64,000 nucleotides of DNA, taken from the NCBI RefSeq assembly GCF_001307035.1, contig NZ_LKIU01000005.1, forward strand, positions 1,226,300 through 1,290,299. The letters run 5' to 3'. Source of the DNA: Arthrobacter sp. Edens01. Its GTDB lineage: Bacteria > Actinomycetota > Actinomycetes > Actinomycetales > Micrococcaceae. A model generated the notes under the pieces. The model was given only the letters and a program-made list of their open reading frames with translations. It had not been told where the DNA came from and did not search any database. Of this stretch, positions 1 to 64,000 are shown piece by piece (position 1 is the first letter of the stretch; the number at the start of each line of letters is the position of its first letter). The translations under genes were made by a program, and so were the position numbers.

Positions 1-1
1 A

Positions 2-466
2 CTCGGAGTGGATGCAGTCCTTCCGTGGCAGTCTGAACGCAGTATCGTCCGCTGGCGGGCGGAAAAGGCTGCCAAAGGCCAGGCAAAATGGCGTGCCGTA
101 GTCACCTCGGCGGCCAAGCAGTCCCGCAGGTCCCGGATTCCCCGGGTGCTGGACACCGCGGACAGCAAGTCCCTGGCCGCCCGCCTGGCAGGAATGGACC
201 TTGTCCTGGTCCTGCACGAAGAGGCAGACATGCCCCTGTCCCTGGCGCTGGAAACTCCCGGCAGCGGAGATGATTTGCCGGCGGCACGCGTCCGCTCCGT
301 CGCCGTTGTTGTGGGACCGGAAGGGGGCATCAGCCCCGCTGAACTTCAGGAGCTGCGTGCAGCAGGAGCAGTAGCGGTTCGGCTTGGACCGCACGTCCTG
401 CGTTCTTCAAGCGCAGGACCGGCCGCGCTCGTGCTGCTGAACCATTTGCTGGGACGCTGGGAATAG
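2..466 (+). CDS. rsmE: 16S rRNA (uracil-1498-N3)-methyltransferase RsmE, 3' part
   Basis: C-terminal 154 residues of an RsmE-type SPOUT methyltransferase, which methylates U1498 of 16S rRNA in the 30S subunit using SAM. The reading frame is open to the left edge, so the start lies outside the window; the family is about 245 residues. The trefoil-knot SAM-binding motifs are visible: VVGPEGGIS near the middle and LGPHVLRSSSAGPAA at the C-terminus. The second motif reads SSSAG where many homologues have TETA or TSTA, a mild variant. The gene ends 15 bp before the convergent lipoprotein gene, and no clear terminator separates them. Confidence 0.93.
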   Translation, partial: LGVDAVLPWQSERSIVRWRAEKAAKGQAKWRAVVTSAAKQSRRSRIPRVLDTADSKSLAARLAGMDLVLVLHEEADMPLSLALETPGSGDDLPAARVRSVAVVVGPEGGISPAELQELRAAGAVAVRLGPHVLRSSSAGPAALVLLNHLLGRWE

Positions 467-481
467 GTCCCGCCCGCCGGT

Positions 482-1402
482 TTAGTAGACCGTAATCCGC
501 TTGGAATCTTCGTTCGATCCCTTGCCGTGGAAGACCCGCAGGTTGTATTCCCCGGGTTCGAGTTCAACAACCACCTCAAACATTGCCGTCTCACCGGCTT
601 CCGCGTCGAGCTGGATGTTACCGGACTTCAGGGGCTGGGATTCCGGACGTCCGTTGAGGACCCGGTCCACGCTCCAGGACAGCTGTTCATCGCGCGCCAC
701 CGCGGAGCCGCTGACCGTGACGGACGTTTCCGCGCCGTCACCCTCCTGGGGGCTGATAATCCAGATCGGCGCCGGGAGTGTTTTGTCCCGCTCCAGGGCC
801 GGTTCAAGGTCTTCGTGGCCAAAAGCCTGGTAGCCCGCCTTGCCGTCCACCAGCACCACAACGCTGGTGTTGTATCCGGCGGCGGTCAGGCCCGCGTTGG
901 CTGCAGCAGCAGTGGCCGTGTACACCAGCTGCTGCACGGCGCGGTGAGCCATGCCGGCATCCAGCGAAGGCTTGAACGCATCAGAGGTGATATCCACGGT
1001 GATGACGTTCTTGCTGGAAATCGAAGCAGTAACCTTTGATGCCGCCGCCCACGGCGTGAAGTAGTCAGCGTCACGGGGAGTAGCTGCCGTCATGGCGTGC
1101 ACGGCCTCGCCGATCGGGTCACCGGTGTTTTCGGAGGGCAGGAATTCCCGGTAGAGCTGGACGTCAGAACCGTTGAGGCCGAGCCAGTACACCGGCATAA
1201 CCACCTTGGACGCTGTCTCCTCTGCCGGTGCCGATACCGCCATTGGATGGTCTTCCGTCGCCGAAGCTGCACCGAAAGAACTGGGCATGCTGGTGGTGGG
1301 CAGTTCAGCCACCACGCCGCAGGAGCCGAGCAAAAGCGGTGCCGCGGCCGCCGCCAGGAAAAGGCGGGTGCGGCCTGAGCGGCGATTCTGCTGCCTGGTC
1401 AT
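482..1402 (-). CDS. GerMN/Gmad2-domain lipoprotein
   Basis: 306-residue predicted lipoprotein. The N-terminus is a short Arg-rich stretch, a hydrophobic run and the lipobox LGSC (Cys28), so it should be secreted and anchored on the outer face of the membrane. A GerMN-like domain (about residues 75-190) is followed by a C-terminal Gmad2 immunoglobulin-like domain (about 210-306, beginning IWIISPQEGD). In spore formers these domains occur in germination/sporulation proteins; in non-sporulating actinobacteria the role is unknown and probably cell-envelope related. ATG at 1402 is chosen because GGCAGGAG precedes it and the signal peptide follows directly; the open frame continues upstream but without a plausible signal. 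It is transcribed away from phoH. Confidence 0.85.
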   Translation of the reverse strand: MTRQQNRRSGRTRLFLAAAAAPLLLGSCGVVAELPTTSMPSSFGAASATEDHPMAVSAPAEETASKVVMPVYWLGLNGSDVQLYREFLPSENTGDPIGEAVHAMTAATPRDADYFTPWAAASKVTASISSKNVITVDITSDAFKPSLDAGMAHRAVQQLVYTATAAAANAGLTAAGYNTSVVVLVDGKAGYQAFGHEDLEPALERDKTLPAPIWIISPQEGDGAETSVTVSGSAVARDEQLSWSVDRVLNGRPESQPLKSGNIQLDAEAGETAMFEVVVELEPGEYNLRVFHGKGSNEDSKRITVY

Positions 1403-1810
1403 GGCTCTCCTGCCTTCCGTTACTGGTGCCTGGTGTCCGGAGACCGCAGACGGTGCGTGGGGGAACCGGCGGGGTGGTTCCCGTCCGGAGCATGCCATCC
1501 AGCTTGGCACAGCGGAACAACCCAAAACCGGGACTTGATGGTTCTGTGCCGGGACTGAAACCTGATTGAGACCCAGACGATGCCAAGCCGAGACATACGC
1601 TGTAATACACGTCACACAGCCCGTTCCTGCAGAGGCGGCCGCAGTCCGGATATGCGCCTGCAGCGAAGAAGTCCGGCGCACAGACGTGCCGATCCGGTAG
1701 AATTAAGTAGGCTGTGCACACTGTTTACCGAAGGCCCCCTAGGGCCAGGCGCAGCCAAATATGAATCCAGTCTTCCAAAAGGGGCGATGAGAGGCCGAGG
1801 GGCCGCATAT
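1403..1810. other. Divergent intergenic region, lipoprotein / phoH
   Basis: About 400 bp without a supported gene between two divergent genes. A -10-like TAGAAT lies at 1698-1703 on the + strand, about 108 bp before phoH, and a TAGGCT lies just after it; I see no good -35 for either. The phoH frame is open through much of this stretch but lacks family sequence. No hairpin stands out. Confidence 0.5.
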
Positions 1811-2848
1811 ATGACCGAATCTTCAGCAGGAATCGGCACCATCCGCGAGGACCAGCAGACGATCGTCTTTGACTCAACTGAGCATATGGTCCAGTCACTG
1901 GGGGCGAACGACGAGGCCCTGAAAATCATCGAGACTTCCTTCCCGGAGGTTAATCTCCATGTCCGGGGCAACGAACTCTCCGTTTCCGGCCCGGCCTCCG
2001 AAGTGGAACGCACCGTCCGCCTGATCAATGAAGTCCGTGTTCTTGCCCGGCACCAGACCCGGGTGACGCCTCAGGTCCTTGAGCAGCTGATCACCATGCT
2101 GCGCGACCAGAGTGCTGAACGGCCGGCTGAGGTGCTGACGCAGAACATCCTCTCGACCCGCGGGCGCACGATCCGTCCCAAGACCCTGAATCAGAAGAAC
2201 TACGTTGATGCGATCGACCGCAACACCGTCGTCTTTGGTATTGGGCCGGCCGGCACCGGCAAGACGTACCTGGCCATGGCTAAGGCAGTGCAGGCCCTGC
2301 AGCAGAAGGAAGTCAACCGGATTATCCTGACGCGTCCTGCTGTGGAAGCCGGTGAGCGCCTGGGCTTCCTGCCCGGCACGCTCAACGACAAGATCGACCC
2401 GTACCTTCGGCCGCTCTACGATGCGCTCCACGACATGATGGATCCGGAATCGATTCCCCGCCTGATGGCTGCCGGGACCATTGAAGTGGCACCGCTGGCA
2501 TACATGCGCGGACGCACGCTCAATGATGCGTTCATCATCCTGGACGAGGCCCAGAACACGACGCCGGAACAGATGAAGATGTTCCTCACCAGGCTCGGGT
2601 TCGGCTCGAAGATGGTGGTGACCGGCGATGTCACGCAGGTCGATCTGCCGGGAAGCACAACGTCAGGGCTGCGGATCGTCCACGAAATCCTTGACGGAAT
2701 CGAGGATGTGCACTTCTCGGAGCTGACGGCCACAGACGTGGTCCGCCACCGCCTGGTCAGCGACATTGTGACCGCATACAGCGAATGGGATGAAGAACGC
2801 CGTTCCCGCACCGGTTCCCGCAGTGCCGGGCAGGAGAAGAAACGATGA
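1811..2848 (+). CDS. phoH: PhoH-like ATPase
   Basis: 345-residue cytoplasmic P-loop NTPase of the PhoH family, predicted RNA-associated ATPases commonly encoded beside ybeY. Walker A is GPAGTGKT (residues 145-152) and Walker B is FIILDEAQ (241-248), followed by a sensor-like VVTGDVTQ. The N-terminal 80 residues form a KH-like RNA-binding region typical of the long PhoH form. The start at 1811 has GAGGGG 8 nt upstream; an in-frame ATG at 1787 would add eight residues (MRGRGAAY) and cannot be excluded. First gene of a four-gene operon: its stop overlaps ybeY by 4 bp. The operon links RNA metabolism and ribosome maturation. Confidence 0.93.
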
Positions 2849-3318
2849 GCATCGAAGTCAACAACGAGTCAGCCGTACCGGCGGACGAGGAGGCGCTTGC
2901 CCGGCTGGGCCGGTTCCTGCTCGATGCCATGTACGTGCATCCGGAAGCCGAGCTGTCCATCATCCTCGTGGACGAAGACGCCATCGAGAAACTGCATATC
3001 GAATGGATGGACCTGCCCGGGCCTACGGACGTCCTGTCCTTCCCGATGGATGAACTGCGTCCCGGATCGCCCGGCAGGCCAACGCCCGCCGGAGTCCTGG
3101 GTGACATTGTGCTCTGCCCGCAGGTCGCGGCGCGCCAGGCTGAGGCCGCAGGACACGGGCTCGAAGACGAGCTGCTCCTGCTGACCACCCACGGGGTGCT
3201 CCACCTGCTTGGTTATGACCATGCCGAACCGGAGGAAGAAGCCGAGATGTTCGGGCTTCAGCGGCGGCTGCTCTCCGACTACACGGGCAAGGAAGCCCCG
3301 AAGGAGACGCGCAGTTGA
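2845..3318 (+). CDS. ybeY: Endoribonuclease YbeY (rRNA maturation factor)
   Basis: 157-residue UPF0054 metalloprotein. YbeY enzymes are single-strand endoribonucleases needed for 16S rRNA 3'-end maturation and ribosome quality control. The zinc site [11 protein letters not shown] is present with His116, His120 and His126. The conserved [11 protein letters not shown] stretch precedes it. The start overlaps the phoH stop as ATGA, and its own TGA is shared with the TTG start of the next gene, so translation of the three genes is probably coupled. Length and motifs are normal for the family. Confidence 0.95.
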
Positions 3319-4646
3319 GCGTAGGCGTCCTAGTGGTCATGGCCATCGCCTTCGTGGTGCTGGCCGGACTCCTTACCGCCGCAGAGGCAGCCTACGGCTA
3401 CCTTCCGCGACACGAAGCAGAAGCGCTGCTGACCGGCCGCGCCGGCAAGCCGCTGAAGAGGATCCTCCAGCACCCTGTGGCGCACATGCACGCGCTTCGG
3501 TTCTGGCGTGTCTGGTTTGAAATGGCGACGGCGGTCTCCGTTGCCATCGCCTTCCAGCTGGTCGTTGAAAACCTCTGGCTAGCAGGCCTCCTGGCAACCG
3601 TCACGATGGCGGCGGTGGGCTTCGTCCTGGTAGGAGTCTCTCCGCGGCAGATCGGACGCCGGCACGTCACCGGCGTCGTGGTCCTGACTGCCGGTCTGGT
3701 GAGCGTGCTCCGCACCATCCTCGGCCCCATCCCGGGATGGCTGGTGAAGATCGGCTCTGCCGTGGCTCCAGGCACCCAGGGACCGGACGCAGCCTTCTTC
3801 ACCGAAGAGGAGTTCCGCGAACTGCTGGACCGCGCCTCAGAGGCAGACATGATCGAGAACACTGAGGCGGAGCTGATCCATTCGGTGTTCGAGCTGGGGG
3901 ACACCAAGGTCCGTTCGGTCATGGTTCCCCGGACAGACATGGTCTGCATCGACTCCGGATCCACACTCCGCCAGGCAATGTCCCTCTTCCTGAGGTCGGG
4001 CTATTCACGGGTGCCGGTAATCGAGGACAGTGCCGACCAGATTGTCGGCATTCTCTACCTGAAGGACGTCGCAGCCCAGATGCACGGCAGGTCTCCGGAA
4101 GCCGGGACCCAGGCTGTTGACGGCTTCTGCCGGCCCGTGCGCTACGTCCCCGAATCAAAGGCGGTAGGGGAGCTGCTGCAGGAACTGCAGCGCGAGTCCA
4201 CGCATGTTGCGGTCGTGATTGACGAATACGGCGGCACGGCGGGACTGGTCACCCTTGAAGACCTGATCGAAGAGATCGTCGGCGAGATTGTTGACGAATA
4301 CGACTCCGAGCGTCCGGAGATCGAAGACCTGGGCGACGGCCGCTACAGAATCAGTTCCAAGGCCGGGATCGATGATCTCGGGGAGCTGTTCGACGTCAGC
4401 CTGGAAGACGACGAGGTAGACACCGTGGGCGGCCTGCTGGCCAAGGCGCTGGGCCGTGTGCCCATCGTGGGCAGCGAGGTGGCCGTGGAGTCGATCGTCC
4501 TTCACGCCGAAAGGCTGGAGGGGCGGCGTAACCGTGTTTCCCATGTCCTGGCCTGGCGGCAGCCCCAGGACGGCGACGAACAAACTACAGCAGCGGCCCA
4601 GCAGGACCGCCCGAAAACAACAGAATTGGTACCCCGAAATGACTGA
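3315..4646 (+). CDS. CNNM/CorC-type membrane protein with CBS pair (hemolysin family)
   Basis: 443-residue membrane protein of the HlyC/CorC (DUF21-CBS-CorC) family, implicated in Mg2+/Co2+ homeostasis. Four hydrophobic segments fill about residues 1-140 (CNNM transmembrane domain), then a tandem CBS pair (about 205-330, including VMVPRTDM and YSRVPV) that binds adenine nucleotides in relatives, then the CorC_HlyC domain (about 345-425). The start is TTG at 3315, overlapping the ybeY stop as TTGA, with GGAG 9 nt upstream. The 3' end overlaps era by 8 bp. The position between ybeY and era is conserved in actinobacteria, although transport and ribosome assembly have no obvious functional link. 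Confidence 0.9.
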
Positions 4647-5568
4647 ACCCACGTTCCGTGCCGGATTCGTGTCCCTGGTGGGCCGGCCAAACGCCGGTAA
4701 GTCCACACTGACGAATGCCCTGGTTGGCCAAAAAGTGGCCATCACCTCAGCAAAGCCGCAGACCACCCGGCACACCATCCGCGGAATCGTGCACCGGGAC
4801 GACTCCCAGCTCATCCTTGTGGATACCCCGGGGCTGCACCGTCCGCGCACCCTCCTGGGACAGCGCCTGAATGACCTTGTGGCTGACACCCTGGCCGAGG
4901 TGGACGCCATTGGTTTCTGCCTGCCGGCCAACGAAGCGGTTGGTCCGGGCGACCGGTACATTGCAAATCAGCTCGCCGCCGTGAGGGGGAAGCCGATTGT
5001 TGCCCTGGTGACCAAGACCGACCTGGTGGACCGGGCAGCCCTGGCAAAGCAGCTTATGTCGGTAACGGCGCTGGGATCCGAAGTCATGGGCGAGGCCGGA
5101 TGGGCCGACGTCGTTCCGGTTTCGGCCGCAGACGGGTTCCAGGTGGACACCGTTGCGGACGTTCTGGCCTCCCACATGCCTGCCTCACCGCCGCTGTATC
5201 CGGACGGTGAACTCACCGACGAGCCCGAGGCGGTTATGGTTGCTGAGCTGGTCCGTGAGGCCGCCCTGGAAGGCGTCCGGGACGAGCTTCCGCACTCCCT
5301 TGCCGTGGTTGTCGAGGAAATCATCCCGCGCGAAGGGCGCAGCGAGGAGAACCCGCTGCTGGATGTCCGTGTGAATCTCTATGTTGAGCGCCCCTCGCAG
5401 AAAGCGATTATCATAGGGCGGGGCGGTTCCCGCCTGCGCGAAGTGGGAACCAACGCCCGCCGGGGGATCGAGGCACTGCTTGGGACCAGGGTTTACCTGG
5501 ACCTGCACGTCAAGATTGCCAAGGACTGGCAGCGCGACCCCAAGCAGCTGGTCAAGCTGGGCTTCTAA
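4639..5568 (+). CDS. era: GTPase Era
   Basis: 309-residue Era GTPase, which binds the 3' end of 16S rRNA and checks 30S assembly. G motifs: GRPNAGKS (residues 15-22), TTRHT (switch I), DTPG, TKTD and an SAADG G5. The C-terminal KH domain carries IIGRGGSRLREVG, the RNA-binding GxxG. The start ATG lies inside the end of the preceding gene (8-bp overlap), making it the last gene of the phoH-ybeY-corC-era operon. Length is normal. Confidence 0.96.
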   Translation: MTEPTFRAGFVSLVGRPNAGKSTLTNALVGQKVAITSAKPQTTRHTIRGIVHRDDSQLILVDTPGLHRPRTLLGQRLNDLVADTLAEVDAIGFCLPANEAVGPGDRYIANQLAAVRGKPIVALVTKTDLVDRAALAKQLMSVTALGSEVMGEAGWADVVPVSAADGFQVDTVADVLASHMPASPPLYPDGELTDEPEAVMVAELVREAALEGVRDELPHSLAVVVEEIIPREGRSEENPLLDVRVNLYVERPSQKAIIIGRGGSRLREVGTNARRGIEALLGTRVYLDLHVKIAKDWQRDPKQLVKLGF

Positions 5569-5628
5569 CCGGACGGGAAATCGTCCGCAGCGGGTCCAGA
5601 GCATCTTCCCAGACGCAGCCCGTACACT

Positions 5629-5657
5629 TTGTACATCCAATTTTCGCGAGCCATAAT
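5629..5657 (+). promoter_or_regulatory. Promoter of the LCP gene
   Basis: TTGTAC (5629-5634) and CATAAT (5652-5657) with a 17-bp spacer, 27 bp before the ATG of the LCP gene. The geometry fits a housekeeping sigma factor. Confidence 0.6.
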
Positions 5658-5683
5658 TCACTGATCCATGGGAGGGACCGGCT

Positions 5684-7207
5684 ATGCCATCACGCCGTGC
5701 CGCTGCAGGTCCTGGTCCCTCCGGATCCGGATTGCCAAGCCGACGCCGGACTGCCGCAGTTCCGGGCGGCCGCCATCTGGGCAACGGTGCTGCCCGCGGC
5801 GGGCACCCCGTACTGGCCGCCCTGGCCCTGGTGCTGTCCCTGACCCTTGTGTCCGGGCTCGTCTTTGCCGGCGTGCAGCTGCTGCGCCTGCAGAGCAACT
5901 TCGATACCAAGCCGCTGAACATTGGCCAGAACCAGGACGAGCTTCCGGGGGACACGAACCGGGACGCCATGCAGATCCTGGTGCTTGGCACCGACAACCG
6001 CGAAGGCCAGGATTCGAACAACTCCGACGTCATGATGCTCGTGAACATGGCAGCGGACCGGTCCCACGTAACTGTTGTCAGCTTCCCGCGCGACCTCCTT
6101 GTGGCGCTTCCGGCCTGCACCGATCCCGAGTCCGGACTGCAGTATGAGGCCATGGACCTGGGCCAGCTGAACGGCGCACTGGGCAACGGAGGCCCCGGAT
6201 GCACCGTTGCAGCCATCAACCAGCTAACCGGCCTGAGCATTGACCACTTCATGATGGCCGACTTCAACGCGGTCAAGGAACTTTCCAACACCCTTGGCGG
6301 TGTTGAAGTCTGCGTGAACCAGCCCGTGGATGACCCGTTGTCAGGGCTGAACATCCCGGCCGGCGTTTCAAGTATCCAGGGCGACCAGGCACTGGCGTTC
6401 CTGCGCACCAGGCACGGCTTCGGCAACGGCGGTGACGAAGGCCGTATCAAGGCGCAGCAAAGCTTCCTGGCGTCCATGGTCCGCAAGGTCCAGGGCGAAG
6501 GAACACTGAACAACCTGCCCCGCCTGTATTCAATTGCCGACACCGTGACCAAGAACCTCACCGTCGACGACGGACTCACCGACATCCCCACCCTGATCGC
6601 CATGGCCGGCAGGCTCAAGGACGTAGACCTGGGCAACGTTGCCTTCGTGACTGTCCCGGTGGTTCCCTACGAACTCGATCCCAACCGCCTCGTCCTTGAC
6701 GAGACCGCAGCGCAGCCCCTGTTTGATGCACTGGTCGCTGACCAGCCCATCGGGGTTGCCGGGGAAGCCGAAGAACCCGGCACTGAAACCCCCGGCACCG
6801 AATCTGCCGCGCCGGAACCCTCAGCGCCTGCGATCGACCCCGCCACCATTCCCGTGACCCTGCTGGACGGGATCGACGGAACCGAAAGCGGCCGCGACGC
6901 CGAGCTCGCCGAGTACCTGCTCAGCGAAGGATTCACGCAGGCCCTGGCCGGTGGACTGTCACAGTCAACAACACCCGGTACCCAGATCTTCTTTACTCCC
7001 GGGTACGACGAAATGGCCCTTGAAGTAGCTGAGGCCCTGAACATTCCCGCCTCCCAGGTCAGCGCCAGCGCCGTGGTGAGCGGCGTCGTCGTGCAGGTTG
7101 GTTCCGACTTCACCAAGGGCAACGTCATGGAGGACACCGGGGACCTCGGCGGGCTGACCGGGCAGACTGCGGCACAGGTTACGTGCCAGTCGGCCTTCGG
7201 TTACTAA
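5684..7207 (+). CDS. LytR-CpsA-Psr (LCP) family protein with LytR_C domain
   Basis: 507-residue membrane-anchored LCP protein. LCP enzymes transfer undecaprenyl-linked glycopolymers (teichoic acid, arabinogalactan-like or capsule) to peptidoglycan outside the membrane. A basic, Pro/Arg/Gly-rich cytoplasmic N-terminus is followed by one transmembrane helix (about 43-65), then the LCP catalytic domain with VLGTDNRE, SFPRDLLV and the FLRTRHGFGNGGDEGR region whose Arg/Asp residues bind the pyrophosphate lipid. A Pro/Glu/Thr linker leads to a C-terminal LytR_C domain (about 385-480). GGGAGGG precedes the ATG. Monocistronic, with its own promoter. Confidence 0.92.
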   Translation: MPSRRAAAGPGPSGSGLPSRRRTAAVPGGRHLGNGAARGGHPVLAALALVLSLTLVSGLVFAGVQLLRLQSNFDTKPLNIGQNQDELPGDTNRDAMQILVLGTDNREGQDSNNSDVMMLVNMAADRSHVTVVSFPRDLLVALPACTDPESGLQYEAMDLGQLNGALGNGGPGCTVAAINQLTGLSIDHFMMADFNAVKELSNTLGGVEVCVNQPVDDPLSGLNIPAGVSSIQGDQALAFLRTRHGFGNGGDEGRIKAQQSFLASMVRKVQGEGTLNNLPRLYSIADTVTKNLTVDDGLTDIPTLIAMAGRLKDVDLGNVAFVTVPVVPYELDPNRLVLDETAAQPLFDALVADQPIGVAGEAEEPGTETPGTESAAPEPSAPAIDPATIPVTLLDGIDGTESGRDAELAEYLLSEGFTQALAGGLSQSTTPGTQIFFTPGYDEMALEVAEALNIPASQVSASAVVSGVVVQVGSDFTKGNVMEDTGDLGGLTGQTAAQVTCQSAFGY

Positions 7208-7235
7208 GCTTTCCGAGCCCCCGGAACCTGCGTGC

Positions 7236-7241
7236 TAGTCT
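7236..7241 (+). promoter_or_regulatory. -10 element for leaderless leu leader transcript
   Basis: TAGTCT ends 6 nt before the GTG of the leader peptide, which places the transcription start on or next to that GTG. A weak -35 (TTCCGA, 7211-7216) lies 19 bp upstream. Confidence 0.5.
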
Positions 7242-7276
7242 GGGCAGGTGCGCGCAGAGAACCTCCTCCTTAGCTG

Positions 7277-9134
<1,858 letters not shown>

Positions 9135-9163
9135 CACAGCCGCCGGCCGCCAACCGGTGCAGG

Positions 9164-9195
9164 GCGCGCCCGGCTGCAGCTGCAGCCGGGCGCGC
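9164..9195 (+). terminator. Perfect 32-bp palindrome after leuA
   Basis: GCGCGCCCGGCTGCAG followed directly by its exact reverse complement, between leuA and recO. No T-run follows. It probably acts as a U-less terminator hairpin for leuA. Confidence 0.6.
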
Positions 9196-9217
9196 TGCTG
9201 CGTGGGAAAATGGTCCC

Positions 9218-9970
9218 GTGGCCAATAAATCATTCGCTTCGCGGACGTACCGCGACGAGGGAGTGGTCCTGCGCACCCACAAACTGGGTGAAGCAGACAG
9301 GATCGTCATCCTCCTGACGCGCAACCACGGCCAGGTCCGTGCGGTGGCCAAGGGAGTGCGCCGCACCTCAAGCAAGTTCGGTGCCCGGCTGGAGCCCTTT
9401 ATGGTCGTAGACCTGCAGCTTTCCCACGGCCGCAGCCTGGACATCGTGACCCAGGCCCAGACCAAAGGGGCCTATGGGGCCGGAATCGCGGCAGACTATG
9501 CCCGTTATACAGCTGCAGCAGCGGTGGCCGAGACTGCCGAACGGCTTACCGATGCGGACGGTGAATCCGCGAACGCCCATTATCCGCTGGTCATCGGGGC
9601 GATGGCGGCGCTAAGCCGGGGCGCACACCCGCCTGAGCTCATACTTGATTCGTATCTCCTTCGGGCGCTGGCCACCGCCGGATGGGCCCCAACGTTCACC
9701 GATTGCGCCCGCTGCGGGGCACCGGGGCCGCACTCGGCGTTTTCCGCACCCCTTGGGGGAGCTGTCTGTCCGGTGTGCCGCCCTCCGGGTTCCGCGTCTC
9801 CGTCTTCGGAAACGATGGAGCTGCTGGCCGCACTGCTCAGCGGTGACTGGGAACATGCAGATTCCTCCGGTCCACAGCCGCGGCGTGAATCCGCGGGACT
9901 GGTGGCCAGCTACCTGCAGTGGCACCTGGAACGCGTCGTAAAGTCCCTTCAACATGTGGAGCGTGTGTAA
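9218..9970 (+). CDS. recO: DNA repair protein RecO
   Basis: 250-residue RecO, the RecF-pathway mediator that anneals ssDNA and helps RecR load RecA onto SSB-coated DNA. An N-terminal OB fold opens with [19 protein letters not shown]; the zinc-binding Cys set CARCG...CPVC lies at about residues 163-187. The GTG start has no Shine-Dalgarno but GAAAAT ends 6 nt upstream, consistent with a leaderless mRNA. It is followed after 3 bp by uppS, a conserved actinobacterial pairing. Confidence 0.93.
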
Positions 9971-9973
9971 GTC

Positions 9974-10771
9974 TTGGTCCCTCCCCGCAATTCTCCGACG
10001 CCGCCCTGGCCGCACCCTTCCGGGGCCGTGCCTCCGCCTGTCCCCAGGGAACTGGTCCCAGGGCACGTGGCAATCGTGATGGACGGCAATGGCCGCTGGG
10101 CCAACCAGCGCGGCCTGCCGCGCACGGAGGGCCACCGTGCCGGTGAAGCCGCGCTTCTGGATGTGATGGCCGGTGCGGTGGAGATCGGCATTCAGCACGT
10201 GTCCGTCTACGCGTTCTCTACTGAAAACTGGAAGCGGTCACCTGAAGAGGTGCGGTTCCTGATGGGCTTTAGCCGGGATGTGCTCCGCCGCCAGCGCGAC
10301 CAGCTCGATGAATGGGGGGTGCGGATCCGCTGGTCCGGACGCCGCCCCAGGCTCTGGGGTTCCGTGGTGAAGGAACTCGAGGTCGCAGAGGAACAAACCA
10401 GGAACAATACGACGTGCACGCTTAACATGTGTGTGAACTACGGCGGCCGCGCCGAAATCACCGACGCCGTCAGCGCGATCGCGGAAGACGTCAAGAACGG
10501 GAAACTGCGTCCCGGCAGCATCTCGGAGAAGACGATCCAGCGCTACCTCGATGAGCCGGACCTTCCCGACGTCGACCTTTTCCTGCGGACCTCCGGCGAG
10601 CAGCGGCTCTCCAACTTCATGCTCTGGCAGTCTGCCTACGCCGAGATGGTCTTTATGAACACGCTCTGGCCGGACGTTGACCGGCGTACGCTTTGGGAGG
10701 CCGTTGAAATCTATGCGCGGCGGGACCGGCGGTACGGGGGAGCGGTGGACCAGGCGGCGGCGGGCTCCTAG
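9974..10771 (+). CDS. uppS: Isoprenyl transferase (cis-prenyltransferase, UppS-type)
   Basis: 265-residue (Z)-prenyltransferase, producing the polyprenyl diphosphate carrier used for cell-wall lipid intermediates. Signature motifs: [13 protein letters not shown] (catalytic Asp and diphosphate binding), [12 protein letters not shown], and [20 protein letters not shown] near the C-terminus. TTG at 9974 is used because the Pro-rich N-terminus ending HPSGAVPP is typical of Micrococcaceae homologues; a later GTG is possible. Product chain length (undeca- or decaprenyl) cannot be read from sequence. Its TAG stop overlaps the stop of the convergent hydrolase gene. Confidence 0.92.
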
Positions 10772-11823
10772 CCCGGCCCGGCGCCCAGCAGGTAGGCCCT
10801 GGTCCACCGGTCCATTCCCCGGTAAACCAGTCTGCGCACCGGTTTGGCAGAGAGCAGGATGTCGTGCAGGGCGCCGTCAAAGCGGAGGACTGTGACAACC
10901 GGCCCCAGCTGCAGGGCACGCTGCACCATAAGACTGACGTCAAGCACGCTGTCCGACGTCATCATCGACTCGTTCCAGGTGGTGCCGATAGTGGAACGGG
11001 CAGATGTCATCACCAACACCGGGCAGTCAATTGACAGGCCCTTGGCAACCTGCGCGTGTCCGGCCAGGACAGCGGAGATCCAGCCGGCCCGGATCGGCCA
11101 GCTGCCCGGGGGTTTCCACACGGGATCCAGTTCCCACTCGCCGTCGGCCTCGTTGCTCAGCGACCGCCAGTAGTAGTCGAGCTCGGGAATTTTCAGGCGG
11201 GCCTTGGGCCTCGTGCGGGCGAGCGGCTCCAGCAGGCCGGCTGCGGCGTTGCGTGCCAGCGAGCTGCCGCGCAGTTCAAGCCACGGACTGTTTAGGATCA
11301 GGGTTTCCAGCCTGCCCGGATTCCGGTGTGCCCACAGTGAGGCAACCAGGCCGCCGGTTGAGTGGGCCATTAGGGACATCCGCACCGGAGTCCCGGCGCC
11401 GCGGCTGGACCTGATGTCCTCTGTGGCGGCGGCCAGCGCCGCCTCAATGTCGGCGTCGTACTCGGAGAGGTCCGTAATAAAGCCTTCGGACTGTCCCGGG
11501 CGCAGGCTGCGGCCGTATTTCCTCAGATCCAGCGCATAAAAGGCCACGCCGCGTTCCGCCCAGAAGGCAGCCAGTTCCGTCTGGAAGAAGTAGTCAGCCC
11601 AGCCGTGGATGTAGACCACGGCGTGAACCGGCGCAGGCTCCACCGGTCCGCGCATCCGGGCGATCCGCTCACGCACTTTGGCCGCCAGAGTCGGGGGAGG
11701 GGGAGGCTCAGGCGTGTAGGAGACCAGGGTGGCGGCGACCGGGCCTTCATCATCCTCGCCAAGGTCCAGTGTCAAGCAGCGGTATCCGTCCCCCAACCTG
11801 TCCGGTTGCCAGTTCTGCGCCAT
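10768..11823 (-). CDS. Alpha/beta hydrolase (serine aminopeptidase S33-like)
   Basis: 351-residue cytosolic alpha/beta hydrolase. Evidence: [11 protein letters not shown] (oxyanion region), nucleophile elbow AHSTGG with Ser155, and a fold resembling monoacylglycerol lipase/S33 hydrolases. The substrate is unknown. A Pro-rich stretch (about residues 38-45) precedes the domain. The start ATG at 11823 is preceded by TATTTT ending 6 nt upstream, indicating leaderless transcription. The open frame continues upstream, but that stretch has no domain. The stop codon is shared in CTAG with uppS on the opposite strand, so the two genes converge with zero spacing. Confidence 0.8.
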
Positions 11824-11901
11824 ATAACGAAAATACACGAATCGGACGTGCCGTCCGGACCGCGATTTGGTGCAGGACACCCGGGGTGAAAGCATTAAAA
11901 C

Positions 11902-12978
11902 ATGCGCGTCTACCCCACGTTCTTCCGGGTTGTCTTCTCCGGAATGGACCCCGAAAAAGCCCACAAGATCGGTTATGAAGCCATCCGTGCGATGGCCTTT
12001 ACCCCGGCTGCCCCGGTACTGCGTGCCCTGACCCGGCCGTCGCCGGAGCTGGCCACGGAAGCACTGGGCCTCACGTTCCCGTCACCTTTTGGCCTTGCCG
12101 CGGGTTTCGACAAGGAAGGGGCTGCCGTTGTGGCACTGGCGAACCTGGGGTTCGGACACGTGGAACTGGGAACGGTTACGGCGCAGGCGCAGCCCGGAAA
12201 CGCCAAGCCCCGCCTGTTCCGGCTGGTCGAAGACCGTGCAGTCATCAACCGGATGGGGTTCAATAACGACGGCGCCGCCGCCGTCGCGCCGCGGGTCCGG
12301 AAAGCCGTGGACGGCCTGTACCGCCGCTGGGGCCGGACGCGCCCGATTGTCGGCGTGAACATCGGGAAGACCAAGAAGGTCGGGCTCGAGGATGCGGTGG
12401 AGGATTACCTTGCCAGCACGCGGCTCCTCGCCGCCGACGCCGACTACCTCGTGGTAAACGTGAGCTCCCCGAATACCCCGGGTCTGCGCCAGCTGCAGAG
12501 CATCGATTCGCTGCGTCCACTGCTGACCGAAGTGGGCCGCACAGCCGACGAGACGGCCGGAAGGCACGTGCCGCTGCTCGTCAAGATTGCGCCGGACCTC
12601 ACTGATGAAGACATTGACGACGTCGCACGGCTGGCCCTGGACCTGAACCTGGACGGGGTAGTTGCCACCAACACCACCATTCAGCGCGAGGGCCTGGTCA
12701 CTGACCCAGAGACTGTTATTGCTGCGGGCGTGGGCGGGCTGAGCGGTGCTCCGCTGAAGCAGAGGTCCCTTGAAGTGCTGCGCCGCCTGCGGGCCGCGCT
12801 GGGGGAGGGGCCGGTGATCATCTCCGTGGGCGGTGTTGAAACCGGAGACGATGTCCAGGAACGGCTCGACGCCGGCGCGAACCTGGTTCAGGGCTACACG
12901 GCCTTCCTGTATGAAGGTCCCTTCTGGGCCGGACGCATCAACCGGCGGGTCCGGCAGCTCCAGCGCCGCCGCGGCTAG
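11902..12978 (+). CDS. pyrD: Dihydroorotate dehydrogenase (quinone), class 2
   Basis: 358-residue class 2 DHODH, the membrane-associated flavoenzyme oxidising dihydroorotate to orotate with quinone in pyrimidine synthesis. The N-terminal helical quinone/membrane region (MRVYPTFFRVVFSGMDPEKA) identifies class 2. FMN-barrel motifs: GLAAGFDKEG, INRMGFNNDG, VNVSSPNTPGLR containing the catalytic Ser, and SVGGVETGDD. Monocistronic. It diverges from the alpha/beta hydrolase gene across about 80 bp and is closed by a strong terminator. Confidence 0.96.
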   Translation: MRVYPTFFRVVFSGMDPEKAHKIGYEAIRAMAFTPAAPVLRALTRPSPELATEALGLTFPSPFGLAAGFDKEGAAVVALANLGFGHVELGTVTAQAQPGNAKPRLFRLVEDRAVINRMGFNNDGAAAVAPRVRKAVDGLYRRWGRTRPIVGVNIGKTKKVGLEDAVEDYLASTRLLAADADYLVVNVSSPNTPGLRQLQSIDSLRPLLTEVGRTADETAGRHVPLLVKIAPDLTDEDIDDVARLALDLNLDGVVATNTTIQREGLVTDPETVIAAGVGGLSGAPLKQRSLEVLRRLRAALGEGPVIISVGGVETGDDVQERLDAGANLVQGYTAFLYEGPFWAGRINRRVRQLQRRRG

Positions 12979-13057
12979 TCTGCCGGGACGGCATCCGTCC
13001 GCCCAGCGCGGGGGATCCGGCGGTGACGGCGGGCGCCGGACACTATGCAGACACAGA

Positions 13058-13093
13058 AAAAGGGACCGGTTCAACAGTGAACCGGTCCCTTTT
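13058..13093. terminator. Bidirectional terminator pyrD / DUF3043
   Basis: AAAAGGGACCGGTTCA (13058-13073), loop ACAG, and its exact complement (13078-13093). The 16-bp stem has A-run and T-run flanks, so it works in both directions between convergent genes. Confidence 0.85.
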
Positions 13094-13110
13094 CCTGCTG
13101 TATGAGGCTG

Positions 13111-13713
13111 TTAGGAAACCTTGTCTCCGCGGCGCACCTGGGGCTTGGGCAGGCGGAACCGGCGCAGCTGCAGGGCGCGGGAGATCCCGTACCAGACGTC
13201 TCCCTGGTTGGGGGCGCCAAACTTTTCGGTGAGCCGGCGGCGCAGGAGGAAGCGGATGCGGAAGCTGTCGACCACCACCAGGACAATCAGTGCCCAGAAG
13301 GCCATCAGGATGAAGCTCTGGATAGTGAGGTTCTGGATGAAGCTGGCCACCACAAAGACGGCGGCGGCAATCATCACGAACTCGCCCACGTTCCAGCGGG
13401 CATCCACCACGTCACGGACAAAACGCCGGTTCGGTCCCTTGTCCCGCAGCGGAAGGTAACGCTCGTCGCCCGTATCGAGGGCAGCACGGGTCTTCAGGCG
13501 CTCCTCACGCATGGCGGCGCGGCTGGCTTCGCGGGCAGCCTTGCGGTCATTGGGCACCAGGGGACGCTTGCGGGCGGCAACCTGGTCCTTGCGCCTGGGG
13601 GTGGGAGCACCCTTGCCGGCGGAGGTGCCTGCCTTCGCTGACTCCGTGGCCTGGGCCGCTGCGTGGTCCACAGTTTCCTGCGCGGTGGGCGCTTCTTTCT
13701 TTCGTCCGAACAC
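13111..13713 (-). CDS. DUF3043 membrane protein
   Basis: 200-residue protein of the actinobacterial DUF3043 family, function unknown. A highly charged Ala/Arg/Lys-rich cytoplasmic N-terminal half (about residues 1-105) precedes two closely spaced transmembrane helices (about 113-133 and 137-157), then a basic C-terminal tail ending RRGDKVS. The start is GTG at 13713 with TATCCT ending 6 nt upstream, so the transcript is probably leaderless. It diverges from the M20 peptidase gene. Confidence 0.85.
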   Translation of the reverse strand: MFGRKKEAPTAQETVDHAAAQATESAKAGTSAGKGAPTPRRKDQVAARKRPLVPNDRKAAREASRAAMREERLKTRAALDTGDERYLPLRDKGPNRRFVRDVVDARWNVGEFVMIAAAVFVVASFIQNLTIQSFILMAFWALIVLVVVDSFRIRFLLRRRLTEKFGAPNQGDVWYGISRALQLRRFRLPKPQVRRGDKVS

Positions 13714-13841
13714 TCATCAAGGATACCTGACCCGCGCGTGGCCTGCGCGAGCTTACCGGTGGACGCCACATGGCTGCGGCGGCGGTACGGGGGAAGCGGG
13801 TGCCTCGAACCCGGCCGGGGTGCGGTTGTAGGGTTTGCCAT

Positions 13842-15248
13842 ATGACTTCGACACCCGAATCCTCCAGCAGCCTCCCGGACGAAGCTGCGCTGCGCAACAG
13901 CGTGGCCGCTGCCTTTCCCCGGACACTAGAAGACCTCACCAGGCTGGTTGCCATACCCGGCATCGCCTGGGATTCGTTTGACCCAGAGAACCTTGACCGT
14001 TCCGCAGACGCCGTGGCGGAGCTGCTCCGCGGCGCCGGACTGGACGACGTCCAGATCCTGCGGGTGGACAACAACGGCAAGCCGGGCGGGCCCGCCGTCG
14101 TCGCGCGCCGTCCGGCAGCCCCCGGCAAGCCGACCGTGCTGCTGTACGCCCACCACGACGTCCAGCCCCCGGGAGATCTTTCCCTCTGGGAAACCGAGCC
14201 GTTCACTGCGACGGAGCGCAACGGCCGGCTTTACGGGCGCGGCGCGGCCGATGACAAGGCCGGAATCATGGTCCACGTCGGAGCGCTGCGTGCCCTCGAC
14301 GAAGTCCTCGGCGCGGACTCCGGCGTCGGAATCACTTTCTTCATCGAAGGGGAGGAAGAAGCTGGTTCCCCCACCTTCCGCACGTTCCTGGAGACCCACC
14401 GCGACCTGCTGCAGGCCGACGTCATTGTCGTCGCAGACTCCGGCAACTGGAAGGTGGGCACTCCGGCGCTCACCACCAGCCTCCGCGGCCTTGTTGACGG
14501 AACCTTCGAGGTGCGCGTACTCGGCCACGCAGTGCACTCGGGCATGTTCGGAGGTCCGGTACTGGACGCACCGACCCTGCTCGCCCGGCTGATCGCCACT
14601 TTCCACGACGAACGCGGCAACCTCGCCATCGAAGGCCTGGAAGGGTTTGACGACGCAGAGGTGGATTACCCGGAGGAGGACTTCCGACAGGATTCTTCCG
14701 TCCTGGATTCGGTCCGGCTGGCGGGGGAGGGGTCTATCGCCTCAAGGCTCTGGACCAAACCCGCACTGTCCATCATCGGCATCGATGTTCCCTCGGTCGC
14801 CATGTCTTCGAACACGATCCAGCCTTCGGCGCGTGCCAAGTTCAGCATGCGCCTTGCGCCTGAACAGGATCCGGAAGCGGCCATGGACGCCATGGCCCGC
14901 CACCTGGCAGCCAATGCGCCGTTCGGTGCAGAGGTTGTGTTTACACCGGGGGAGCGGGGCAACGCCTTCGCCACCGACACTGCGGCACCCGCGGCCCAGA
15001 CCGCACTGTGGGCACTTGAAGCGGCCTGGGGCACCAAACCCGTGGAGATGGGTGTCGGCGGCTCCATTCCCTTCATCGCCGATCTCGTGGAGGTGTTCCC
15101 GGCAGCCCAGATCCTGATCACCGGGGTGGAAGATCCTGATTCGCGGGCACACTCGGCCAACGAGTCGCTGCACCTGGATGATTTCCGGAACGCCGTCCTC
15201 GCGGAGGCCCTGCTTTTGGCACGCCTGGGAATGCCCGAAACCCCTTAG
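13842..15248 (+). CDS. M20 family dipeptidase/peptidase
   Basis: 468-residue zinc peptidase of family M20 (PepV/CNDP-like). Metal ligands are visible: YAHHDVQP (His104, Asp106), GAADDKAG (bridging Asp137/138), and EGEEEAGSP with catalytic Glu and metal Glu (about 169-173). A lid/dimerisation insertion lies between about 210 and 345. Probably cytosolic hydrolysis of dipeptides; substrate not determined by sequence. The start ATG at 13842 has TAGGGT ending 7 nt upstream and no Shine-Dalgarno, suggesting leaderless expression. Confidence 0.9.
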   Translation: MTSTPESSSSLPDEAALRNSVAAAFPRTLEDLTRLVAIPGIAWDSFDPENLDRSADAVAELLRGAGLDDVQILRVDNNGKPGGPAVVARRPAAPGKPTVLLYAHHDVQPPGDLSLWETEPFTATERNGRLYGRGAADDKAGIMVHVGALRALDEVLGADSGVGITFFIEGEEEAGSPTFRTFLETHRDLLQADVIVVADSGNWKVGTPALTTSLRGLVDGTFEVRVLGHAVHSGMFGGPVLDAPTLLARLIATFHDERGNLAIEGLEGFDDAEVDYPEEDFRQDSSVLDSVRLAGEGSIASRLWTKPALSIIGIDVPSVAMSSNTIQPSARAKFSMRLAPEQDPEAAMDAMARHLAANAPFGAEVVFTPGERGNAFATDTAAPAAQTALWALEAAWGTKPVEMGVGGSIPFIADLVEVFPAAQILITGVEDPDSRAHSANESLHLDDFRNAVLAEALLLARLGMPETP

Positions 15249-15357
15249 GCCGTTAGAGCTGTAGGGGTGCGCCGACGTACCATTGAGTGAACTGGCTCCG
15301 GTCCCGTTAGCCGACGGCACAAACGGGACCGGGCGCCCGGACGGAAAGAGAGAAGCA

Positions 15358-15747
15358 ATGAGCACTTCCACGAGTGAGAACGCTGGCCTGGTTGGAACCG
15401 AAGCAGCCGAAGAACTGCCCACGCACGACGTGATGCTGTCCGAGGTTGCCGCCGGCAAGGTCCGCTCCCTCCTTGAGCAGGAGGGCCGCACTGACCTGCG
15501 GCTGCGGGTTGCCGTTCAGCCCGGGGGCTGCTCGGGCCTGATCTACCAGCTTTACTTCGACGAGCGTGTGCTCGACGGCGATGCGGTTCGCGACTTCGAC
15601 GGCGTTGAGGTCATCGTCGACAAGATGAGCGTGCCGTACCTGGCCGGAGCCTCGATCGATTTCGAAGATACGATTTCAAAGCAGGGTTTCACCATCGACA
15701 ACCCCAACGCCGGTGGCTCCTGCGCCTGTGGAGACTCCTTCCACTAG
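15358..15747 (+). CDS. erpA: A-type iron-sulfur cluster carrier/insertion protein
   Basis: 129-residue HesB/IscA-family protein that passes Fe-S clusters to apo-enzymes. The three conserved cysteines are in place: one in GGCSG and two in the C-terminal SCACGDSFH. The N-terminal 28 residues are a variable extension. An AGAGAG Shine-Dalgarno precedes the ATG. It lies just upstream of ctaC; in actinobacteria this gene regularly neighbours the cytochrome oxidase genes, which fits supply of clusters to respiratory proteins such as the Rieske subunit. The symbol erpA is by family resemblance. Confidence 0.88.
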   Translation: MSTSTSENAGLVGTEAAEELPTHDVMLSEVAAGKVRSLLEQEGRTDLRLRVAVQPGGCSGLIYQLYFDERVLDGDAVRDFDGVEVIVDKMSVPYLAGASIDFEDTISKQGFTIDNPNAGGSCACGDSFH

Positions 15748-15757
15748 GCCCGAAAAC

Positions 15758-15773
15758 ACGGCTTTCGAGCCGT
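15758..15773 (+). terminator. UUCG-loop hairpin after erpA
   Basis: ACGGCT-TTCG-AGCCGT: a 6-bp stem with a stable UUCG tetraloop, 11 bp after the stop codon. Weak intrinsic terminator, since only a short A/T stretch follows. Confidence 0.5.
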
Positions 15774-15933
15774 AATAGAGGGTATTTTGCCCGGCACGCG
15801 GTGCAGTCTGTCACTGGACAGCACCGCGTCCGGGGTAAGCTCTACACGTAGTAGTAAAACTGATCGTGCGCAGCTGGGGGGATTTTTCTGTCCGCTGTGC
15901 CGCACTTGCACGTAACAAGAGGAAGGGCCGTCT

Positions 15934-16779
15934 GTGAGTTCGCAGGACCGAACCAGCAGCCGACGCGCCAGGATCTTAAAGATCTCAGCCGTAACGTCGG
16001 CCGGCGCGTTGTTTTTATCGGGTTGTTCATCAGATGTCCAAAAGGGCTGGCTGCCCACGGAACGGGACACCACCAACCACACCGGCCGCATCATGGACCT
16101 CTGGGTCAATTCATGGATTGCCGCGCTGGCCGTTGGTATCCTCACCTGGGGCCTGATCCTCTGGTGCATCATTGCCTACCGCCGCAGGAAGAATGAGACC
16201 GGCTACCCGCGCCAGCTCAGCTACAACCTGCCGCTGGAAATCTTCTACACGGCGATTCCGCTGTTCATGGTCCTGGTGCTCTTCTTCTTCACCGACCAGG
16301 ACATCCGCGCCCTCGATGCCCGCGACGATAACCCGGACGTTATTGTGGACGTCCGCGGCAAGCAGTGGGCCTGGGACTTCAACTATGTCAAGGAAGACAA
16401 GTACTACAGCGGTGTCCAGGTAAACCTGGACGGCGAGGAAAAGTCCCAGGACGAATTCCCCACGCTGTACCTGCCTGTCAACAAGTCTGTTGAACTGCAG
16501 CTGAACTCCCGCGATGTCATCCACTCGTTCTGGGTACCGGCATTCCTGCAGAAGCGCGACATGATTCCGGGCCGCACCAACTACATCACCCTCACCCCGC
16601 AGCAGGAGGGCACCTTCGAAGGCAAGTGTGCCGAACTCTGCGGCGAGTACCACTCTGAAATGCTCTTCAACGTGAAGGTCGTCTCCGAGGCCGAGTACGA
16701 GGCCTACGTGGCCACGCTGGAAGATGGCCAGCTGGGCGCTGAATACGACCGCAACACCAACCTGAATCCGACGAAGTAA
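15934..16779 (+). CDS. ctaC: Cytochrome c oxidase subunit II
   Basis: 281-residue subunit II of the aa3-type terminal oxidase. The signal sequence ends in lipobox LSGC, so the mature protein is probably a lipoprotein; two transmembrane helices (about 55-78 and 95-118) follow. The external cupredoxin domain has the CuA ligands: DVIHSFWVP and [12 protein letters not shown]. It receives electrons from the bcc complex, and no cytochrome c domain is fused, as expected for a bcc-aa3 supercomplex. GTG start with GAGGAAGGG upstream. First gene of ctaC-ctaD-ctaF. Confidence 0.96.
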
Positions 16780-16798
16780 AGGAGGTAGGAGGAAAGCT

Positions 16799-18526
16799 AT
16801 GACTACCCTGGAATACACTTCGGAGGAAGCAGGCACCCGGGTCGCCCCGCGCGTCGTGCCGGTCTCCAAGGGACGCATCGTCGTCAATTGGATCACCTCC
16901 ACTGACCACAAGACCATCGGGTACATGTACCTGATCGCGTCATTCATATTCTTCTGCCTCGGCGGCGTGATGGCCCTGGTCATCCGTGCCGAGCTGTTTG
17001 AACCCGGTATGCAGATCCTGCAGACCAAGGAACAGTACAACCAGCTGTTCACCATGCATGGCACCGTCATGCTGCTGATGTTTGCAACCCCGCTGTTCTC
17101 CGGCTTCGCCAACGTGATGATGCCGCTGCAGATCGGTGCTCCCGATGTTGCCTTCCCGCGACTGAACGCGCTTGCGTTCTGGTTCTTCCTCTTCGGAAGC
17201 ATCATTGCCGTGTCCGGGTTCATCACCCCGCAGGGCGCCGCGTCCTTTGGCTGGTTCGCTTACGCACCGTTGTCCAATACAACGTTCTCGCCAGGTGTCG
17301 GCGGTGACCTCTGGGTCTTTGGCCTTGCACTTTCGGGCTTCGGTACCATCCTCGGTGCAGTCAACTTCATCACCACGATCATCTGCATGCGTGCCCCGGG
17401 CATGACCATGTGGCGTATGCCGATCTTCACCTGGAACACCCTGGTGACCGGTATCCTCATCCTGATGGCGTTCCCGCCGCTGGCTGCCGCACTGTTTGCA
17501 CTGGGTGCTGACCGCCGCTTCGGGGCTCACATCTTTGATCCGGAAAACGGCGGAGCTGTTCTCTGGCAGCACCTGTTCTGGTTCTTCGGCCACCCCGAGG
17601 TGTACATCATCGCCCTGCCGTTCTTCGGCATCGTCTCGGAGATCTTCCCGGTCTTCAGCCGCAAGCCGATCTTCGGCTACAAGGGCCTGGTTTACGCAAC
17701 GATCGCCATTGCTGCCCTGTCCGTGACCGTGTGGGCACACCACATGTACGTGACCGGCGCCGTCATGCTGCCGTTCTTCGCCTTCATGACCATGCTGATC
17801 GCCGTTCCAACAGGCGTGAAGTTCTTCAACTGGATCGGCACCATGTGGCGCGGATCGATCACGTTTGAGACGCCGATGCTCTGGAGCATCGGCTTCCTGA
17901 TCACCTTCCTCTTCGGTGGCCTGACCGGCATCATCCTCTCCGCTCCGCCGCTGGACTTCCACGTGTCGGACACCTACTTCGTGGTTGCGCACTTCCACTA
18001 CGTGGTCTTCGGTACCGTCGTCTTCGCGATGTTCGCAGGCTTCTACTTCTGGTGGCCCAAGTGGACCGGCAAGATGCTCAACGAACGCCTCGGCAAGATC
18101 CACTTCTGGCTCCTGTTCCTGGGCTTCCACGGCACGTTCATGATCCAGCACTGGCTGGGCGTCATCGGCATGCCGCGCCGCTACGCTGACTACCTCGTGG
18201 AAGACAACTTCACCGCGATGAACCAGTTCTCCACGATCGCCTCCTTCGTCCTGGGTGCCTCACTGATTCCGTTCTTCTGGAACGTCTACATCACCTGGCG
18301 CCACGGCAAGAAGGTTGAAGTTGATGACCCGTGGGGCTTCGGTGCCTCGCTCGAGTGGGCTACTTCCTGCCCGCCGCCGCGCCACAACTTCACGTCGCTG
18401 CCCCGAATCCGTTCGGAGCGTCCGGCCCTGGACCTGCACCACCCGGAACTGCAGCAGACCGTCACCAACGAGTCCGCACCCGGCCAGGTCTACGGTTCGG
18501 CTGACCGCAAGGAGAGCGTCAAGTGA
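16799..18526 (+). CDS. ctaD: Cytochrome c oxidase subunit I
   Basis: 575-residue heme-copper oxidase catalytic subunit with about 12 membrane helices. Ligands: TMHGTVMLL (low-spin heme His), [10 protein letters not shown] (CuB His and cross-linked Tyr), HH in WAHHMYVTG (CuB), and HFHYVVFG (both heme a and a3 His). The HPEVY...D/K channel signature marks an A-type oxidase. A very strong ribosome site (GGAGGTAGGAGGAAAG) lies 3 nt before the ATG. It overlaps ctaF by 4 bp. Confidence 0.98.
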
Positions 18527-18924
18527 AAATCGAGGCAAAGCTCTTCCTCCTGATGGCTCCGTTCTTCGCAGTCGTTGGCGTTGTCTACGGCTACCTCGTG
18601 GACTGGATGGAACCGGTTGGCTTCCTTGCACTGTTCCTGACCGCCGGCATGTCCCTGATGATCGGGTACTACCTGATGTTCACGGCTCGCCGCGTGGGCA
18701 TGCGTCCGGAAGACCGGCTTGATGCTGAAATTCACGAAGGATCCGGCGAACAGGGGTTCTTCAGCCCCTGGAGCTGGTGGCCGCTGGTCCTGGCGACCGC
18801 CTGCGCCGGTGGATTCCTCGGCCTCGCAGTGGGCTGGTGGGTGCTGTTCATCAGCGCCGGCCTGGCAGTTGTGGGACTTGTTGGCTGGGTCTACGAATAC
18901 AGCCGCGGCAACCACGCACACTAG
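18523..18924 (+). CDS. ctaF: Cytochrome c oxidase subunit IV (actinobacterial type)
   Basis: 133-residue membrane protein with four predicted helices, matching the actinobacterial subunit IV (CtaF) that stabilises the bcc-aa3 supercomplex. The GTG start overlaps the ctaD stop (GTGA), so the two are translationally coupled. Last gene of the ctaCDF operon, closed by a strong terminator. Confidence 0.93.
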
Positions 18925-18952
18925 GCTCACGCCCGGTAACTAAGATCAGTTG

Positions 18953-18994
18953 AACCGAAGGACCCGCAGGAAACTGCGGGTCCTTCGGTTTTTT
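18953..18994 (+). terminator. Intrinsic terminator of ctaCDF
   Basis: CCGAAGGACCCGCAG (18955-18969), loop GAAA, exact complement (18974-18988), then six T. A 15-bp stem (17 with the flanking A-T pairs) capped by a GNRA tetraloop. Confidence 0.92.
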
Positions 18995-19098
18995 GTGGTC
19001 CGGGGCGGCTCCGGGCCTAGCCGGCCGCCGGCTGTGTTCCCGGTATCCTTGGAGGAGCACCAATTCCCAGGAAGGCCTCCGCACCCAATGCCCGACCG

Positions 19099-19113
19099 CA
19101 CAGAGACTCTGTG
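19099..19113 (+). promoter_or_regulatory. Palindrome upstream of the GntR gene
   Basis: CACAGAG-A-CTCTGTG, a perfect 7+1+7 inverted repeat, 11 bp before the proposed GntR start. Candidate self-operator. Confidence 0.4.
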
Positions 19114-19124
19114 AGCACCCTGTT

Positions 19125-19922
19125 GTGATCAAACGCGCGCTGAGGGCCTTCCCTGAGGGCATCGACCCCAAGTCCGGTGTGCCCAAGCACAGGCAGCTGG
19201 AGGAAATCCTGCGCAGGTTCGTAGCCCAGCACGCGCCTCCCGGAACGGCAGTACCTTCCGAGCGGGAGCTTGCCGAACACTTCAAAGTGGCCCGCATGAC
19301 CGTCCGGCAGGCCATCGATGCCCTGGTCGCAGACGAAGTCCTGGAGCGCGTCGTAGGAATCGGGACGTTCGTTGCCCGGCAGAAGATGGACCTCCAGATC
19401 AAGCTCACGTCCTACAGCGAGGAGATGCACCGCCGCGGGATGGTGCCCGACGCGCGGGTTCTCACCTTTGAGCAGGTGCCGGCATCCCATCTGGTAGCTC
19501 GCGAGCTGCAGATTGACCAGGGACAGCCCGTGATCCGGTTCCGCCGCCAGCTGCTGGCCGACGGGGAACCGATGAGTGTCGACGAGAACTTCATCCCGGC
19601 GTGGCACGTACCCGGCATGCTCGAGGAAGAGCCGCCGACGTCGCTCTACCGCGTGCTCAGCGAGCGGTACGGGATGGTGATCGAGTGGGGCGAGGACACC
19701 ATCGAGGCTACGGCAGCAACAGCTTCCACCGCGCGCCTGCTCAACGTGGACCTCGGAGCGCCGCTGCTGAAGATCCAGCGCCATGCCTATGTTTCCCGGT
19801 CCATGGTGGACTACTCGGTCTCTTACTACCGTGCTGACCGCTACAAGCTCTGGGTGCCCCTTCAGCGTCCAGGAATCCGGACACCGCGCACTTACCACCC
19901 CGGCCGCCACCAGGCGACCTGA
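19125..19922 (+). CDS. GntR/HutC-family transcriptional regulator (UTRA domain)
   Basis: 265-residue one-component regulator. N-terminal GntR winged helix (about 15-85, with VPSERELAEHFKVARMTVRQ) and C-terminal UTRA effector domain (about 100-255), HutC subfamily. The architecture, the LTSYSEEMHRRG linker and the YRADRYKLWVPLQRP end resemble DasR-like sensors of amino-sugar phosphates, but the effector cannot be assigned. GTG at 19125 is the most sensible start: the frame is open to 18993 but the upstream part has no domain. A 15-bp perfect palindrome just upstream may be its own operator. It lies between the two respiratory blocks, followed after 23 bp by a small gene with which it probably forms an operon. 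Confidence 0.85.
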   Translation: MIKRALRAFPEGIDPKSGVPKHRQLEEILRRFVAQHAPPGTAVPSERELAEHFKVARMTVRQAIDALVADEVLERVVGIGTFVARQKMDLQIKLTSYSEEMHRRGMVPDARVLTFEQVPASHLVARELQIDQGQPVIRFRRQLLADGEPMSVDENFIPAWHVPGMLEEEPPTSLYRVLSERYGMVIEWGEDTIEATAATASTARLLNVDLGAPLLKIQRHAYVSRSMVDYSVSYYRADRYKLWVPLQRPGIRTPRTYHPGRHQAT

Positions 19923-19945
19923 ACCAAGAATGGAGGGATCGCCGA

Positions 19946-20503
19946 ATGGAGATCCTGAGGATGTACAAGCAGGACCCGCCCCGGGGAATGCTCTTTAGGG
20001 AAGCCGTCTACGAGCCGGAGGACGGTTCGCTGATGGTGACCAAGGGCCGGGTTGGACACGAAGGCACTGTATCCATCCGCGAGAACGTAGACAGCACAGA
20101 CTCACAGAGACTGCTGAAGGAATTCGCGGAGGCGGGTGCAGGGGAGGGGTTTGCCGAGATCCCCGAAGACCAGCATCACTGGGTGATCGCGCAGTACGCC
20201 CTGAAGTCCAAGGACGGAACCGAACGCGACCGGTACCTGGAACACAAGGCCTCGACGGCCATTGGCACGTATTTCGCGTGGCGGGGCCTCGGCTCCGTCG
20301 AAGAGTCTGGCTTCAGCCCGTACAAGCTGAACATCCTGTGCCTGGTGCCTGACGTGAAGCTTGCCGTGAAGGGGATTCAGGTAGCCATCCGGGAGAGCCG
20401 CCTGGACTTCACCAAACTAAGCATTGGCTCGGCGCCGTTCGCGGACCTGGAGCATCCGGTGCGCCGGTACCCTCTGCCCTCCAGGGTTCCGTTCGAGCTT
20501 TAG
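19946..20503 (+). CDS. WGR-like domain protein of unknown function
   Basis: 185-residue soluble protein. About residues 14-70 resemble a WGR domain: an FREAVYEPEDG strand pair, then KGRVGHEGTV in place of the usual WGRVGTxGQ, then LLKEFAEAGAGEGF. WGR domains occur in PARPs and MolR-type regulators and can contact nucleic acids. The central Trp is replaced by Lys here, so this is a divergent member at best. The C-terminal half has no domain I recognise. GGAGGG precedes the ATG by 8 nt. Probably co-transcribed with the GntR regulator. Confidence 0.7.
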   Translation: MEILRMYKQDPPRGMLFREAVYEPEDGSLMVTKGRVGHEGTVSIRENVDSTDSQRLLKEFAEAGAGEGFAEIPEDQHHWVIAQYALKSKDGTERDRYLEHKASTAIGTYFAWRGLGSVEESGFSPYKLNILCLVPDVKLAVKGIQVAIRESRLDFTKLSIGSAPFADLEHPVRRYPLPSRVPFEL

Positions 20504-20544
20504 GCGGAAGGCGTCCAGCCCTTTTACTTCTCCTGAACAACGAA

Positions 20545-20579
20545 GAAGCCCCCGGCCAGCAATGCTGGCCGGGGGCTTC
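20545..20579. terminator. Bidirectional terminator before qcrB
   Basis: GAAGCCCCCGGCCAGC (20545-20560), loop AAT, exact complement (20564-20579). The 16-bp stem separates the convergent WGR-like and qcrB genes. Confidence 0.85.
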
Positions 20580-20593
20580 CGTCGATATTGGTG

Positions 20594-22288
20594 CTAGTGC
20601 TTCTCGATCGAAGCAGGCGCATCATCCACTTCGCTTGCCTCAACTTCGGCAGGCGCTTCATGGTGATGAGCGGCTTCAAGTTCAGCCGGCGTCACCGGAG
20701 CAACGCGGTCTTCGAAGAAGAACCGGGAGAGCGCTCCGCGGCGCTTTTCGCTGCGGCTGATCTTGCCCTTGGCATCCGGCTGGGCCGGGGTAACCTCGGG
20801 GGACTCAAAGGCAACGAGCTTGTAGCGCTTGAACTCGTCCAGCGGCTCGTGCACCTCGATGTACTCGCCGTGCGGCAGGCGGACAATGCGTCCGCTCTCC
20901 ACGCCGTGGAGCACAATCTCGCGGTCCTTGCGCTGCAGAGCCAGGGCGATGCGGCGGGCCACAATGAATCCGATGACCGGTCCGAAGAAGAACAGGAAGC
21001 GGAGCCAGTAAGTCACGTCGTTCAGCGACACCAGGAAGTGCGTGGCGATGAGGTCGGAGCTGGCAGCAGCCCACATGACGCAGTAGAAGATAACGCCGGC
21101 AACACCGATGCCGGTGCGGGTCGGAGCGTTGCGCGGGCGGTCCAGCAGGTTGTGGATCCGCTTGTCCTTGGTGACCCAGGCTTCGATCCACGGCCATGTG
21201 AACAGCAGGGTGAAGACGATGCCGGCAGGTACCAGGGCGGGGAGCAGCACGTTCAGGGAGAGCGTGTTGACGCCCCAGGGGAACGGAATGTTCCATTCGA
21301 ACGGGAAGCCGAACAGCCAGCCCGGCATCAGGCGCAGGGCGCCGTCAACCCAGCCGATGTACCAGTCAGGCTGGGTGCCTGCGGATACGGGGGAGGGGTC
21401 GTAGGGGCCGTAGTTCCAGATCGGGTTGATCGTGAAGACCGCCGAGATGAAGGCGATGATGCCGAAGACGATGAAGAAGAAGCCACCGGCCTTCGCTGCG
21501 TAGACAGGTCCAACGGGGTAGCCGACAACGTTGTTGTTGGTACGGCCCGGGCCGCGCCACTGGGTGTGCTTGTGGATAACGACCATGAACAGGTGGATGG
21601 CGATCATCAGCAGGATCAGGGCAGGAACCAGGAGGATGTGCAGGACGTAAAGTCGTCCAATCACAGCCGTGCCGGGGAACTCCCCGCCGAAGAGGAAGAA
21701 GCTGATGTAGGTACCAACAACCGGGACAGCCTTGATAACGCCGTCGATGATGCGCAGGCCGTTGCCGGAAAGCAGGTCATCGGGGAGCGAGTAGCCGGTG
21801 AAGCCGGCAGCCAGGGCCAGGATGAGCAGCACGCCGCCCACAACCCAGTTCAGTTCGCGGGGCTTGCGGAACGCGCCGGTGAAGAAGACGCGGAGCATGT
21901 GCACCGATACGGAGGCAACGAACAGCAGGGCCGACCAGTGGTGGACCTGGCGCATGAAGAGGCCGCCGCGGACGTCGAAGGAAATATCCAGCGACGAAGC
22001 ATAGGCGACGGACATCTCTACGCCCTTGAGGGGAACGTAGCTGCCTTCGTAGTGGGTTTCCGCCATGGACGGATCAAAGAAGAACGTCAGGAACGTTCCG
22101 GAGAGGAGCAGGATGACGAAGCTGTAGAGCGCCACTTCACCAAACATGAAGGACCAGTGGTCAGGAAAGACCTTGCGGCCGAACTCCTTGACCATCATCG
22201 AGCCGCTGACGCGGGTGTCGACGAAGTTGGTGATGCGCCCGAGCTTGGTCTTCGGCTCGTAGGTGCCGGTTACAGAGGTAGCACTCAT
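20594..22288 (-). CDS. qcrB: Cytochrome bc1 complex cytochrome b subunit
   Basis: 564-residue cytochrome b of the actinobacterial bcc complex: quinol oxidation at Qp and transfer through hemes bL and bH. Heme-ligand His pairs lie in RQVHHWSALLFVASVSVHML and, one helix on, in LHILLV...AIHLFMVVIH. The polar C-terminal extension (about 100 residues, His/Glu-rich end) is normal for actinobacterial QcrB. Last gene of ctaE-qcrC-qcrA-qcrB, with a 2-bp gap to qcrA. Confidence 0.97.
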   Translation of the reverse strand: MSATSVTGTYEPKTKLGRITNFVDTRVSGSMMVKEFGRKVFPDHWSFMFGEVALYSFVILLLSGTFLTFFFDPSMAETHYEGSYVPLKGVEMSVAYASSLDISFDVRGGLFMRQVHHWSALLFVASVSVHMLRVFFTGAFRKPRELNWVVGGVLLILALAAGFTGYSLPDDLLSGNGLRIIDGVIKAVPVVGTYISFFLFGGEFPGTAVIGRLYVLHILLVPALILLMIAIHLFMVVIHKHTQWRGPGRTNNNVVGYPVGPVYAAKAGGFFFIVFGIIAFISAVFTINPIWNYGPYDPSPVSAGTQPDWYIGWVDGALRLMPGWLFGFPFEWNIPFPWGVNTLSLNVLLPALVPAGIVFTLLFTWPWIEAWVTKDKRIHNLLDRPRNAPTRTGIGVAGVIFYCVMWAAASSDLIATHFLVSLNDVTYWLRFLFFFGPVIGFIVARRIALALQRKDREIVLHGVESGRIVRLPHGEYIEVHEPLDEFKRYKLVAFESPEVTPAQPDAKGKISRSEKRRGALSRFFFEDRVAPVTPAELEAAHHHEAPAEVEASEVDDAPASIEKH

Positions 22289-22290
22289 GA

Positions 22291-23316
22291 TCAGCCACGC
22301 TCCCAGTAGCTCGGTCCAACGGGTTCAGTGAAGTCGCTGGTGGCAATGAGGTAGCCCTCGTCGTCAACGGCGATCGGCAGCTGCGGCAGTGGACGGACGG
22401 CCGGACCGAAGATGACAGCGCATTCCTGGGTCAGGTCGAAGGTGGACTGGTGGCACGGGCACAGCAGGTGGTGCGTGTGCTGTTCGTAGAGTGCCACCGG
22501 GCAGCCAACGTGGGTGCAGATCTTGGAGTAGGCAACGATGCCGTCCACGGACCAGTCTTCGCGTCCGGGGGAGGGGTTCAGCTCGGAAGGATCCAGGCGC
22601 ATCAGCAGGACAACTGCCTTGGCCTTTTCTTCGAGCTTGTGCTCGGCGTCGTTCAGGCCCTCGGGAATCACGTGGAAGGCGGAACCGAGGGTGACGTCGG
22701 AAGCCTTGATCGGAGTTCCGCTGGGGTCGCGGGTAAGGCGCACGCCGTTGTCCCACATGGTGTGGCGCAGGACATCGCCGGGCAGCGGACCGAGGTCACG
22801 GAAGAGCACGATCGCAGGAAGCGGAGCCAGTGCCATGGCACCCAGGAGGGTGTTGCGGATCAGCGGGCGGCGCTTGATGCCGGTCTCTTCGATGATGTCG
22901 CCGATCATCTTCTCGGCAACAACGCGGTCCTCTTCCGGACGGATCTCGTGGCGTTCCTCGATGACTTCGTGGTCCGGCATGAGCGTCTTGGCCCAGTGGA
23001 CAATGCCAACGCCGATGCCGAGCATGGCGAACGCGGTGCCCAGACCCAGGAACAGGTTCTGGATGCGCAGGGTGCCAATGCTCTCATCCAGGCGGATAAA
23101 GAAATATCCGTAGAAAAACAGGAGCGTACCGAGTGCGGAGATGGCGAAAAGAATCGCCACCTGCTTCTCGGACCGCTTCTCAGCCCGGGGATCCGTGTCG
23201 GCCAGGCGAGGACGGTGCGGGGGAAGTCCAGGATTCTGGAACTCCCCTTCTTCGCCCTGGCCAGCCGTAGCAACGGTGCCCGAGGTGTTCGGACTGCCGT
23301 GACTATGGTCGCCCAT
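22291..23316 (-). CDS. qcrA: Rieske iron-sulfur subunit of the bcc complex
   Basis: 341-residue Rieske protein with three N-terminal membrane helices (about 50-70, 82-105 and 152-172), the actinobacterial three-helix type, and a C-terminal [2Fe-2S] domain with CTHVGCPV and CPCHQSTF supplying the Cys2His2 ligands. Two starts are possible: ATG 23316 (MGDHSHG, preceded by GAGGGGG) and ATG 23328, four codons earlier; the first is preferred. It lies between qcrC and qcrB. Confidence 0.95.
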   Translation of the reverse strand: MGDHSHGSPNTSGTVATAGQGEEGEFQNPGLPPHRPRLADTDPRAEKRSEKQVAILFAISALGTLLFFYGYFFIRLDESIGTLRIQNLFLGLGTAFAMLGIGVGIVHWAKTLMPDHEVIEERHEIRPEEDRVVAEKMIGDIIEETGIKRRPLIRNTLLGAMALAPLPAIVLFRDLGPLPGDVLRHTMWDNGVRLTRDPSGTPIKASDVTLGSAFHVIPEGLNDAEHKLEEKAKAVVLLMRLDPSELNPSPGREDWSVDGIVAYSKICTHVGCPVALYEQHTHHLLCPCHQSTFDLTQECAVIFGPAVRPLPQLPIAVDDEGYLIATSDFTEPVGPSYWERG

Positions 23317-23401
23317 GATCCCCCTCATCCTTCTCTTGAAACTGCATTAGTAGACCTATGTGTAACTGTGATGTCACCCCGGGGGGTGAGCGCGGCGATG
23401 A

Positions 23402-24187
23402 CTAGGAAGACCGGGAGGTCAACCAGATTGTGAAAGCGATGATCAGGCCCAGGCCGGCTGTCCAAATGAACAGGCCTTCGGAGACCGGACCGAGTGAACC
23501 GAGTTCGGCTCCACCGGGGGAACCGTTGGCTTCGATGTTCTTGAGGAACGTGATGATGTCCTGCTTCTCCTCGGGGGAGAGGTTCGCGTCAGAGAAGACG
23601 GGCATGTTCTGCGGGCCTGTGACCATGGCCTCGTAGATGTGCTGTTCGCTGACGCCCTCCAGGGCCGGAGCGAACTTGCCGCGGGTCAGGGCGCCGCCTG
23701 CACCTGCAGCGTTGTGGCACATGGCGCAGTTGACGCGGAACAGTTCGCCGCCGGCAGCGGCGTCGCCGCTGGTCTCCAGGTACTGCTCTTCCGGAACGGA
23801 CGGGCCGGCACCGAGGGATGCAACGTAAGCGGCCATCTGTGCGGTCTGTTCTTCGTTGAACTGCTGCGGCTTCTGCTGTGCCTGCGGGCCCTGCATGGCC
23901 ATCGGCATGCGGCCGGTGCCGACCTGGAAATCGACGGACGCGGCACCGACGCCTACGAGGGACGGGCCGTTCTCGGTTCCGCTGGCCTCCATGCCGTGGC
24001 AGGTGGCGCAGTTCGCAATGAAGAGCTTCTCGCCCTGCTGCACATCATCGGCAGTGTAGGTAGTGGCGGCCTGGGCTTCGTTCGCTCCGGAAGCAGCCGC
24101 ATAGATGCCGCCGGTAACGATGAGGCCCAGCAGCAGCAGTGCTACTGCTGCCAGGGGATGACGTCGCCTTTGCGATAGTGCCTTCAC
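23402..24187 (-). CDS. qcrC: Diheme cytochrome c subunit of the bcc complex
   Basis: 261-residue diheme cytochrome c (cc subunit). An N-terminal membrane segment (about 12-34), two CxxCH heme c sites (CATCH and CAMCH), each with a downstream Met ligand candidate (RMPMAM; NMPVF), and a C-terminal membrane anchor ending TSRSS. It replaces soluble cytochrome c by passing electrons directly to the CuA site of CtaC. GTG start at 24187. Confidence 0.96.
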   Translation of the reverse strand: MKALSQRRRHPLAAVALLLLGLIVTGGIYAAASGANEAQAATTYTADDVQQGEKLFIANCATCHGMEASGTENGPSLVGVGAASVDFQVGTGRMPMAMQGPQAQQKPQQFNEEQTAQMAAYVASLGAGPSVPEEQYLETSGDAAAGGELFRVNCAMCHNAAGAGGALTRGKFAPALEGVSEQHIYEAMVTGPQNMPVFSDANLSPEEKQDIITFLKNIEANGSPGGAELGSLGPVSEGLFIWTAGLGLIIAFTIWLTSRSS

Positions 24188-24265
24188 TTAGTGGTTCCTA
24201 ACTTGTGTGGTCTTTGGGTTACTCGTGCCACTTTGAATATTGCTGTGGTGCTGCCCTGAAGCGGA

Positions 24266-24904
24266 CTACTTGAGGAAGTAGATGATGACGAAGAGGGCAA
24301 TCCAGACCACGTCGACGAAGTGCCAGTAGTAGGACGTCACGATCGCTGAGGTCGCCTCGAAGTGCCCGAACCGCTTGGCGGCGTAGGCGCGTCCGATGAT
24401 GAACAGGAATGCGATCAGGCCGCCGGCCACGTGCAGGCCGTGGAAACCGGTGGTGATGTAGAACGAGGAGCCATAGGCGTTGGAGGAGAGCGAGATCCCG
24501 TGGGACACGAGTTCTGCGTACTCGAAGGCCTGGACGGCTACGAAGATGGCGCCGAGGAAGAAGGTCAGGTAGAACCACTCGACCATTCCCCAACGGGCAA
24601 TCTGGAAGAGCCCGCCGGTGCGGCGCGGCTGGAGCCGCTCAGCGGCGAAGACGCCGAACTGGCAGGAGAAGGAGCTGGAAACAAGGATCACCGTGTTCAC
24701 AAAGGCGAACGGCACGTTCAGCTTGGCTGTCTCGATCTCCCACATCTCGCCCGAGGTGGAGCGGAGAGTGAAGTACATCGCGAAAAGCGCAGCAAAGAAC
24801 ATGAGTTCGCTGGAGAGCCACACCACGGTCCCTACGGAGACCATATTGGGGCGGTTCAGCGTGGGGTGAGCCGGGGTACTGGGGGCATGGGTCGCTGTTG
24901 TCAC
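24266..24904 (-). CDS. ctaE: Cytochrome c oxidase subunit III
   Basis: 212-residue subunit III with five predicted helices, the usual short actinobacterial form. Conserved [10 protein letters not shown] and [11 protein letters not shown] are present. The GTG start has CATAAT ending 6 nt upstream and no Shine-Dalgarno, so the ctaE-qcrCAB transcript probably starts at the codon. It diverges from trpD; 78 bp separate it from qcrC. Confidence 0.96.
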
Positions 24905-25063
24905 ATAGACATTATGGCCGTAAAACTGCCCAGTTCACCAACAGAACCAGACGAACGGCGCGTCTGGTTCGTTCCCAAACCGCTCACTTCCCAGCAACGG
25001 CGCGGAACTTGCCGTCCGGAAACAAATCAGCATTTTCTACGATTCGTAGATAACCTAGAGCGT
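24905..25063. promoter_or_regulatory. Divergent promoter region ctaE / trpD
   Basis: On the - strand CATAAT (24916-24911) ends 6 nt before ctaE; on the + strand TAACCT (25051-25056) ends 7 nt before trpD. Both imply leaderless transcripts leaving a shared 159-bp spacer. Confidence 0.55.
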
Positions 25064-26110
25064 GTGAGTACGTTTTCGAGTTCCGAGCACACCTGGCCGT
25101 CGCTTATTACCGCGCTCATCGCGGGGCAGGACCTGAGTTCTGAACAAACCTGGTGGGCGATGGACACGATCATGGCGGGGGATGCATCCGACGCGCAGAT
25201 CGCGGGCTTCCTGGTTGCGCTGCGCGCCAAGGGCGAAAGCGTGGAGGAACTCACAGGACTGGTGGAGGCCATGCTGGCCAATGCCCGTCCCATCGACATT
25301 CCGGGCGAGACCCTGGACATTGTGGGAACCGGCGGTGACAGGCATAACACTGTCAACATCTCTTCCATGGCCGCACTGGTGTGTGCCGGTGCCGGCGCCA
25401 AAGTGGTCAAGCACGGCAACCGCGCGGCGTCGTCCTCCTCGGGTTCCGCAGACGTCATTGAAGCGCTGGGCGTGCGGCTGGACCTCCCCGTGGACCGCGT
25501 TGCCCGTTCCGCAGTCGAAGCAGGTATTACGTTCTGCTTCGCGCAGGTCTTCCATCCCTCGATGCGCTTTGCCGCGGTTGCGCGCCGGGACATGGGCGTC
25601 GCAACCGCCTTCAACTTCATGGGCCCCCTGACCAATCCCTCACGTCCCTCCGCTTCAGCCATAGGCGTGGCAGACGAGCGCCTTGCACCGCTGATTGCGG
25701 GTGTACTGGCGGCACGCGGGGTGCGTGCGCTGGTATTCCGCGGCGGCGATGGGCTCGATGAGCTGACCACCACCGGCACCTCTACCGTCTGGGAGGTCCG
25801 TAACGGCACCGTAGAGCGGTCGACAGTGGATCCAATGGACCTCGGGATACCCAGGGCCACCCTGGACGATCTGCGGGGCGGGGACGCGGCCGCGAACGCT
25901 GCCGTCGTGCTGAGCGTGCTGGCAGGGGACCGGGGCCCGGTCCGGGACGCCGTGCTGCTCAATGCGGCCGCTGCGCTGGTGGCCCTGGATCCAGCCGCGG
26001 AGGGAACCCTGACCGAACGGCTGCGGGCAGGCCTGCGCCGGGCAGAAGAGTCCGTGGACAGCGGCCAGGCCCGCAAGGCTCTGGACCGCTGGGTGGAAGT
26101 TACCCAGTAG
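25064..26110 (+). CDS. trpD: Anthranilate phosphoribosyltransferase
   Basis: 348-residue TrpD, which joins anthranilate to PRPP in tryptophan synthesis. PRPP/Mg motifs: [15 protein letters not shown] and [26 protein letters not shown] and a conserved [10 protein letters not shown] are also seen. GTG at 25064 (MSTFSSSEH) is the correct start; the frame stays open far upstream through the antisense of ctaE but without family sequence. Not in a trp operon here: it stands alone opposite ctaE, an arrangement conserved in many actinobacteria. Confidence 0.96.
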
Positions 26111-26149
26111 CCGGGCAGTCCGGCCATATGCACTAAGAATTAAACGAAA

Positions 26150-26183
26150 AAGGGGAGGCTGACCGGTTGGTCCACCTCCCCTT
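26150..26183 (+). terminator. Terminator after trpD
   Basis: AAGGGGAGG (26150-26158) and CCTCCCCTT (26175-26183) with an inner GACC-GGTT-GGTC hairpin; the A-run GAAAA lies upstream. Probably bidirectional. Confidence 0.75.
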
Positions 26184-26294
26184 CGCGTGGGCTCGTTAGG
26201 GGCCGAAATGACGTGGATTACGGGGAAAATTCGTTACCCGAACGTTGTCTTCGGCGCCCTTCTGCCAGGAAAAATCGGTGTTTTAGGGGTCTAA

Positions 26295-26576
26295 CTATCC
26301 GTCGAAACCCAGCGAGAACGCGGCGTCGAGGTCATGTTTTGAGTAAGCCCGGAAGGCAATCTGAGTGGTGGTGCCGATCACACCCGGGACCTTCGAGAGC
26401 CGGTTGGCAATCGCGTCGGCCAGATCCTCGTGGCGGCGGACGCGGGCGACCGCGATCAGGTCCCACTCTCCGGTGACCGAGTAGACCTCGCTGATGCCTT
26501 CAATCTCGGAGATTTCCTCCGCGCACTCCGGAATCCGGGCCGAGTCGGTCTGGATGAGTACGAAAGCGGTGATCAT
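26295..26576 (-). CDS. Stand-alone Lrp/AsnC ligand-binding (RAM) domain protein
   Basis: 93-residue protein consisting only of the alpha-beta sandwich effector domain of Lrp/AsnC regulators, starting MITAFVLIQTD and including GEWDLIAVARVR. No helix-turn-helix is present, and none is encoded just upstream, so it is a free-standing RAM (SraA-like) protein rather than a truncated regulator. Such proteins can bind amino acids and multimerise. AAGGAAAGG precedes the ATG. Confidence 0.85.
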   Translation of the reverse strand: MITAFVLIQTDSARIPECAEEISEIEGISEVYSVTGEWDLIAVARVRRHEDLADAIANRLSKVPGVIGTTTQIAFRAYSKHDLDAAFSLGFDG

Positions 26577-26607
26577 GGCTTGCCTTTCCTTCTGCTGGGC
26601 ACCTGTG

Positions 26608-27012
26608 TCAGGCCCTGTTTATGAGCCTAGTGGAATCGCGGCGTGCGCGCCCGCGCGTGGCAAGTGATGCCGTGAGGCGGGGAAGCAGCAGGAAAGCTCC
26701 GAGGACACCAAAGGTGACCAGCTGGAAGCTGAACGCTGTACCGCCGCCGGCCAGCGCCCGCACCGCCAGCCCGCCTCCGGCGGTGATTACCCACAGGAGA
26801 ACCCCGTGCGGCCAGAGGGATGCCGGACGGCGCCACAGGCGCAGCAGTGCCCAGGCAGCCAGCGCAGCAGCAATGAAGGGGGATGCGGTGATCAGGACAC
26901 CGGCGGGATCCACGCCGTGGGCATGGGTGTCCCGGCCCAGTGCCGCAAAAACGATGATGAGTACGACGTCGGCGGCCAGCTGGACGGGCCAGAGCCGGGT
27001 TCCGCGGTTCAC
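26608..27012 (-). CDS. DUF3054 membrane protein
   Basis: 134-residue integral membrane protein of the DUF3054 family, unknown function, with four predicted helices and short loops (LWPVQLAADVVLIIVFAALG at the start). The GTG start overlaps the stop of the TetR gene by 4 bp, so it is co-transcribed with that regulator and possibly with the ABC genes. Confidence 0.8.
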   Translation of the reverse strand: MNRGTRLWPVQLAADVVLIIVFAALGRDTHAHGVDPAGVLITASPFIAAALAAWALLRLWRRPASLWPHGVLLWVITAGGGLAVRALAGGGTAFSFQLVTFGVLGAFLLLPRLTASLATRGRARRDSTRLINRA

Positions 27013-27611
27013 TGGCCGGCTCCGGCAGTGCCGCCGCCGTGTTCGCGGATGTAAGGCACAAGGAGTTCGCGGACAAGGCGTCCGACCTGCTGCAGGTCCT
27101 TGCCGGACTCCAGGAGGCGGGTTCCGGTGTGCACGATGGCATTGATGAGTTCGGCAGTGCTGTGCGGGTCTTCGGCGCCGAGATCCTTCAGGGCTCCTAC
27201 CAGCGGGTCCAGGATCGCCTGGTGCATGCGGGCGCTCTGGGCGTCGAGTTCCTCGCTGGGTGCCACGGATGCCAGGGCGCTGCCAACGGCATGTTCGCCC
27301 TCGGCAACCAGGGCGATATTCGTAAGGACATACGCAAGGATCCGGTCGGCCGGCTCCGTTTCGGCGCTCATGGCGTCCTCTACGCGCTGTGCCCAGCGTG
27401 GAAAGACGTCCATTACCAGTGCATTCAGCAGGTCGGTGCGGGACTTGTAGTACTGGTAGGCGCTGGGCCGTGCGAGCCCTGCGAGGGCTGCTACCTCAGC
27501 CATGCTTGGCGCTTCGCCGGTACGTGCCAGGAGCGTCCTCGCGGCGTCCAGGAGGGCCCTTTGCTGTGCGGCACGGTGTTCAGCCACCGTCGGCGCGGTA
27601 ATGCGGGGCAA
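27009..27611 (-). CDS. TetR-family regulator
   Basis: 200-residue TetR repressor. N-terminal HTH about residues 16-62 (ALLDAARTLLARTGEAPSMA, then GLARPSAYQYYKSRTDLL). The C-terminal ligand domain is unassigned. TTG start with AGGAGGG 4 nt upstream. It is the third gene after the permease and ATPase genes (24-bp gap), so it most likely regulates this transporter, probably through the palindromes in front of the permease gene. Confidence 0.88.
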   Translation of the reverse strand: MPRITAPTVAEHRAAQQRALLDAARTLLARTGEAPSMAEVAALAGLARPSAYQYYKSRTDLLNALVMDVFPRWAQRVEDAMSAETEPADRILAYVLTNIALVAEGEHAVGSALASVAPSEELDAQSARMHQAILDPLVGALKDLGAEDPHSTAELINAIVHTGTRLLESGKDLQQVGRLVRELLVPYIREHGGGTAGAGQ

Positions 27612-27635
27612 AGAGCCCTCCTGTTCGTGCAGTAT

Positions 27636-28337
27636 CTAGCTTGCGAGCCGGCCGTCGACCATCTCTACGACCCGGTCGCAGTGATGGAGGACGTCATGGT
27701 CGTGGGTAACCATAACAGTAGCAACCCCGAACTCATGGGTTTCCCGGGCGAGAAGCTCCACTACGTCCTGGCTCCGCTTGCGGTCCAGGGCAGCCGTGGG
27801 CTCATCCACCAGGAGCACCGTGGGCTTGGAGACCAGTGCGCGGGCGATGCCTACGCGCTGGCGTTCTCCGCCGGAGAGCTGGTCGGGGCGGCTGTCGAGC
27901 TTGTGGCCCATGCCCACGGCGTCGAGCAGCTGCTTGGCGTTGAACTTCCCCTTCATCTTTGCCATCCGGTGAATCAGCTCCAGCTGCTCGGAAGCCGTGA
28001 GGGCAGGGATGAGGTTGCCGGACTGGAATACAAAACCGATGTTCTCCAGCCGGAACCGGGCCTTGGCAGCCTTGCTGAGGGTGGAGATGTCCGTGCCGTT
28101 CACGCTTACCAGCCCGCTGTCCGGAGTGGCCAGCGCACCGGCTACTGCGAGCAGCGAGGACTTGCCCGCTCCTGAGGGGCCGACGACGGCGACGAGCTCG
28201 CCCGGCTCGACGGCCAGGGATACGTTGTCCAGGGCCTGGACGGTGCTTTCGCCGTCGCCCAGAGCCATGTTGGCGTTTTCGATGCGCAGGCCGCGGGTGC
28301 TGACCTTTGCGCCGGAGGTGTGAGTCTGTGTGCTCAT
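27636..28337 (-). CDS. ABC transporter ATP-binding protein (MacB/LolD type)
   Basis: 233-residue ATPase of the MacB/LolCDE/FtsE group. Walker A GPSGAGKSS, signature LSGGERQ, Walker B VLLVDEP, H-loop VTHD. Couples ATP hydrolysis to conformational work by the FtsX-like permease encoded just upstream (4-bp overlap). These systems export peptides, lipids or drugs, or act on envelope proteins; the substrate is unknown. Confidence 0.92.
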   Translation of the reverse strand: MSTQTHTSGAKVSTRGLRIENANMALGDGESTVQALDNVSLAVEPGELVAVVGPSGAGKSSLLAVAGALATPDSGLVSVNGTDISTLSKAAKARFRLENIGFVFQSGNLIPALTASEQLELIHRMAKMKGKFNAKQLLDAVGMGHKLDSRPDQLSGGERQRVGIARALVSKPTVLLVDEPTAALDRKRSQDVVELLARETHEFGVATVMVTHDHDVLHHCDRVVEMVDGRLAS

Positions 28338-29479
28338 CGCTGTCCTCCTAGGGCAGCCAGGGGATCAACCCGGGAAATTCGGACGATGGCTATTGCAGCA
28401 CCGAGGATGCCCATGATGATTGTCACAGCCGTTGCGGTGGTGATGGGGCCCGCCTCAAGTGCGAACGGCATGGCGCTGCCGGAGAGCCATGCTCCCATGC
28501 CAAGGCCTGCGGCGACGCCGACGGCGGTGGACAGGACCAGGATTACGACGGCCTGGAAAATGCCGTCGCGCAGCAGGTAGCCGGTGGAGGCTCCGACGGC
28601 GCGGAGTACTGCCAGCTCGTGCTTGCGCTGGATCGTCCACACGGTGAAGAACGCTCCGACAACCAGCGCGCAGATTGCGTAGAGGAAAACCTGGATCATT
28701 TCCAGTGTCATCGTCTCGGCGGTGTAGCCGGGGGAAGCGTCGAAGGAGTCTTTGAGGGTGGAGGTGACAGTCCCTGCGGCGGCGTCACCTGCAGCGAAGT
28801 CCAGCTCTGCGCCGTCTTCAGCCTTGATGGCGAGGGCGCTGGCGGTGTCGAAGTCCAGGGCGGCAATGTCGGCCTCGGCCGGTGCGCCGGGCTGGGACTG
28901 TCCGCTTGCAATGTACTGCCAGGTTTCCAGCGGCAGGTAGGCCATATCGACGTGGCCGAAGGTGGCCTGGCTGTCGGTGTAGCCGACAACGGTGAGTTCA
29001 ACGTCGAGGCGGTCCAGTGTGATTACGGAACCGAGTTCGATCCCGGCATCTTCCGCGGTGGGGGAGACAACGATTTCGTTGACGGCCTGGATGGCCCGTC
29101 CGTCACCCACAGCCGGGGCGAGGAAAGAGCCGGTGTCGATGCCGAAGAGGGACAGGTCAACCTGGGTGCCGTCTTCGGTGACGCCGTTGACGATCGTGGA
29201 ACCCAGCATGGTGACTTCCTCTACACCCTCCTGGGTGCTCCAGGCTTCGGCCTGGGAAGGATCAACGATGCTGCGGGAGAAGGCATTGTCGGTTTTGGTG
29301 CCTTCGTTGAAGGCAATGGCCGATGCCGGCATGGCCTTAAGGCCGGACACCCCGTCATTTACGAGCCCGGATGACAGGCCGGAGAGAAGGACCATCAGAA
29401 CGGCAATGAGGGCGATGACGCCGCCCATTAATCCGAACCGGGCCCGAGCGAAACGCAGTTCGCGCAGCGCTAGGAACAT
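28334..29479 (-). CDS. FtsX/MacB-like ABC transporter permease
   Basis: 381-residue permease with the MacB layout: helix 1 (about 15-38), a large extracytoplasmic domain (about 40-255), then three C-terminal helices, with the conserved TIQRKHELAVLRAVGAS motif of the FtsX domain after helix 2. AAGGGG lies 6 nt before the ATG. First gene of permease-ATPase-TetR-DUF3054, transcribed from a region with nested palindromes. Confidence 0.9.
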   Translation of the reverse strand: MFLALRELRFARARFGLMGGVIALIAVLMVLLSGLSSGLVNDGVSGLKAMPASAIAFNEGTKTDNAFSRSIVDPSQAEAWSTQEGVEEVTMLGSTIVNGVTEDGTQVDLSLFGIDTGSFLAPAVGDGRAIQAVNEIVVSPTAEDAGIELGSVITLDRLDVELTVVGYTDSQATFGHVDMAYLPLETWQYIASGQSQPGAPAEADIAALDFDTASALAIKAEDGAELDFAAGDAAAGTVTSTLKDSFDASPGYTAETMTLEMIQVFLYAICALVVGAFFTVWTIQRKHELAVLRAVGASTGYLLRDGIFQAVVILVLSTAVGVAAGLGMGAWLSGSAMPFALEAGPITTATAVTIIMGILGAAIAIVRISRVDPLAALGGQR

Positions 29480-29500
29480 GTGAAACCCCTTGATTGTTTG

Positions 29501-29537
29501 GGTATGTAAGTTGCTGACGCTTAGTCAGGAACATACC
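29501..29537. promoter_or_regulatory. Probable TetR operator
   Basis: Outer inverted repeat GGTATGT (29501-29507) / ACATACC (29531-29537) encloses an inner CTGAC-N5-GTCAG (29514-29528). It lies 22 bp upstream of the permease ATG. The regulator encoded in the same operon is the natural candidate ligand; this assignment is inference. Confidence 0.55.
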
Positions 29538-29644
29538 AACATCATGTCACTATGATCTCACGCTGCCAAACAGGCGGGGCATTATGCGGCCCGAAGAACC
29601 CCGTTGGCTATCGGAGAGGCATGTGCCTCTGCTGTGCTTGAGAC

Positions 29645-30706
29645 GTGACCAGGGTGCGGGAAGCATGGCACCGCCTGCGGCATTCCCGGGCGGTGCGGTG
29701 GATCAGCGTCGCCGTCATCATGCTCCTGGTGTTCGAATATGCGGTGCTGCCGCAGATCCTCGGCTCGGAGAACGTCATCAGTGCCCTGCAGCGCCTGCCG
29801 GTGGTACTGCTGGTGGCGGCGGTGGCCTTGGAGGCTTTGTCGCTTTGCTGTTACAGCGCACTGACTTCCGTAGTGCTTCCGGGGTCGGTGAAGCCCCGGT
29901 ACTTCACCCTGCTTCGCATCGACTTGAGCGACCTAGCCGTCAACCACGTTGTACCCGGGGGCGGGACGACCTCCGCCGCACTGCGGTACGAGCTCCTGAC
30001 CCGGTCGGGCGTGCGGCCCCAGAATGCGCTGAGCGCTGCCATGGTCCAGGTTGTCGGAGCCAACCTGGTACTCGGGGTCCTGTTCGGGGTTGGAGTGCTC
30101 ACCGCGCTTGGTGAGGTGCGGACCAACCGGTACTTCGTCACGGCGGGGATCATAGTGCTGGTGCTCCTGACCCTGAGCCTCGGTGTGCTCTCGGTGCTGG
30201 ACCGTCATCTGGACGCGGCCGTTCGGGTGGCACGCAGAACAGCGCGGCTGGTCCGGATCATCAAGCCCGATTCGGCAGAACGCTTCGTGCGGACCATGGC
30301 AGCTGAAACCGCCATGTTCCGCAGCGATCCGCGCCGCCTGGTCCGGGCGCTGGTCCTCTCGGTCTGTTACTGGGGCTTCGATGCCGCCTGTCTGTGGACG
30401 TTCCTGGCAGCTTTTGGCCACGCCCTGGGGCCCGGCGAGCTGCTCATTGCCTATTCCCTGGCGAATCTGGTGGCCCTGGCGCCGCTGACTCCCGGGGGAG
30501 TGGGACTGGTCGAAGGAGTCCTTGTGCCCACTCTGGCCGGATTCGGCGCACCCAACGATGCGGCTGTCCTGGCGGTCCTGTCCTGGCGGATCCTCAACTT
30601 CTGGCTGCCGATACCAGTCGGCGGGCTGGCCTGGCTGTCGCTGCGCTTTGGCGTGCTGCGCGGCAGTACGCAACCCGGTGGGCGTCTCAAAAAGGGCGGT
30701 GCGTGA
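29645..30706 (+). CDS. YbhN/LPG-synthase-like membrane protein (UPF0104)
   Basis: 353-residue integral membrane protein with about eight helices, similar to the flippase-like domain of lysylphosphatidylglycerol synthases (YbhN, UPF0104). NHVVPGGGTTSAALRYELL and ALAPLTPGGVGLVEG are the conserved signatures. There is no C-terminal aminoacyl-transfer domain, so it is not MprF itself; a lipid-handling role is inferred. GTG at 29645 has no Shine-Dalgarno and a poor -10 (TGTGCT). It converges with the UBP-finger gene. Confidence 0.85.
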   Translation: MTRVREAWHRLRHSRAVRWISVAVIMLLVFEYAVLPQILGSENVISALQRLPVVLLVAAVALEALSLCCYSALTSVVLPGSVKPRYFTLLRIDLSDLAVNHVVPGGGTTSAALRYELLTRSGVRPQNALSAAMVQVVGANLVLGVLFGVGVLTALGEVRTNRYFVTAGIIVLVLLTLSLGVLSVLDRHLDAAVRVARRTARLVRIIKPDSAERFVRTMAAETAMFRSDPRRLVRALVLSVCYWGFDAACLWTFLAAFGHALGPGELLIAYSLANLVALAPLTPGGVGLVEGVLVPTLAGFGAPNDAAVLAVLSWRILNFWLPIPVGGLAWLSLRFGVLRGSTQPGGRLKKGGA

Positions 30707-30711
30707 CGGTC

Positions 30712-31059
30712 CTAGTGCAGGTGGCTCATCCAGTCCGGCGGGACGCGCCCGGCCGGCCCGGGCACGGGCTGGTCTGCCGGATGCGCTTGGGGCGGGGCCA
30801 GCTGCGGTCCGGTGACTGCGGCATCCTGCGGATAGCTGTAAAACCAGTCTTCACCCGGTTCATAACTGCGGATAACCGGATGCCCGGTGGCCTGTTCGTG
30901 GGCCGTGGCGTGCTGGCCCGGTGATGTGTCGCAGCAGCCAATATGGCCGCACTCAGCGCAGCGCCTCAGGTGGAACCACCACCCTTCGGCCTCAGTGCAC
31001 TCCACGCAGCCGGGCCCCGTGGGCGGAACAGCGGGATTGATGCCTGGTACGGATTCCAT
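30712..31059 (-). CDS. UBP-type zinc finger protein
   Basis: 115-residue protein built around a single UBP zinc finger (about residues 18-80): CVECTEAEGWWFHLRRC, CAECGHIGCCD, QHATAHEQATGHPVI. In eukaryotes this fold binds the ubiquitin C-terminal Gly-Gly; bacterial versions have unknown ligands. The Pro-rich tail is disordered. ATG 31059 is chosen for the strong GAGGAGG 5 nt upstream. A connection with Pup (also ending Gly-Gly-Gln) is tempting but unsupported. Confidence 0.88.
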   Translation of the reverse strand: MESVPGINPAVPPTGPGCVECTEAEGWWFHLRRCAECGHIGCCDTSPGQHATAHEQATGHPVIRSYEPGEDWFYSYPQDAAVTGPQLAPPQAHPADQPVPGPAGRVPPDWMSHLH

Positions 31060-31151
31060 GGCGGCCTCCTCTGACGCACGGCTGGAGTCCCCCACAGTAG
31101 CGACTCCCGGCCGCGCCCAGAAGCGGTTACGGGAAAACGACGGGGGCCGCT

Positions 31152-31760
31152 TTACCCCTCGGGCTCGGTCCCGGCGCCGGGCGCCTCGCCTGAGTAGCCA
31201 ACGGTGAGTGTGTCCAGGACCGTCTGCCGGGTAAACACCCCGCTTCCCGGTTCCGTTTCGGTCAGCAGGTCGATGGTGAACAGAACCGTAGTGCTTGCGG
31301 CCGAGGGGTTGGCAGGGAGCGCAAAGCCGGATGTGTAGGCATACGGCGGTTCAAGTGCGAAGCTTCCCTGATCATTTGTGAGCTCCATGCCGAGGGCGTC
31401 CACCCGGGCATTGAAACGGGTGACCCGGACGGCTCCCGGACCCGGCGCGCCGTCGATCTTCACGCTCACGTTGATGATCGGTGAGGATTCAGATGTCCAG
31501 CCGGCCGGGTCCTCGTTGGTCCAGTAGTCCAGCACGAGAGTGTGCGAGGCCGCCCCGAGGCGGTGGCTGGTGGAACCCTCCGCCAGTTCGTTTTCTGCCG
31601 CGGGTCCCGGTTCCCGGGTTTCTGCACGGCTTTCCGAGGAGTCGCTGCTGCCTGGGAACCCGGGGACTGAGCACGCCTGCAGTCCCGGTATCAGTGCCGC
31701 GGCGGCCGCAATGCCTATGATCCGTCCTGCCCTGGATGCCCGGCGGTTTACGCCCGTCAT
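31152..31760 (-). CDS. Putative lipoprotein coupled to a glycosyltransferase
   Basis: 202-residue secreted lipoprotein: signal peptide with lipobox LQAC, a Ser/Glu-rich linker, then a beta-rich domain (HTLVLDYWTNEDPAGW; SSPIINVSVKIDG; FNARVDALGMELTNDQGSF) with no family I can name. Its ATG overlaps the glycosyltransferase stop by 4 bp, so the two are translationally coupled. That suggests a partner in export, binding or assembly of the glycan made by the enzyme. Confidence 0.75.
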   Translation of the reverse strand: MTGVNRRASRAGRIIGIAAAAALIPGLQACSVPGFPGSSDSSESRAETREPGPAAENELAEGSTSHRLGAASHTLVLDYWTNEDPAGWTSESSPIINVSVKIDGAPGPGAVRVTRFNARVDALGMELTNDQGSFALEPPYAYTSGFALPANPSAASTTVLFTIDLLTETEPGSGVFTRQTVLDTLTVGYSGEAPGAGTEPEG

Positions 31761-33175
31761 ACCTTGAACCCCCGGTGCCGGCGCAGTGCCTTGCGCAGCA
31801 TGAAGAGCGTCTGGACAAGCGTGGTGATGTACAGGATCGGCCAGCCGATGGCCAGCACGGCGGACTGCACGCCACCGGGAAGGTTGAGCCACGCGAAGGT
31901 CAGGCCCGCGATGATGACCAGGGCCACCAGGGCGGGCATCAGGAAACCGTAGCCTGCGCCCCGCTCCGCCCGGGCCTGTGCGGCCCAGTTGTCGGTTTGC
32001 TGCTTGGAGAAGAACTTGGCCCAGGCGCGGACAAAATGACCGATTCGCAGCCAAAGGTAGAGCTCAGCCGGGACCGCGAGTAACGCGAAGGCGATATCCC
32101 GTGCGCTCCGGTCCTTGAGGGACAGAGCGATGCGGAAATTAAGGAGCACGGCAACCAGCGGCGGGATGAGCCAGAACCAGTAGAAGACGTAGGCACCTAT
32201 GCTGAGCGAGGCGGCGAGCAGCAGGATGAAACCCATTCGGGTGACGATATTGAACAGCATGGAGACGTTCTCGCTCCAGCGCAGCCGCAGGTTCGGGTGC
32301 AGCGGCTGGCCCGGTGTATTGCTCCGCTGTCCCGGCCACATGAGGTCGATTGCCCCGTAGTTCCATTTCACCTGCTGGCCGTCCAGTGCCCGCAGGGTCT
32401 CCATGCCTCCCACTGAGGCACGGGCCCGGGCTGAAATCTTGGTGGCGTAGCCGATGCTTTTGATCTGCAGTGAGAGCAGCGAATCCTCAACCTCTGAGTC
32501 CTTAACCCACGGCGTGGCCTGGCGGTTGTCCACCATGACGTTCTTCAGGGCATCCATCGACAGGATGGAGCACTGGCCGCCAAGGACCGCCATGTTCCGG
32601 CCCCGCAGCAGATTGTCCATATTGAAGGCGGCGAACTGCGCCCGCTGCCCGGTTGTGAGGTATTTGGCGATCATGCCCTTCTTCGTCTCGGCGACCGTGT
32701 AGATCGCCGAGACGCCGCCGACCCGGGGATCGCTGAGGATCTCTTTCTCAAGGTGCTCTACGGCGTGCTTATCCAGGATCGTGTCCCCGTCCACTCCGAG
32801 GAAGTAGTCGTAGTCGTCGCAGACCTGGCTGAAGCCGTAATTGAGGGCGCCGACCTTCTTGTCCGTATTGACGCCGATGTCGTGGACAAAAACCTCGGTC
32901 TGGAAGGTGAGGTCCTGGTACGTGTGTTCGTGGGGCCCGGCGAACTCCCTGGCAAGGTAGAACGTCTCGTCATCGGTATTATTGATGACCACATGGATGA
33001 CGTCCGGCAGCCGTGTCTGCTTCAGGAGTGCGTTGAGGACATCGACTATGGTGTCCTCTTCGTTGTATGCCGGAATGACGCAGGCAATGGTTGCCCGGTC
33101 CGATGATTTCTCTGCTGTCTTCCGCTGGACCACTTTCAAGTAGCCGGCGTTGGGCAGTTCCTGATCCGTGAGCAT
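31757..33175 (-). CDS. Membrane GT2 family glycosyltransferase
   Basis: 472-residue inverting GT-A glycosyltransferase of family 2. N-terminal catalytic domain: VIPAYNEEDTI (nucleotide site), FLGVDGDTILD (DxD metal site), GGQCSILS, and KDSEVEDSLLSLQIKSIGY (the ED catalytic-base motif), then five or so membrane helices (about 290-460). The layout resembles processive membrane synthases of the hyaluronan/cellulose/N-acetylglucosaminyl type, but a clear QxxRW motif is not visible, so product and processivity are open. GAGGAAGG precedes the ATG by 4 nt. Its promoter region contains two perfect palindromes. Confidence 0.85.
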   Translation of the reverse strand: MLTDQELPNAGYLKVVQRKTAEKSSDRATIACVIPAYNEEDTIVDVLNALLKQTRLPDVIHVVINNTDDETFYLAREFAGPHEHTYQDLTFQTEVFVHDIGVNTDKKVGALNYGFSQVCDDYDYFLGVDGDTILDKHAVEHLEKEILSDPRVGGVSAIYTVAETKKGMIAKYLTTGQRAQFAAFNMDNLLRGRNMAVLGGQCSILSMDALKNVMVDNRQATPWVKDSEVEDSLLSLQIKSIGYATKISARARASVGGMETLRALDGQQVKWNYGAIDLMWPGQRSNTPGQPLHPNLRLRWSENVSMLFNIVTRMGFILLLAASLSIGAYVFYWFWLIPPLVAVLLNFRIALSLKDRSARDIAFALLAVPAELYLWLRIGHFVRAWAKFFSKQQTDNWAAQARAERGAGYGFLMPALVALVIIAGLTFAWLNLPGGVQSAVLAIGWPILYITTLVQTLFMLRKALRRHRGFKV

Positions 33176-33233
33176 GGAGCCTTCCTCTAGGCGTCTGTAG
33201 CACCGCTTGCAGTCGCCATTTTTACAGCGGAAA

Positions 33234-33288
33234 TACTCGAGTAATCGAAAGTTTCCCGCAGGAATTGCTCAAATTTGGACTCAGTCCA
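33234..33288. promoter_or_regulatory. Two palindromes upstream of the GT2 gene
   Basis: TACTCGAGTA (33234-33243) and TGGACT-C-AGTCCA (33276-33288). The first lies inside a possible - strand promoter (TTCGAT-N17-TGTAAA). Candidate operator sites for an unknown regulator. Confidence 0.35.
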
Positions 33289-33377
33289 GAAATGTTGACG
33301 CGGAGTACGGGTGTCCAGTCGGGGGAGTTGGGCTCAGCGCGTGCAGGATGCCCGGTTACCTGGATGACAGGGCAGCG

Positions 33378-33524
33378 TCAGAGCAGCTGGGCCAGGACTG
33401 CAGCTGCGGCCAGCAGAAGCATGAGGGCTCCCTGAACCGGTTTGGTCAGCCGGGCGGCTTTGCCCAGCAGCCCGTCGGGCACCTGGTGCATAAGCCAGTT
33501 GCGGCCGGCGTTTATTTTGCGCAT
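33378..33524 (-). CDS. Small membrane protein, 48 aa
   Basis: Short ORF with AAGGGG 9 nt before the ATG. Sequence begins MRKINAGRNWLMHQVPDGLL, then a basic amphipathic stretch (KAARLTKPVQ) and a C-terminal hydrophobic helix GALMLLLAAAAVLAQLL. The layout is a single-span small membrane protein. Codon third positions are GC-rich as in neighbouring genes. No family recognised. An inverted repeat CACTA-N5-TAGTG (33565-33579) lies 40 bp upstream. Confidence 0.5.
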   Translation of the reverse strand: MRKINAGRNWLMHQVPDGLLGKAARLTKPVQGALMLLLAAAAVLAQLL

Positions 33525-33794
33525 TGCGACGTACCCCTTTCGGCAGGATCTCCGGCGATGCCTGCACTAGTTTTTAGTGTGCGTTCTCCCGGCGGCCTGT
33601 TTCCAACCGGAGAGCCATGATCTTCGCTACGGGCGGGCGTGGGGAAAGGAACACCCTTACTGCGCCGGTGCCTGCGCTCAATGTCGTGCCGGGCACAACC
33701 GCCGGTGAAGTCGCACACTGCGGCCGCCGGCGTGCCCCGGGGTGAAGCGGAATCGCGCCGGGATGCATTCAGGGCAGCGTCCTACCCTGAAAAA
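33525..33794. other. Divergent intergenic region
   Basis: 270 bp between the small membrane ORF and the esterase gene. It holds the CACTA-N5-TAGTG repeat (33565-33579) and the leaderless -10 TACCCT (33783-33788) of the esterase. I see no RNA gene. Confidence 0.4.
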
Positions 33795-34850
33795 ATGAAG
33801 ATTCTGCCCCTGGCGGCAGCAGGGTTCATGGCTGGAGCCGTAGCCGCAGCCGGAACACTGGCCGCAACAGCTATCCATAAAGATCCAAGACCCTCGGCAC
33901 TGTTTATCCGCGGAGTGTTTTCAAGCGGCGGCAAGGTCCAGCTGCGCACGCTTCGAAAGCATGTTCCGTCCGGGGGAGTCAGGGCGCACCGCTCGCTTCC
34001 GTACCTGGGCCGCAGCGGCCGCCAGTCCATGGACCTCTTCCTGCCCATGGACACCGGTGACGGTCCCCATCCCGTGGTTGTCTGGGTGCACGGAGGCGCG
34101 TGGATATCCGGCTCCAAGGAGAACGTTGCTCCATACCTGGAAATCCTGTCCGGCCAGGGCTACGCGGTAGCCGGGGCCGGATATTCAATTTCTCCCGAAG
34201 CCAGTTACCCCCAGGCCGTGATCGAGCTGAACCAGGCGCTCGGATACCTGCGGGAACATGCGGGGGAGTACGGCCTTGATCCGGACCGGATTGTCCTGGC
34301 CGGTGATTCTGCCGGGGCCCAGCTGGCCGCGCAGCTGGCACTGATCATCACGGACCCTGACTACGCCGGCCGGACCGGGGTAACCCCGGCCGCAGCACCG
34401 GAACATCTTCGCGGGATGCTCCTGTTCTGCGGTGTATACGATCTGAAGACCATGTCGAAGCTAACCGGTCCGCTGGGCTGGGGCTTCCGGACCGCGCTCT
34501 GGGCTTACACCGGCAGCAAGGACTGGGCCTCCACTCCCGCAGCGGAGCATATGTCGATCGTCGACCACGTCAGCGCCAAATTCCCGCCGTCATTCATATC
34601 CGGCGGCAACGGCGATTACCTCACCGAACAGCAGTCCAAGCCGCTGGCTGACAGGCTCGAGCAACTGGGCGTCCCGGTGGTCCGCAGGTTCTGGCCCAAG
34701 GACCACAAGCCTGCCCTGGGACATGAATACCAGTTCAAGCTTCAGCTGCGGGAAGCGCGGATGGCACTGGCGGAGACGCTCAATTTCCTGGATACGGTGA
34801 CCGGGGAAAAAACGGTTCCGGTCCGCTCCGACTTCCAAGCTACGGCTTAG
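33795..34850 (+). CDS. Alpha/beta hydrolase (HSL/BD-FAE-like esterase)
   Basis: 351-residue esterase. N-terminal hydrophobic segment (residues 2-27) acts as a membrane anchor or signal, placing the enzyme at or outside the membrane. HGGAWISG is the oxyanion motif, AGDSAGAQ the nucleophile elbow, GNGDYL the Asp region and DHKPALGHEY the His region, as in carboxylesterases of the hormone-sensitive-lipase group. Substrate unknown. TACCCT ends 6 nt before the ATG, suggesting a leaderless mRNA; the longer open frame upstream is not coding. Confidence 0.85.
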   Translation: MKILPLAAAGFMAGAVAAAGTLAATAIHKDPRPSALFIRGVFSSGGKVQLRTLRKHVPSGGVRAHRSLPYLGRSGRQSMDLFLPMDTGDGPHPVVVWVHGGAWISGSKENVAPYLEILSGQGYAVAGAGYSISPEASYPQAVIELNQALGYLREHAGEYGLDPDRIVLAGDSAGAQLAAQLALIITDPDYAGRTGVTPAAAPEHLRGMLLFCGVYDLKTMSKLTGPLGWGFRTALWAYTGSKDWASTPAAEHMSIVDHVSAKFPPSFISGGNGDYLTEQQSKPLADRLEQLGVPVVRRFWPKDHKPALGHEYQFKLQLREARMALAETLNFLDTVTGEKTVPVRSDFQATA

Positions 34851-34866
34851 CGACCGGCGCGGCATA

Positions 34867-34909
34867 GAAATGCCGGTCCACCCCAATGAAGGGTGCGGAC
34901 CGGCATTTC
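34867..34909. terminator. Bidirectional terminator esterase / SDR
   Basis: GAAATGCCGGTCC (34867-34879) and its exact complement (34897-34909) with a CCC/GGG inner pairing. Separates convergent genes. Confidence 0.82.
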
Positions 34910-34917
34910 GCTGTGGG

Positions 34918-35709
34918 CTAGGACTGCCAGATGTCGTCGCCGCGCAGGGTGGCGTCTGCGCCGCCGTCGCAGTAGATGGTCTGGCCGGCGAGGTGGGAGT
35001 TCTCTTCGCTGGCAAGCCAGGCAAGGAGCCGGGCGATGACAACGGGCTCAGAGTGGCCGTTTAGCGGCATCGGCACGTTTTCGTCGACCATCTTGACGCC
35101 CTCGGGCGTGGCCAGGAGCTCCTTGGTCATTGCGGTCAGCACGGTGCCCGGTGCAACGGCGTTCAACGGGATGCCGTTGCCTGCGTAGAGATCGCTGACC
35201 GAAGCGCGGCGGACCCAACGGCTGAGGGCACGTTTGGAGGACGGGTAGTTCAGGTATCCGATCTGCGGACCCTGGTCGGCAAGCTTCTGTCCGATCTGGC
35301 GGGCCAGGGCCTCGTCTCCGGCCAGCATGGCATCGACCAGCTCGGGGGAGTTGGGCTGCAGCGAGGCCATGGAACTGACTACGACGGCGCGCGGGGCCTC
35401 GCTGCGTGCCAGTACCGGGGCGAGGCGGTCAAGGAACTCGGTGACTCCGAAGAAATTGACGGAGACCGTCAGCGGAACCGGGGCAGAAATGCCGGCGCAG
35501 GCAATGACGGCATCTATGGTGCCGCCGGCAAGCTCCACGGCGCGGTCAACGGCGATCTGGCGTCCCTCGGGGGTGCTGAGGTCGGCTTCTACCTCGGCAT
35601 TGCGCAGGTCAACACCAATGACGGTGTTGCCCCGTTCTTTCAGCAGCTGCGCAGTGGCTGCGCCAATGCCGGAGGCGGACCCGGTGACGATATAAGTACG
35701 TGTAGTCAT
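34918..35709 (-). CDS. SDR family oxidoreductase
   Basis: 263-residue short-chain dehydrogenase/reductase. NAD(P)-binding GSASGIG (residues 10-16), Asp34 in VIGVDLR favouring NAD, IACAGIS in place of the NNAG motif, catalytic Ser in VVVSSMAS, and YPSSK (Tyr/Lys). Resembles 3-alpha-hydroxysteroid dehydrogenase/carbonyl reductase-like members, but the substrate is not determined. TAGTCT ends 6 nt upstream of the ATG, so probably leaderless. Confidence 0.88.
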   Translation of the reverse strand: MTTRTYIVTGSASGIGAATAQLLKERGNTVIGVDLRNAEVEADLSTPEGRQIAVDRAVELAGGTIDAVIACAGISAPVPLTVSVNFFGVTEFLDRLAPVLARSEAPRAVVVSSMASLQPNSPELVDAMLAGDEALARQIGQKLADQGPQIGYLNYPSSKRALSRWVRRASVSDLYAGNGIPLNAVAPGTVLTAMTKELLATPEGVKMVDENVPMPLNGHSEPVVIARLLAWLASEENSHLAGQTIYCDGGADATLRGDDIWQS

Positions 35710-35721
35710 ACTTCGAGACTA

Positions 35722-36340
35722 CTCCCGGTTTCCGCGTGGTATAGCGGCTGCGGAGCGCTTGCGTCCCTGCCGGGGCAGAATGGAAATCTGCCGTGTGAAT
35801 GTGCCGCCGGGGGACCCCTTCCGAAACGCTAGTTGACATAATGTAGATTATCGGCGAACGAGGCAGGGGCCTGAAAGGAGTCCCCCCGGGCGTTTGTACC
35901 AACCCCTGGGCCAAGTGCCGATCCTCTCCGTAACGCGGCCGCGGTTGTGCCGGGCCTGATCCGGCCAAATGCTTTTGGCGCGCCGCAAAGCGATCCGTGC
36001 TGCGCAGGCAAGGATTTCGCACGAGGTACCTCACGTGTTTTTGCTCATGTTCGCCGTGTTCGCGTCCGCGTTCTTGGGTTGACATAATCTCCCCCGCAGC
36101 CAGCTGCGCGGCCGTGGACAGGTTTACATAACGCCTGTCTGTCCGGCGGGAACAAATCGGCGGGGTGCTTCGTTGTAGGTGGCGTTGACCTGCAAAGATG
36201 CTGGAGATTCCGCTGAAAGGCGGCTGTTGGCCCTTGATGGACGAGGGCTTGCTTCCCTGGATGCGTGATGTCCTGCGGCCTGGGTGGTCTCCCGGTGCCG
36301 GAGCAGATCATCAGGGTTATCTATTTTTTTCACAGTTGGA
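35722..36340. other. Long intergenic region with repeated 11-mer and two doubtful small ORFs
   Basis: About 620 bp without a convincing gene. It contains two copies of GTTGACATAAT (35832-35842 and 36078-36088), the first merging into ATAAT-GTAG-ATTAT, and a CAGGGG/CCCCTG pairing (35864-35869 / 35903-35908). Two weak ORFs: 37 codons at 35969-36082 (+) with a hydrophobic C-terminal helix, and 69 codons at 36124-36333 (-) starting GTG with a Lys-rich beginning. Neither has a Shine-Dalgarno. GC and codon use are unremarkable. Confidence 0.4.
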
Positions 36341-36348
36341 CCTATTCA

Positions 36349-36385
36349 GAAGCCGTTTGGTGTGTTAGACGGCTTCGGCTATATG
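36349..36385 (+). promoter_or_regulatory. Promoter and inverted repeat before the DUF4193 gene
   Basis: TTGGTG (36357-36362), 17-bp spacer, TATATG (36380-36385). GAAGCCGT (36349-36356) and ACGGCTTC (36368-36375) form an 8-bp inverted repeat straddling the -35, placed like an operator. Confidence 0.5.
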
Positions 36386-36430
36386 ATCTACGCTCGAACC
36401 CCCCACGATTTCAGGAGAAAAGCACTACAC

Positions 36431-36736
36431 ATGGCTACCGATTACGATGCACCCCGCGTCAAAGAAGAAGACCAGCCCACGGACTCTTTGGAGGGGCTGA
36501 AGGCCCAGCAGCGCGGCGGAGCGATGACGGCAGTTATCGACGTCGAGGAATCTGACGCCATCGACGGGTTCGACCTCCCCGGCGCGGACCTCTCCGGTGA
36601 AGAACTGCTGATCAAGGTTGTCCCGGCACAGGCAGACGAATTCACCTGCATGTCCTGCTTCCTGGTCCGCCACCGCTCCCAGATCGCCCTGGAGAAGAAG
36701 AACGGCGACAAGTACTGCGTGGACTGCGAGGGCTAA
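36431..36736 (+). CDS. DUF4193 zinc-ribbon protein
   Basis: 101-residue acidic protein of the actinobacterial DUF4193 family, unknown function. Disordered acidic N-terminus, then the conserved C-terminal knuckle CMSCFLVRHRSQIA ... YCVDCEG, four Cys that should bind zinc. AGGAG lies upstream of the ATG at a long spacing. Own promoter and own terminator, so it is a small monocistronic unit, probably highly expressed. The family often lies beside dut, not seen here. Confidence 0.9.
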   Translation: MATDYDAPRVKEEDQPTDSLEGLKAQQRGGAMTAVIDVEESDAIDGFDLPGADLSGEELLIKVVPAQADEFTCMSCFLVRHRSQIALEKKNGDKYCVDCEG

Positions 36737-36761
36737 GACTCTCCCCCGCACAAAGACGACT

Positions 36762-36797
36762 GAAGCTGCCCGTATCGCACCTGATACGGGCAGCTTC
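36762..36797 (+). terminator. Terminator of the DUF4193 gene
   Basis: GAAGCTGCCCGTATC (36762-36776), loop GCACCT, exact complement (36783-36797): a 15-bp perfect stem. Confidence 0.85.
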
Positions 36798-36843
36798 TGC
36801 GTTCCGGAAGGGCTGCGCTGCCGGCCAGGGTTCCGCGGGACCC

Positions 36844-36849
36844 TAAAAT
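36844..36849 (+). promoter_or_regulatory. -10 element of def
   Basis: TAAAAT ends 6 nt before the GTG start of def, one of the clearest leaderless promoters in the window. Confidence 0.6.
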
Positions 36850-36855
36850 GGAGCC

Positions 36856-37497
36856 GTGATCTACGAATCCGGTGCAGCAGAGTCTCCTGCTGCCATACGT
36901 TCCCTGGTCCTGCCGATTCTCGAGGAGGAGCTGGTACCCATAGTCCAGCTGGGGCACCCGGTGCTCCGCCGGCCTGCTGTCCCCTTCGACGGACAGCTGG
37001 ACCCTGAGGAGCTCAAGGCACTGACCGCCTTGATGCGCCGCGTCATGCACCATGCCCCCGGCGTCGGACTCGCAGCACCCCAGATCGGAATACCGCTGCG
37101 GCTGGCTGTACTGGAAGACGCCTACGCCCCGGATCCGGAAGCTGCTGAGGTCCGGGAACGCACGCCGCTGGATTTCTTCACCATCATCAATCCGCGCTAC
37201 GAACCCCTGGACGGCAGGACTGCCGCCTTCTACGAGGGATGTCTGTCCTTCGAGGGTTATCAGGGCGTGGTGGAACGGCACCATTCCGTGCGGCTGGATT
37301 ACGACGACGAGCTGGGGAACGTGCAGCAGCGCACTTTCTCCGGATGGCCGGCACGGATCGTCCAGCACGAAACCGACCATCTCAACGGCGTCGTCTATGT
37401 GGACAAGGTCATGACCCGTTCACTCACTTCCAACGCTGAGTACATCCGCTGGGCGGCGCCGGAAATCGACGAAGCCCGGCGCGTCCTGGGGTTCTAG
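36856..37497 (+). CDS. def: Peptide deformylase
   Basis: 213-residue iron/zinc hydrolase removing the N-formyl group from nascent proteins. The three active-site motifs are complete: GVGLAAPQIG, EGCLSF (Cys metal ligand) and QHETDHLNG (His metal ligands and catalytic Glu). Longer than the minimal enzyme by an N-terminal 25-residue lead and an acidic insert (YAPDPEAAEVRER). Given that leaderless mRNAs start on fMet-tRNA without a Shine-Dalgarno, the gene itself appears leaderless. It converges with the S9 peptidase. Confidence 0.95.
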   Translation: MIYESGAAESPAAIRSLVLPILEEELVPIVQLGHPVLRRPAVPFDGQLDPEELKALTALMRRVMHHAPGVGLAAPQIGIPLRLAVLEDAYAPDPEAAEVRERTPLDFFTIINPRYEPLDGRTAAFYEGCLSFEGYQGVVERHHSVRLDYDDELGNVQQRTFSGWPARIVQHETDHLNGVVYVDKVMTRSLTSNAEYIRWAAPEIDEARRVLGF

Positions 37498-37531
37498 CCC
37501 AGGATGCACCGGGCCCTTCCATCCCGGTAGC

Positions 37532-39595
37532 CTAGGCCCGCGCGGCCGCCGGCTCGCTTGCCGCCCCGGCAGACTCATCGCCCGGGTTCGCCTTGGTCGG
37601 GAGCCACCTGGCCCACCAGCGGAGGACGTGCTCGAAGCGCTGGCGGCGGTGCCAGGGCGTACCTGCCCTGGACAGTTCGTGGTTCTCCCCCGGGAAAAGC
37701 AGCATCTCGGTAGGTACGCCCTGGAGCTTGAGCGCCGTGTAGTACCGCTGGGCCTGCTCCACCGGGCAGCGCAGATCCTCCTCGGAATGGATAACCATGG
37801 CGGGAGTCCGAACCTTGTCCACCTGGGCAAACGGGCTCTGGGACAGGACATGGCCGGGATCGGAACCGGTGTAGGCAGCCGAGAAGAACCAGCCGATATC
37901 TGAGGAACCGATGAAGGACAGCGGATCCAGGAAGCCGCGCTCGACGATTGCTGCAGTAAAGCGATGATCCTGGGAGATTGTCCAGGCAGTCAGGTAGCCG
38001 CCGTAGGAACCGCCCATGACACCGAGACGGCCGGCATCGAGTTCCGGATGGGCTTCAAGCGCGCCCTCCAGAAAACCGAGGACGTCCTGGAGATCCAGTG
38101 TTCCCATGGCTTCCTTGATGGCCCGCCCGTGTTCCTGCCCATAACCCGAGGAGCCGCGTGGATTGCACATCAGCACCGCGTACCCGGCTGAGGCGTAGGC
38201 CTGAGCCTCATCGAAAAGGCCCCACCCGTACTGGGAGAACGGGCCGCCGTGAATGTTCAGCAGCACCGGATGCGGACCTTCGCCTTCGGGCAGGACAACC
38301 CAGCCATGGACCGGATATCCGTCCGCTGACGGATGGGTTTCCTCGTGCAGGTCCAGCACACCCGCCTGTTCCCTGAACCCGGCTGAGAAGTCGGTCAGGA
38401 CACGCAGGGAATCCGGCGCGGAAGGATCAACCACAGCCACATCACCGGCGGTCTGCGGATCGGTGAAGGTAACCACAACGGTGCCGGATGCACAGGCAGC
38501 ACCGGTAACAACGCGCGGCCCGGACACAAGGGCACGCACTTCGCCGGAGTGGCCGGCGCGCAGCAGCTCGCAGCCTCCCCTGTCCAGGTTGAACACCAGG
38601 ACATCGGTTCCGTCTGCGGGCACGATCCCGCCCCCGGCCAGGTCGGTGGTCTCGGGTTCGGTCAGCCGTACGGCAGCGGACGGGTCGGCCATCGGCGCTG
38701 CAAAGAGGGCGGTATTGCGTGCCACGAAGTCCAGGCCGGTTTCGGAGAGATCCTGCCCCAGGTAGTAGAGCCACCTGCCGTCGCTGCTCTGAAGGGGTGA
38801 GGACGCGGTGAGGCGGCTGCCGGCGAGGTTGGTCAGCCGGTGCGGCTCCCCCGTTCCATCGGCGCGCAGTTCGTAAACGTCGGTGACCAGGTCCGTGTCC
38901 GCGTCCTCATGCAGGGCCGCGGTGAAGAGGACAGAAGAGCCATCGGCGCTGAACACCGGGTTTTGGACGTCGGCCTCCCAACTGGTCAGCTTGACGGACT
39001 CAGGCAGGCCGCCGGACTTCTTTTCTGCGCCTTCCGCGGCCCTCCCCGCCGGAGTGACGAAGGGCTCAGCAGCGAGGTCAGGAAGCGTCAGGATGAAGGC
39101 CTGTACAAACTTGTCCCGGGTGTACCCGGCGCCGTTCATCCGGTAATTCAGGGTCGTAACGAGACGGGGATCCTCTGCGCCGCCGGAAACGCCGTCGAGC
39201 GTACCGTAGCGGCCCTTCTCCGGCTCCCGGGAGGAGAAGACAATCCGGGAAGAGTCCGGGGAGAACCGGAACCAGGAAACGCCCAGATGGCGGTCGGTGA
39301 GCTGTACCGGTTCGCCGCCGTCGGCGCTGACGGCGTAAAGCTGCGGCCGGCCGCCGGGCGCAGAGCGCAGGAAGGCGAGTGTTGATCCGTCCGGGGAAAA
39401 CTGGGGGCTGGAGTCACTGAATCCCCGGGTCAGCCGGCGCGGGGCTGAGCCGTCCAGTGCTACGCTCCACAGCTGCCCAACATAGGCATCGGCTGCGAAG
39501 TCGGGGCGCTGCACGGAGACGACGGCGCGGGTTCCATCCGGGCTCAGGGCCGGTTCGGAGACGGAGTTCAGGAGATCCAAATCACTGGGTTTCAT
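37532..39595 (-). CDS. S9 family prolyl oligopeptidase-like peptidase
   Basis: 687-residue serine peptidase (acylaminoacyl-peptidase/DPP-like, family S9). The N-terminal beta-propeller (about 1-425) has repeated SPDG blades (ALSPDGTRA, FSPDGSTLA, FSPDSSRIV, FSADGSSVL). The C-terminal alpha/beta hydrolase has LNIHGGPF, nucleophile GGSYGGYL, Asp in HSEEDLRCP and His in PGENHELS. No signal peptide, so cytosolic. The start ATG 39595 (MKPSDLDLL) has TAGGCT ending 7 nt upstream; the seven codons before it are probably not translated. Substrates are short peptides. Confidence 0.92.
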   Translation of the reverse strand: MKPSDLDLLNSVSEPALSPDGTRAVVSVQRPDFAADAYVGQLWSVALDGSAPRRLTRGFSDSSPQFSPDGSTLAFLRSAPGGRPQLYAVSADGGEPVQLTDRHLGVSWFRFSPDSSRIVFSSREPEKGRYGTLDGVSGGAEDPRLVTTLNYRMNGAGYTRDKFVQAFILTLPDLAAEPFVTPAGRAAEGAEKKSGGLPESVKLTSWEADVQNPVFSADGSSVLFTAALHEDADTDLVTDVYELRADGTGEPHRLTNLAGSRLTASSPLQSSDGRWLYYLGQDLSETGLDFVARNTALFAAPMADPSAAVRLTEPETTDLAGGGIVPADGTDVLVFNLDRGGCELLRAGHSGEVRALVSGPRVVTGAACASGTVVVTFTDPQTAGDVAVVDPSAPDSLRVLTDFSAGFREQAGVLDLHEETHPSADGYPVHGWVVLPEGEGPHPVLLNIHGGPFSQYGWGLFDEAQAYASAGYAVLMCNPRGSSGYGQEHGRAIKEAMGTLDLQDVLGFLEGALEAHPELDAGRLGVMGGSYGGYLTAWTISQDHRFTAAIVERGFLDPLSFIGSSDIGWFFSAAYTGSDPGHVLSQSPFAQVDKVRTPAMVIHSEEDLRCPVEQAQRYYTALKLQGVPTEMLLFPGENHELSRAGTPWHRRQRFEHVLRWWARWLPTKANPGDESAGAASEPAAARA

Positions 39596-39678
39596 AAAAC
39601 TGAGCCTAGCAAGCACCCTTTGGTCCTCCTGCCCATGCCGCTGCGTCGGCCCGGGTGGGCGGAGCCTAAGATTGAGGT

Positions 39679-40533
39679 ATGCCCACCGGAAAACGCCGCC
39701 TCCTCGCCTGCCCCAACTGCGGGGGCGAGCTTCTGCCGGACGAGGCGCGCAGCCGGCTCAGCTGCCCCGCCGGGCACCGATTCGACGCCGCGCGGCAGGG
39801 ATACTTCAACCTGCTCACCGGAGCCGGCACCAAGTTCCAGGCTGATACGGCTCAAATGGTGCAGGCCCGCTGCGACTTCCTGGCTGCCGGCCACTATGCT
39901 CCCCTGGCGCGGCGCCTTGGCTTACTGGCAGCCGAGGCTGCGGAGCGCCCTGTCCTGCTAGATGCCGGAGCAGGCACGGGCTACTACCTGAACGAAGTCC
40001 GGAAAACGGTGGATGCATCGGAAGCCGTGGCCCTGGACATTTCAAAGTTCGCCCTGCGGCGGGCCGCCCGTGCACTGCCGGGAGGCTATGCCCTGGTATG
40101 GGACGTCTGGCGGACGCTGCCGCTGGCGGACGGTGCCGCAGACATACTGCTGAATGTCTTCGCGCCCCGGAACCCGAACGAGTTCCGCCGGGTACTGGCT
40201 CCCGGCGGGATGCTGCTGGTGGTCACGCCCATGCCGGAGCACCTGCAGCAAATCCGTGCCCTCACGGGAATGCTGGACATCGCGGACGAGAAGGAAATGC
40301 GGGTAGCCAGGTCCCTCGGCCCCTCGTTTGCGCCGGGCCGGACGGAACACGTCCAGTACCGCATGGAGCTGGACCGCGCAGATGTGCAAAACGCAGTCAT
40401 GATGGGCCCCTCGGCACATCATGTGGATTCCCTTGAGCTGTCTAAAACGCTCGACGGCGTTGACTTCCCCCTGGCCGTGACGGCCTCCTTTGCGGTCCAG
40501 CAGTTCCGGGCAGCGGAGGCGGCAGCCGGCTGA
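39679..40533 (+). CDS. rlmA: 23S rRNA (guanine) methyltransferase, RlmA/TlrB family
   Basis: 284-residue SAM-dependent methyltransferase. N-terminal zinc ribbon CPNCGG...CPAGHRFD, then QGYFNLL, and the Rossmann SAM site VLLDAGAGTGYY. RlmA(I) methylates G745 and RlmA(II)/TlrB G748 in helix 35 of 23S rRNA; the latter gives tylosin resistance in combination with Erm-type methylation. Which position is targeted cannot be read safely; Gram-positive members are usually G748. TAAGAT ends 6 nt before the ATG (leaderless). It diverges from the S9 peptidase gene. Confidence 0.85.
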   Translation: MPTGKRRLLACPNCGGELLPDEARSRLSCPAGHRFDAARQGYFNLLTGAGTKFQADTAQMVQARCDFLAAGHYAPLARRLGLLAAEAAERPVLLDAGAGTGYYLNEVRKTVDASEAVALDISKFALRRAARALPGGYALVWDVWRTLPLADGAADILLNVFAPRNPNEFRRVLAPGGMLLVVTPMPEHLQQIRALTGMLDIADEKEMRVARSLGPSFAPGRTEHVQYRMELDRADVQNAVMMGPSAHHVDSLELSKTLDGVDFPLAVTASFAVQQFRAAEAAAG

Positions 40534-40689
40534 TCTGCCCCGGCAGCGGCTCGCCTGCTGTCGGATGCGCCTAGGTAAACGGCGGTTTATCAGGCAGAAT
40601 AAGCCAAAAGTCCGCAACTACCCTATCCGCCCGGCGCCGGACGGCTCACGTTACCGGCACCGGTATAAACGGAGCCGGAGGGAAAGACC

Positions 40690-41205
40690 ATGCAGGAACT
40701 GTACGACTGGCTCGTAGCATACGGCTGGGTCCTCTGGCTGGTGCTCTTCCTGGGGTTCGCAGCCATCGAGACCCTGACCCTTGACCTGTTCTTCGCGATG
40801 CTCTCGGTGGGCGCCCTGGCGGCCATGCTCGCGGCTGTGCTCTCGGCACCGCTCTTCCTCCAGGTCGTGGTCTTCTGCGTTGTTGCACTGCTGATGATCG
40901 TTCTGGTCCGTCCGGCAGCCCTCAAACACCTGAAGACGGGCACCAAAGAGCAGCGCTCAAACATTGAGCGGCTCATCGGCGAAGCCGCCATCACGCTTGA
41001 GCCCGTCGGTTCCCGCACAGGCACCGTGAAAATCGGCGGTGACACCTGGACTGCCCGCTCCGGAGACGGATCGCTGCTGCCGGCCGGTGAGCAGGTTGCC
41101 GTGACCCGCATCGAGGGTGCGACGGCGGTGGTTGAGCCGCTGCGCTCCGGCGGGATCCACTCAGAGGACCGGGGTTCCGACGGCGGCCGTCCCGGACACC
41201 ACTAG
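40690..41205 (+). CDS. NfeD-like membrane protein
   Basis: 171-residue NfeD family protein: two or three N-terminal helices (about 10-75) and a C-terminal OB-fold (about 95-155; GEAAITLEPVGSRTGTVKIG, GEQVAVTRIEG). NfeD proteins partner SPFH/stomatin proteins in membrane microdomains and are usually encoded next to them, as here. GGAGGGAAAG lies just before the ATG. Confidence 0.88.
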   Translation: MQELYDWLVAYGWVLWLVLFLGFAAIETLTLDLFFAMLSVGALAAMLAAVLSAPLFLQVVVFCVVALLMIVLVRPAALKHLKTGTKEQRSNIERLIGEAAITLEPVGSRTGTVKIGGDTWTARSGDGSLLPAGEQVAVTRIEGATAVVEPLRSGGIHSEDRGSDGGRPGHH

Positions 41206-41316
41206 ATCCACAACGGGTTCCCGGCCACGGTCCGGGACCCCCGTAAAGCTCCGCAGTGCGGGGTGAGAACCAGGCTGGACTGCGACTTGCATTCCGGCCG
41301 CAATGCAAGGGGGAAT

Positions 41317-42318
41317 ATGGAAACCACCGTCCTGCTAGTCATCCTGGCTGTCCTGGTCATTTTTGTCCTGGTCATCCTCGTCAAATCCATCCGGATCATT
41401 CCGCAGGCCCGTGCCGGCGTCGTCGAACGCCTGGGCAAGTACCTTCGGACGCTTAATCCGGGCCTGAACATCCTGATCCCTTTCGTGGATCGTCTGCTTC
41501 CACTGCTGGACCTGCGCGAACAGGTTGTGTCTTTCCCGCCGCAGCAGGTCATCACCGAGGACAGCCTGGTTGTGTCAATCGACACCGTTGTGTACTTCCA
41601 GGTCACTGATGCCCGGGCAGCGACCTACGAAATCGCCAACTACATTCACGCAGTTGAACAGCTGACTACCACAACGCTGCGCAACGTGGTTGGCGGACTG
41701 AACCTGGAAGAAGCGCTCACTTCGCGCGACCGGATTAACGGCCAGCTCCGCGGAGTCCTGGACGAAGCCACCGGACGCTGGGGAATCCGTGTTTCCCGGG
41801 TTGAGCTCAAGGCGATCGAGCCGCCCCTGTCGATCCAGGATTCGATGGAAAAGCAGATGCGCGCCGAGCGTGAACGCCGCGCCACCATCCTCACCGCCGA
41901 GGGCACCAAGCAGTCCCAGATCCTCACCGCTGAGGGCCGGCGGCAGGCAGCCATCCTTGCGGCTGAAGGCGACGCCAAAGCGGCGATCCTGCGGGCTGAC
42001 GGTGAAGCCCAGGCAATCCAGAAGGTCTTTGACGCCATTCACAAGGGCAACCCGGACCAGAAGCTGCTGGCCTACCAGTACCTGCAGACGCTGCCGAAAC
42101 TGGCAGAGGGGGATTCGAACAAGCTCTGGATCATCCCCAGCGAACTTGGAGAGGCGCTGCGGGGTGTCGGATCGGCACTGGGCGACTACCTCCCTGACCT
42201 GAAGGCCGGGGCGGCTCCGGCATCGCCGGAGAGCAACGGATCCGCCGGCGCGGCCAATCCTGCTGCAGCCGGCTCCCCCGCTGAGCTGCGGGTGGGCACC
42301 GGGGACACCGCTTCCTAG
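41317..42318 (+). CDS. SPFH/Band 7 (stomatin/QmcA-like) protein
   Basis: 333-residue membrane scaffold protein. N-terminal single helix (residues 3-23), SPFH domain (about 25-200; IIPQARAGVVERLGKYLRT), then a coiled-coil rich in Ala-Glu-Gly repeats (ILTAEGTKQSQILTAEGRRQ) where oligomers form, and a low-complexity Ala/Pro/Ser tail. AAGGGGG precedes the ATG; the longer open frame upstream is not supported. Forms the classical NfeD-stomatin pair with the preceding gene. Confidence 0.92.
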   Translation: METTVLLVILAVLVIFVLVILVKSIRIIPQARAGVVERLGKYLRTLNPGLNILIPFVDRLLPLLDLREQVVSFPPQQVITEDSLVVSIDTVVYFQVTDARAATYEIANYIHAVEQLTTTTLRNVVGGLNLEEALTSRDRINGQLRGVLDEATGRWGIRVSRVELKAIEPPLSIQDSMEKQMRAERERRATILTAEGTKQSQILTAEGRRQAAILAAEGDAKAAILRADGEAQAIQKVFDAIHKGNPDQKLLAYQYLQTLPKLAEGDSNKLWIIPSELGEALRGVGSALGDYLPDLKAGAAPASPESNGSAGAANPAAAGSPAELRVGTGDTAS

Positions 42319-42349
42319 TCCCCCGGTCGCTGATCGGCGCGGCGGCCGC

Positions 42350-42355
42350 TATAAT
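42350..42355 (+). promoter_or_regulatory. Housekeeping-type -10 for rbpA
   Basis: A perfect TATAAT, 170 bp before the rbpA start. No good -35 is visible at the proper distance. Confidence 0.4.
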
Positions 42356-42386
42356 TGACTGTTTGCCGGGGTGCTGGCGTTTCCCG

Positions 42387-42412
42387 GGAACAGGATTAGC
42401 GGCTGCCGCGTT
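42387..42412 (+). promoter_or_regulatory. SigR/SigH-type stress promoter of rbpA
   Basis: GGAAC (42387-42391), exactly 18 bp, GTT (42410-42412). This matches the GGAAT-N18-GTT consensus of the disulfide-stress sigma factor. In Streptomyces coelicolor rbpA is known to be SigR-dependent, which supports the call. Confidence 0.65.
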
Positions 42413-42442
42413 GAAACGGATGAGGTCCGGTGCGCAGCCGGC

Positions 42443-42529
42443 ATGAGCTTTAGCGGCTGCCCTGCTGGGGCAGCGGGCATTACTGATGGACCCGGTGGGT
42501 CTTTCGAACTGATGAGGGAGAAAAAATGA
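42443..42529 (+). CDS. Possible upstream ORF of rbpA (28 aa)
   Basis: 28 codons starting ATG AGC TTT and ending in TGA that overlaps the rbpA ATG as ATGA. Two hairpins lie within it: GCTGCCC/GGGCAGC (42456-42474) and GACCC/GGGTC (42489-42501). No good Shine-Dalgarno. It may couple translation to rbpA or be chance. Confidence 0.3.
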   Translation: MSFSGCPAGAAGITDGPGGSFELMREKK

Positions 42530-42876
42530 GCGATCGTAGCCTGCGGGGTATGCGACTGGGTGCGCAGAGCATGGAGACTGAATCCGGCGTCGAGCCGGCT
42601 CCACGCCAGCGTGTCGAGTACCGCTGCGAGGACGGCGAACGCGTGTTCGTGACCTTTGCTGCCGAGGCAGAGGTTCCCCCGGTCTGGGTATCCAAGACCG
42701 GCAAGGAAGCCCTGCTCGTTGACGGTGAGAAGCCGGACACCAGCAATGAGAAGCCGGTGCGTACGCACTGGGACATGCTGCTGGAGCGCCGCAGCATCGA
42801 AGAACTCGAAGTCATTCTCCAGGACCGCCTGGATAAGCTTCGTGAGCGCCGCGGGGAACGTACGGCTTCCAAGTAG
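42526..42876 (+). CDS. rbpA: RNA polymerase-binding protein RbpA
   Basis: 116-residue actinobacterial general transcription factor that contacts the sigma subunit and promoter DNA and stabilises the open complex. The N-terminal SLRGMRLGAQS tail, core beta-barrel (about 25-70; VEYRCEDGERVFVTFAAEAE) and C-terminal sigma-interaction helices (WDMLLERRSIEELEVILQDR) are all present. In this protein the core shows only the single cysteine of YRCEDG, so zinc is not coordinated by a full Cys set. A long leader contains a stress promoter, a TATAAT and hairpins. Confidence 0.96.
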   Translation: MSDRSLRGMRLGAQSMETESGVEPAPRQRVEYRCEDGERVFVTFAAEAEVPPVWVSKTGKEALLVDGEKPDTSNEKPVRTHWDMLLERRSIEELEVILQDRLDKLRERRGERTASK

Positions 42877-42893
42877 ATACCGCGCATTGAACT

Positions 42894-42941
42894 GATACGG
42901 CGAAGGCCGGCAGCCCCCGGGCTGCCGGCCTTCGCCGTATC
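42894..42941. terminator. Bidirectional terminator rbpA / ppm1
   Basis: A 23-bp arm (42894-42916, GATACGGCGAAGGCCGGCAG...) and its exact complement (42919-42941). The longest stem in the window, between two convergent genes. Confidence 0.88.
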
Positions 42942-42977
42942 CGGCTGCAGGATCATCGGGCCTGCAGCCGCCAGGGT

Positions 42978-43706
42978 CTAACCCCGTTTGGTGAGCTTCT
43001 CCCAGCGGGCAGACAGGCCCCACTTGGTGACGTTGGCGATTGCTTCAAAGACAATGTTGCCGCTCATCTTCGACGCCCCGAACTCGCGCTCCACGAACGT
43101 GATGGGCACCTCGGTTATCCGAAGCCCCAGACGGGCCACGCGGAAGGTCATGTCTACCTGGAAGCCGTAGCCCACGGACTCAACCGCGGAGAGGTCCAGC
43201 TTCTCGAGGGTGCTGCGGCGGAAGGCGCGGTATCCGGCTGTGATGTCCCGAACCGGGATTCCAAGCATCAGCCGCGAGTAGGTGCTGCCTGCACGGGAAA
43301 GCAGCTTGCGGTGCAGGGGCCAGTTCACCACTGAACCTCCGGGGACCCAGCGGGAACCGATGACGAGGTCTGCTCCGGCGGCGGAAGCCTCCAGCAGCAG
43401 CGGGAGCTGCTCAGGCTTGTGTGAACCGTCGGCGTCCATCTCCACGAGGACGTCGTAGCCGTTTTCAAGGCCCCACCGGAATCCTGCGATGTACGCTGCG
43501 CCCAGGCCTTCCTTGCCCTTGCGGTGCAGGACGTGGACCTTGGGGTCCAGGGCCGCCTGCTGGTCTGCATAGGCACCGGTGCCGTCGGGACTGTTGTCAT
43601 CGGCAATCAGGACGTCCGAATCCGGGACGGCGGTGCGCAGCCGCTGCAGCGTCTTGGGCAGCGACTCGATCTCGTTATATGTGGGGATGATGGTGAGAAC
43701 GCGCAC
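42978..43706 (-). CDS. ppm1: Polyprenol monophosphomannose synthase
   Basis: 242-residue GT2 enzyme of the dolichol-phosphate-mannose synthase family, making polyprenyl-phosphate mannose from GDP-mannose for lipoglycans and protein O-mannosylation. [11 protein letters not shown] (nucleotide site), [21 protein letters not shown] (DxD) and [10 protein letters not shown] are diagnostic. No N-acyltransferase or C-terminal membrane domain, so it is the catalytic domain alone, as in non-mycobacterial actinobacteria. GTG start at 43706. Upstream lies a likely structured RNA. Confidence 0.93.
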
Positions 43707-43721
43707 TCAAAGGCCTTTCAA

Positions 43722-44033
43722 CGAACACGAGCCGCGCTTATCGCGGCTCGGAGGGGGTACTGCGGACGAAGGCAGGATTACCAGTATATGGGAGCTTCGC
43801 CAGGTACTGCCCTTGGGCGGTTTCGGCGCCGGGCGCACAAAGGGACAGGTTCCGCCGTCTTCGGGCCAGTTCCGGAGCCTCCGGACCTGTTTTCTACTGA
43901 CGGATGAACCTGTCCCTATGTGTTGCAACAGATGGCCCTGCACCGCATAAGGGTCTGAAGAGCCATCACCCCCACACACGAAGTGCCCGGGCCGTGGCAC
44001 CTTGGTACCGGCAATGCCGGACCGTGCCGCGGT
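43722..44033 (-). ncRNA. Candidate structured RNA (or long leader) upstream of ppm1
   Basis: About 310 nt. Transcription from the promoter at 44067-44040 would start near 44033. Helices visible: hairpin 43996-44028 (GGCAC/GTGCC around GGTACCGGC/GCCGGACC), an 11-bp closing helix AGGGACAGGTT (43841-43851) / AACCTGTCCCT (43907-43917), inside it CCGTC/GACGG (43855-43859 / 43899-43903) and CCGGAG/CTCCGG (43872-43884). A long-range GGGGGT/ACCCCC pairing is possible. The 3' end is the 9-bp hairpin at 43728-43750 followed by TGTTCGTT. No ORF in it looks like protein. The size and rod-like layout recall Ms1/6S-type RNAs, but I cannot match a family. Confidence 0.45.
43728..43750 (-). terminator. Hairpin at the 3' end of the candidate RNA
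   Basis: CGAGCCGCG / CGCGGCTCG with a 5-nt loop; on the - strand it is followed by TGTTCGTT. It ends about 20 nt before the ppm1 GTG. Confidence 0.5.
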
Positions 44034-44039
44034 GTGTCT

Positions 44040-44067
44040 AGACTACGTCCTGAGCACGAAGTGTCAA
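44040..44067 (-). promoter_or_regulatory. Promoter of the candidate RNA
   Basis: TTGACA (44067-44062), 16-bp spacer, TAGTCT (44045-44040) on the - strand. The best -35/-10 pair in the window; no coding start follows for over 300 nt. Confidence 0.6.
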
Positions 44068-44153
44068 CATGTTTCCTGACTAGGTGACTCATGCGTTCAC
44101 GCAGGTCAGAGCCCTGTTATTCCGGGACAGAGACAGGAAAGTTTTTCGGGGGC

Positions 44154-45794
44154 CTAGCTAAAATCCGGTGCCCGGTATAGCTCCGTCCCCAGGTGCACGG
44201 TCTGCAGGCAGCGGGGCAGCTCGGCAGTGTCCAGGGCCGGCAGGAGCGGTGTACCCGCCCTGGGATCGGTGCTCCAGGAAGCAACTGAGGCGTCTGGAGT
44301 CTGCACCATCAGCTCGTCAGCCTCCCATACGGCGAAGGACGCCGGAGTTCCGGGTGCAAGCTGGCCCAGCATGGGGTTTCCCGTGCCGGCAGCGCGCCAC
44401 CCGGCACGGGTGTGGGCGATGAAGGCCGCCCGTGCTGAGATCCGCTCGGCCGGACTGTTATGCATCACTGCGGCCTGGACGGTCCGCCAGGGATCCAGAC
44501 CGGTTACGGGCGCGTCAGAACCGAACACAACGGGCACCCCGGCAGAGAACAGGGCAGCGAACCGGTTCATCGACGTGCTGCGCTCCCCCAGGCGCTGGGA
44601 ATACATGCCGCCGTCCCCGCCCCAAAGAGCATCAAAGGAAGGCTGCATGCTCGCTGTGACGCCGTACCGCACCAGTTCGGCCACGGCGGCGTCGTCGCTT
44701 AGCTCAAGATGCTCCAGGCGGTGGTGCGCAGCGCGCAGTGCCTGCTCCCCTACGGCCGCGGCAGCCAGACGAAGGGCACCAATAACGGTGTCCAGGCCCG
44801 CATCGCCTATGACATGGAACCCGGCCTGCAGGCCCGCGCGGGTGGTCAGCTCCAGGTGGCGTGCTGCCTGTTCGGCGCTAAGGTACACACTGCCGGAGGT
44901 CTCCGGCGCGTCGCTGTAGGGAGAGCGCAGTGCGGCTGTCCGCGCACCGATGGACCCGTCGATGTTCAGGTCTCCTGCCAGGCCCAGCAGCCGGCCGCCG
45001 AAGGCCTCCGTAATCTCTGCCAGCTCGGCCTCGTTCTGTGCCAGCTGCCCCCAGTACGGGAGGACCTGCGGTGCAGGGGCATCCGGCATGCTGCCTTCCA
45101 GGCCAAGGAGCTGCCGCAGGTCCTCTGCCGGTGCAATGTGCGGTGCGGCCATCTCGGCCACGGCCACGATGCCTCGCGAGGCAGCCAGATCAAGGGCCGT
45201 GCGCTGGTAGCGGGCCCGCTCGGAGAGCGAAAGGCTGCGGGATACCGCCCGGGCTGCTTCGTGGGCACCGCCGGTGACGAAGCCGTCTTCCCAGCCGTCC
45301 AGGCGGGCCAGCCCAAGCTCGGCAGCCAGGGTTCCGGAGACCACGGCGCAGTGCACATCGGCCCGGGCCAGGTAAACGCGGCGGTTGCCTGAAGCGCGGT
45401 CGAGTTCGGCTGCTGTCGGGACCCTGCCTTCAGGCCAGGCGGACTCGTCCCAGCCGTGCCCGATGATCAGGCCCAGCGAGCCGTGAGCAGCTGCTGCGAC
45501 GGCGTCGAGCAGCCCGTCGAGGCTGTGCACGCCCGTGAGGTCCAGGGACGAGGCGGCAAGACCGGTCTCGGTTAGGTGGACATGGGAATCGACGAATCCG
45601 GGGGCGGCGAGGGCGCCCTGCAGGTCCACCACCTGCATTTGGTCGTCCTGGATGGACGTGGCGGCCTGCTCCGAGCCGACCCAGGCGACGGTTCCGCCGT
45701 CAACCAGCATGGCGGTCGCGAACGGGTCTGCTGAGCTGTAGACCGAGCCGTTGCGGTAAAGGGTCAGGGCATTGGCCGGGGCCGTGCTGTTCAA
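44154..45794 (-). CDS. Amidohydrolase (YtcJ/NfdA-like, amidohydro_3)
   Basis: 546-residue metal-dependent hydrolase of the amidohydrolase superfamily. Metal ligands HVH (His71, His73), a His in FHVIGDAG, another in HHRLEHLEL, and the Asp in FGSDAPV. N- and C-terminal strands form the usual beta-sandwich. Relatives hydrolyse N-formyl or exocyclic amides; the substrate is unknown. TTG start at 45794 with AGGTGAG upstream. The 3' side borders the candidate RNA promoter. Confidence 0.88.
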   Translation of the reverse strand: MNSTAPANALTLYRNGSVYSSADPFATAMLVDGGTVAWVGSEQAATSIQDDQMQVVDLQGALAAPGFVDSHVHLTETGLAASSLDLTGVHSLDGLLDAVAAAAHGSLGLIIGHGWDESAWPEGRVPTAAELDRASGNRRVYLARADVHCAVVSGTLAAELGLARLDGWEDGFVTGGAHEAARAVSRSLSLSERARYQRTALDLAASRGIVAVAEMAAPHIAPAEDLRQLLGLEGSMPDAPAPQVLPYWGQLAQNEAELAEITEAFGGRLLGLAGDLNIDGSIGARTAALRSPYSDAPETSGSVYLSAEQAARHLELTTRAGLQAGFHVIGDAGLDTVIGALRLAAAAVGEQALRAAHHRLEHLELSDDAAVAELVRYGVTASMQPSFDALWGGDGGMYSQRLGERSTSMNRFAALFSAGVPVVFGSDAPVTGLDPWRTVQAAVMHNSPAERISARAAFIAHTRAGWRAAGTGNPMLGQLAPGTPASFAVWEADELMVQTPDASVASWSTDPRAGTPLLPALDTAELPRCLQTVHLGTELYRAPDFS

Positions 45795-45856
45795 GGACTC
45801 ACCTGTTCTATGGATCGTGCGGTTTGTATCGAAGGAGACGAGGAGCGGCTGTGCCG

Positions 45857-48703
45857 CTACTCGCTGACGGCGGAGTAGGCGACGACGCCGCGGCGGATGA
45901 GGCCGATCGCGTCACGGCAGCGGCGGCGGAGGTCCGCAGGAATATCCGGGACCTTGGCGAGCTGGTCGATCAGGTCAATGACCTGCTTGGACCACCGCAC
46001 GAAGTCTCCGGCAGCGAGCTCGGTCCCGTTGAGGGCCACCTGCAGGTGCTTCCCGCGCACCCACTTGTACATCGGCCAGACCAGTCCCAGTTCCGGCTCG
46101 CCCGTTACGGGAAGTTTCTCGGCCTCCTCGAGGTCGGTGAGCTCGGACCACTGGCGGATCAGGATGTCCACTGCCCCGTCAAGGACGGCGCTGGGCATCT
46201 TGGGACGCAGCCCGCGTTCTTCACGCTTCGGCTGGTACACCAGCGCTGTGGCAAGGCACGCCAGCTCAACGGCATCGACGTCGTCAAAAGCGCCGTTCTC
46301 CAGGCCAAGGGCAGCAAGCAGGTCCTTTTCGCCGTAAATCCGGCGCAGTTTGCTGCCGGCCGGGGTGACCTGCAGTACTCCCTGCTCATCCGGGCGCACA
46401 TAGCCGTAGTGCTCCAGCACGCCGCTGACGCGGTCGAAAGTCTTGGCGATCGTGTTGGTCCGGCCCCGGATCTGGGCCGCCAGGTTGTCCGTCTCACGGC
46501 GCAGCTTCCACCACCGCTCGGCCCAGCGCGCGTGGTCTTCGCGGTCGCTGCAGCCGTGGCACGGGTGGGCCCGCATCTTTCGCCGAAGCTCGGCAATCGC
46601 ACGCTCCTGCCGCTCCGAACCGGCTGCGTGCATGGAGGCGCCCCGGCCCCCTGCGGTGCGCGGCGGGCGGTGTTCCCGGAGCGCGTTCCGCAGTGAGGAA
46701 GCCAGGTCCCGCCGGTCCTTCGGGGCCCGTGCATTGAACGATTTCGGGATCCGGATCTGGGAGACCACGTCCACCGGCCCGTCGAGGTCCTGGACGTGCA
46801 GGCGCCGGATCTGTTTGTCCTCGGTCAGGATGGTCGGCCGCGGTTCACGGGCCTCGGAATCCGGGGAGAGGATTACTGCGAAGCCCGGGTTCCTGCCGCC
46901 GGGAACGTCCACCACGTCGCCCGGCCGAAGCGTCTCAAGGGAAGCTGCGGCTGCGCTGCGCTGGCTTCGTGCCCTGGTCCGGGACGCAGTGTGTTCAAGG
47001 TCGGAGAGCTGGCGCCGGAGACCGGCGTACTCCGTGAAATCGCCCAGGTGGCAGGTCATTGCCTTCTCATAGCCGGCAAGGGATTCCTCGCGGGAACGAA
47101 CCTGACGGGCAAGGCCAACCACGGAACGGTCGGCCTGGAACTGCGCGAAGGAGGATTCAAGGATTTCCCTGGCACGGTCCCGGCCAAACTGGGCGATCAG
47201 GTTGATGCTCATGTTGTACGTTGGCCGGAAGGACGAATTCAGCGGGTAGGTCCGGCGCGAGGCCAGGCCGGCGACGGCGGCGGGATCGGTGCCCGGCTGC
47301 CAGAGCACGACGGCGTGGCCCTCTACGTCGATCCCCCGGCGTCCGGCGCGTCCGGTGAGCTGGGTGTACTCCCCCGCCGTGACATCGACGTGTGCCTCGC
47401 CGTTGAACTTGTCCAGCTTCTCCAGCACGACTGAGCGTGCGGGCATGTTCACGCCCAGGGCCAGGGTCTCCGTGGCGAATACCGCCCGGACCAGGCCGGC
47501 GGCAAACAGTTTCTCCACTACTTCCTTGAACGTGGGCAGCATGCCGGCGTGATGCGCCGCGAAACCGCGGATCAGGCCCTCACGCCAGGTCCAGAAGCCA
47601 AGGATCTCCAGATCGTCCTCGGGAATGTCCTGGGTTGCTTCGTCTACGGTGCGTGCAATGACGGCACGCTCGGCCTCGTTCGTCAGTGCCAGGCCAGAGT
47701 CCACACACTGCCGCACCGCGCCGTCGCAGCCGTTCCGGGAAAAGATGAAGGTGATTGCGGGCAGCAGGCCGCGCTTGTCCAGCTGGCTGATTACCTGGGG
47801 GCGGGAGGCGCGGGGTGTCCGGGTCATCGTGTGCCCTGCGGAGGCTCCCCTGACGTTGGCGGGCTTGCGGCCGCCGGTTCCGGAGCGAGGGCCGCCCCAG
47901 CGCCCGCGGTGGTTCATGCGGGACTCGCTTCGGGCCACCTCCAGCAGCTCGGGATTCACCTTGATGCGGTCTTTCGCCCCCTCTGCTGCACTGTTGTCCC
48001 CTGCGGCCTCGTCGAAGGTGACGTCGTTGGCGAAGAGGTCCAGGATTTCCCGGCCCACCATCACGTGCTGCCACAGCGGCACCGGGCGGTGTTCAGTGAC
48101 TACGACGTCGGTGTCGCCCCGGACGGTGTCCAGCCAGGCGCCGAACTCCTCGGCATTCGAGACCGTGGCGCTGAGGGAGACCAGCTGCACGTCGGAGCTG
48201 AGATGAATGATGACCTCTTCCCAGACGGCTCCGCGGAACCGGTCAGCGAGGTAATGCACTTCATCCATGACCACGTAGCCCAGGTCGTCCAGGGTCTCCG
48301 AGTTGGCGTAAAGCATGTTGCGCAGGACCTCGGTGGTCATGACGACCACGGGCGCCTCCGGGTTGATGCTGGTGTCCCCGGTGAGAAGGCCGACGTTTTC
48401 GGATCCGTAGGACGCCGCAAGCTCGGTGTACTTCTGGTTGCTGAGCGCTTTGATGGGCGTGGTGTAGAAGGCCTTGAGTCCGCGTTCGAGTGCCATGTAC
48501 ACGGCGAACTCACCAACTACCGTTTTGCCGGCGCCTGTTGGTGCGGCAACCAGGACTCCGCGGCCGGCCTCCACGGACCGGCAGGCCTCCAGCTGGAAGG
48601 GATCGAGGTCAAAGCCCAGTGACTGCTCGAAGATTCCCAAACGGGTTCGTGCGTGGCCGGTGCGTTCCTTGGCGGCAAGATACCGTTCAGACGGGGATGT
48701 CAT
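45857..48703 (-). CDS. helY: DEAD/DEAH-box RNA helicase, Ski2/Mtr4-like (HelY)
   Basis: 948-residue superfamily 2 helicase. Motif I AAPTGAGKT, Ia TTPIKALSNQK, II DEVH (VVMDEVHYLAD), III LSATVSN, VI QLTGRAGRRGID; a Gly/Arg-rich insert (about 265-300) and a DSHCT-like C-terminal region with a possible zinc knuckle (HPCHGCSDR) follow. Predicted RNA unwinding in RNA decay or rRNA processing. Actinobacterial HelY genes lie by tatAC and the proteasome genes, as here. TAGGCT ends 6 nt before the ATG (leaderless). Confidence 0.92.
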   Translation of the reverse strand: MTSPSERYLAAKERTGHARTRLGIFEQSLGFDLDPFQLEACRSVEAGRGVLVAAPTGAGKTVVGEFAVYMALERGLKAFYTTPIKALSNQKYTELAASYGSENVGLLTGDTSINPEAPVVVMTTEVLRNMLYANSETLDDLGYVVMDEVHYLADRFRGAVWEEVIIHLSSDVQLVSLSATVSNAEEFGAWLDTVRGDTDVVVTEHRPVPLWQHVMVGREILDLFANDVTFDEAAGDNSAAEGAKDRIKVNPELLEVARSESRMNHRGRWGGPRSGTGGRKPANVRGASAGHTMTRTPRASRPQVISQLDKRGLLPAITFIFSRNGCDGAVRQCVDSGLALTNEAERAVIARTVDEATQDIPEDDLEILGFWTWREGLIRGFAAHHAGMLPTFKEVVEKLFAAGLVRAVFATETLALGVNMPARSVVLEKLDKFNGEAHVDVTAGEYTQLTGRAGRRGIDVEGHAVVLWQPGTDPAAVAGLASRRTYPLNSSFRPTYNMSINLIAQFGRDRAREILESSFAQFQADRSVVGLARQVRSREESLAGYEKAMTCHLGDFTEYAGLRRQLSDLEHTASRTRARSQRSAAAASLETLRPGDVVDVPGGRNPGFAVILSPDSEAREPRPTILTEDKQIRRLHVQDLDGPVDVVSQIRIPKSFNARAPKDRRDLASSLRNALREHRPPRTAGGRGASMHAAGSERQERAIAELRRKMRAHPCHGCSDREDHARWAERWWKLRRETDNLAAQIRGRTNTIAKTFDRVSGVLEHYGYVRPDEQGVLQVTPAGSKLRRIYGEKDLLAALGLENGAFDDVDAVELACLATALVYQPKREERGLRPKMPSAVLDGAVDILIRQWSELTDLEEAEKLPVTGEPELGLVWPMYKWVRGKHLQVALNGTELAAGDFVRWSKQVIDLIDQLAKVPDIPADLRRRCRDAIGLIRRGVVAYSAVSE

Positions 48704-48786
48704 ACCTCCAGCCTAGACGGTGGCCGGTACCGTTCGCCCCCCGCGGAATGCGAACCGGTCCCGGCCACGGTTCCGGGCAGGGAAAG

Positions 48787-49614
48787 CTAGAGGTCCTGGA
48801 TGCTCGTGGCTTTGTCCGCTTCCGCGGATACTGCCGCTTCACGGGCCGCATTGCGCCGCACCCGCCGCTTGTCATTTATGAAGCACAGGCCGACGGCTAC
48901 GGCAAAGAGAACCAGCAGCGGGGCGGCCAGATAGAACATGCTCAGCGCATCGCCGCCCGGAGCGGCCATGGCTGCGAAAAGACAGATGATGAAGACCGTG
49001 ATTCGCCAGTACTTCACGATCGTCTTGCCGCTTAGCAGGCCCAGCAGGTTCATTCCCACCATGACAACGGGAATCAGGAACGCAATGCCGAAGGCCAGCA
49101 GCAGCCGCAGCACGAAGGCAAGGTAGACCGAGGCGGTAATGACGTTGGCCGCGCCCTCCGGTGTGAAGTCTGTAAGGACTCCGACGGCGTTGGGCAGGAT
49201 GAGCCAGGCGAGCCAGACTCCGGCGAGGAACAGCGGAACTGCCGCGGACAGGAAGCCGAGTGCCGCCCGGCGCTCCTTCGTCTTCAGGCCTGGGGTGATG
49301 AAGGCCCACAGCTGGTAGAGCCAGAAGGGGCTTGAAACCAGCACGCCGATGAAGACGGAGACCTGGATCATCTGGTCGAAGGAGGTAGCCACGCCGTCGA
49401 AGTTGATCGTGGCAAGGCGTCCCTGCTCCTCGGACAGCTCCCGCACCGGACGCGTGAGCTCGTTGAACACAGGCATGTAGAGGAAGAAGCCGCCAACCGT
49501 GCCCAGGACGACTGCGATAGCCGCTTTAAAAAGCCGGTTGCGGAACTCCCTCAGATGCTCCTTGAGGGCCATCCGCCCTTCAGGGTTGGATTTGCGCCCC
49601 CGTTTAAGCGCCAC
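48787..49614 (-). CDS. tatC: Sec-independent protein translocase TatC
   Basis: 275-residue polytopic membrane protein with six helices, the receptor for twin-arginine signal peptides in the Tat pathway. Conserved N-terminal LKEHLREFRNRL (the signal-peptide binding Glu region) and FITPGLKTKERR are present. It lies 5 bp downstream of tatA. GTG start at 49614. The C-terminal tail is charged and cytoplasmic. Confidence 0.95.
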   Translation of the reverse strand: MALKRGRKSNPEGRMALKEHLREFRNRLFKAAIAVVLGTVGGFFLYMPVFNELTRPVRELSEEQGRLATINFDGVATSFDQMIQVSVFIGVLVSSPFWLYQLWAFITPGLKTKERRAALGFLSAAVPLFLAGVWLAWLILPNAVGVLTDFTPEGAANVITASVYLAFVLRLLLAFGIAFLIPVVMVGMNLLGLLSGKTIVKYWRITVFIICLFAAMAAPGGDALSMFYLAAPLLVLFAVAVGLCFINDKRRVRRNAAREAAVSAEADKATSIQDL

Positions 49615-49619
49615 AGCCG

Positions 49620-49913
49620 CTAGGGGTTGGCGGGCGGGTTACCGCTGCCGGTGTTTGGTCCTGGCGGCGGAGTGTGGCCTGCAGCCGGTCCCTGGTGAGG
49701 CGCGGAGGTGCCGGGGTTGTTGACCACGCGGCCTTCCACCGGATCGCCGTCGGCACCGGATGTGGTGTTTTCGTCCTTCATCTGGCGTACCTCGGACTTG
49801 AAGATCCGGAGGGACTGGCCAACGCTGCGCGCGAGCCCGGGCAGCTTCGGCGCACCGAAGAGCAGGATCGCGATAACGATGATGATGACAATGTGCCAGC
49901 CTTCTAGGCGCAT
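49620..49913 (-). CDS. tatA: Sec-independent protein translocase TatA
   Basis: 97-residue pore-forming Tat subunit: one membrane helix (GWHIVIIIVIAILLFG), hinge APKLPGLARSVGQSLRIFK (amphipathic helix), and a disordered Pro/Gly-rich tail. AAAGGA precedes the ATG. Second gene of a likely orf-tatA-tatC operon. Confidence 0.95.
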   Translation of the reverse strand: MRLEGWHIVIIIVIAILLFGAPKLPGLARSVGQSLRIFKSEVRQMKDENTTSGADGDPVEGRVVNNPGTSAPHQGPAAGHTPPPGPNTGSGNPPANP

Positions 49914-49945
49914 GCCGGTGTCCTTTCGTTTACGTGCATTCTATG

Positions 49946-50278
49946 TCAGAGTCCGGGAATGTCGCGCCACGCGCGTGGTTGGCCGTGCTGGATCCTTCGC
50001 TGGACCCGGCGTTCGCGGCGGGCGTCCTTCCGGACGGCCTTACCCTCGTCATATCGACGCCGCTCTTCCTCCGGGTCCGCGAAAACTGCGGGCTGGAACG
50101 CCTTCTCCGGAGCGGCCGGTGCCGTTGCGGAGATGAAGGACAACCGGGAACCGGCTGCCTGCACTTCGCTCAGGACCGCCATGAACTTGCGGAAGAGCCG
50201 GTAGCCGATCAGGACATACAAGAGCAGGGCCACTGCTGTGAGTGCAACCCAAATCAAAATCCACGACCACCAAGGCAT
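49946..50278 (-). CDS. Membrane protein of unknown function upstream of tatA
   Basis: 110-residue protein with a Trp-rich N-terminus (MPWWSWILIWVALTAVALLL), one membrane helix and a strongly basic cytoplasmic half (RRRYDEGKAVRKDARRERRV). The small gene stands between tatA and pafBC; family unknown to me. TATGCT ends 6 nt before the ATG, so it is probably leaderless and heads the tat operon. Confidence 0.72.
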   Translation of the reverse strand: MPWWSWILIWVALTAVALLLYVLIGYRLFRKFMAVLSEVQAAGSRLSFISATAPAAPEKAFQPAVFADPEEERRRYDEGKAVRKDARRERRVQRRIQHGQPRAWRDIPGL

Positions 50279-50352
50279 GTCTCCAGCATAGTGGAGCGCC
50301 GGAGCGAACCCGCGACGCGACGGGCCGCGACCGGAAGGGATTCATTCCGGGT

Positions 50353-52362
50353 TCATGCGTAGTTCACCAGGGCTGAGGCGAGCCAATCCTGGGTGCCGGC
50401 CCGCAGGTCAGCCGGTTCAAGAACGGCGCCGCCTCCGGCCAGACGTGCAATAAAGCCGGGGATCCAGCCGGTACTGCCCGTGCGCAGCACAACGGCCTGG
50501 CCGCCGTCATCAAGGCTGGTGCGCATCTGCGCGCTGTAGGCATCTGCTACCCAGGCGGCATCTGGTGTGAGACGGATTGTGACAAACTCGTCAGACTCCG
50601 CCGGCGTGAACAGGTTCTCCGGGAAGCGCGGCTGCGGCCCGGGAACGTCCGAAGGGGAGGCACCGGCGTCCGCGAGGGAAAGGATCCGGTCAACCCGGAA
50701 GAGGCGTCCTGCCTGGGCGCGTTCGCACCAGGCATCCACATACCAGACGTTGTTGTCGGAGAAGATGCGGCGGGGGTCGATCAGCCGCTCGCTGACTTCG
50801 TCCCGGCTGGGTACGACGTACCGGATGGCCAGCCGCCTGTTGTCGCTGATCGCCGTCCTGAGCTCGGCAAGAAGGCGGGGCGGTGCGCCGCCGGGAAGCA
50901 GCTCCGCAGCGAGCGAGTTTCCGGCGGTTCCGGCGGTTCCCGCGGCTTCGGTCAGCTTGGCGTGGGCGCTGGCGACGGCGTCTGTGGGTGCAGCACCGGG
51001 CAGGGCAGCAAGGGTGTCCAGGCCAACTACGAGGGCAGCGGCCTCTTCCATGCTCAGGCGCACCGGCTGCGACAGGTTCTCGGCATTGTCGATGTAGATG
51101 TCGCCGGTCTCGAAGTTCACGTCCATCAGCCCGTTGGGGTAGTACCTGGGACCGCTGACGAAAAGCAGGTTGAGGTCCGAGGCCAGCTGTTCCTGGCTGA
51201 CGCCGAACTTCGCCGCGGTTTCAGCCATGTCGGCGCCCTGGTTGGCCAGGATATAGGGCACCAGATCCAGCAGCCTGCTCAGCCGGTCCTGGGCTCCGGG
51301 CGTCTTCGGAGCCTGTCCCCGGGGGGCGGAGGGTGCCTTGAACTCCGGCACGGGGGCTTCCTGCGCCACGGATGCGCGGGTCAGTGCTTCGGCTACGGCC
51401 GTCCGAAGGGCTGGTGGATGGACGGCTTCCGCGCTTTCGCCAAGCGCTGCGACGTCGGAGGCAAGGGTCTCAAGGTCGGTCACTGTGAACCAGAGGCGGT
51501 CACGGCCGGCCCGCGGCTCAGGCAGTTCCACGCTTTCCTGCGGTTCCGCGGCGCGCAGCCGCAGTTCCGCTCCGGCGCCGGAGCGTACGTCCACGGCAGC
51601 GGACTGGGGACTGAACACGGTGTCCAGTGAAGCCAGGGACGCGTGGATGTCGAAGCCGGCAGGAACGCTGTAGCCCTCTCCGTTTTTCTGCTTCACAGCC
51701 TTTACGGCACTGGTCATCCGTGAGAGCCGGAACCACCGCTCGGCGTTGCGGTCCGTGTCCCAGCCGACCAGGTACCAGTGGCCGTAACGGGAGCCCATCC
51801 CCCAGGGCTGCACCTTCCGGGTTGATTCCTGTCCGTTGGAGGTCCGGTAGCCGAAGGAGATGGCGGTGCGGTCCGTGACAGCACGGAAGACGGGTGTGAA
51901 GTTCGGGTCCTCGGTGCGGATGGCCGGCTGCACCGGGCTTGAGGCGGCGTCTTCGGCCAGCACACCCCGGGCCCTCAGTTTGCGCAGGGCACGGGCAGCT
52001 GCCGATCCGAGGGCAGCCTGTTCCCACATTTGGGCGGCCAGCGCCAGGACTGCCGATTCGGCGGGAGAAAAGGACACTTCGGGGAGCCGGTACTCCTCGC
52101 TCCGGATCCGGTAGCGCTGCGCGGCGTTGTCCTGCTCGTAGAGCGGATCATCGCTGTACGACTCCACAGGAATGCCCTGCTCGCGCAGGAAGGCCTTGTC
52201 CCGGTCAAAGAGCTTCTCCCTTGCCTGCGGCGTAGCGGCCTCGGAATAGAGCTCGATTTCTTCGAAGAGTTCCTGCTTGGTGAAGCCCCGCCGGCTGGAG
52301 AGCAGGGCTATGACCAGGTTGAGCAGGCGCTCGGTGCGGGTTTCAGCTGATTTCGGGGACAC
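50353..52362 (-). CDS. pafBC: PafBC fused WYL-domain DNA-damage regulator
   Basis: 669-residue natural fusion of PafB and PafC. Two HTH-WYL units in tandem: first HTH about 1-70 (ERLLNLVIALLSSRRGFTKQ), WYL about 145-235; second HTH about 355-420 (LSRLLDLVPYILANQGADMA), WYL about 500-585. WYL domains sense single-stranded nucleic acid or related ligands; PafBC activates the recA-independent mycobacterial-type DNA damage response. In mycobacteria the genes are separate, whereas Arthrobacter carries a fusion. TAGATT ends 6 nt before the GTG start. A terminator separates it from the FKBP gene upstream. Confidence 0.93.
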   Translation of the reverse strand: MSPKSAETRTERLLNLVIALLSSRRGFTKQELFEEIELYSEAATPQAREKLFDRDKAFLREQGIPVESYSDDPLYEQDNAAQRYRIRSEEYRLPEVSFSPAESAVLALAAQMWEQAALGSAAARALRKLRARGVLAEDAASSPVQPAIRTEDPNFTPVFRAVTDRTAISFGYRTSNGQESTRKVQPWGMGSRYGHWYLVGWDTDRNAERWFRLSRMTSAVKAVKQKNGEGYSVPAGFDIHASLASLDTVFSPQSAAVDVRSGAGAELRLRAAEPQESVELPEPRAGRDRLWFTVTDLETLASDVAALGESAEAVHPPALRTAVAEALTRASVAQEAPVPEFKAPSAPRGQAPKTPGAQDRLSRLLDLVPYILANQGADMAETAAKFGVSQEQLASDLNLLFVSGPRYYPNGLMDVNFETGDIYIDNAENLSQPVRLSMEEAAALVVGLDTLAALPGAAPTDAVASAHAKLTEAAGTAGTAGNSLAAELLPGGAPPRLLAELRTAISDNRRLAIRYVVPSRDEVSERLIDPRRIFSDNNVWYVDAWCERAQAGRLFRVDRILSLADAGASPSDVPGPQPRFPENLFTPAESDEFVTIRLTPDAAWVADAYSAQMRTSLDDGGQAVVLRTGSTGWIPGFIARLAGGGAVLEPADLRAGTQDWLASALVNYA

Positions 52363-52396
52363 AGGGATAATCTACCGCCGCGGGCCCCGGATACGC

Positions 52397-52446
52397 GCAA
52401 AGGACGGCCGGGCGGTCTTGGAATGACGCGCCCGGCCGTCCTTTGC
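52397..52446 (-). terminator. Terminator between FKBP and pafBC
   Basis: GCAAAGGACGGCCGGGCG (52397-52414) and its exact complement (52429-52446), 14-nt loop. Closes the fkbp transcript before the pafBC promoter. Confidence 0.85.
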
Positions 52447-52466
52447 GGAACAGCTTCGCTCTGGCC

Positions 52467-52862
52467 CTAGCGGACTCCGAGGAGGTCCACGACGAAGATC
52501 AGGGATTCACCCGGGGCGATCGCCGATCCTGCACCGCGGTCACCGTAAGCCAGGTGTGCCGGGATTTCGAGGCGGCGGCGTCCGCCGACCTTCATGCCCA
52601 GCAGGCCCTGGTCCCAGCCCTGGATGACCTGGCCGATGCCAACCTTGAAATCCAGCGGAGCGCCGCGGTTCCACGATGCGTCGAACTCTTCGCCGGTGGA
52701 GAAGGCCACCCCGACGTAGTGGGTGGAGACGGTGTCCCCTGCTTTGGCCTCTGCGCCGTCGCCGACGATGATGTCCTCGATGACGAGGTCAGTGGGGGCG
52801 TCGTGTGCCGGGAAATCGATTTCCGGCTTCTGGCGGTCGTATTCGCGCTTTCCGAATGACAT
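52467..52862 (-). CDS. FKBP-type peptidyl-prolyl isomerase (cytosolic)
   Basis: 131-residue single FKBP domain: DTVSTHYVGVAFSTGEEFDA, IQGWDQGLLGMKVGGRRRLE, AYGDRGAG, FVVDLLG. Cis-trans isomerase of prolyl bonds. No signal peptide, so cytosolic. AAGGAG lies 4 nt before the ATG. It follows the lipoprotein FKBP gene after about 50 bp. Confidence 0.93.
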   Translation of the reverse strand: MSFGKREYDRQKPEIDFPAHDAPTDLVIEDIIVGDGAEAKAGDTVSTHYVGVAFSTGEEFDASWNRGAPLDFKVGIGQVIQGWDQGLLGMKVGGRRRLEIPAHLAYGDRGAGSAIAPGESLIFVVDLLGVR

Positions 52863-52911
52863 GGAACTCCTTCGTTATGGGACTGCCAGCAATCTTATCC
52901 GGATTGTCCGG

Positions 52912-53793
52912 TTACTTGGTCTCCAGGATGTCGACGACGAAGACCAGGGTCTCGTTCTGGAGTTCGTTGCCCTCGTTGGCGCCGTAGGCGGTGGCAGGAG
53001 GTGCGACGATCAGGATCTGTGAGCCCACCGTCTTGCCGGCCAGGCCGTCGGTCCAGGCCGAGATGACCTGGTTCAAGCCGAAGGACGTGGGTGCGCCGCG
53101 CTCCCAGCTGGAGTCGAAGACCGAGCCGTCGGACCATTTCACGCCGTGGTACTGCACAGTCACGGTGTCGTCGGCTTCGACAACGGGGCCGTCGCCCTTC
53201 TTCAGTTCCTGGGCAATGAGTTCGGTGGGAGCGTCGCCCTCGGGAATGGTGATGGACGGCTTGCCGTCGTCGTCGAGGGTAACGGTGGGCTGGCCCTCAA
53301 CCGGGTCAACGTCGGAGCCCCAGGCGCGGGTGGGAACGTCCCGTGCGTCGGTGAGGGTGAACACGATGAACTGCGTGGCTGTGCCGGCCTGTTCGTTGCC
53401 GGGCACGTAGTAGGCGAAGTCGGAACCGACAGGGGCGCCAACAAGGGCGTCGTACATCTGTTCGTTGCCCTGCTTAAGGCTGTCATCCACGGCAATGTCT
53501 TCGGCAGCCTCGGCCGTGTACGTCTCCTGGCCTGCTTCACCGCTTTCGGGGTCAAGGACCACCAGCCGGACGGAAGCAGTCTGGCCTTCAGCCAGCTCCT
53601 CGCCGTCGCCGTCGTTGACCCGAACCAGCGTCGGTTCTTCGGCCGTCAGCGGGGTATCAAATTCCACAGTCGGGACAGCACCGTCACCGTTGGAACTGAC
53701 CTTTACGGAGGAGAGCGGTTCGCTGCTGCCGCTTCCGGAGCATGCGGTGAGCATGAGCAGGGCGGGCAGGAGCAGAGCTAGTACTTTTCGCAC
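52912..53793 (-). CDS. FKBP-type isomerase lipoprotein
   Basis: 293-residue secreted lipoprotein: signal peptide with lipobox LTAC, a central domain (about 60-175) similar in length to a degenerate FKBP fold (GQTASVRLVVLDPESGE), then a C-terminal FKBP domain (about 195-293: DTVTVQYHGVKWSDGSVFD, ISAWTDGLAGKTVGSQ, TAYGANEG). Likely folds exported proteins at the membrane. GTG at 53793 with GAAAGAAG upstream is chosen because the signal follows directly. A -10-like TAGGGT lies at 53886-53881. Confidence 0.9.
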   Translation of the reverse strand: MRKVLALLLPALLMLTACSGSGSSEPLSSVKVSSNGDGAVPTVEFDTPLTAEEPTLVRVNDGDGEELAEGQTASVRLVVLDPESGEAGQETYTAEAAEDIAVDDSLKQGNEQMYDALVGAPVGSDFAYYVPGNEQAGTATQFIVFTLTDARDVPTRAWGSDVDPVEGQPTVTLDDDGKPSITIPEGDAPTELIAQELKKGDGPVVEADDTVTVQYHGVKWSDGSVFDSSWERGAPTSFGLNQVISAWTDGLAGKTVGSQILIVAPPATAYGANEGNELQNETLVFVVDILETK

Positions 53794-53907
53794 AGTACTT
53801 CTTTCAGTGGCGGACAATGAGTCTCTGCCGGCAGCGGACAGTGCGGGGCATACCCGCACCCGGACCGGGCAGCAAGACCAACCCTAACGCCTTCACCTGA
53901 GAGGTTC

Positions 53908-55269
53908 CTAGAGCGTGGACAGCAGCGCCTCTACCCTCTCGTCCACGGCAGCGAACGGATCCTTGCACAGGACCGTCTGCTGGGCCCGATCGTTGAGCTT
54001 CAGATGCACCCAGTCCACAGTGAAGTCGCGGTTGGCTGCCTTAGCCCGGCGGACGAAGTCACCGCGGAGCTTTGCCCGGGTGCTCTGCGGCGGAACATCT
54101 ACCGCCTCCTTTACGGCGCTGTCGTCCACCACGCGCGCCGTTTCGCCCCGCGACTGCAGCAGATAGAAGAGGCCGCGCTTCCGCGAAATGTCGTGGTAGG
54201 TGAGGTCTATCTGGGCCAGCCGGGGCGATCCCATGTCCAACCCGGCGCGTGCGGCATAGCGGTCCACCAGTTTCTTCTTGATGGCCCAGTCAATCTCCGT
54301 GTCAATGCCTGACGTATCCCCGGTCTCGACTGCATCCAGTGCGCGTCCCCAAAGATCCAGGATCCGGGGGACGTACCGGTTGTGCGGGCCGTTGTCCTGC
54401 ACAAAGTCAGTGACCCGGTCCAGGTAGATGCGCTGTACCTCGAGGGCTGTCATGGTTGATCCGTTGGCGAGCTTCAGGGGCGCCGATCCGGTGAGGTCGT
54501 GCGAGATTTCCCGGATGCTGCGGATTGGGTTCTCCAGCCGCAGGTCCCGCATGATTACGCCGGCTTCAATCATGCGCAGCATAAGGTCCACCGAGCCGAC
54601 TTTCAGCATGGAAGTCGTTTCGGACATGTTGGAGTCGCCGGCGATCACGTGCAGCCGGCGGTAGTGCTCAGCATCGGCATGGGGCTCGTCGCGGGTGTTA
54701 ATAATGGGGCGTGAACGCGTGGTGGCGGAAGAAACGCCTTCCCAGATGTGGTCAGCCCGCTGGGAGAAGGCGTACAGCGAACCGGACTGGGTCCGCAGCA
54801 CCTTTCCCGCACCCACAAGCAGCTGGCGTGTCACGAGGAACGGGATGAGGATGTCCGCAAGGCGGGAGAACTCAAGCCGCCGGGGTATCAGGTAATTCTC
54901 GTGGCTGCCGTAGGAGTTCCCGGCGGAGTCCGTGTTGTTCTTGAAGAGGTAGACGCTTCCGTTGAACCCTTCCGCTGCGAGGCGTTCCTCGGCTTCGTCC
55001 ACGAGGTCGTCAAGGATAAGCTCGCCTGCGCGGTCATGGGCGATCAGCTGTGCTACGTCGTCACATTCTGCGGTTGCGTACTCGGGATGCGAACCAACGT
55101 CCAAATACAGCCTGGATCCGTTGGTGAGGAAGACATTCGAGGAACGCCCCCAGCTCACGACCTTGCGGAAGAGGTAGCGTGCAACCTCTTCCGGTGAGAG
55201 CGGCCGGGAATCCGGTCCCGAATAGGCAATACCGAATTCGGTTTCAACGCCGAAGATCCTGCGCTCCAT
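53908..55269 (-). CDS. pafA: Pup-protein ligase PafA
   Basis: 453-residue ligase of the carboxylate-amine ligase/glutamine-synthetase-like fold. Uses ATP to attach the C-terminal Glu of Pup to lysines of target proteins. Signatures: [15 protein letters not shown] (ATP/Mg), [49 protein letters not shown]. Its start codon overlaps the prcA stop by 1 nt. Last gene of the pup operon. Confidence 0.97.
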
Positions 55270-56027
55270 CAGTCTCCTTCCGCGCTGGACAGCAATCGGT
55301 CCAGCTCAACGGTTCCTATCCTGCGGAAAGCCCTGACGGTTCCACGGGTAGAGAGCGGGTCCCGGTCCAGGACTGCAACTTCCAGCAGCCCCGCTCCGAG
55401 CAGTTCGGTTCCCGGCGCCGGTTCCGTGTCCGGTGCCGGCGCCGATTCGGGTGCCTGCCGGGTGGCGGACAGGGCCCTTACCGCAATCTGGATAGCTTCG
55501 CTGAAGGGCGTGTCCGGAGACCAGGTGCGGGCCAGGGAGTCGTTGACGATCTCGGCCTGGCCGCCCATCACCACGTAGTTGCTTTCGTCTGCGATCGATC
55601 CGTCGTAGGTCAGGCGGTAGAGATGATCGGAGTAGGGTTCCCTGCCCACCTCGGCGACGGCGAGTTCGACTTCGAAGGGTTTGCCCTCGGCGGTGAAGAC
55701 CGAACCGAGGCTCTGCGCGTAGACACTTGCCAGGCCGCGCGCGGAAACGTCTTCGCGGGCGTAGGAGTAGCCGCGTACGTCGGCATACCGCACCCCGGCC
55801 TGCCGCAGGCTCTCGAACTCGTTGTACTTGCCGACGGCGGCGAACCCGATCCGGTCGTAGATCTCACCGAGCTTGTGGAGTGACGGAGACGGGTTCTCAG
55901 CCACGAACGCGATGCCGTCGCGGCAGGTCAGGACCACCACAGACCTGCCCCGTGCGATCCCCTTCCGGGCAAAGTCTGCCCGGTCCTTCATCAGCTGTTC
56001 GGGTGAAACGTAGAACTGCTGCGTCAT
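55269..56027 (-). CDS. prcA: 20S proteasome alpha subunit
   Basis: 252-residue alpha subunit forming the gating ring of the 20S core. N-terminal [22 protein letters not shown] is characteristic of actinobacterial Prc[16 protein letters not shown] opens the Ntn fold. The Ala/Pro/Glu-rich C-terminal tail (about 190-215) is the variable linker. Lies 3 bp after prcB. Confidence 0.96.
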
Positions 56028-56030
56028 TTG

Positions 56031-56855
56031 CTACGCCTCCCGTCCGGCTATGGAGCGGCGTGTAACCAGCTCTTCGGCGAGCTGGTGAAGTTCACGTTCC
56101 GGGATTTCGCGTATTCCTGCCGAGTTCACCACGTAGACCACCGGCCAGAGCTGCCGGACCATGTCCGGACCACCGGTAGCTGAATCGTCGTCCGCTGCGT
56201 CGTAAAGTGACTCAACGGCAATCCGCACTGCTTCGTCCTGGTCGAGGCCGGGCCGCCAAAGCTTTTTCAGCGCCCCCCGGGCGAAGACGGAACCGGAGCC
56301 CACACTGTGGTGCTCATACTCTTCGTACCGCCCGCCCGTGACGTCGTAGGAGAACATCCGTCCGGTGTGCCGTTCGGTGTCGTATCCGGCAAACAACGGG
56401 ATCACTGCCAGCCCCTGCAGGGCCAGCGGCAGGTTTTGCCGGACCATGGCCGCGAGCCGGTTGGACTTGCCGTCCAGGCTCATCGGTGTGCCTTCGATTT
56501 TCTCGTAGTGCTCCAGCTCCACCTGGAAGAGCCGGATCATGTCCAGCGCCAGGCCTGCGGTGCCGGCGATGCCGAGCACAGAGTAGGTGTCCGCCGGGAA
56601 AACCTTGCGGATGTGGCGGCTGGCAATCATGTTGCCCATCGTGGCCCGCCTGTCCCCCGCCATGAGGACGCCGCCGGCATAGGTGAGGGAGACGATCGTG
56701 GTGGCCTGCGGCGCCGCCGCGGAAGCCGATCCTGCTGGGGCTGTTCCGAGCCTGCGGGCCGAAGGCAGCAGCTCCGGATGGTGGCGGCTGAGGTGTTCAC
56801 TGAATGATGAGCCCGCTGCCGCGGCCATCGTGTGCGCAGGATCCGTTGGCGTCAT
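56031..56855 (-). CDS. prcB: 20S proteasome beta subunit
   Basis: 274-residue beta subunit with propeptide. The autocatalytic site is [12 protein letters not shown], so Thr52 becomes the N-terminal nucleophile; GDRRATMG and GSGSVFARG match Lys/Ser active-site and structural positions. The 51-residue propeptide is Ala/Ser-rich. The ATG at 56855 lies 3 bp after the pup stop. Confidence 0.97.
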
Positions 56856-56858
56856 CCG

Positions 56859-57065
56859 CTACTGCCCGCCCTTCTGGATGAACCCGCGGACGAACTCTTC
56901 GGCGTTGTTCTCAAGCACGCCGTCGATCTCATCCAGGAGATCGTCAACACCTTCGGTCTGGGCGGAAGACTGCTCCGCGGGTTCTCCCGCGGGAGTTGGA
57001 ACTTCTTCGGTTTCTTCGACTTCCTGCGGACGTGATCCGGTTTTCCTGCGGTCCTGGGTTGCCAT
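56859..57065 (-). CDS. pup: Prokaryotic ubiquitin-like protein Pup
   Basis: 68-residue mostly disordered modifier. Central DDLLDEIDGVLENNAEEFVR helix (binds the Mpa coiled coil) and C-terminal FIQKGGQ. The terminal Gln means Dop must deamidate it to Glu before PafA can use it. AAAGGGC precedes the ATG. Confidence 0.97.
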   Translation of the reverse strand: MATQDRRKTGSRPQEVEETEEVPTPAGEPAEQSSAQTEGVDDLLDEIDGVLENNAEEFVRGFIQKGGQ

Positions 57066-57104
57066 GATGCGTGCCCTTTCTTGCTGGCGAATGTGACCTA
57101 CGTC

Positions 57105-58715
57105 CTATGGTGCCACGGTCGGCTCCGGACCGGTCAGGAGTCGGGTGACAAAGTCCTCCGCGTCCGCGGAAACGTCGAACAGCTCTCCCGTCAGTTCCCT
57201 GGTTCCCCTGAGCGGTTCCCGGGTGGGAATGCGCTGCAGCCGGCGCCGGGAAGGCAGTTCGAAGATGATGGAGTCCCAGCTTGCACCGATCACTTCTGCG
57301 GGGAAACGGGTGATGCACCGGCCACGGAAGTACGCACGGGTGTCTTCGGGCGGATGCGTTACTGCCGCGGCGATCTGTTCGTCCGTAAAGAGCCGTTCCA
57401 TCTGGCCGCGCGCCGCCAGCCGGTAGTAGAGACCCTTCTCCGGACGCATGTCCGAGTACTGGAGGTCTATCAGGTTAAGCCGCGCATCGTTCCAGTCGAG
57501 CCCGTCGCGGTCGCGGTATGCCTGCAGCAGCCGGAGCTTCGCGACCCAGTCCACCTGTGCCGAGGCTGCCATCGGGTCACGCTTGAGGGTGCCCACCACG
57601 GAACTCCACCTGCTCAGCACGTCTTCCGTGGCGGCGTCGGCTCCGCCTTCGCGCCGGGCGTGGGCTGCGGCGGCTTCGAGATAGATTTCCTGCAGGTCCA
57701 GCCCCGTAAGATGCCGGCCGTCCTTCAGCTCCACCAGGGTGGTGAGCGAAGGATCGTGGCTGATCGCCTGCAGCGCGCCTACAGGATCCCGGAGCTCGAT
57801 CTGGGGAGCCGTGCCGTCCTCAATCATGGACAGGACTGCCGACGTCGTTCCCACCTTCAGCAGCGCAGAGACCTCGCTGAGGTTGGCGTCCCCAATGATC
57901 ACGTGCAGGCGCCGGTACTTCTCGGCGACAGCATGCGGCTCGTCGCGGGTGTTGATGATCGGGCGCCGGATGGTGGTTTCGAGGCCGACCTCGGTTTCGA
58001 AGAAATCAGCCCGCTGGCTGAGCTGGTAGCCCCTGCGCTGGTTGCTCGTCCCGATGCCGACCCGGCCGGACCCGCAGATCACCTGGCGGGAGACAAAGAA
58101 CGGGAGCAGTCCGGCAACCAGCCGGGTAAAGGGCACACTGCGGGGAACAAGGTAGTTCTCATGCGCACCGTAGGAAACGCCCTTGTTGTCCGTGTTGTTC
58201 TTGTACAGGTGGACCGGCGCAAACCCAGGGGTCGCGGCGATGTGCCGCATGGCGGTGAGCACCACGGCGTCGCCGGCTTTGTCCCACAGCACGGCGTCCT
58301 GCGGGTTGGTGGTCTCCGGCGAGGAATACTCCGGATGTGCATGGTCAACGTACAGACGGGCACCGTTTCCAAGCACCATGTTCATCAGCACGGAGTTGTC
58401 TTCAGCCTCCCCGTACAGGGCCGAGGGACCGCCGCCTTCCATGGCGATCTGCTCGGCATCCAGCACCGGCGGGGCGTCCGTCAGCTGGGTGGGGTCTGCC
58501 GCCGTGCGGGGCACCGTGTACCCGCGGGCATCATTCAGCGGTGCCTCGTCCGTGTAGTCCCAGCGCGTGCCGGACAGGTTGCCGTGTCCTGCCCGGACAC
58601 TGGCCGCGTAGGCATTGACCACCTGGCTGGACAGCACGGTGGCATTCGCGTTTGGCAGTGCCGGCGCCAGGACCCCGTACTCGGTCTCTGTGCCCATTAC
58701 CCTCCGGACCGTCAC
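57105..58715 (-). CDS. dop: Pup deamidase/depupylase Dop
   Basis: 536-residue paralogue of PafA that deamidates Pup and removes it from substrates. [12 protein letters not shown] (ATP site), [10 protein letters not shown], and the Dop-loop region [30 protein letters not shown] and [20 protein letters not shown] parallel PafA. GTG start overlaps the mpa stop by 4 bp. Followed by pup after 39 bp. Confidence 0.96.
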
Positions 58716-60472
58716 AGATACTGCCCCGGGTTGGCCGTCGTCTCGATGGTCCGGCCCGGCTCCTGCCCGGCCTTGCCCTGGATGATGGTGCGGATGTACG
58801 TGATGCGTTCACCCTTCTTTCCGGAGATCCGTGCCCAGTCGTCCGGATTGGTGGTGTTGGGCATGTCCTCATGCTCGCGGAACTCGTCGACGACGGCGCG
58901 CATCAGGTGTTCGATGCGCAGGCCGCGCTGATGGAGCGTCAGGAAGTCCTTGATGGCGTACTTCTTGGCCCGGTCCACCACGTTCTGAATGACTGCACCG
59001 GAGTTGAAGTCCTTGAAGTAGAGCATCTCCGTGTCGCCGTTGGCGTAGGTGACCTCGAGGTACTCGTTGGACTTGTCCTCCGCGTACATCTTCTCCACCG
59101 TCCGGCGGATCATCTCCTTGACCGTCGCCACCGGGTCGTAGCCGTGCTCCGCGAGGTCGTCGCGGTGCAGCGGCAGGTCCGGTGTGAGGTACTTGGCGAA
59201 GATTTCACCTGCGCCTTCGGCGTCGGGCCGCATGATCTTGATCTTCACGTCCAGGCGCCCGGGGCGCAGGATGGCCGGATCGATCATGTCTTCACGGTTC
59301 GAGGCGCCGATGACAATGACGTTTTCGAGTTTCTCCACGCCGTCGATCTCACTGAGCAGCTGCGGAACGATGGTGGTTTCGACGTCGGAGGAAACCCCGG
59401 TGCCGCGGGTGCGGAAGAGTGAATCCATCTCGTCGAAGAAGACCACCACAGGGCTTCCGTCTGAGGCCTTCTCACGTGCCCGGGAGAAGATCAGGCGGAT
59501 GTGCCGTTCCGTTTCGCCGACGTACTTGTCCAGCAGTTCCGGTCCCTTGATGTTCAGGAAGTAACTCCGGGTGCCCAGTGTGCCGGTCTGTTCCATGACC
59601 CGCGCGGCAAGTGAGTGGGCCACTGCCTTGGCGATCAGGGTCTTGCCGCAGCCGGGAGGGCCGTAAAGCAGGATGCCCTTGGGCGCTTTGAGCCCGTGTT
59701 CCCGGTACAGGTCCGGATGCATGAACGGAAGCTCGACGGCGTCCCGTATCTGCTCGATCTGCGGGCCCAGCCCGCCAATGTCCGAGTAGGAAATGTCCGG
59801 GACTTCCTCCAGGACAAGGTTCTCCACTTCGCTGCGGGGGATCTTCTCCAGTGCGTAGCCGATCCGCGTGTCCACCGTCAGGGCGTCCCCCACCCGGATC
59901 TTTTCCTTCACCAGCGGACCGTTTAGCCGAACGACGCGCTCGTCGTCGGCCCGGCCCACCACCAGTGCACGATCGCCTTCCAGCAGTTCCTGGACTGTGA
60001 AGAGCTCTCCCGCTTTTTCAAACCCGAGCCCCGCCACCACTGTGAGGGATTCGTTCAGCAGCACTTCCTGGCCCGGGACAATCTGGCCCAGGTCCAGCAG
60101 CGGGCTTACAGCCACCCGCAGCTTCCTCCCGGACTGGATAATGTCCACGCTTTCCTGCACGGTGGCCGTGGTGGTGATGCCGGGTTCCGGTTCCGTGCGC
60201 GAGTTCACCGAAAGGACGGTGCCGAAGCTGAACGGCGTCGCCCCTTCCTTCTCCAACGCGTCCTTTAGCCGGACGATCTCCGCCCGGGCTGTCTCCAGCA
60301 TGGTTACAAGACGTGCGTTGTTGTGGGTCAGGGACGCCAGCTGGCGGTCCAGATTCCGCAGCTTGTCCCGCAGGACATTCAGCTGCCGGGACTCCGCACT
60401 GGCCATGCCGTAGCCGCTTTCCAGACCGCCGCCGTCCATCCCTGCACCGTTGGTGTTTTCCGCATCAACCAT
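58712..60472 (-). CDS. mpa: Proteasomal AAA ATPase (Mpa/ARC)
   Basis: 586-residue ring ATPase that binds Pup and unfolds pupylated proteins into PrcAB. N-terminal coiled coil (about 25-75), tandem OB domains (about 75-225), AAA domain with GPPGCGKT and [10 protein letters not shown], and the C-terminal NPGQYL, the tail that docks in the alpha ring. ATG 60472 (MVDAENTNG) is preceded by GAAGGCGG; an upstream in-frame extension is not supported. Leads mpa-dop-pup-prcBA-pafA. Confidence 0.96.
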
Positions 60473-60584
60473 TGTCCGACCGCCTTCATTGCTCAGGTCC
60501 CTTCGTTTGACGATAACGCAGTGACGCACGCAATACACGGGCCGGGAGGTCTTGCGTTTCCCAGCTTCCCGGATAAGGTCCCGG

Positions 60585-61649
60585 CTAGTCCTCCGGGTTC
60601 GTTCCGTCGCCGTGTTCCTCCTGGAAACGCTCGGCTTTGGCAAGGGCGCCGCGCTGGATTGTGGAACTGGCATCCTTGGCCGCGCGCCGCAGTTTCTTAT
60701 CAGAAACTTCGCGTTCCCCTACGGCAGCCGGCGTCCAGGCGTTCAGGTCCTCCTGGCTGAAGTCCGTCTTTGAAGCACGCCGCTTGGCCACGAGTCCGGT
60801 GGCCCCTTCTGCCAGGCGCCGTGCGGAAAGCAGGAATCCGGTGTGGGCGACCATACGGTGGTCCGGCCGGACGGCGAGGCCTTCCAGGTGCCACCCACGG
60901 ACCATTGATTCCCATCCTTCGGGCTCCGTGAAGCGGCCGTCTGCCCGGATTGCCTCAGCCGTACGGGAAAGCTGGGTCACGGTGGCGACATAGGAGATCC
61001 AGACACCGCCGGGAGCCAGGACGGTCGCCACGGCATCGGTGCACTCCCAGGGCGCCAGCATGTCCAGGACCACGCGGTCCACGCTGCCGGGCTCCTGGTT
61101 CTGCACAACCTGGTCCTGGAAGTCACCGAGGGTGATGTTCCAGGCGGGGTGCGGGCCGCCGAAGAAGGTCTCTACGTTGCCGCGGGCTATGTCCGCGAAC
61201 TCCTCGCGGCGCTCATAGGAGTGAAGCGATCCGGTGTCCCCCACGGCACGAAGCAGGGAGATGCTCAGGGCGCCGGAGCCGACTCCTGCTTCCACCACGC
61301 GGGCACCCGGGAAGATATCGGCCATGGTGACAATCTGGCCTGCGTCCTTCGGATAGACCACGGCGGCACCGCGGGGCATCGAGAGAACGAAGTCCGAGAG
61401 CAGCGGACGCAGCACCTGGTACTGGTGGCCGGTGGTGTTGGTGACGATGGTGCCTTCGGGTACGCCGATCACGGCTTCGTGCGGGAGGTAGCCGCGGTGG
61501 GTGTGGAATGCCCCGCCCTCCGTCAGGGTGATGGTGTTTCGGCGTCCCTTTTCGTCGGTGAGCTGGACGCGTTCGCCGGGCCGCAGGGGTCCGCGGCGCA
61601 TGTCGGCGCCGTGGGCGGTGGGTGAATCGGGGGTACCCGGATTGTTCAT
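60585..61649 (-). CDS. trmI: tRNA (adenine-58-N1)-methyltransferase TrmI
   Basis: 354-residue SAM methyltransferase of the TrmI family, methylating A58 in the T-loop of tRNAs. An N-terminal beta domain ([20 protein letters not shown]), the SAM site [12 protein letters not shown], and LDMLAPWEC with the catalytic Asp region. The C-terminal 70 residues are a Lys/Arg-rich extension. It precedes mpa, a conserved arrangement. Confidence 0.93.
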
Positions 61650-61719
61650 GGGGGCTGTCCTTCGTGTCAGGCGGGGTCGGGGTCTGGCCGGCAGGAGCAG
61701 CGCGCTTCCACCGGCGGGG

Positions 61720-62880
61720 TCAGGAGCGGCGGCCCTGCGGCCGGCGTCCGGTTATGGCGGCGACGACGGTCTCCTGCCGCAGCAGGCCCACCACCGTGCC
61801 CTCACGGTCAATGACGGCGTACTCACTGCCGTCGAGCTTGGAAAGGTAGGCGATCAGTTCCTGCCCGTTGGCCACATTGGGGATGTATGCCCCGGGCGCA
61901 AGTGCACGCGCCACGGCAGCGGCCGGGGTTGAGTCAGCCAAGTGGTCCGGTACTGCGAAAAGCGCTCCCCTGTCCACGACGGCCTCCGGGTGTCCGGTTG
62001 GCGCGGTGAGCACCAGTGCGGTCCGCGGCCCGGCTGCAGCGGCCAGCCTCCGCAGTTCTGAAACGGCGGTCCAGGAAGGCACCTGGGTGGCCGGCTCCAT
62101 GAGCGCGGCGGCTGAGACGGCGGGAAGCCGCAGCCGCATCCTGGCGTTGGTGATGGCTGCTCCGGCACCCATCCAGAGGAAGCCGGAAACCAGGGCGGTT
62201 ATGAGCAGGAGGCTGAAGTCCGGGGTCCTCCCCTGCAGGAAGGGAGGCACCACTATTGCGGCTGCCAGAGCTGCGGCGATGATCCGCCCGGCCCAGCCGG
62301 CCGCCAGGGTGCCTTTGTCCTGGCTGCCGGTCGCCTTCCAGACGATCGTCTCCACGATTCTGCCCCCGTCCAGTGGCAGTCCCGGAAGGACGTTGAAGAC
62401 GGCAACAAGCAGGTTCGCCCAGACGAAGATGTCCGCCAGCAGCCGAGGCACGGTTCCCGGCTCCAGGAAGAGCAGCAGTCCAAGGCCGATCAGTGCCAGG
62501 AGGAAGTTCGCTGCCGGTCCGGCAAGAGCAACCACCAGCGACCTGCCCGGTGTTGCGCGGACGTCGCCGAACTGGGTGTGGCCGCCCCAGAGAGTCAGCA
62601 CAATTTTTGGCGTCGGCCAGTTCCAGGCCTTTGCTGTCAGGGCATGGGCAAGCTCGTGGACCAGGACGGAGAGCAGCAGCAGGAGGGCATAGCCCAGAGC
62701 GACGCCGTAGGCGGCAGCGGTGCCGAGGCCCGGAATCGCGGCGGCAACACGGGGCCCAAACAGGAAGATAATGGCGACCGCGATGATGAACCAGGACCAT
62801 GCCAGGGTTACCGGCACCCCGCCGATCCGTCCCAGGGGAATGCCTTCGCTGCGCTGCGTCCGGGTAGGTTCCTGAGTCAT
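61720..62880 (-). CDS. Site-2 protease-like M50 metallopeptidase
   Basis: 386-residue intramembrane zinc protease. Zinc motif VLVHELAHAL in one helix and LPGLPLDGGRI (the NPDG-like Asp ligand) in another; about six helices, then a C-terminal CBS-like domain (about 255-375). These enzymes cleave membrane-bound regulators. ATG at 62880 overlaps the HAD gene stop by 4 bp. Substrates unknown. Confidence 0.9.
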   Translation of the reverse strand: MTQEPTRTQRSEGIPLGRIGGVPVTLAWSWFIIAVAIIFLFGPRVAAAIPGLGTAAAYGVALGYALLLLLSVLVHELAHALTAKAWNWPTPKIVLTLWGGHTQFGDVRATPGRSLVVALAGPAANFLLALIGLGLLLFLEPGTVPRLLADIFVWANLLVAVFNVLPGLPLDGGRIVETIVWKATGSQDKGTLAAGWAGRIIAAALAAAIVVPPFLQGRTPDFSLLLITALVSGFLWMGAGAAITNARMRLRLPAVSAAALMEPATQVPSWTAVSELRRLAAAAGPRTALVLTAPTGHPEAVVDRGALFAVPDHLADSTPAAAVARALAPGAYIPNVANGQELIAYLSKLDGSEYAVIDREGTVVGLLRQETVVAAITGRRPQGRRS

Positions 62881-63593
62881 GGGCGGGCCCCCGCCTGCGC
62901 GGAGACGATGTTTTCCAGGTCCTGGACCGAGCGTCCGGCGAGTGTCTTCCACTCAAGTCTCTGCGGATCAGGGGGCAGGGGAACGAAGTGGGGGATGGAG
63001 ACCGTGGGCAGGCCCGCTGCGTGGGCCGATGTGTAGCCCGGATAAGAGTCTTCCAGGGCTGCGCACCGTGCCTTCGACAGTCCCGGGACGGTGGCTGCGA
63101 GCTCGTTGAAGGCGAGGAGATAAGGCTCGGGATGCGGCTTTCCGTGCTTGACCATTTCACCGGTGACCAGCAGCCGGAATGTTCCGGCAGGAAGCTGTTC
63201 AGCTACAAGGCGGGCAAGCGGGCCGGTGGACATGGTGACCATTGCGCAGGGAACCCCCTTTGCGGAGAGCTCCTCCAACAGCTCGCGTGCCCCCGGACGC
63301 CATGGGACCTCTTGGCGGACGCGCCGGGCGATCCGATCGGTCAGCGCGGTGATCACGCCTTCGGCCGGCAGGTCCACCCCGGCCTGCTGGAGGCGGCGGG
63401 CCGTGTAGGTCAGAGCCTGGCCTACGAGCTCCTCCGCGTCTTCGTCGGTCCAGGTCCCGCCATGCTCGCGGACCAGCTCCTTTTCCGCCTCAATCCAATA
63501 CGGCTCGGTATCTACGATCGTTCCGTCCAGGTCCCAGAACACAGCCTGCAGCGCAGGCACAGGTCCGGGGACTGAAGTTCCAGGCAGGGGCAT
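62877..63593 (-). CDS. HAD family hydrolase
   Basis: 238-residue HAD phosphatase, beta-phosphoglucomutase-like subfamily. Motif I DLDGTIVDTE, cap domain, motif II VTMSTG, motif III KHGKPHPEPYL and motif IV ALEDSYPG. Substrate unknown; translationally coupled to the M50 gene. TAGACT ends 6 nt before the ATG (leaderless), so it probably begins the HAD-M50(-trmI) transcript. Confidence 0.9.
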   Translation of the reverse strand: MPLPGTSVPGPVPALQAVFWDLDGTIVDTEPYWIEAEKELVREHGGTWTDEDAEELVGQALTYTARRLQQAGVDLPAEGVITALTDRIARRVRQEVPWRPGARELLEELSAKGVPCAMVTMSTGPLARLVAEQLPAGTFRLLVTGEMVKHGKPHPEPYLLAFNELAATVPGLSKARCAALEDSYPGYTSAHAAGLPTVSIPHFVPLPPDPQRLEWKTLAGRSVQDLENIVSAQAGARP

Positions 63594-63695
63594 AAGGCAA
63601 GTCTACGTGGCACAGCCGGAGGTTCATTGCGCGGGCCCCGTGCTTGTGCGGCGTGCGGGACTGACAGTGTGCAGCCGGAGGCATAAGGTGAAATC

Positions 63696-64000
63696 GTGAG
63701 TAATACCGATAAAAGCCCGGCAGCGGGCCTCCAGGATTTCTTTGCCGGCGGCACCGGCGAACGGGTCACCGTGATGGTTGCAGCCTTCGAAGGCTGGAAC
63801 GACGCCGGCGAGGCAGCGAGCGACGCCCTGAACTTCCTGTCACTGTACTGGGACAGCGAGAAGATTGCCGGAATCGATGCCGACGAATACTACGACTTCC
63901 AGTTCACCCGTCCTGCCATTGAACGCACTTCATCGGGCAAGCGGCGGATCAAGTGGCCCACCACGCGGATCTCGCGGGCCGAAGTGCCTGGATCGAACCT
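63696..64000 (+). CDS. PAC2 family protein, 5' part
   Basis: First 101 residues of a PAC2-family protein, related to proteasome assembly chaperone 2. Conserved VTVMVAAFEGWNDAGEAASD and YDFQFTRPAIE are seen; the gene continues beyond the right edge (family about 300 residues). GTG start with TAAGGT ending 6 nt upstream, leaderless type. It diverges from the HAD gene near the proteasome cluster; a role with the proteasome is suggestive but unproven in bacteria. Confidence 0.9.
   Translation, partial: MSNTDKSPAAGLQDFFAGGTGERVTVMVAAFEGWNDAGEAASDALNFLSLYWDSEKIAGIDADEYYDFQFTRPAIERTSSGKRRIKWPTTRISRAEVPGSN

Follow-up and report, generated by a model that had tools for sequence, protein, structure and literature searches.

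A candidate stand-alone structured RNA gene upstream of ppm1 and its relatives in Actinomycetota

Does the minus-strand spacer between an amidohydrolase gene and ppm1 in Arthrobacter sp. Edens01 carry a leader of ppm1, or an RNA gene in its own right? A preliminary description, made from the letters alone, had left both possibilities standing, a stand-alone RNA of about 310 nt or a regulatory leader. We examined the locus in its window (the whole stretch of 64,000 nt that was analysed) and in related genomes, and found by sequence, folding and covariation that the spacer holds a structured RNA gene, most likely a stand-alone one. In the window family, which is Micrococcaceae-like, the RNA follows the amidohydrolase gene and precedes ppm1, and rbpA, the adjacent unit that had been named from the outset, is convergent with them; Pfam also places a DSHCT/DEAD helicase among the window neighbours (Table 1).

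The spacer, its promoters and the upstream repeat

The stretch described is more stable than its shuffled versions (z = -5.5, with 0 of 100 as good), and its most conspicuous elements are indeed present in the sequence: a hairpin at 43996-44028, which is recovered in the folds, and an 11-bp perfect helix (43917-43907 with 43851-43841) enclosing two inner helices. TTGACA-N16-TAGTCT, singled out as a promoter, lies where it had been reported, and the call rests on its conservation in relatives, since a sigma-70 promoter scan listed none, TAGTCT having 3 of 6 consensus letters and falling under the limit of the scan. Among the 94 members with enough upstream sequence, drawn from 97 aligned ones (alignment A6), a perfect TTGACA is located 50-240 nt ahead of the core in 75, as opposed to 2 of 94 control stretches farther upstream, and NANNNT follows 15-19 nt past it in 74 of the 75, L099 having TTGACA without a matching -10; the other 19 have no TTGACA in the tested stretch. 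By sequence, the family thus possesses the promoter of its own that a stand-alone ncRNA calls for.

Table 1. Coordinates of the locus within the window
Feature	Position	Strand	Basis or remark
rbpA, convergent neighbour	42526..42876	+	PF13397 (Pfam)
ppm1-like glycosyltransferase	42978..43706	-	PF00535 (Pfam)
GC-rich hairpin, ppm1 leader, outside RNA	43728..43750	-	after ppm1 -10; similar in close relatives
TATACT, predicted -10 of ppm1's own promoter	43783..43788	-	sequence; similar boxes in RNA-less spacers
RNA transcript (predicted), ~196 nt	43838..44033	-	fold z = -4.7, 0/200 shuffles as stable
Core 3′ hairpin	43841..43917	-	covariation in A1, A4, A6
Loop, right side GGCCCGAAG (consensus GGNCCGAA-G)	43859..43867	-	A6, 97 sequences
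Loop, left side UAGAAAAC (consensus UAGANAAC)	43889..43896	-	A6, 97 sequences
5′ domain	43930..44033	-	fold and RNAalifold of 8 relatives; variable among genera
Predicted RNA promoter, TTGACA (44067-44062)-16 nt-TAGTCT (44045-44040)	44040..44067	-	sequence; conserved in relatives
32-bp inverted repeat, operator-like	44077..44108	.	TGACCTGC-N16-CCTAGTCA; ends 9 bp ahead of -35
Amidohydrolase, neighbour upstream of RNA	44154..45794	-	PF07969 (Pfam)

Both ends of the RNA are predicted, the 5′ end from the -10 and the 3′ end from the UUU that comes after the hairpin. With the start set 7 nt past the -10 and the end at the end of the core, the predicted length in relatives lies between 129 and 273 nt, with a median of 209. 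The U-run after the hairpin is weak, with five or more T in the next 10 nt in 3 of 97 members. A second promoter-like -10, TATACT, sits between the core hairpin and ppm1, and comparable boxes (TATAAT, TATACT, TACAAT or TAGAAT) could be recognised by eye at that place in five of the six RNA-less spacers printed, all six negative with the model in the covariance search (L053, L056, L068, L076 and L080 with a box, L087 without). Because this -10 lies downstream, the RNA most likely ends at the hairpin, near 43838. The structured stand-alone RNA proposed at the outset is therefore retained at a reduced size, about 196 instead of 310 nt, with covariation, its own promoter, persistence without ppm1 and persistence among other neighbours in its favour; the single 310-nt unit is rejected on account of the ppm1 -10, and the reading as a ppm1 leader is disfavoured, as ppm1 apparently has its own promoter downstream. 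The GC-rich hairpin noted just before ppm1 does exist, but past that -10, hence outside the RNA; for the same reason it is assigned, together with the ACCCCC arm, to the leader of ppm1. The suggested long-range GGGGGT/ACCCCC pairing extends beyond the predicted RNA and found little support: the ACCCCC arm reads GCCCTCC and TCCTCC in L024 and L026, where the pairing is reduced, and it is largely kept in L021 and L027. Comparison of open reading frames revealed no peptide common to 11 relatives; a short frame is common to L020 and L022, and is not listed in L023-L025.

In two loci of the same family (L099 and L104), a bare core hairpin stands alone just ahead of ppm1, possibly as a reduced version of the RNA; in L104, TTGGAC-N17-TAGACT is found shortly ahead of it.

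Ahead of the promoter there is an operator-like inverted repeat. In many relatives it reads TGACCTGC-N16-GCAGGTCA, the window copy being among the degenerate ones. With up to 4 mismatches in 16 allowed, TGACCTGC-N15-17-GCAGGTCA ends 8-9 bp ahead of TTGACA in 50 of the 75 relatives that have the latter, versus 2 of 75 control regions, and there is no clear inverted repeat in the remaining 25. The N16 form with at most one mismatch was also searched for in 23 genomes, hand-picked mostly for already showing the repeat: it is located at the RNA in 19, elsewhere only in two (G535 and G739), and is absent in two. Further sites occur in 4 of the 19, and matches to a reversed control pattern in one genome. 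Two regions with extra sites, in G568 and G641, were read by eye: a tRNA gene adjoins the site in L350, and the site in L351 precedes a gene for a secreted transglycosylase-like protein. They point to no regulator, and a literature text search for the half-sites gave, among the matches listed, no actinobacterial regulator by title.

The arms of the window repeat are asymmetric (TGACCTGC / CCTAGTCA), many genera have TGACCTGC in both arms, and L084 has TGACTAGG in both, which suggests two related half-sites for one regulator. In some members of the class, a second upstream element, GGCGTGTC...GACACGCC, could be seen by eye about 100 bp upstream of the TTGACA of the RNA (L171, L184, L185), with half of it in L170, L226 and L231; it is absent from the window spacer.

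The core hairpin and the 5′ domain

The outer helix of the core pairs 43917-43899 with 43859-43841, with two mismatches, and the inner stem begins at 43889/43867. Nearly all pairs of the outer helix are altered among genera in the spacer comparison, and the internal loop stays fixed. In A6 this loop is nearly invariant, asymmetric and not palindromic: bearing in mind that its 97 members were picked by a model that favours such loops, the left side reads U (94 of 97), A (96), G, A, any letter, A, A, C (97 each), and the right side G, G (97 each), any letter, C (94), C (97), G (95), A (97), A (96) and the closing G (97). Letters that stay fixed inside a loop, within a helix whose own pairs are free to change, would suit a site shown to a protein or a ligand. 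Many members have an AGUA/GAA arrangement in the loop, presumably resembling the loop E (bulged-G) motif. Relatives of L367 and the class of G935 carry CCAAAGG or CCCAAAGG on the right side in place of CCGAAGG, a coherent variant of an otherwise conserved loop. Of 20 hand-picked class members that were aligned, many have a GCAGCC-like loop in the inner hairpin.

An alignment of related spacers had been proposed as a check, and it brought out strong compensatory change, as expected of a stand-alone ncRNA, in all three alignments. In A1, made with MAFFT from 45 sequences with no structure fitting, the structure being drawn from the same sequences, double changes fill 218 cells as compared with 68.7 (sd 7.2) after shuffling, with 0 of 500 shuffles as high; 23 of 25 pairs show changes on both sides, and 86.8% of cells are paired, versus 33-47% for slid structures. 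These 45 sequences come from 59 distinct cores, L034, L059 and L107 having been left out earlier, the last of which entered later via the model. The model-fitted A4 (55 sequences) and A6 have 363 and 695 double-change cells, versus 99 and 230 in shuffled alignments; the number of pairs with double changes, taken alone, was matched by 8 of 500 shuffles for A4 and by 124 of 500 for A6.

The 5′ domain in the window is predicted to fold into hairpins at about 44032-43992 and 43967-43931, with a short one between. In the wider set, the 5′ end was paired with the segment preceding the core of the same member, giving a mean of -23.2, compared with -21.4 (sd 0.32) for swapped members and -22.3 for the best of 200 swaps (n = 104, rows including close relatives); the set leaves out 21 loci lacking a convincing promoter as well as those in which none was found, and includes 13 loci from other classes. 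The signal is uneven, with many members no better than swaps. A closing helix formed by the 5′ end is predicted as likely outside the window genus; within it, where such a helix is at most a possibility, separate 5′ hairpins fit the folds better. The most compact member, L367, has a TTGACA/TATGAT promoter, a 5′ domain closed by GUUCCGG/CCGGAAC, and a 20-bp hairpin with the loop, followed by UUU (fold z = -4.4, 0 of 200 shuffles).

Occurrence and gene context in Actinomycetota

Plain DNA similarity detected the locus in only 15 of 197 family genomes, namely 12 of the genus and three with pieces of 30-32 nt, and the search was therefore moved to spacers anchored on ppm1. The resulting set of ppm1-upstream spacers (90 loci in 89 genomes, G025 being represented twice) consists mostly of spacers longer than 300 nt or shorter than 200 nt. 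A pattern scan allowing mismatches located the core in 65 of the 90, and of the 25 misses 10 were retested with the covariance model, which recovered three (L074, L075 and L093). In genome searches, the covariance model matched 118 of 197 genomes of the family; for the order the count was 62 of 297, for the class 135 of 345 (E<=0.01) and for the phylum 18 of 198, six of the latter outside the class; in two other classes, those of G811 and G935, the counts were 5 of 31 and 11 of 27. Absences and copy numbers are provisional, since only the best candidates were scored per genome and searches of more than 40 genomes were run with stricter filters. Within these bounds, the matches listed occur once per genome, except in G507, G854 and G1032, and the window's own genome yielded one match among the 14 and the 22 best candidates scored. 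In G507 two contigs score equally, which may reflect a duplication in the assembly.

In G854 (L382, L384) and in G1032 (L380, L385) the two matches have different contexts, L382 following an amidohydrolase gene.

Carriers among the stretches listed by a pattern scan of named genomes include Nonomuraea, Micromonospora, Actinoplanes, Nocardiopsis, Nocardioides, Salinispora, Streptosporangium and Kineosporia, and we infer that Streptomyces carries the RNA as well. PF04602 is present in 6 of 118 genomes, all of them in family f22, which we therefore take to be mycobacterial. Its 39 genomes gave no convincing match with model R3: at E<=0.1 two were matched, with E 0.005 and 0.02, both by hairpins of 45 nt.

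That scan returned at least 119 stretches, 80 of which are listed. In these 80 loci ppm1, which we take to be SCO1423 in S. coelicolor, is downstream on the same strand in 46 of the 46 where it was matched. Where at least 4 kb of downstream sequence is available, ppm1 is matched in 29 of 37 loci and rbpA in 25 of 37, leaving eight with ppm1 unmatched; an amidohydrolase gene is matched upstream in 15 of the 61 loci that have 2.5 kb or more on that side. Outside the window family, lnt may intervene between the RNA and ppm1 (L205 and L207, by Pfam): in L205 it starts less than 40 nt past the core, and in L207 it follows the RNA with ppm1 unmatched. Outside the class, an amidohydrolase neighbour is found in L368, L382 and L383, the first of which also has ppm1. 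The neighbours, named by eye, are different in L366 (transporter genes and a polA-like gene) and in L367 (a dapA-like gene and a GGDEF regulator); rbpA was unmatched near the RNA in both, and both retain the TTGACA promoter, the two domains and the loop. The association with ppm1/lnt is thus not the constant one of a riboswitch, being broken in the eight loci without matched ppm1 and in L216, L366 and L367.

In L216, a convergent rbpA lies about 120 nt after the RNA, with no room between them for ppm1 or lnt.

Relation to known RNAs and possible mode of action

The RNA appears, from its sequence relatives and as far as could be found, to represent an undescribed family spread over Actinomycetota. 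Neither the window nor any of 16 carrier loci contains a match to an Rfam 15 family at gathering score, in agreement with the initial remark that no family could be named, and three stretches searched at E up to 10 gave weak matches to other families alone (mir-8834, dauA and WT1-AS among them). The likeness to Ms1 and 6S RNA that had been raised does not extend to membership, as there is no Rfam match, the gene context is not that of Ms1, and the ends close no rod. 6S RNA binds the sigma-70 holoenzyme and templates pRNA; its 5′ and 3′ ends pair into one rod with a large central bubble. The present RNA is alike in its size range and its succession of helix, internal loop and helix, but it does not match the Rfam model of 6S and has its conserved letters in a small loop; the predicted folds put its 3′ end in a hairpin of its own, and any pairing of the 5′ end is with the stretch ahead of the core hairpin. 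Ms1, which is known from Mycobacterium, binds the RNA polymerase core without the primary sigma. It is scr3559 in Streptomyces and is likewise actinobacterial, stand-alone and stably folded; in contrast, the present RNA was not convincingly found in f22, the family inferred to be mycobacterial. As described in passages of PMC9130861, Ms1 adjoins a HAD hydrolase gene with oxidoreductase/glycoside hydrolase genes, whereas the present RNA is found beside amidohydrolase and lnt/ppm1 genes (PF07969, PF00535 and PF13397 in the window); the same passages have Ms1 lost in smaller genomes, and 13 of the 20 unmatched family genomes listed (79 being unmatched) are smaller than 3.0 Mb.

We found no description of this RNA in the literature searched; an unnamed listing in a supplementary sRNA table is possible. 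A search with the letters of the loop motif returned titles on C. elegans and on a Pseudomonas phage protein. Passages of an RNA-seq study in Streptomyces report 90 sRNAs in S. coelicolor, with scr1434-type sRNAs that are intergenic, conserved and expressed (PMC3765725); the present RNA shares the first two properties, and its transcription is predicted. scr1434 was named after its right-hand gene; the present RNA is upstream of ppm1, and it may sit among the 90, seen but unrecognised as a family.

We favour, with a probability of about 0.57, a stand-alone structured ncRNA gene, the loop of which is bound by a protein and the product of which acts in trans under a regulator bound at the repeat. 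A housekeeping-type promoter would make an RNA of about 130-270 nt, composed of a variable 5′ domain and of a 3′ hairpin that is probably its terminator as well; the long helix would present the nearly invariant asymmetric internal loop, to which one conserved protein would bind, and the RNA would act in trans within a ribonucleoprotein, its amount being set by the regulator at the inverted repeat, which, centred near -60, would serve as an operator in many members, as with a class I activator. That the gene stands alone is the most likely part, on account of the covariation, the promoter, the mostly single copy, a pattern of loss and retention that does not follow ppm1, and the change of context in other classes. 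Action in trans via a loop-reading protein is probable, the own promoter, the operator-like repeat and the independence from neighbours favouring a trans-acting ribonucleoprotein.

The loop is as compatible with an aptamer for a small molecule as with a site for a protein, and the invariably downstream position of ppm1 in the named loci listed, together with the lnt gene close to the core in L205, would also fit a leader or a coupled unit. The RNA would then be a cis-acting leader or attenuator of lnt/ppm1, with the loop as an aptamer for a metabolite or a protein and the long helix as a conditional terminator. Like riboswitches and leader RNAs, it lies upstream of genes and has a conserved internal loop about as large as an aptamer; a T-rich stretch past the hairpin in several Micrococcaceae and the bare hairpins of L099 and L104 immediately ahead of ppm1 argue in the same direction. 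We nevertheless think this unlikely, as the RNA differs from such leaders in its own promoter and, often, an operator-like repeat, and in the further predicted promoter before the next gene, with similar boxes in five of the six RNA-less spacers. Moreover, it is kept when that gene changes, occurring by rbpA without ppm1, by lnt alone, or among other neighbours in L366 and L367, and with three exceptions it has one listed match per genome. Most riboswitch classes are not single-copy per genome.

An analogue of 6S or Ms1 that binds RNA polymerase or sigma, its helix-loop-helix mimicking a melted promoter and UAGANA imitating the -10 strand, appears distinctly unlikely: the shape, the size range, the vicinity of rbpA and a loop that starts with UAGANA, which we would liken to a TANNNT -10, agree with it, but 6S has a large bubble, where the present loop is small and does not vary on either strand, and rbpA was unmatched near the RNA in L366 and L367. 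The abstract of PMC9130861 describes 6S as widespread except in Actinobacteria, leaving a place for such an RNA; on the other side, the main text of the RIP-seq paper PMC11077062, in which the S. coelicolor passages name scr3559 and scr0792, contains no SCO14, MSMEG_3859 or MSMEG_3860. We hold it very unlikely that the RNA is a base-pairing sRNA addressing mRNAs by its apical loop or 5′ domain: typical size, an own promoter and the GCAGCC-like inner loop are compatible with this, but the most conserved letters are in the internal loop, which offers no free seed, while the 5′ domain and the apical loop vary among genera. Almost no credence is due to a mere terminator or DNA palindrome without RNA function; a long hairpin with inverted repeats nearby could look like one, but neither the compensatory changes and the fixed non-palindromic loop nor the conserved promoter directly upstream would be accounted for.

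The stand-alone, trans-acting RNA that we favour may be taken one step further, to a phylum-wide housekeeping RNA of Actinomycetota that pre-dates the split of the classes, is mostly single-copy under a dedicated operator, and docks by its loop onto a core machine (RNA polymerase/sigma, the ribosome or an RNA-processing enzyme), in a 6S-like role with an architecture unlike 6S; we offer this as a tentative idea, on the unlikely side. Covariation and a range this large are unusual for an RNA missing from Rfam: the range covers the Micrococcaceae-like window family, Micromonospora, Nonomuraea and Nocardioides, Streptomyces by inference, and other actinobacterial classes. The RNA probably has a general role in Actinobacteria, none having been found described, and would add to the small number of RNAs known to be widely conserved in these antibiotic producers. 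The covariance model can be used for its wide annotation. Two questions become directly testable through the fixed loop and the operator-like repeat: the partner of the loop, whether protein or ligand, and the regulator of the gene.

In the class of G935, the loop of the inner hairpin is itself nearly fixed as GUAUGGGGAAGG (L353, L358, L375-L381 and L384), and from its sequence a second binding site is possible there.
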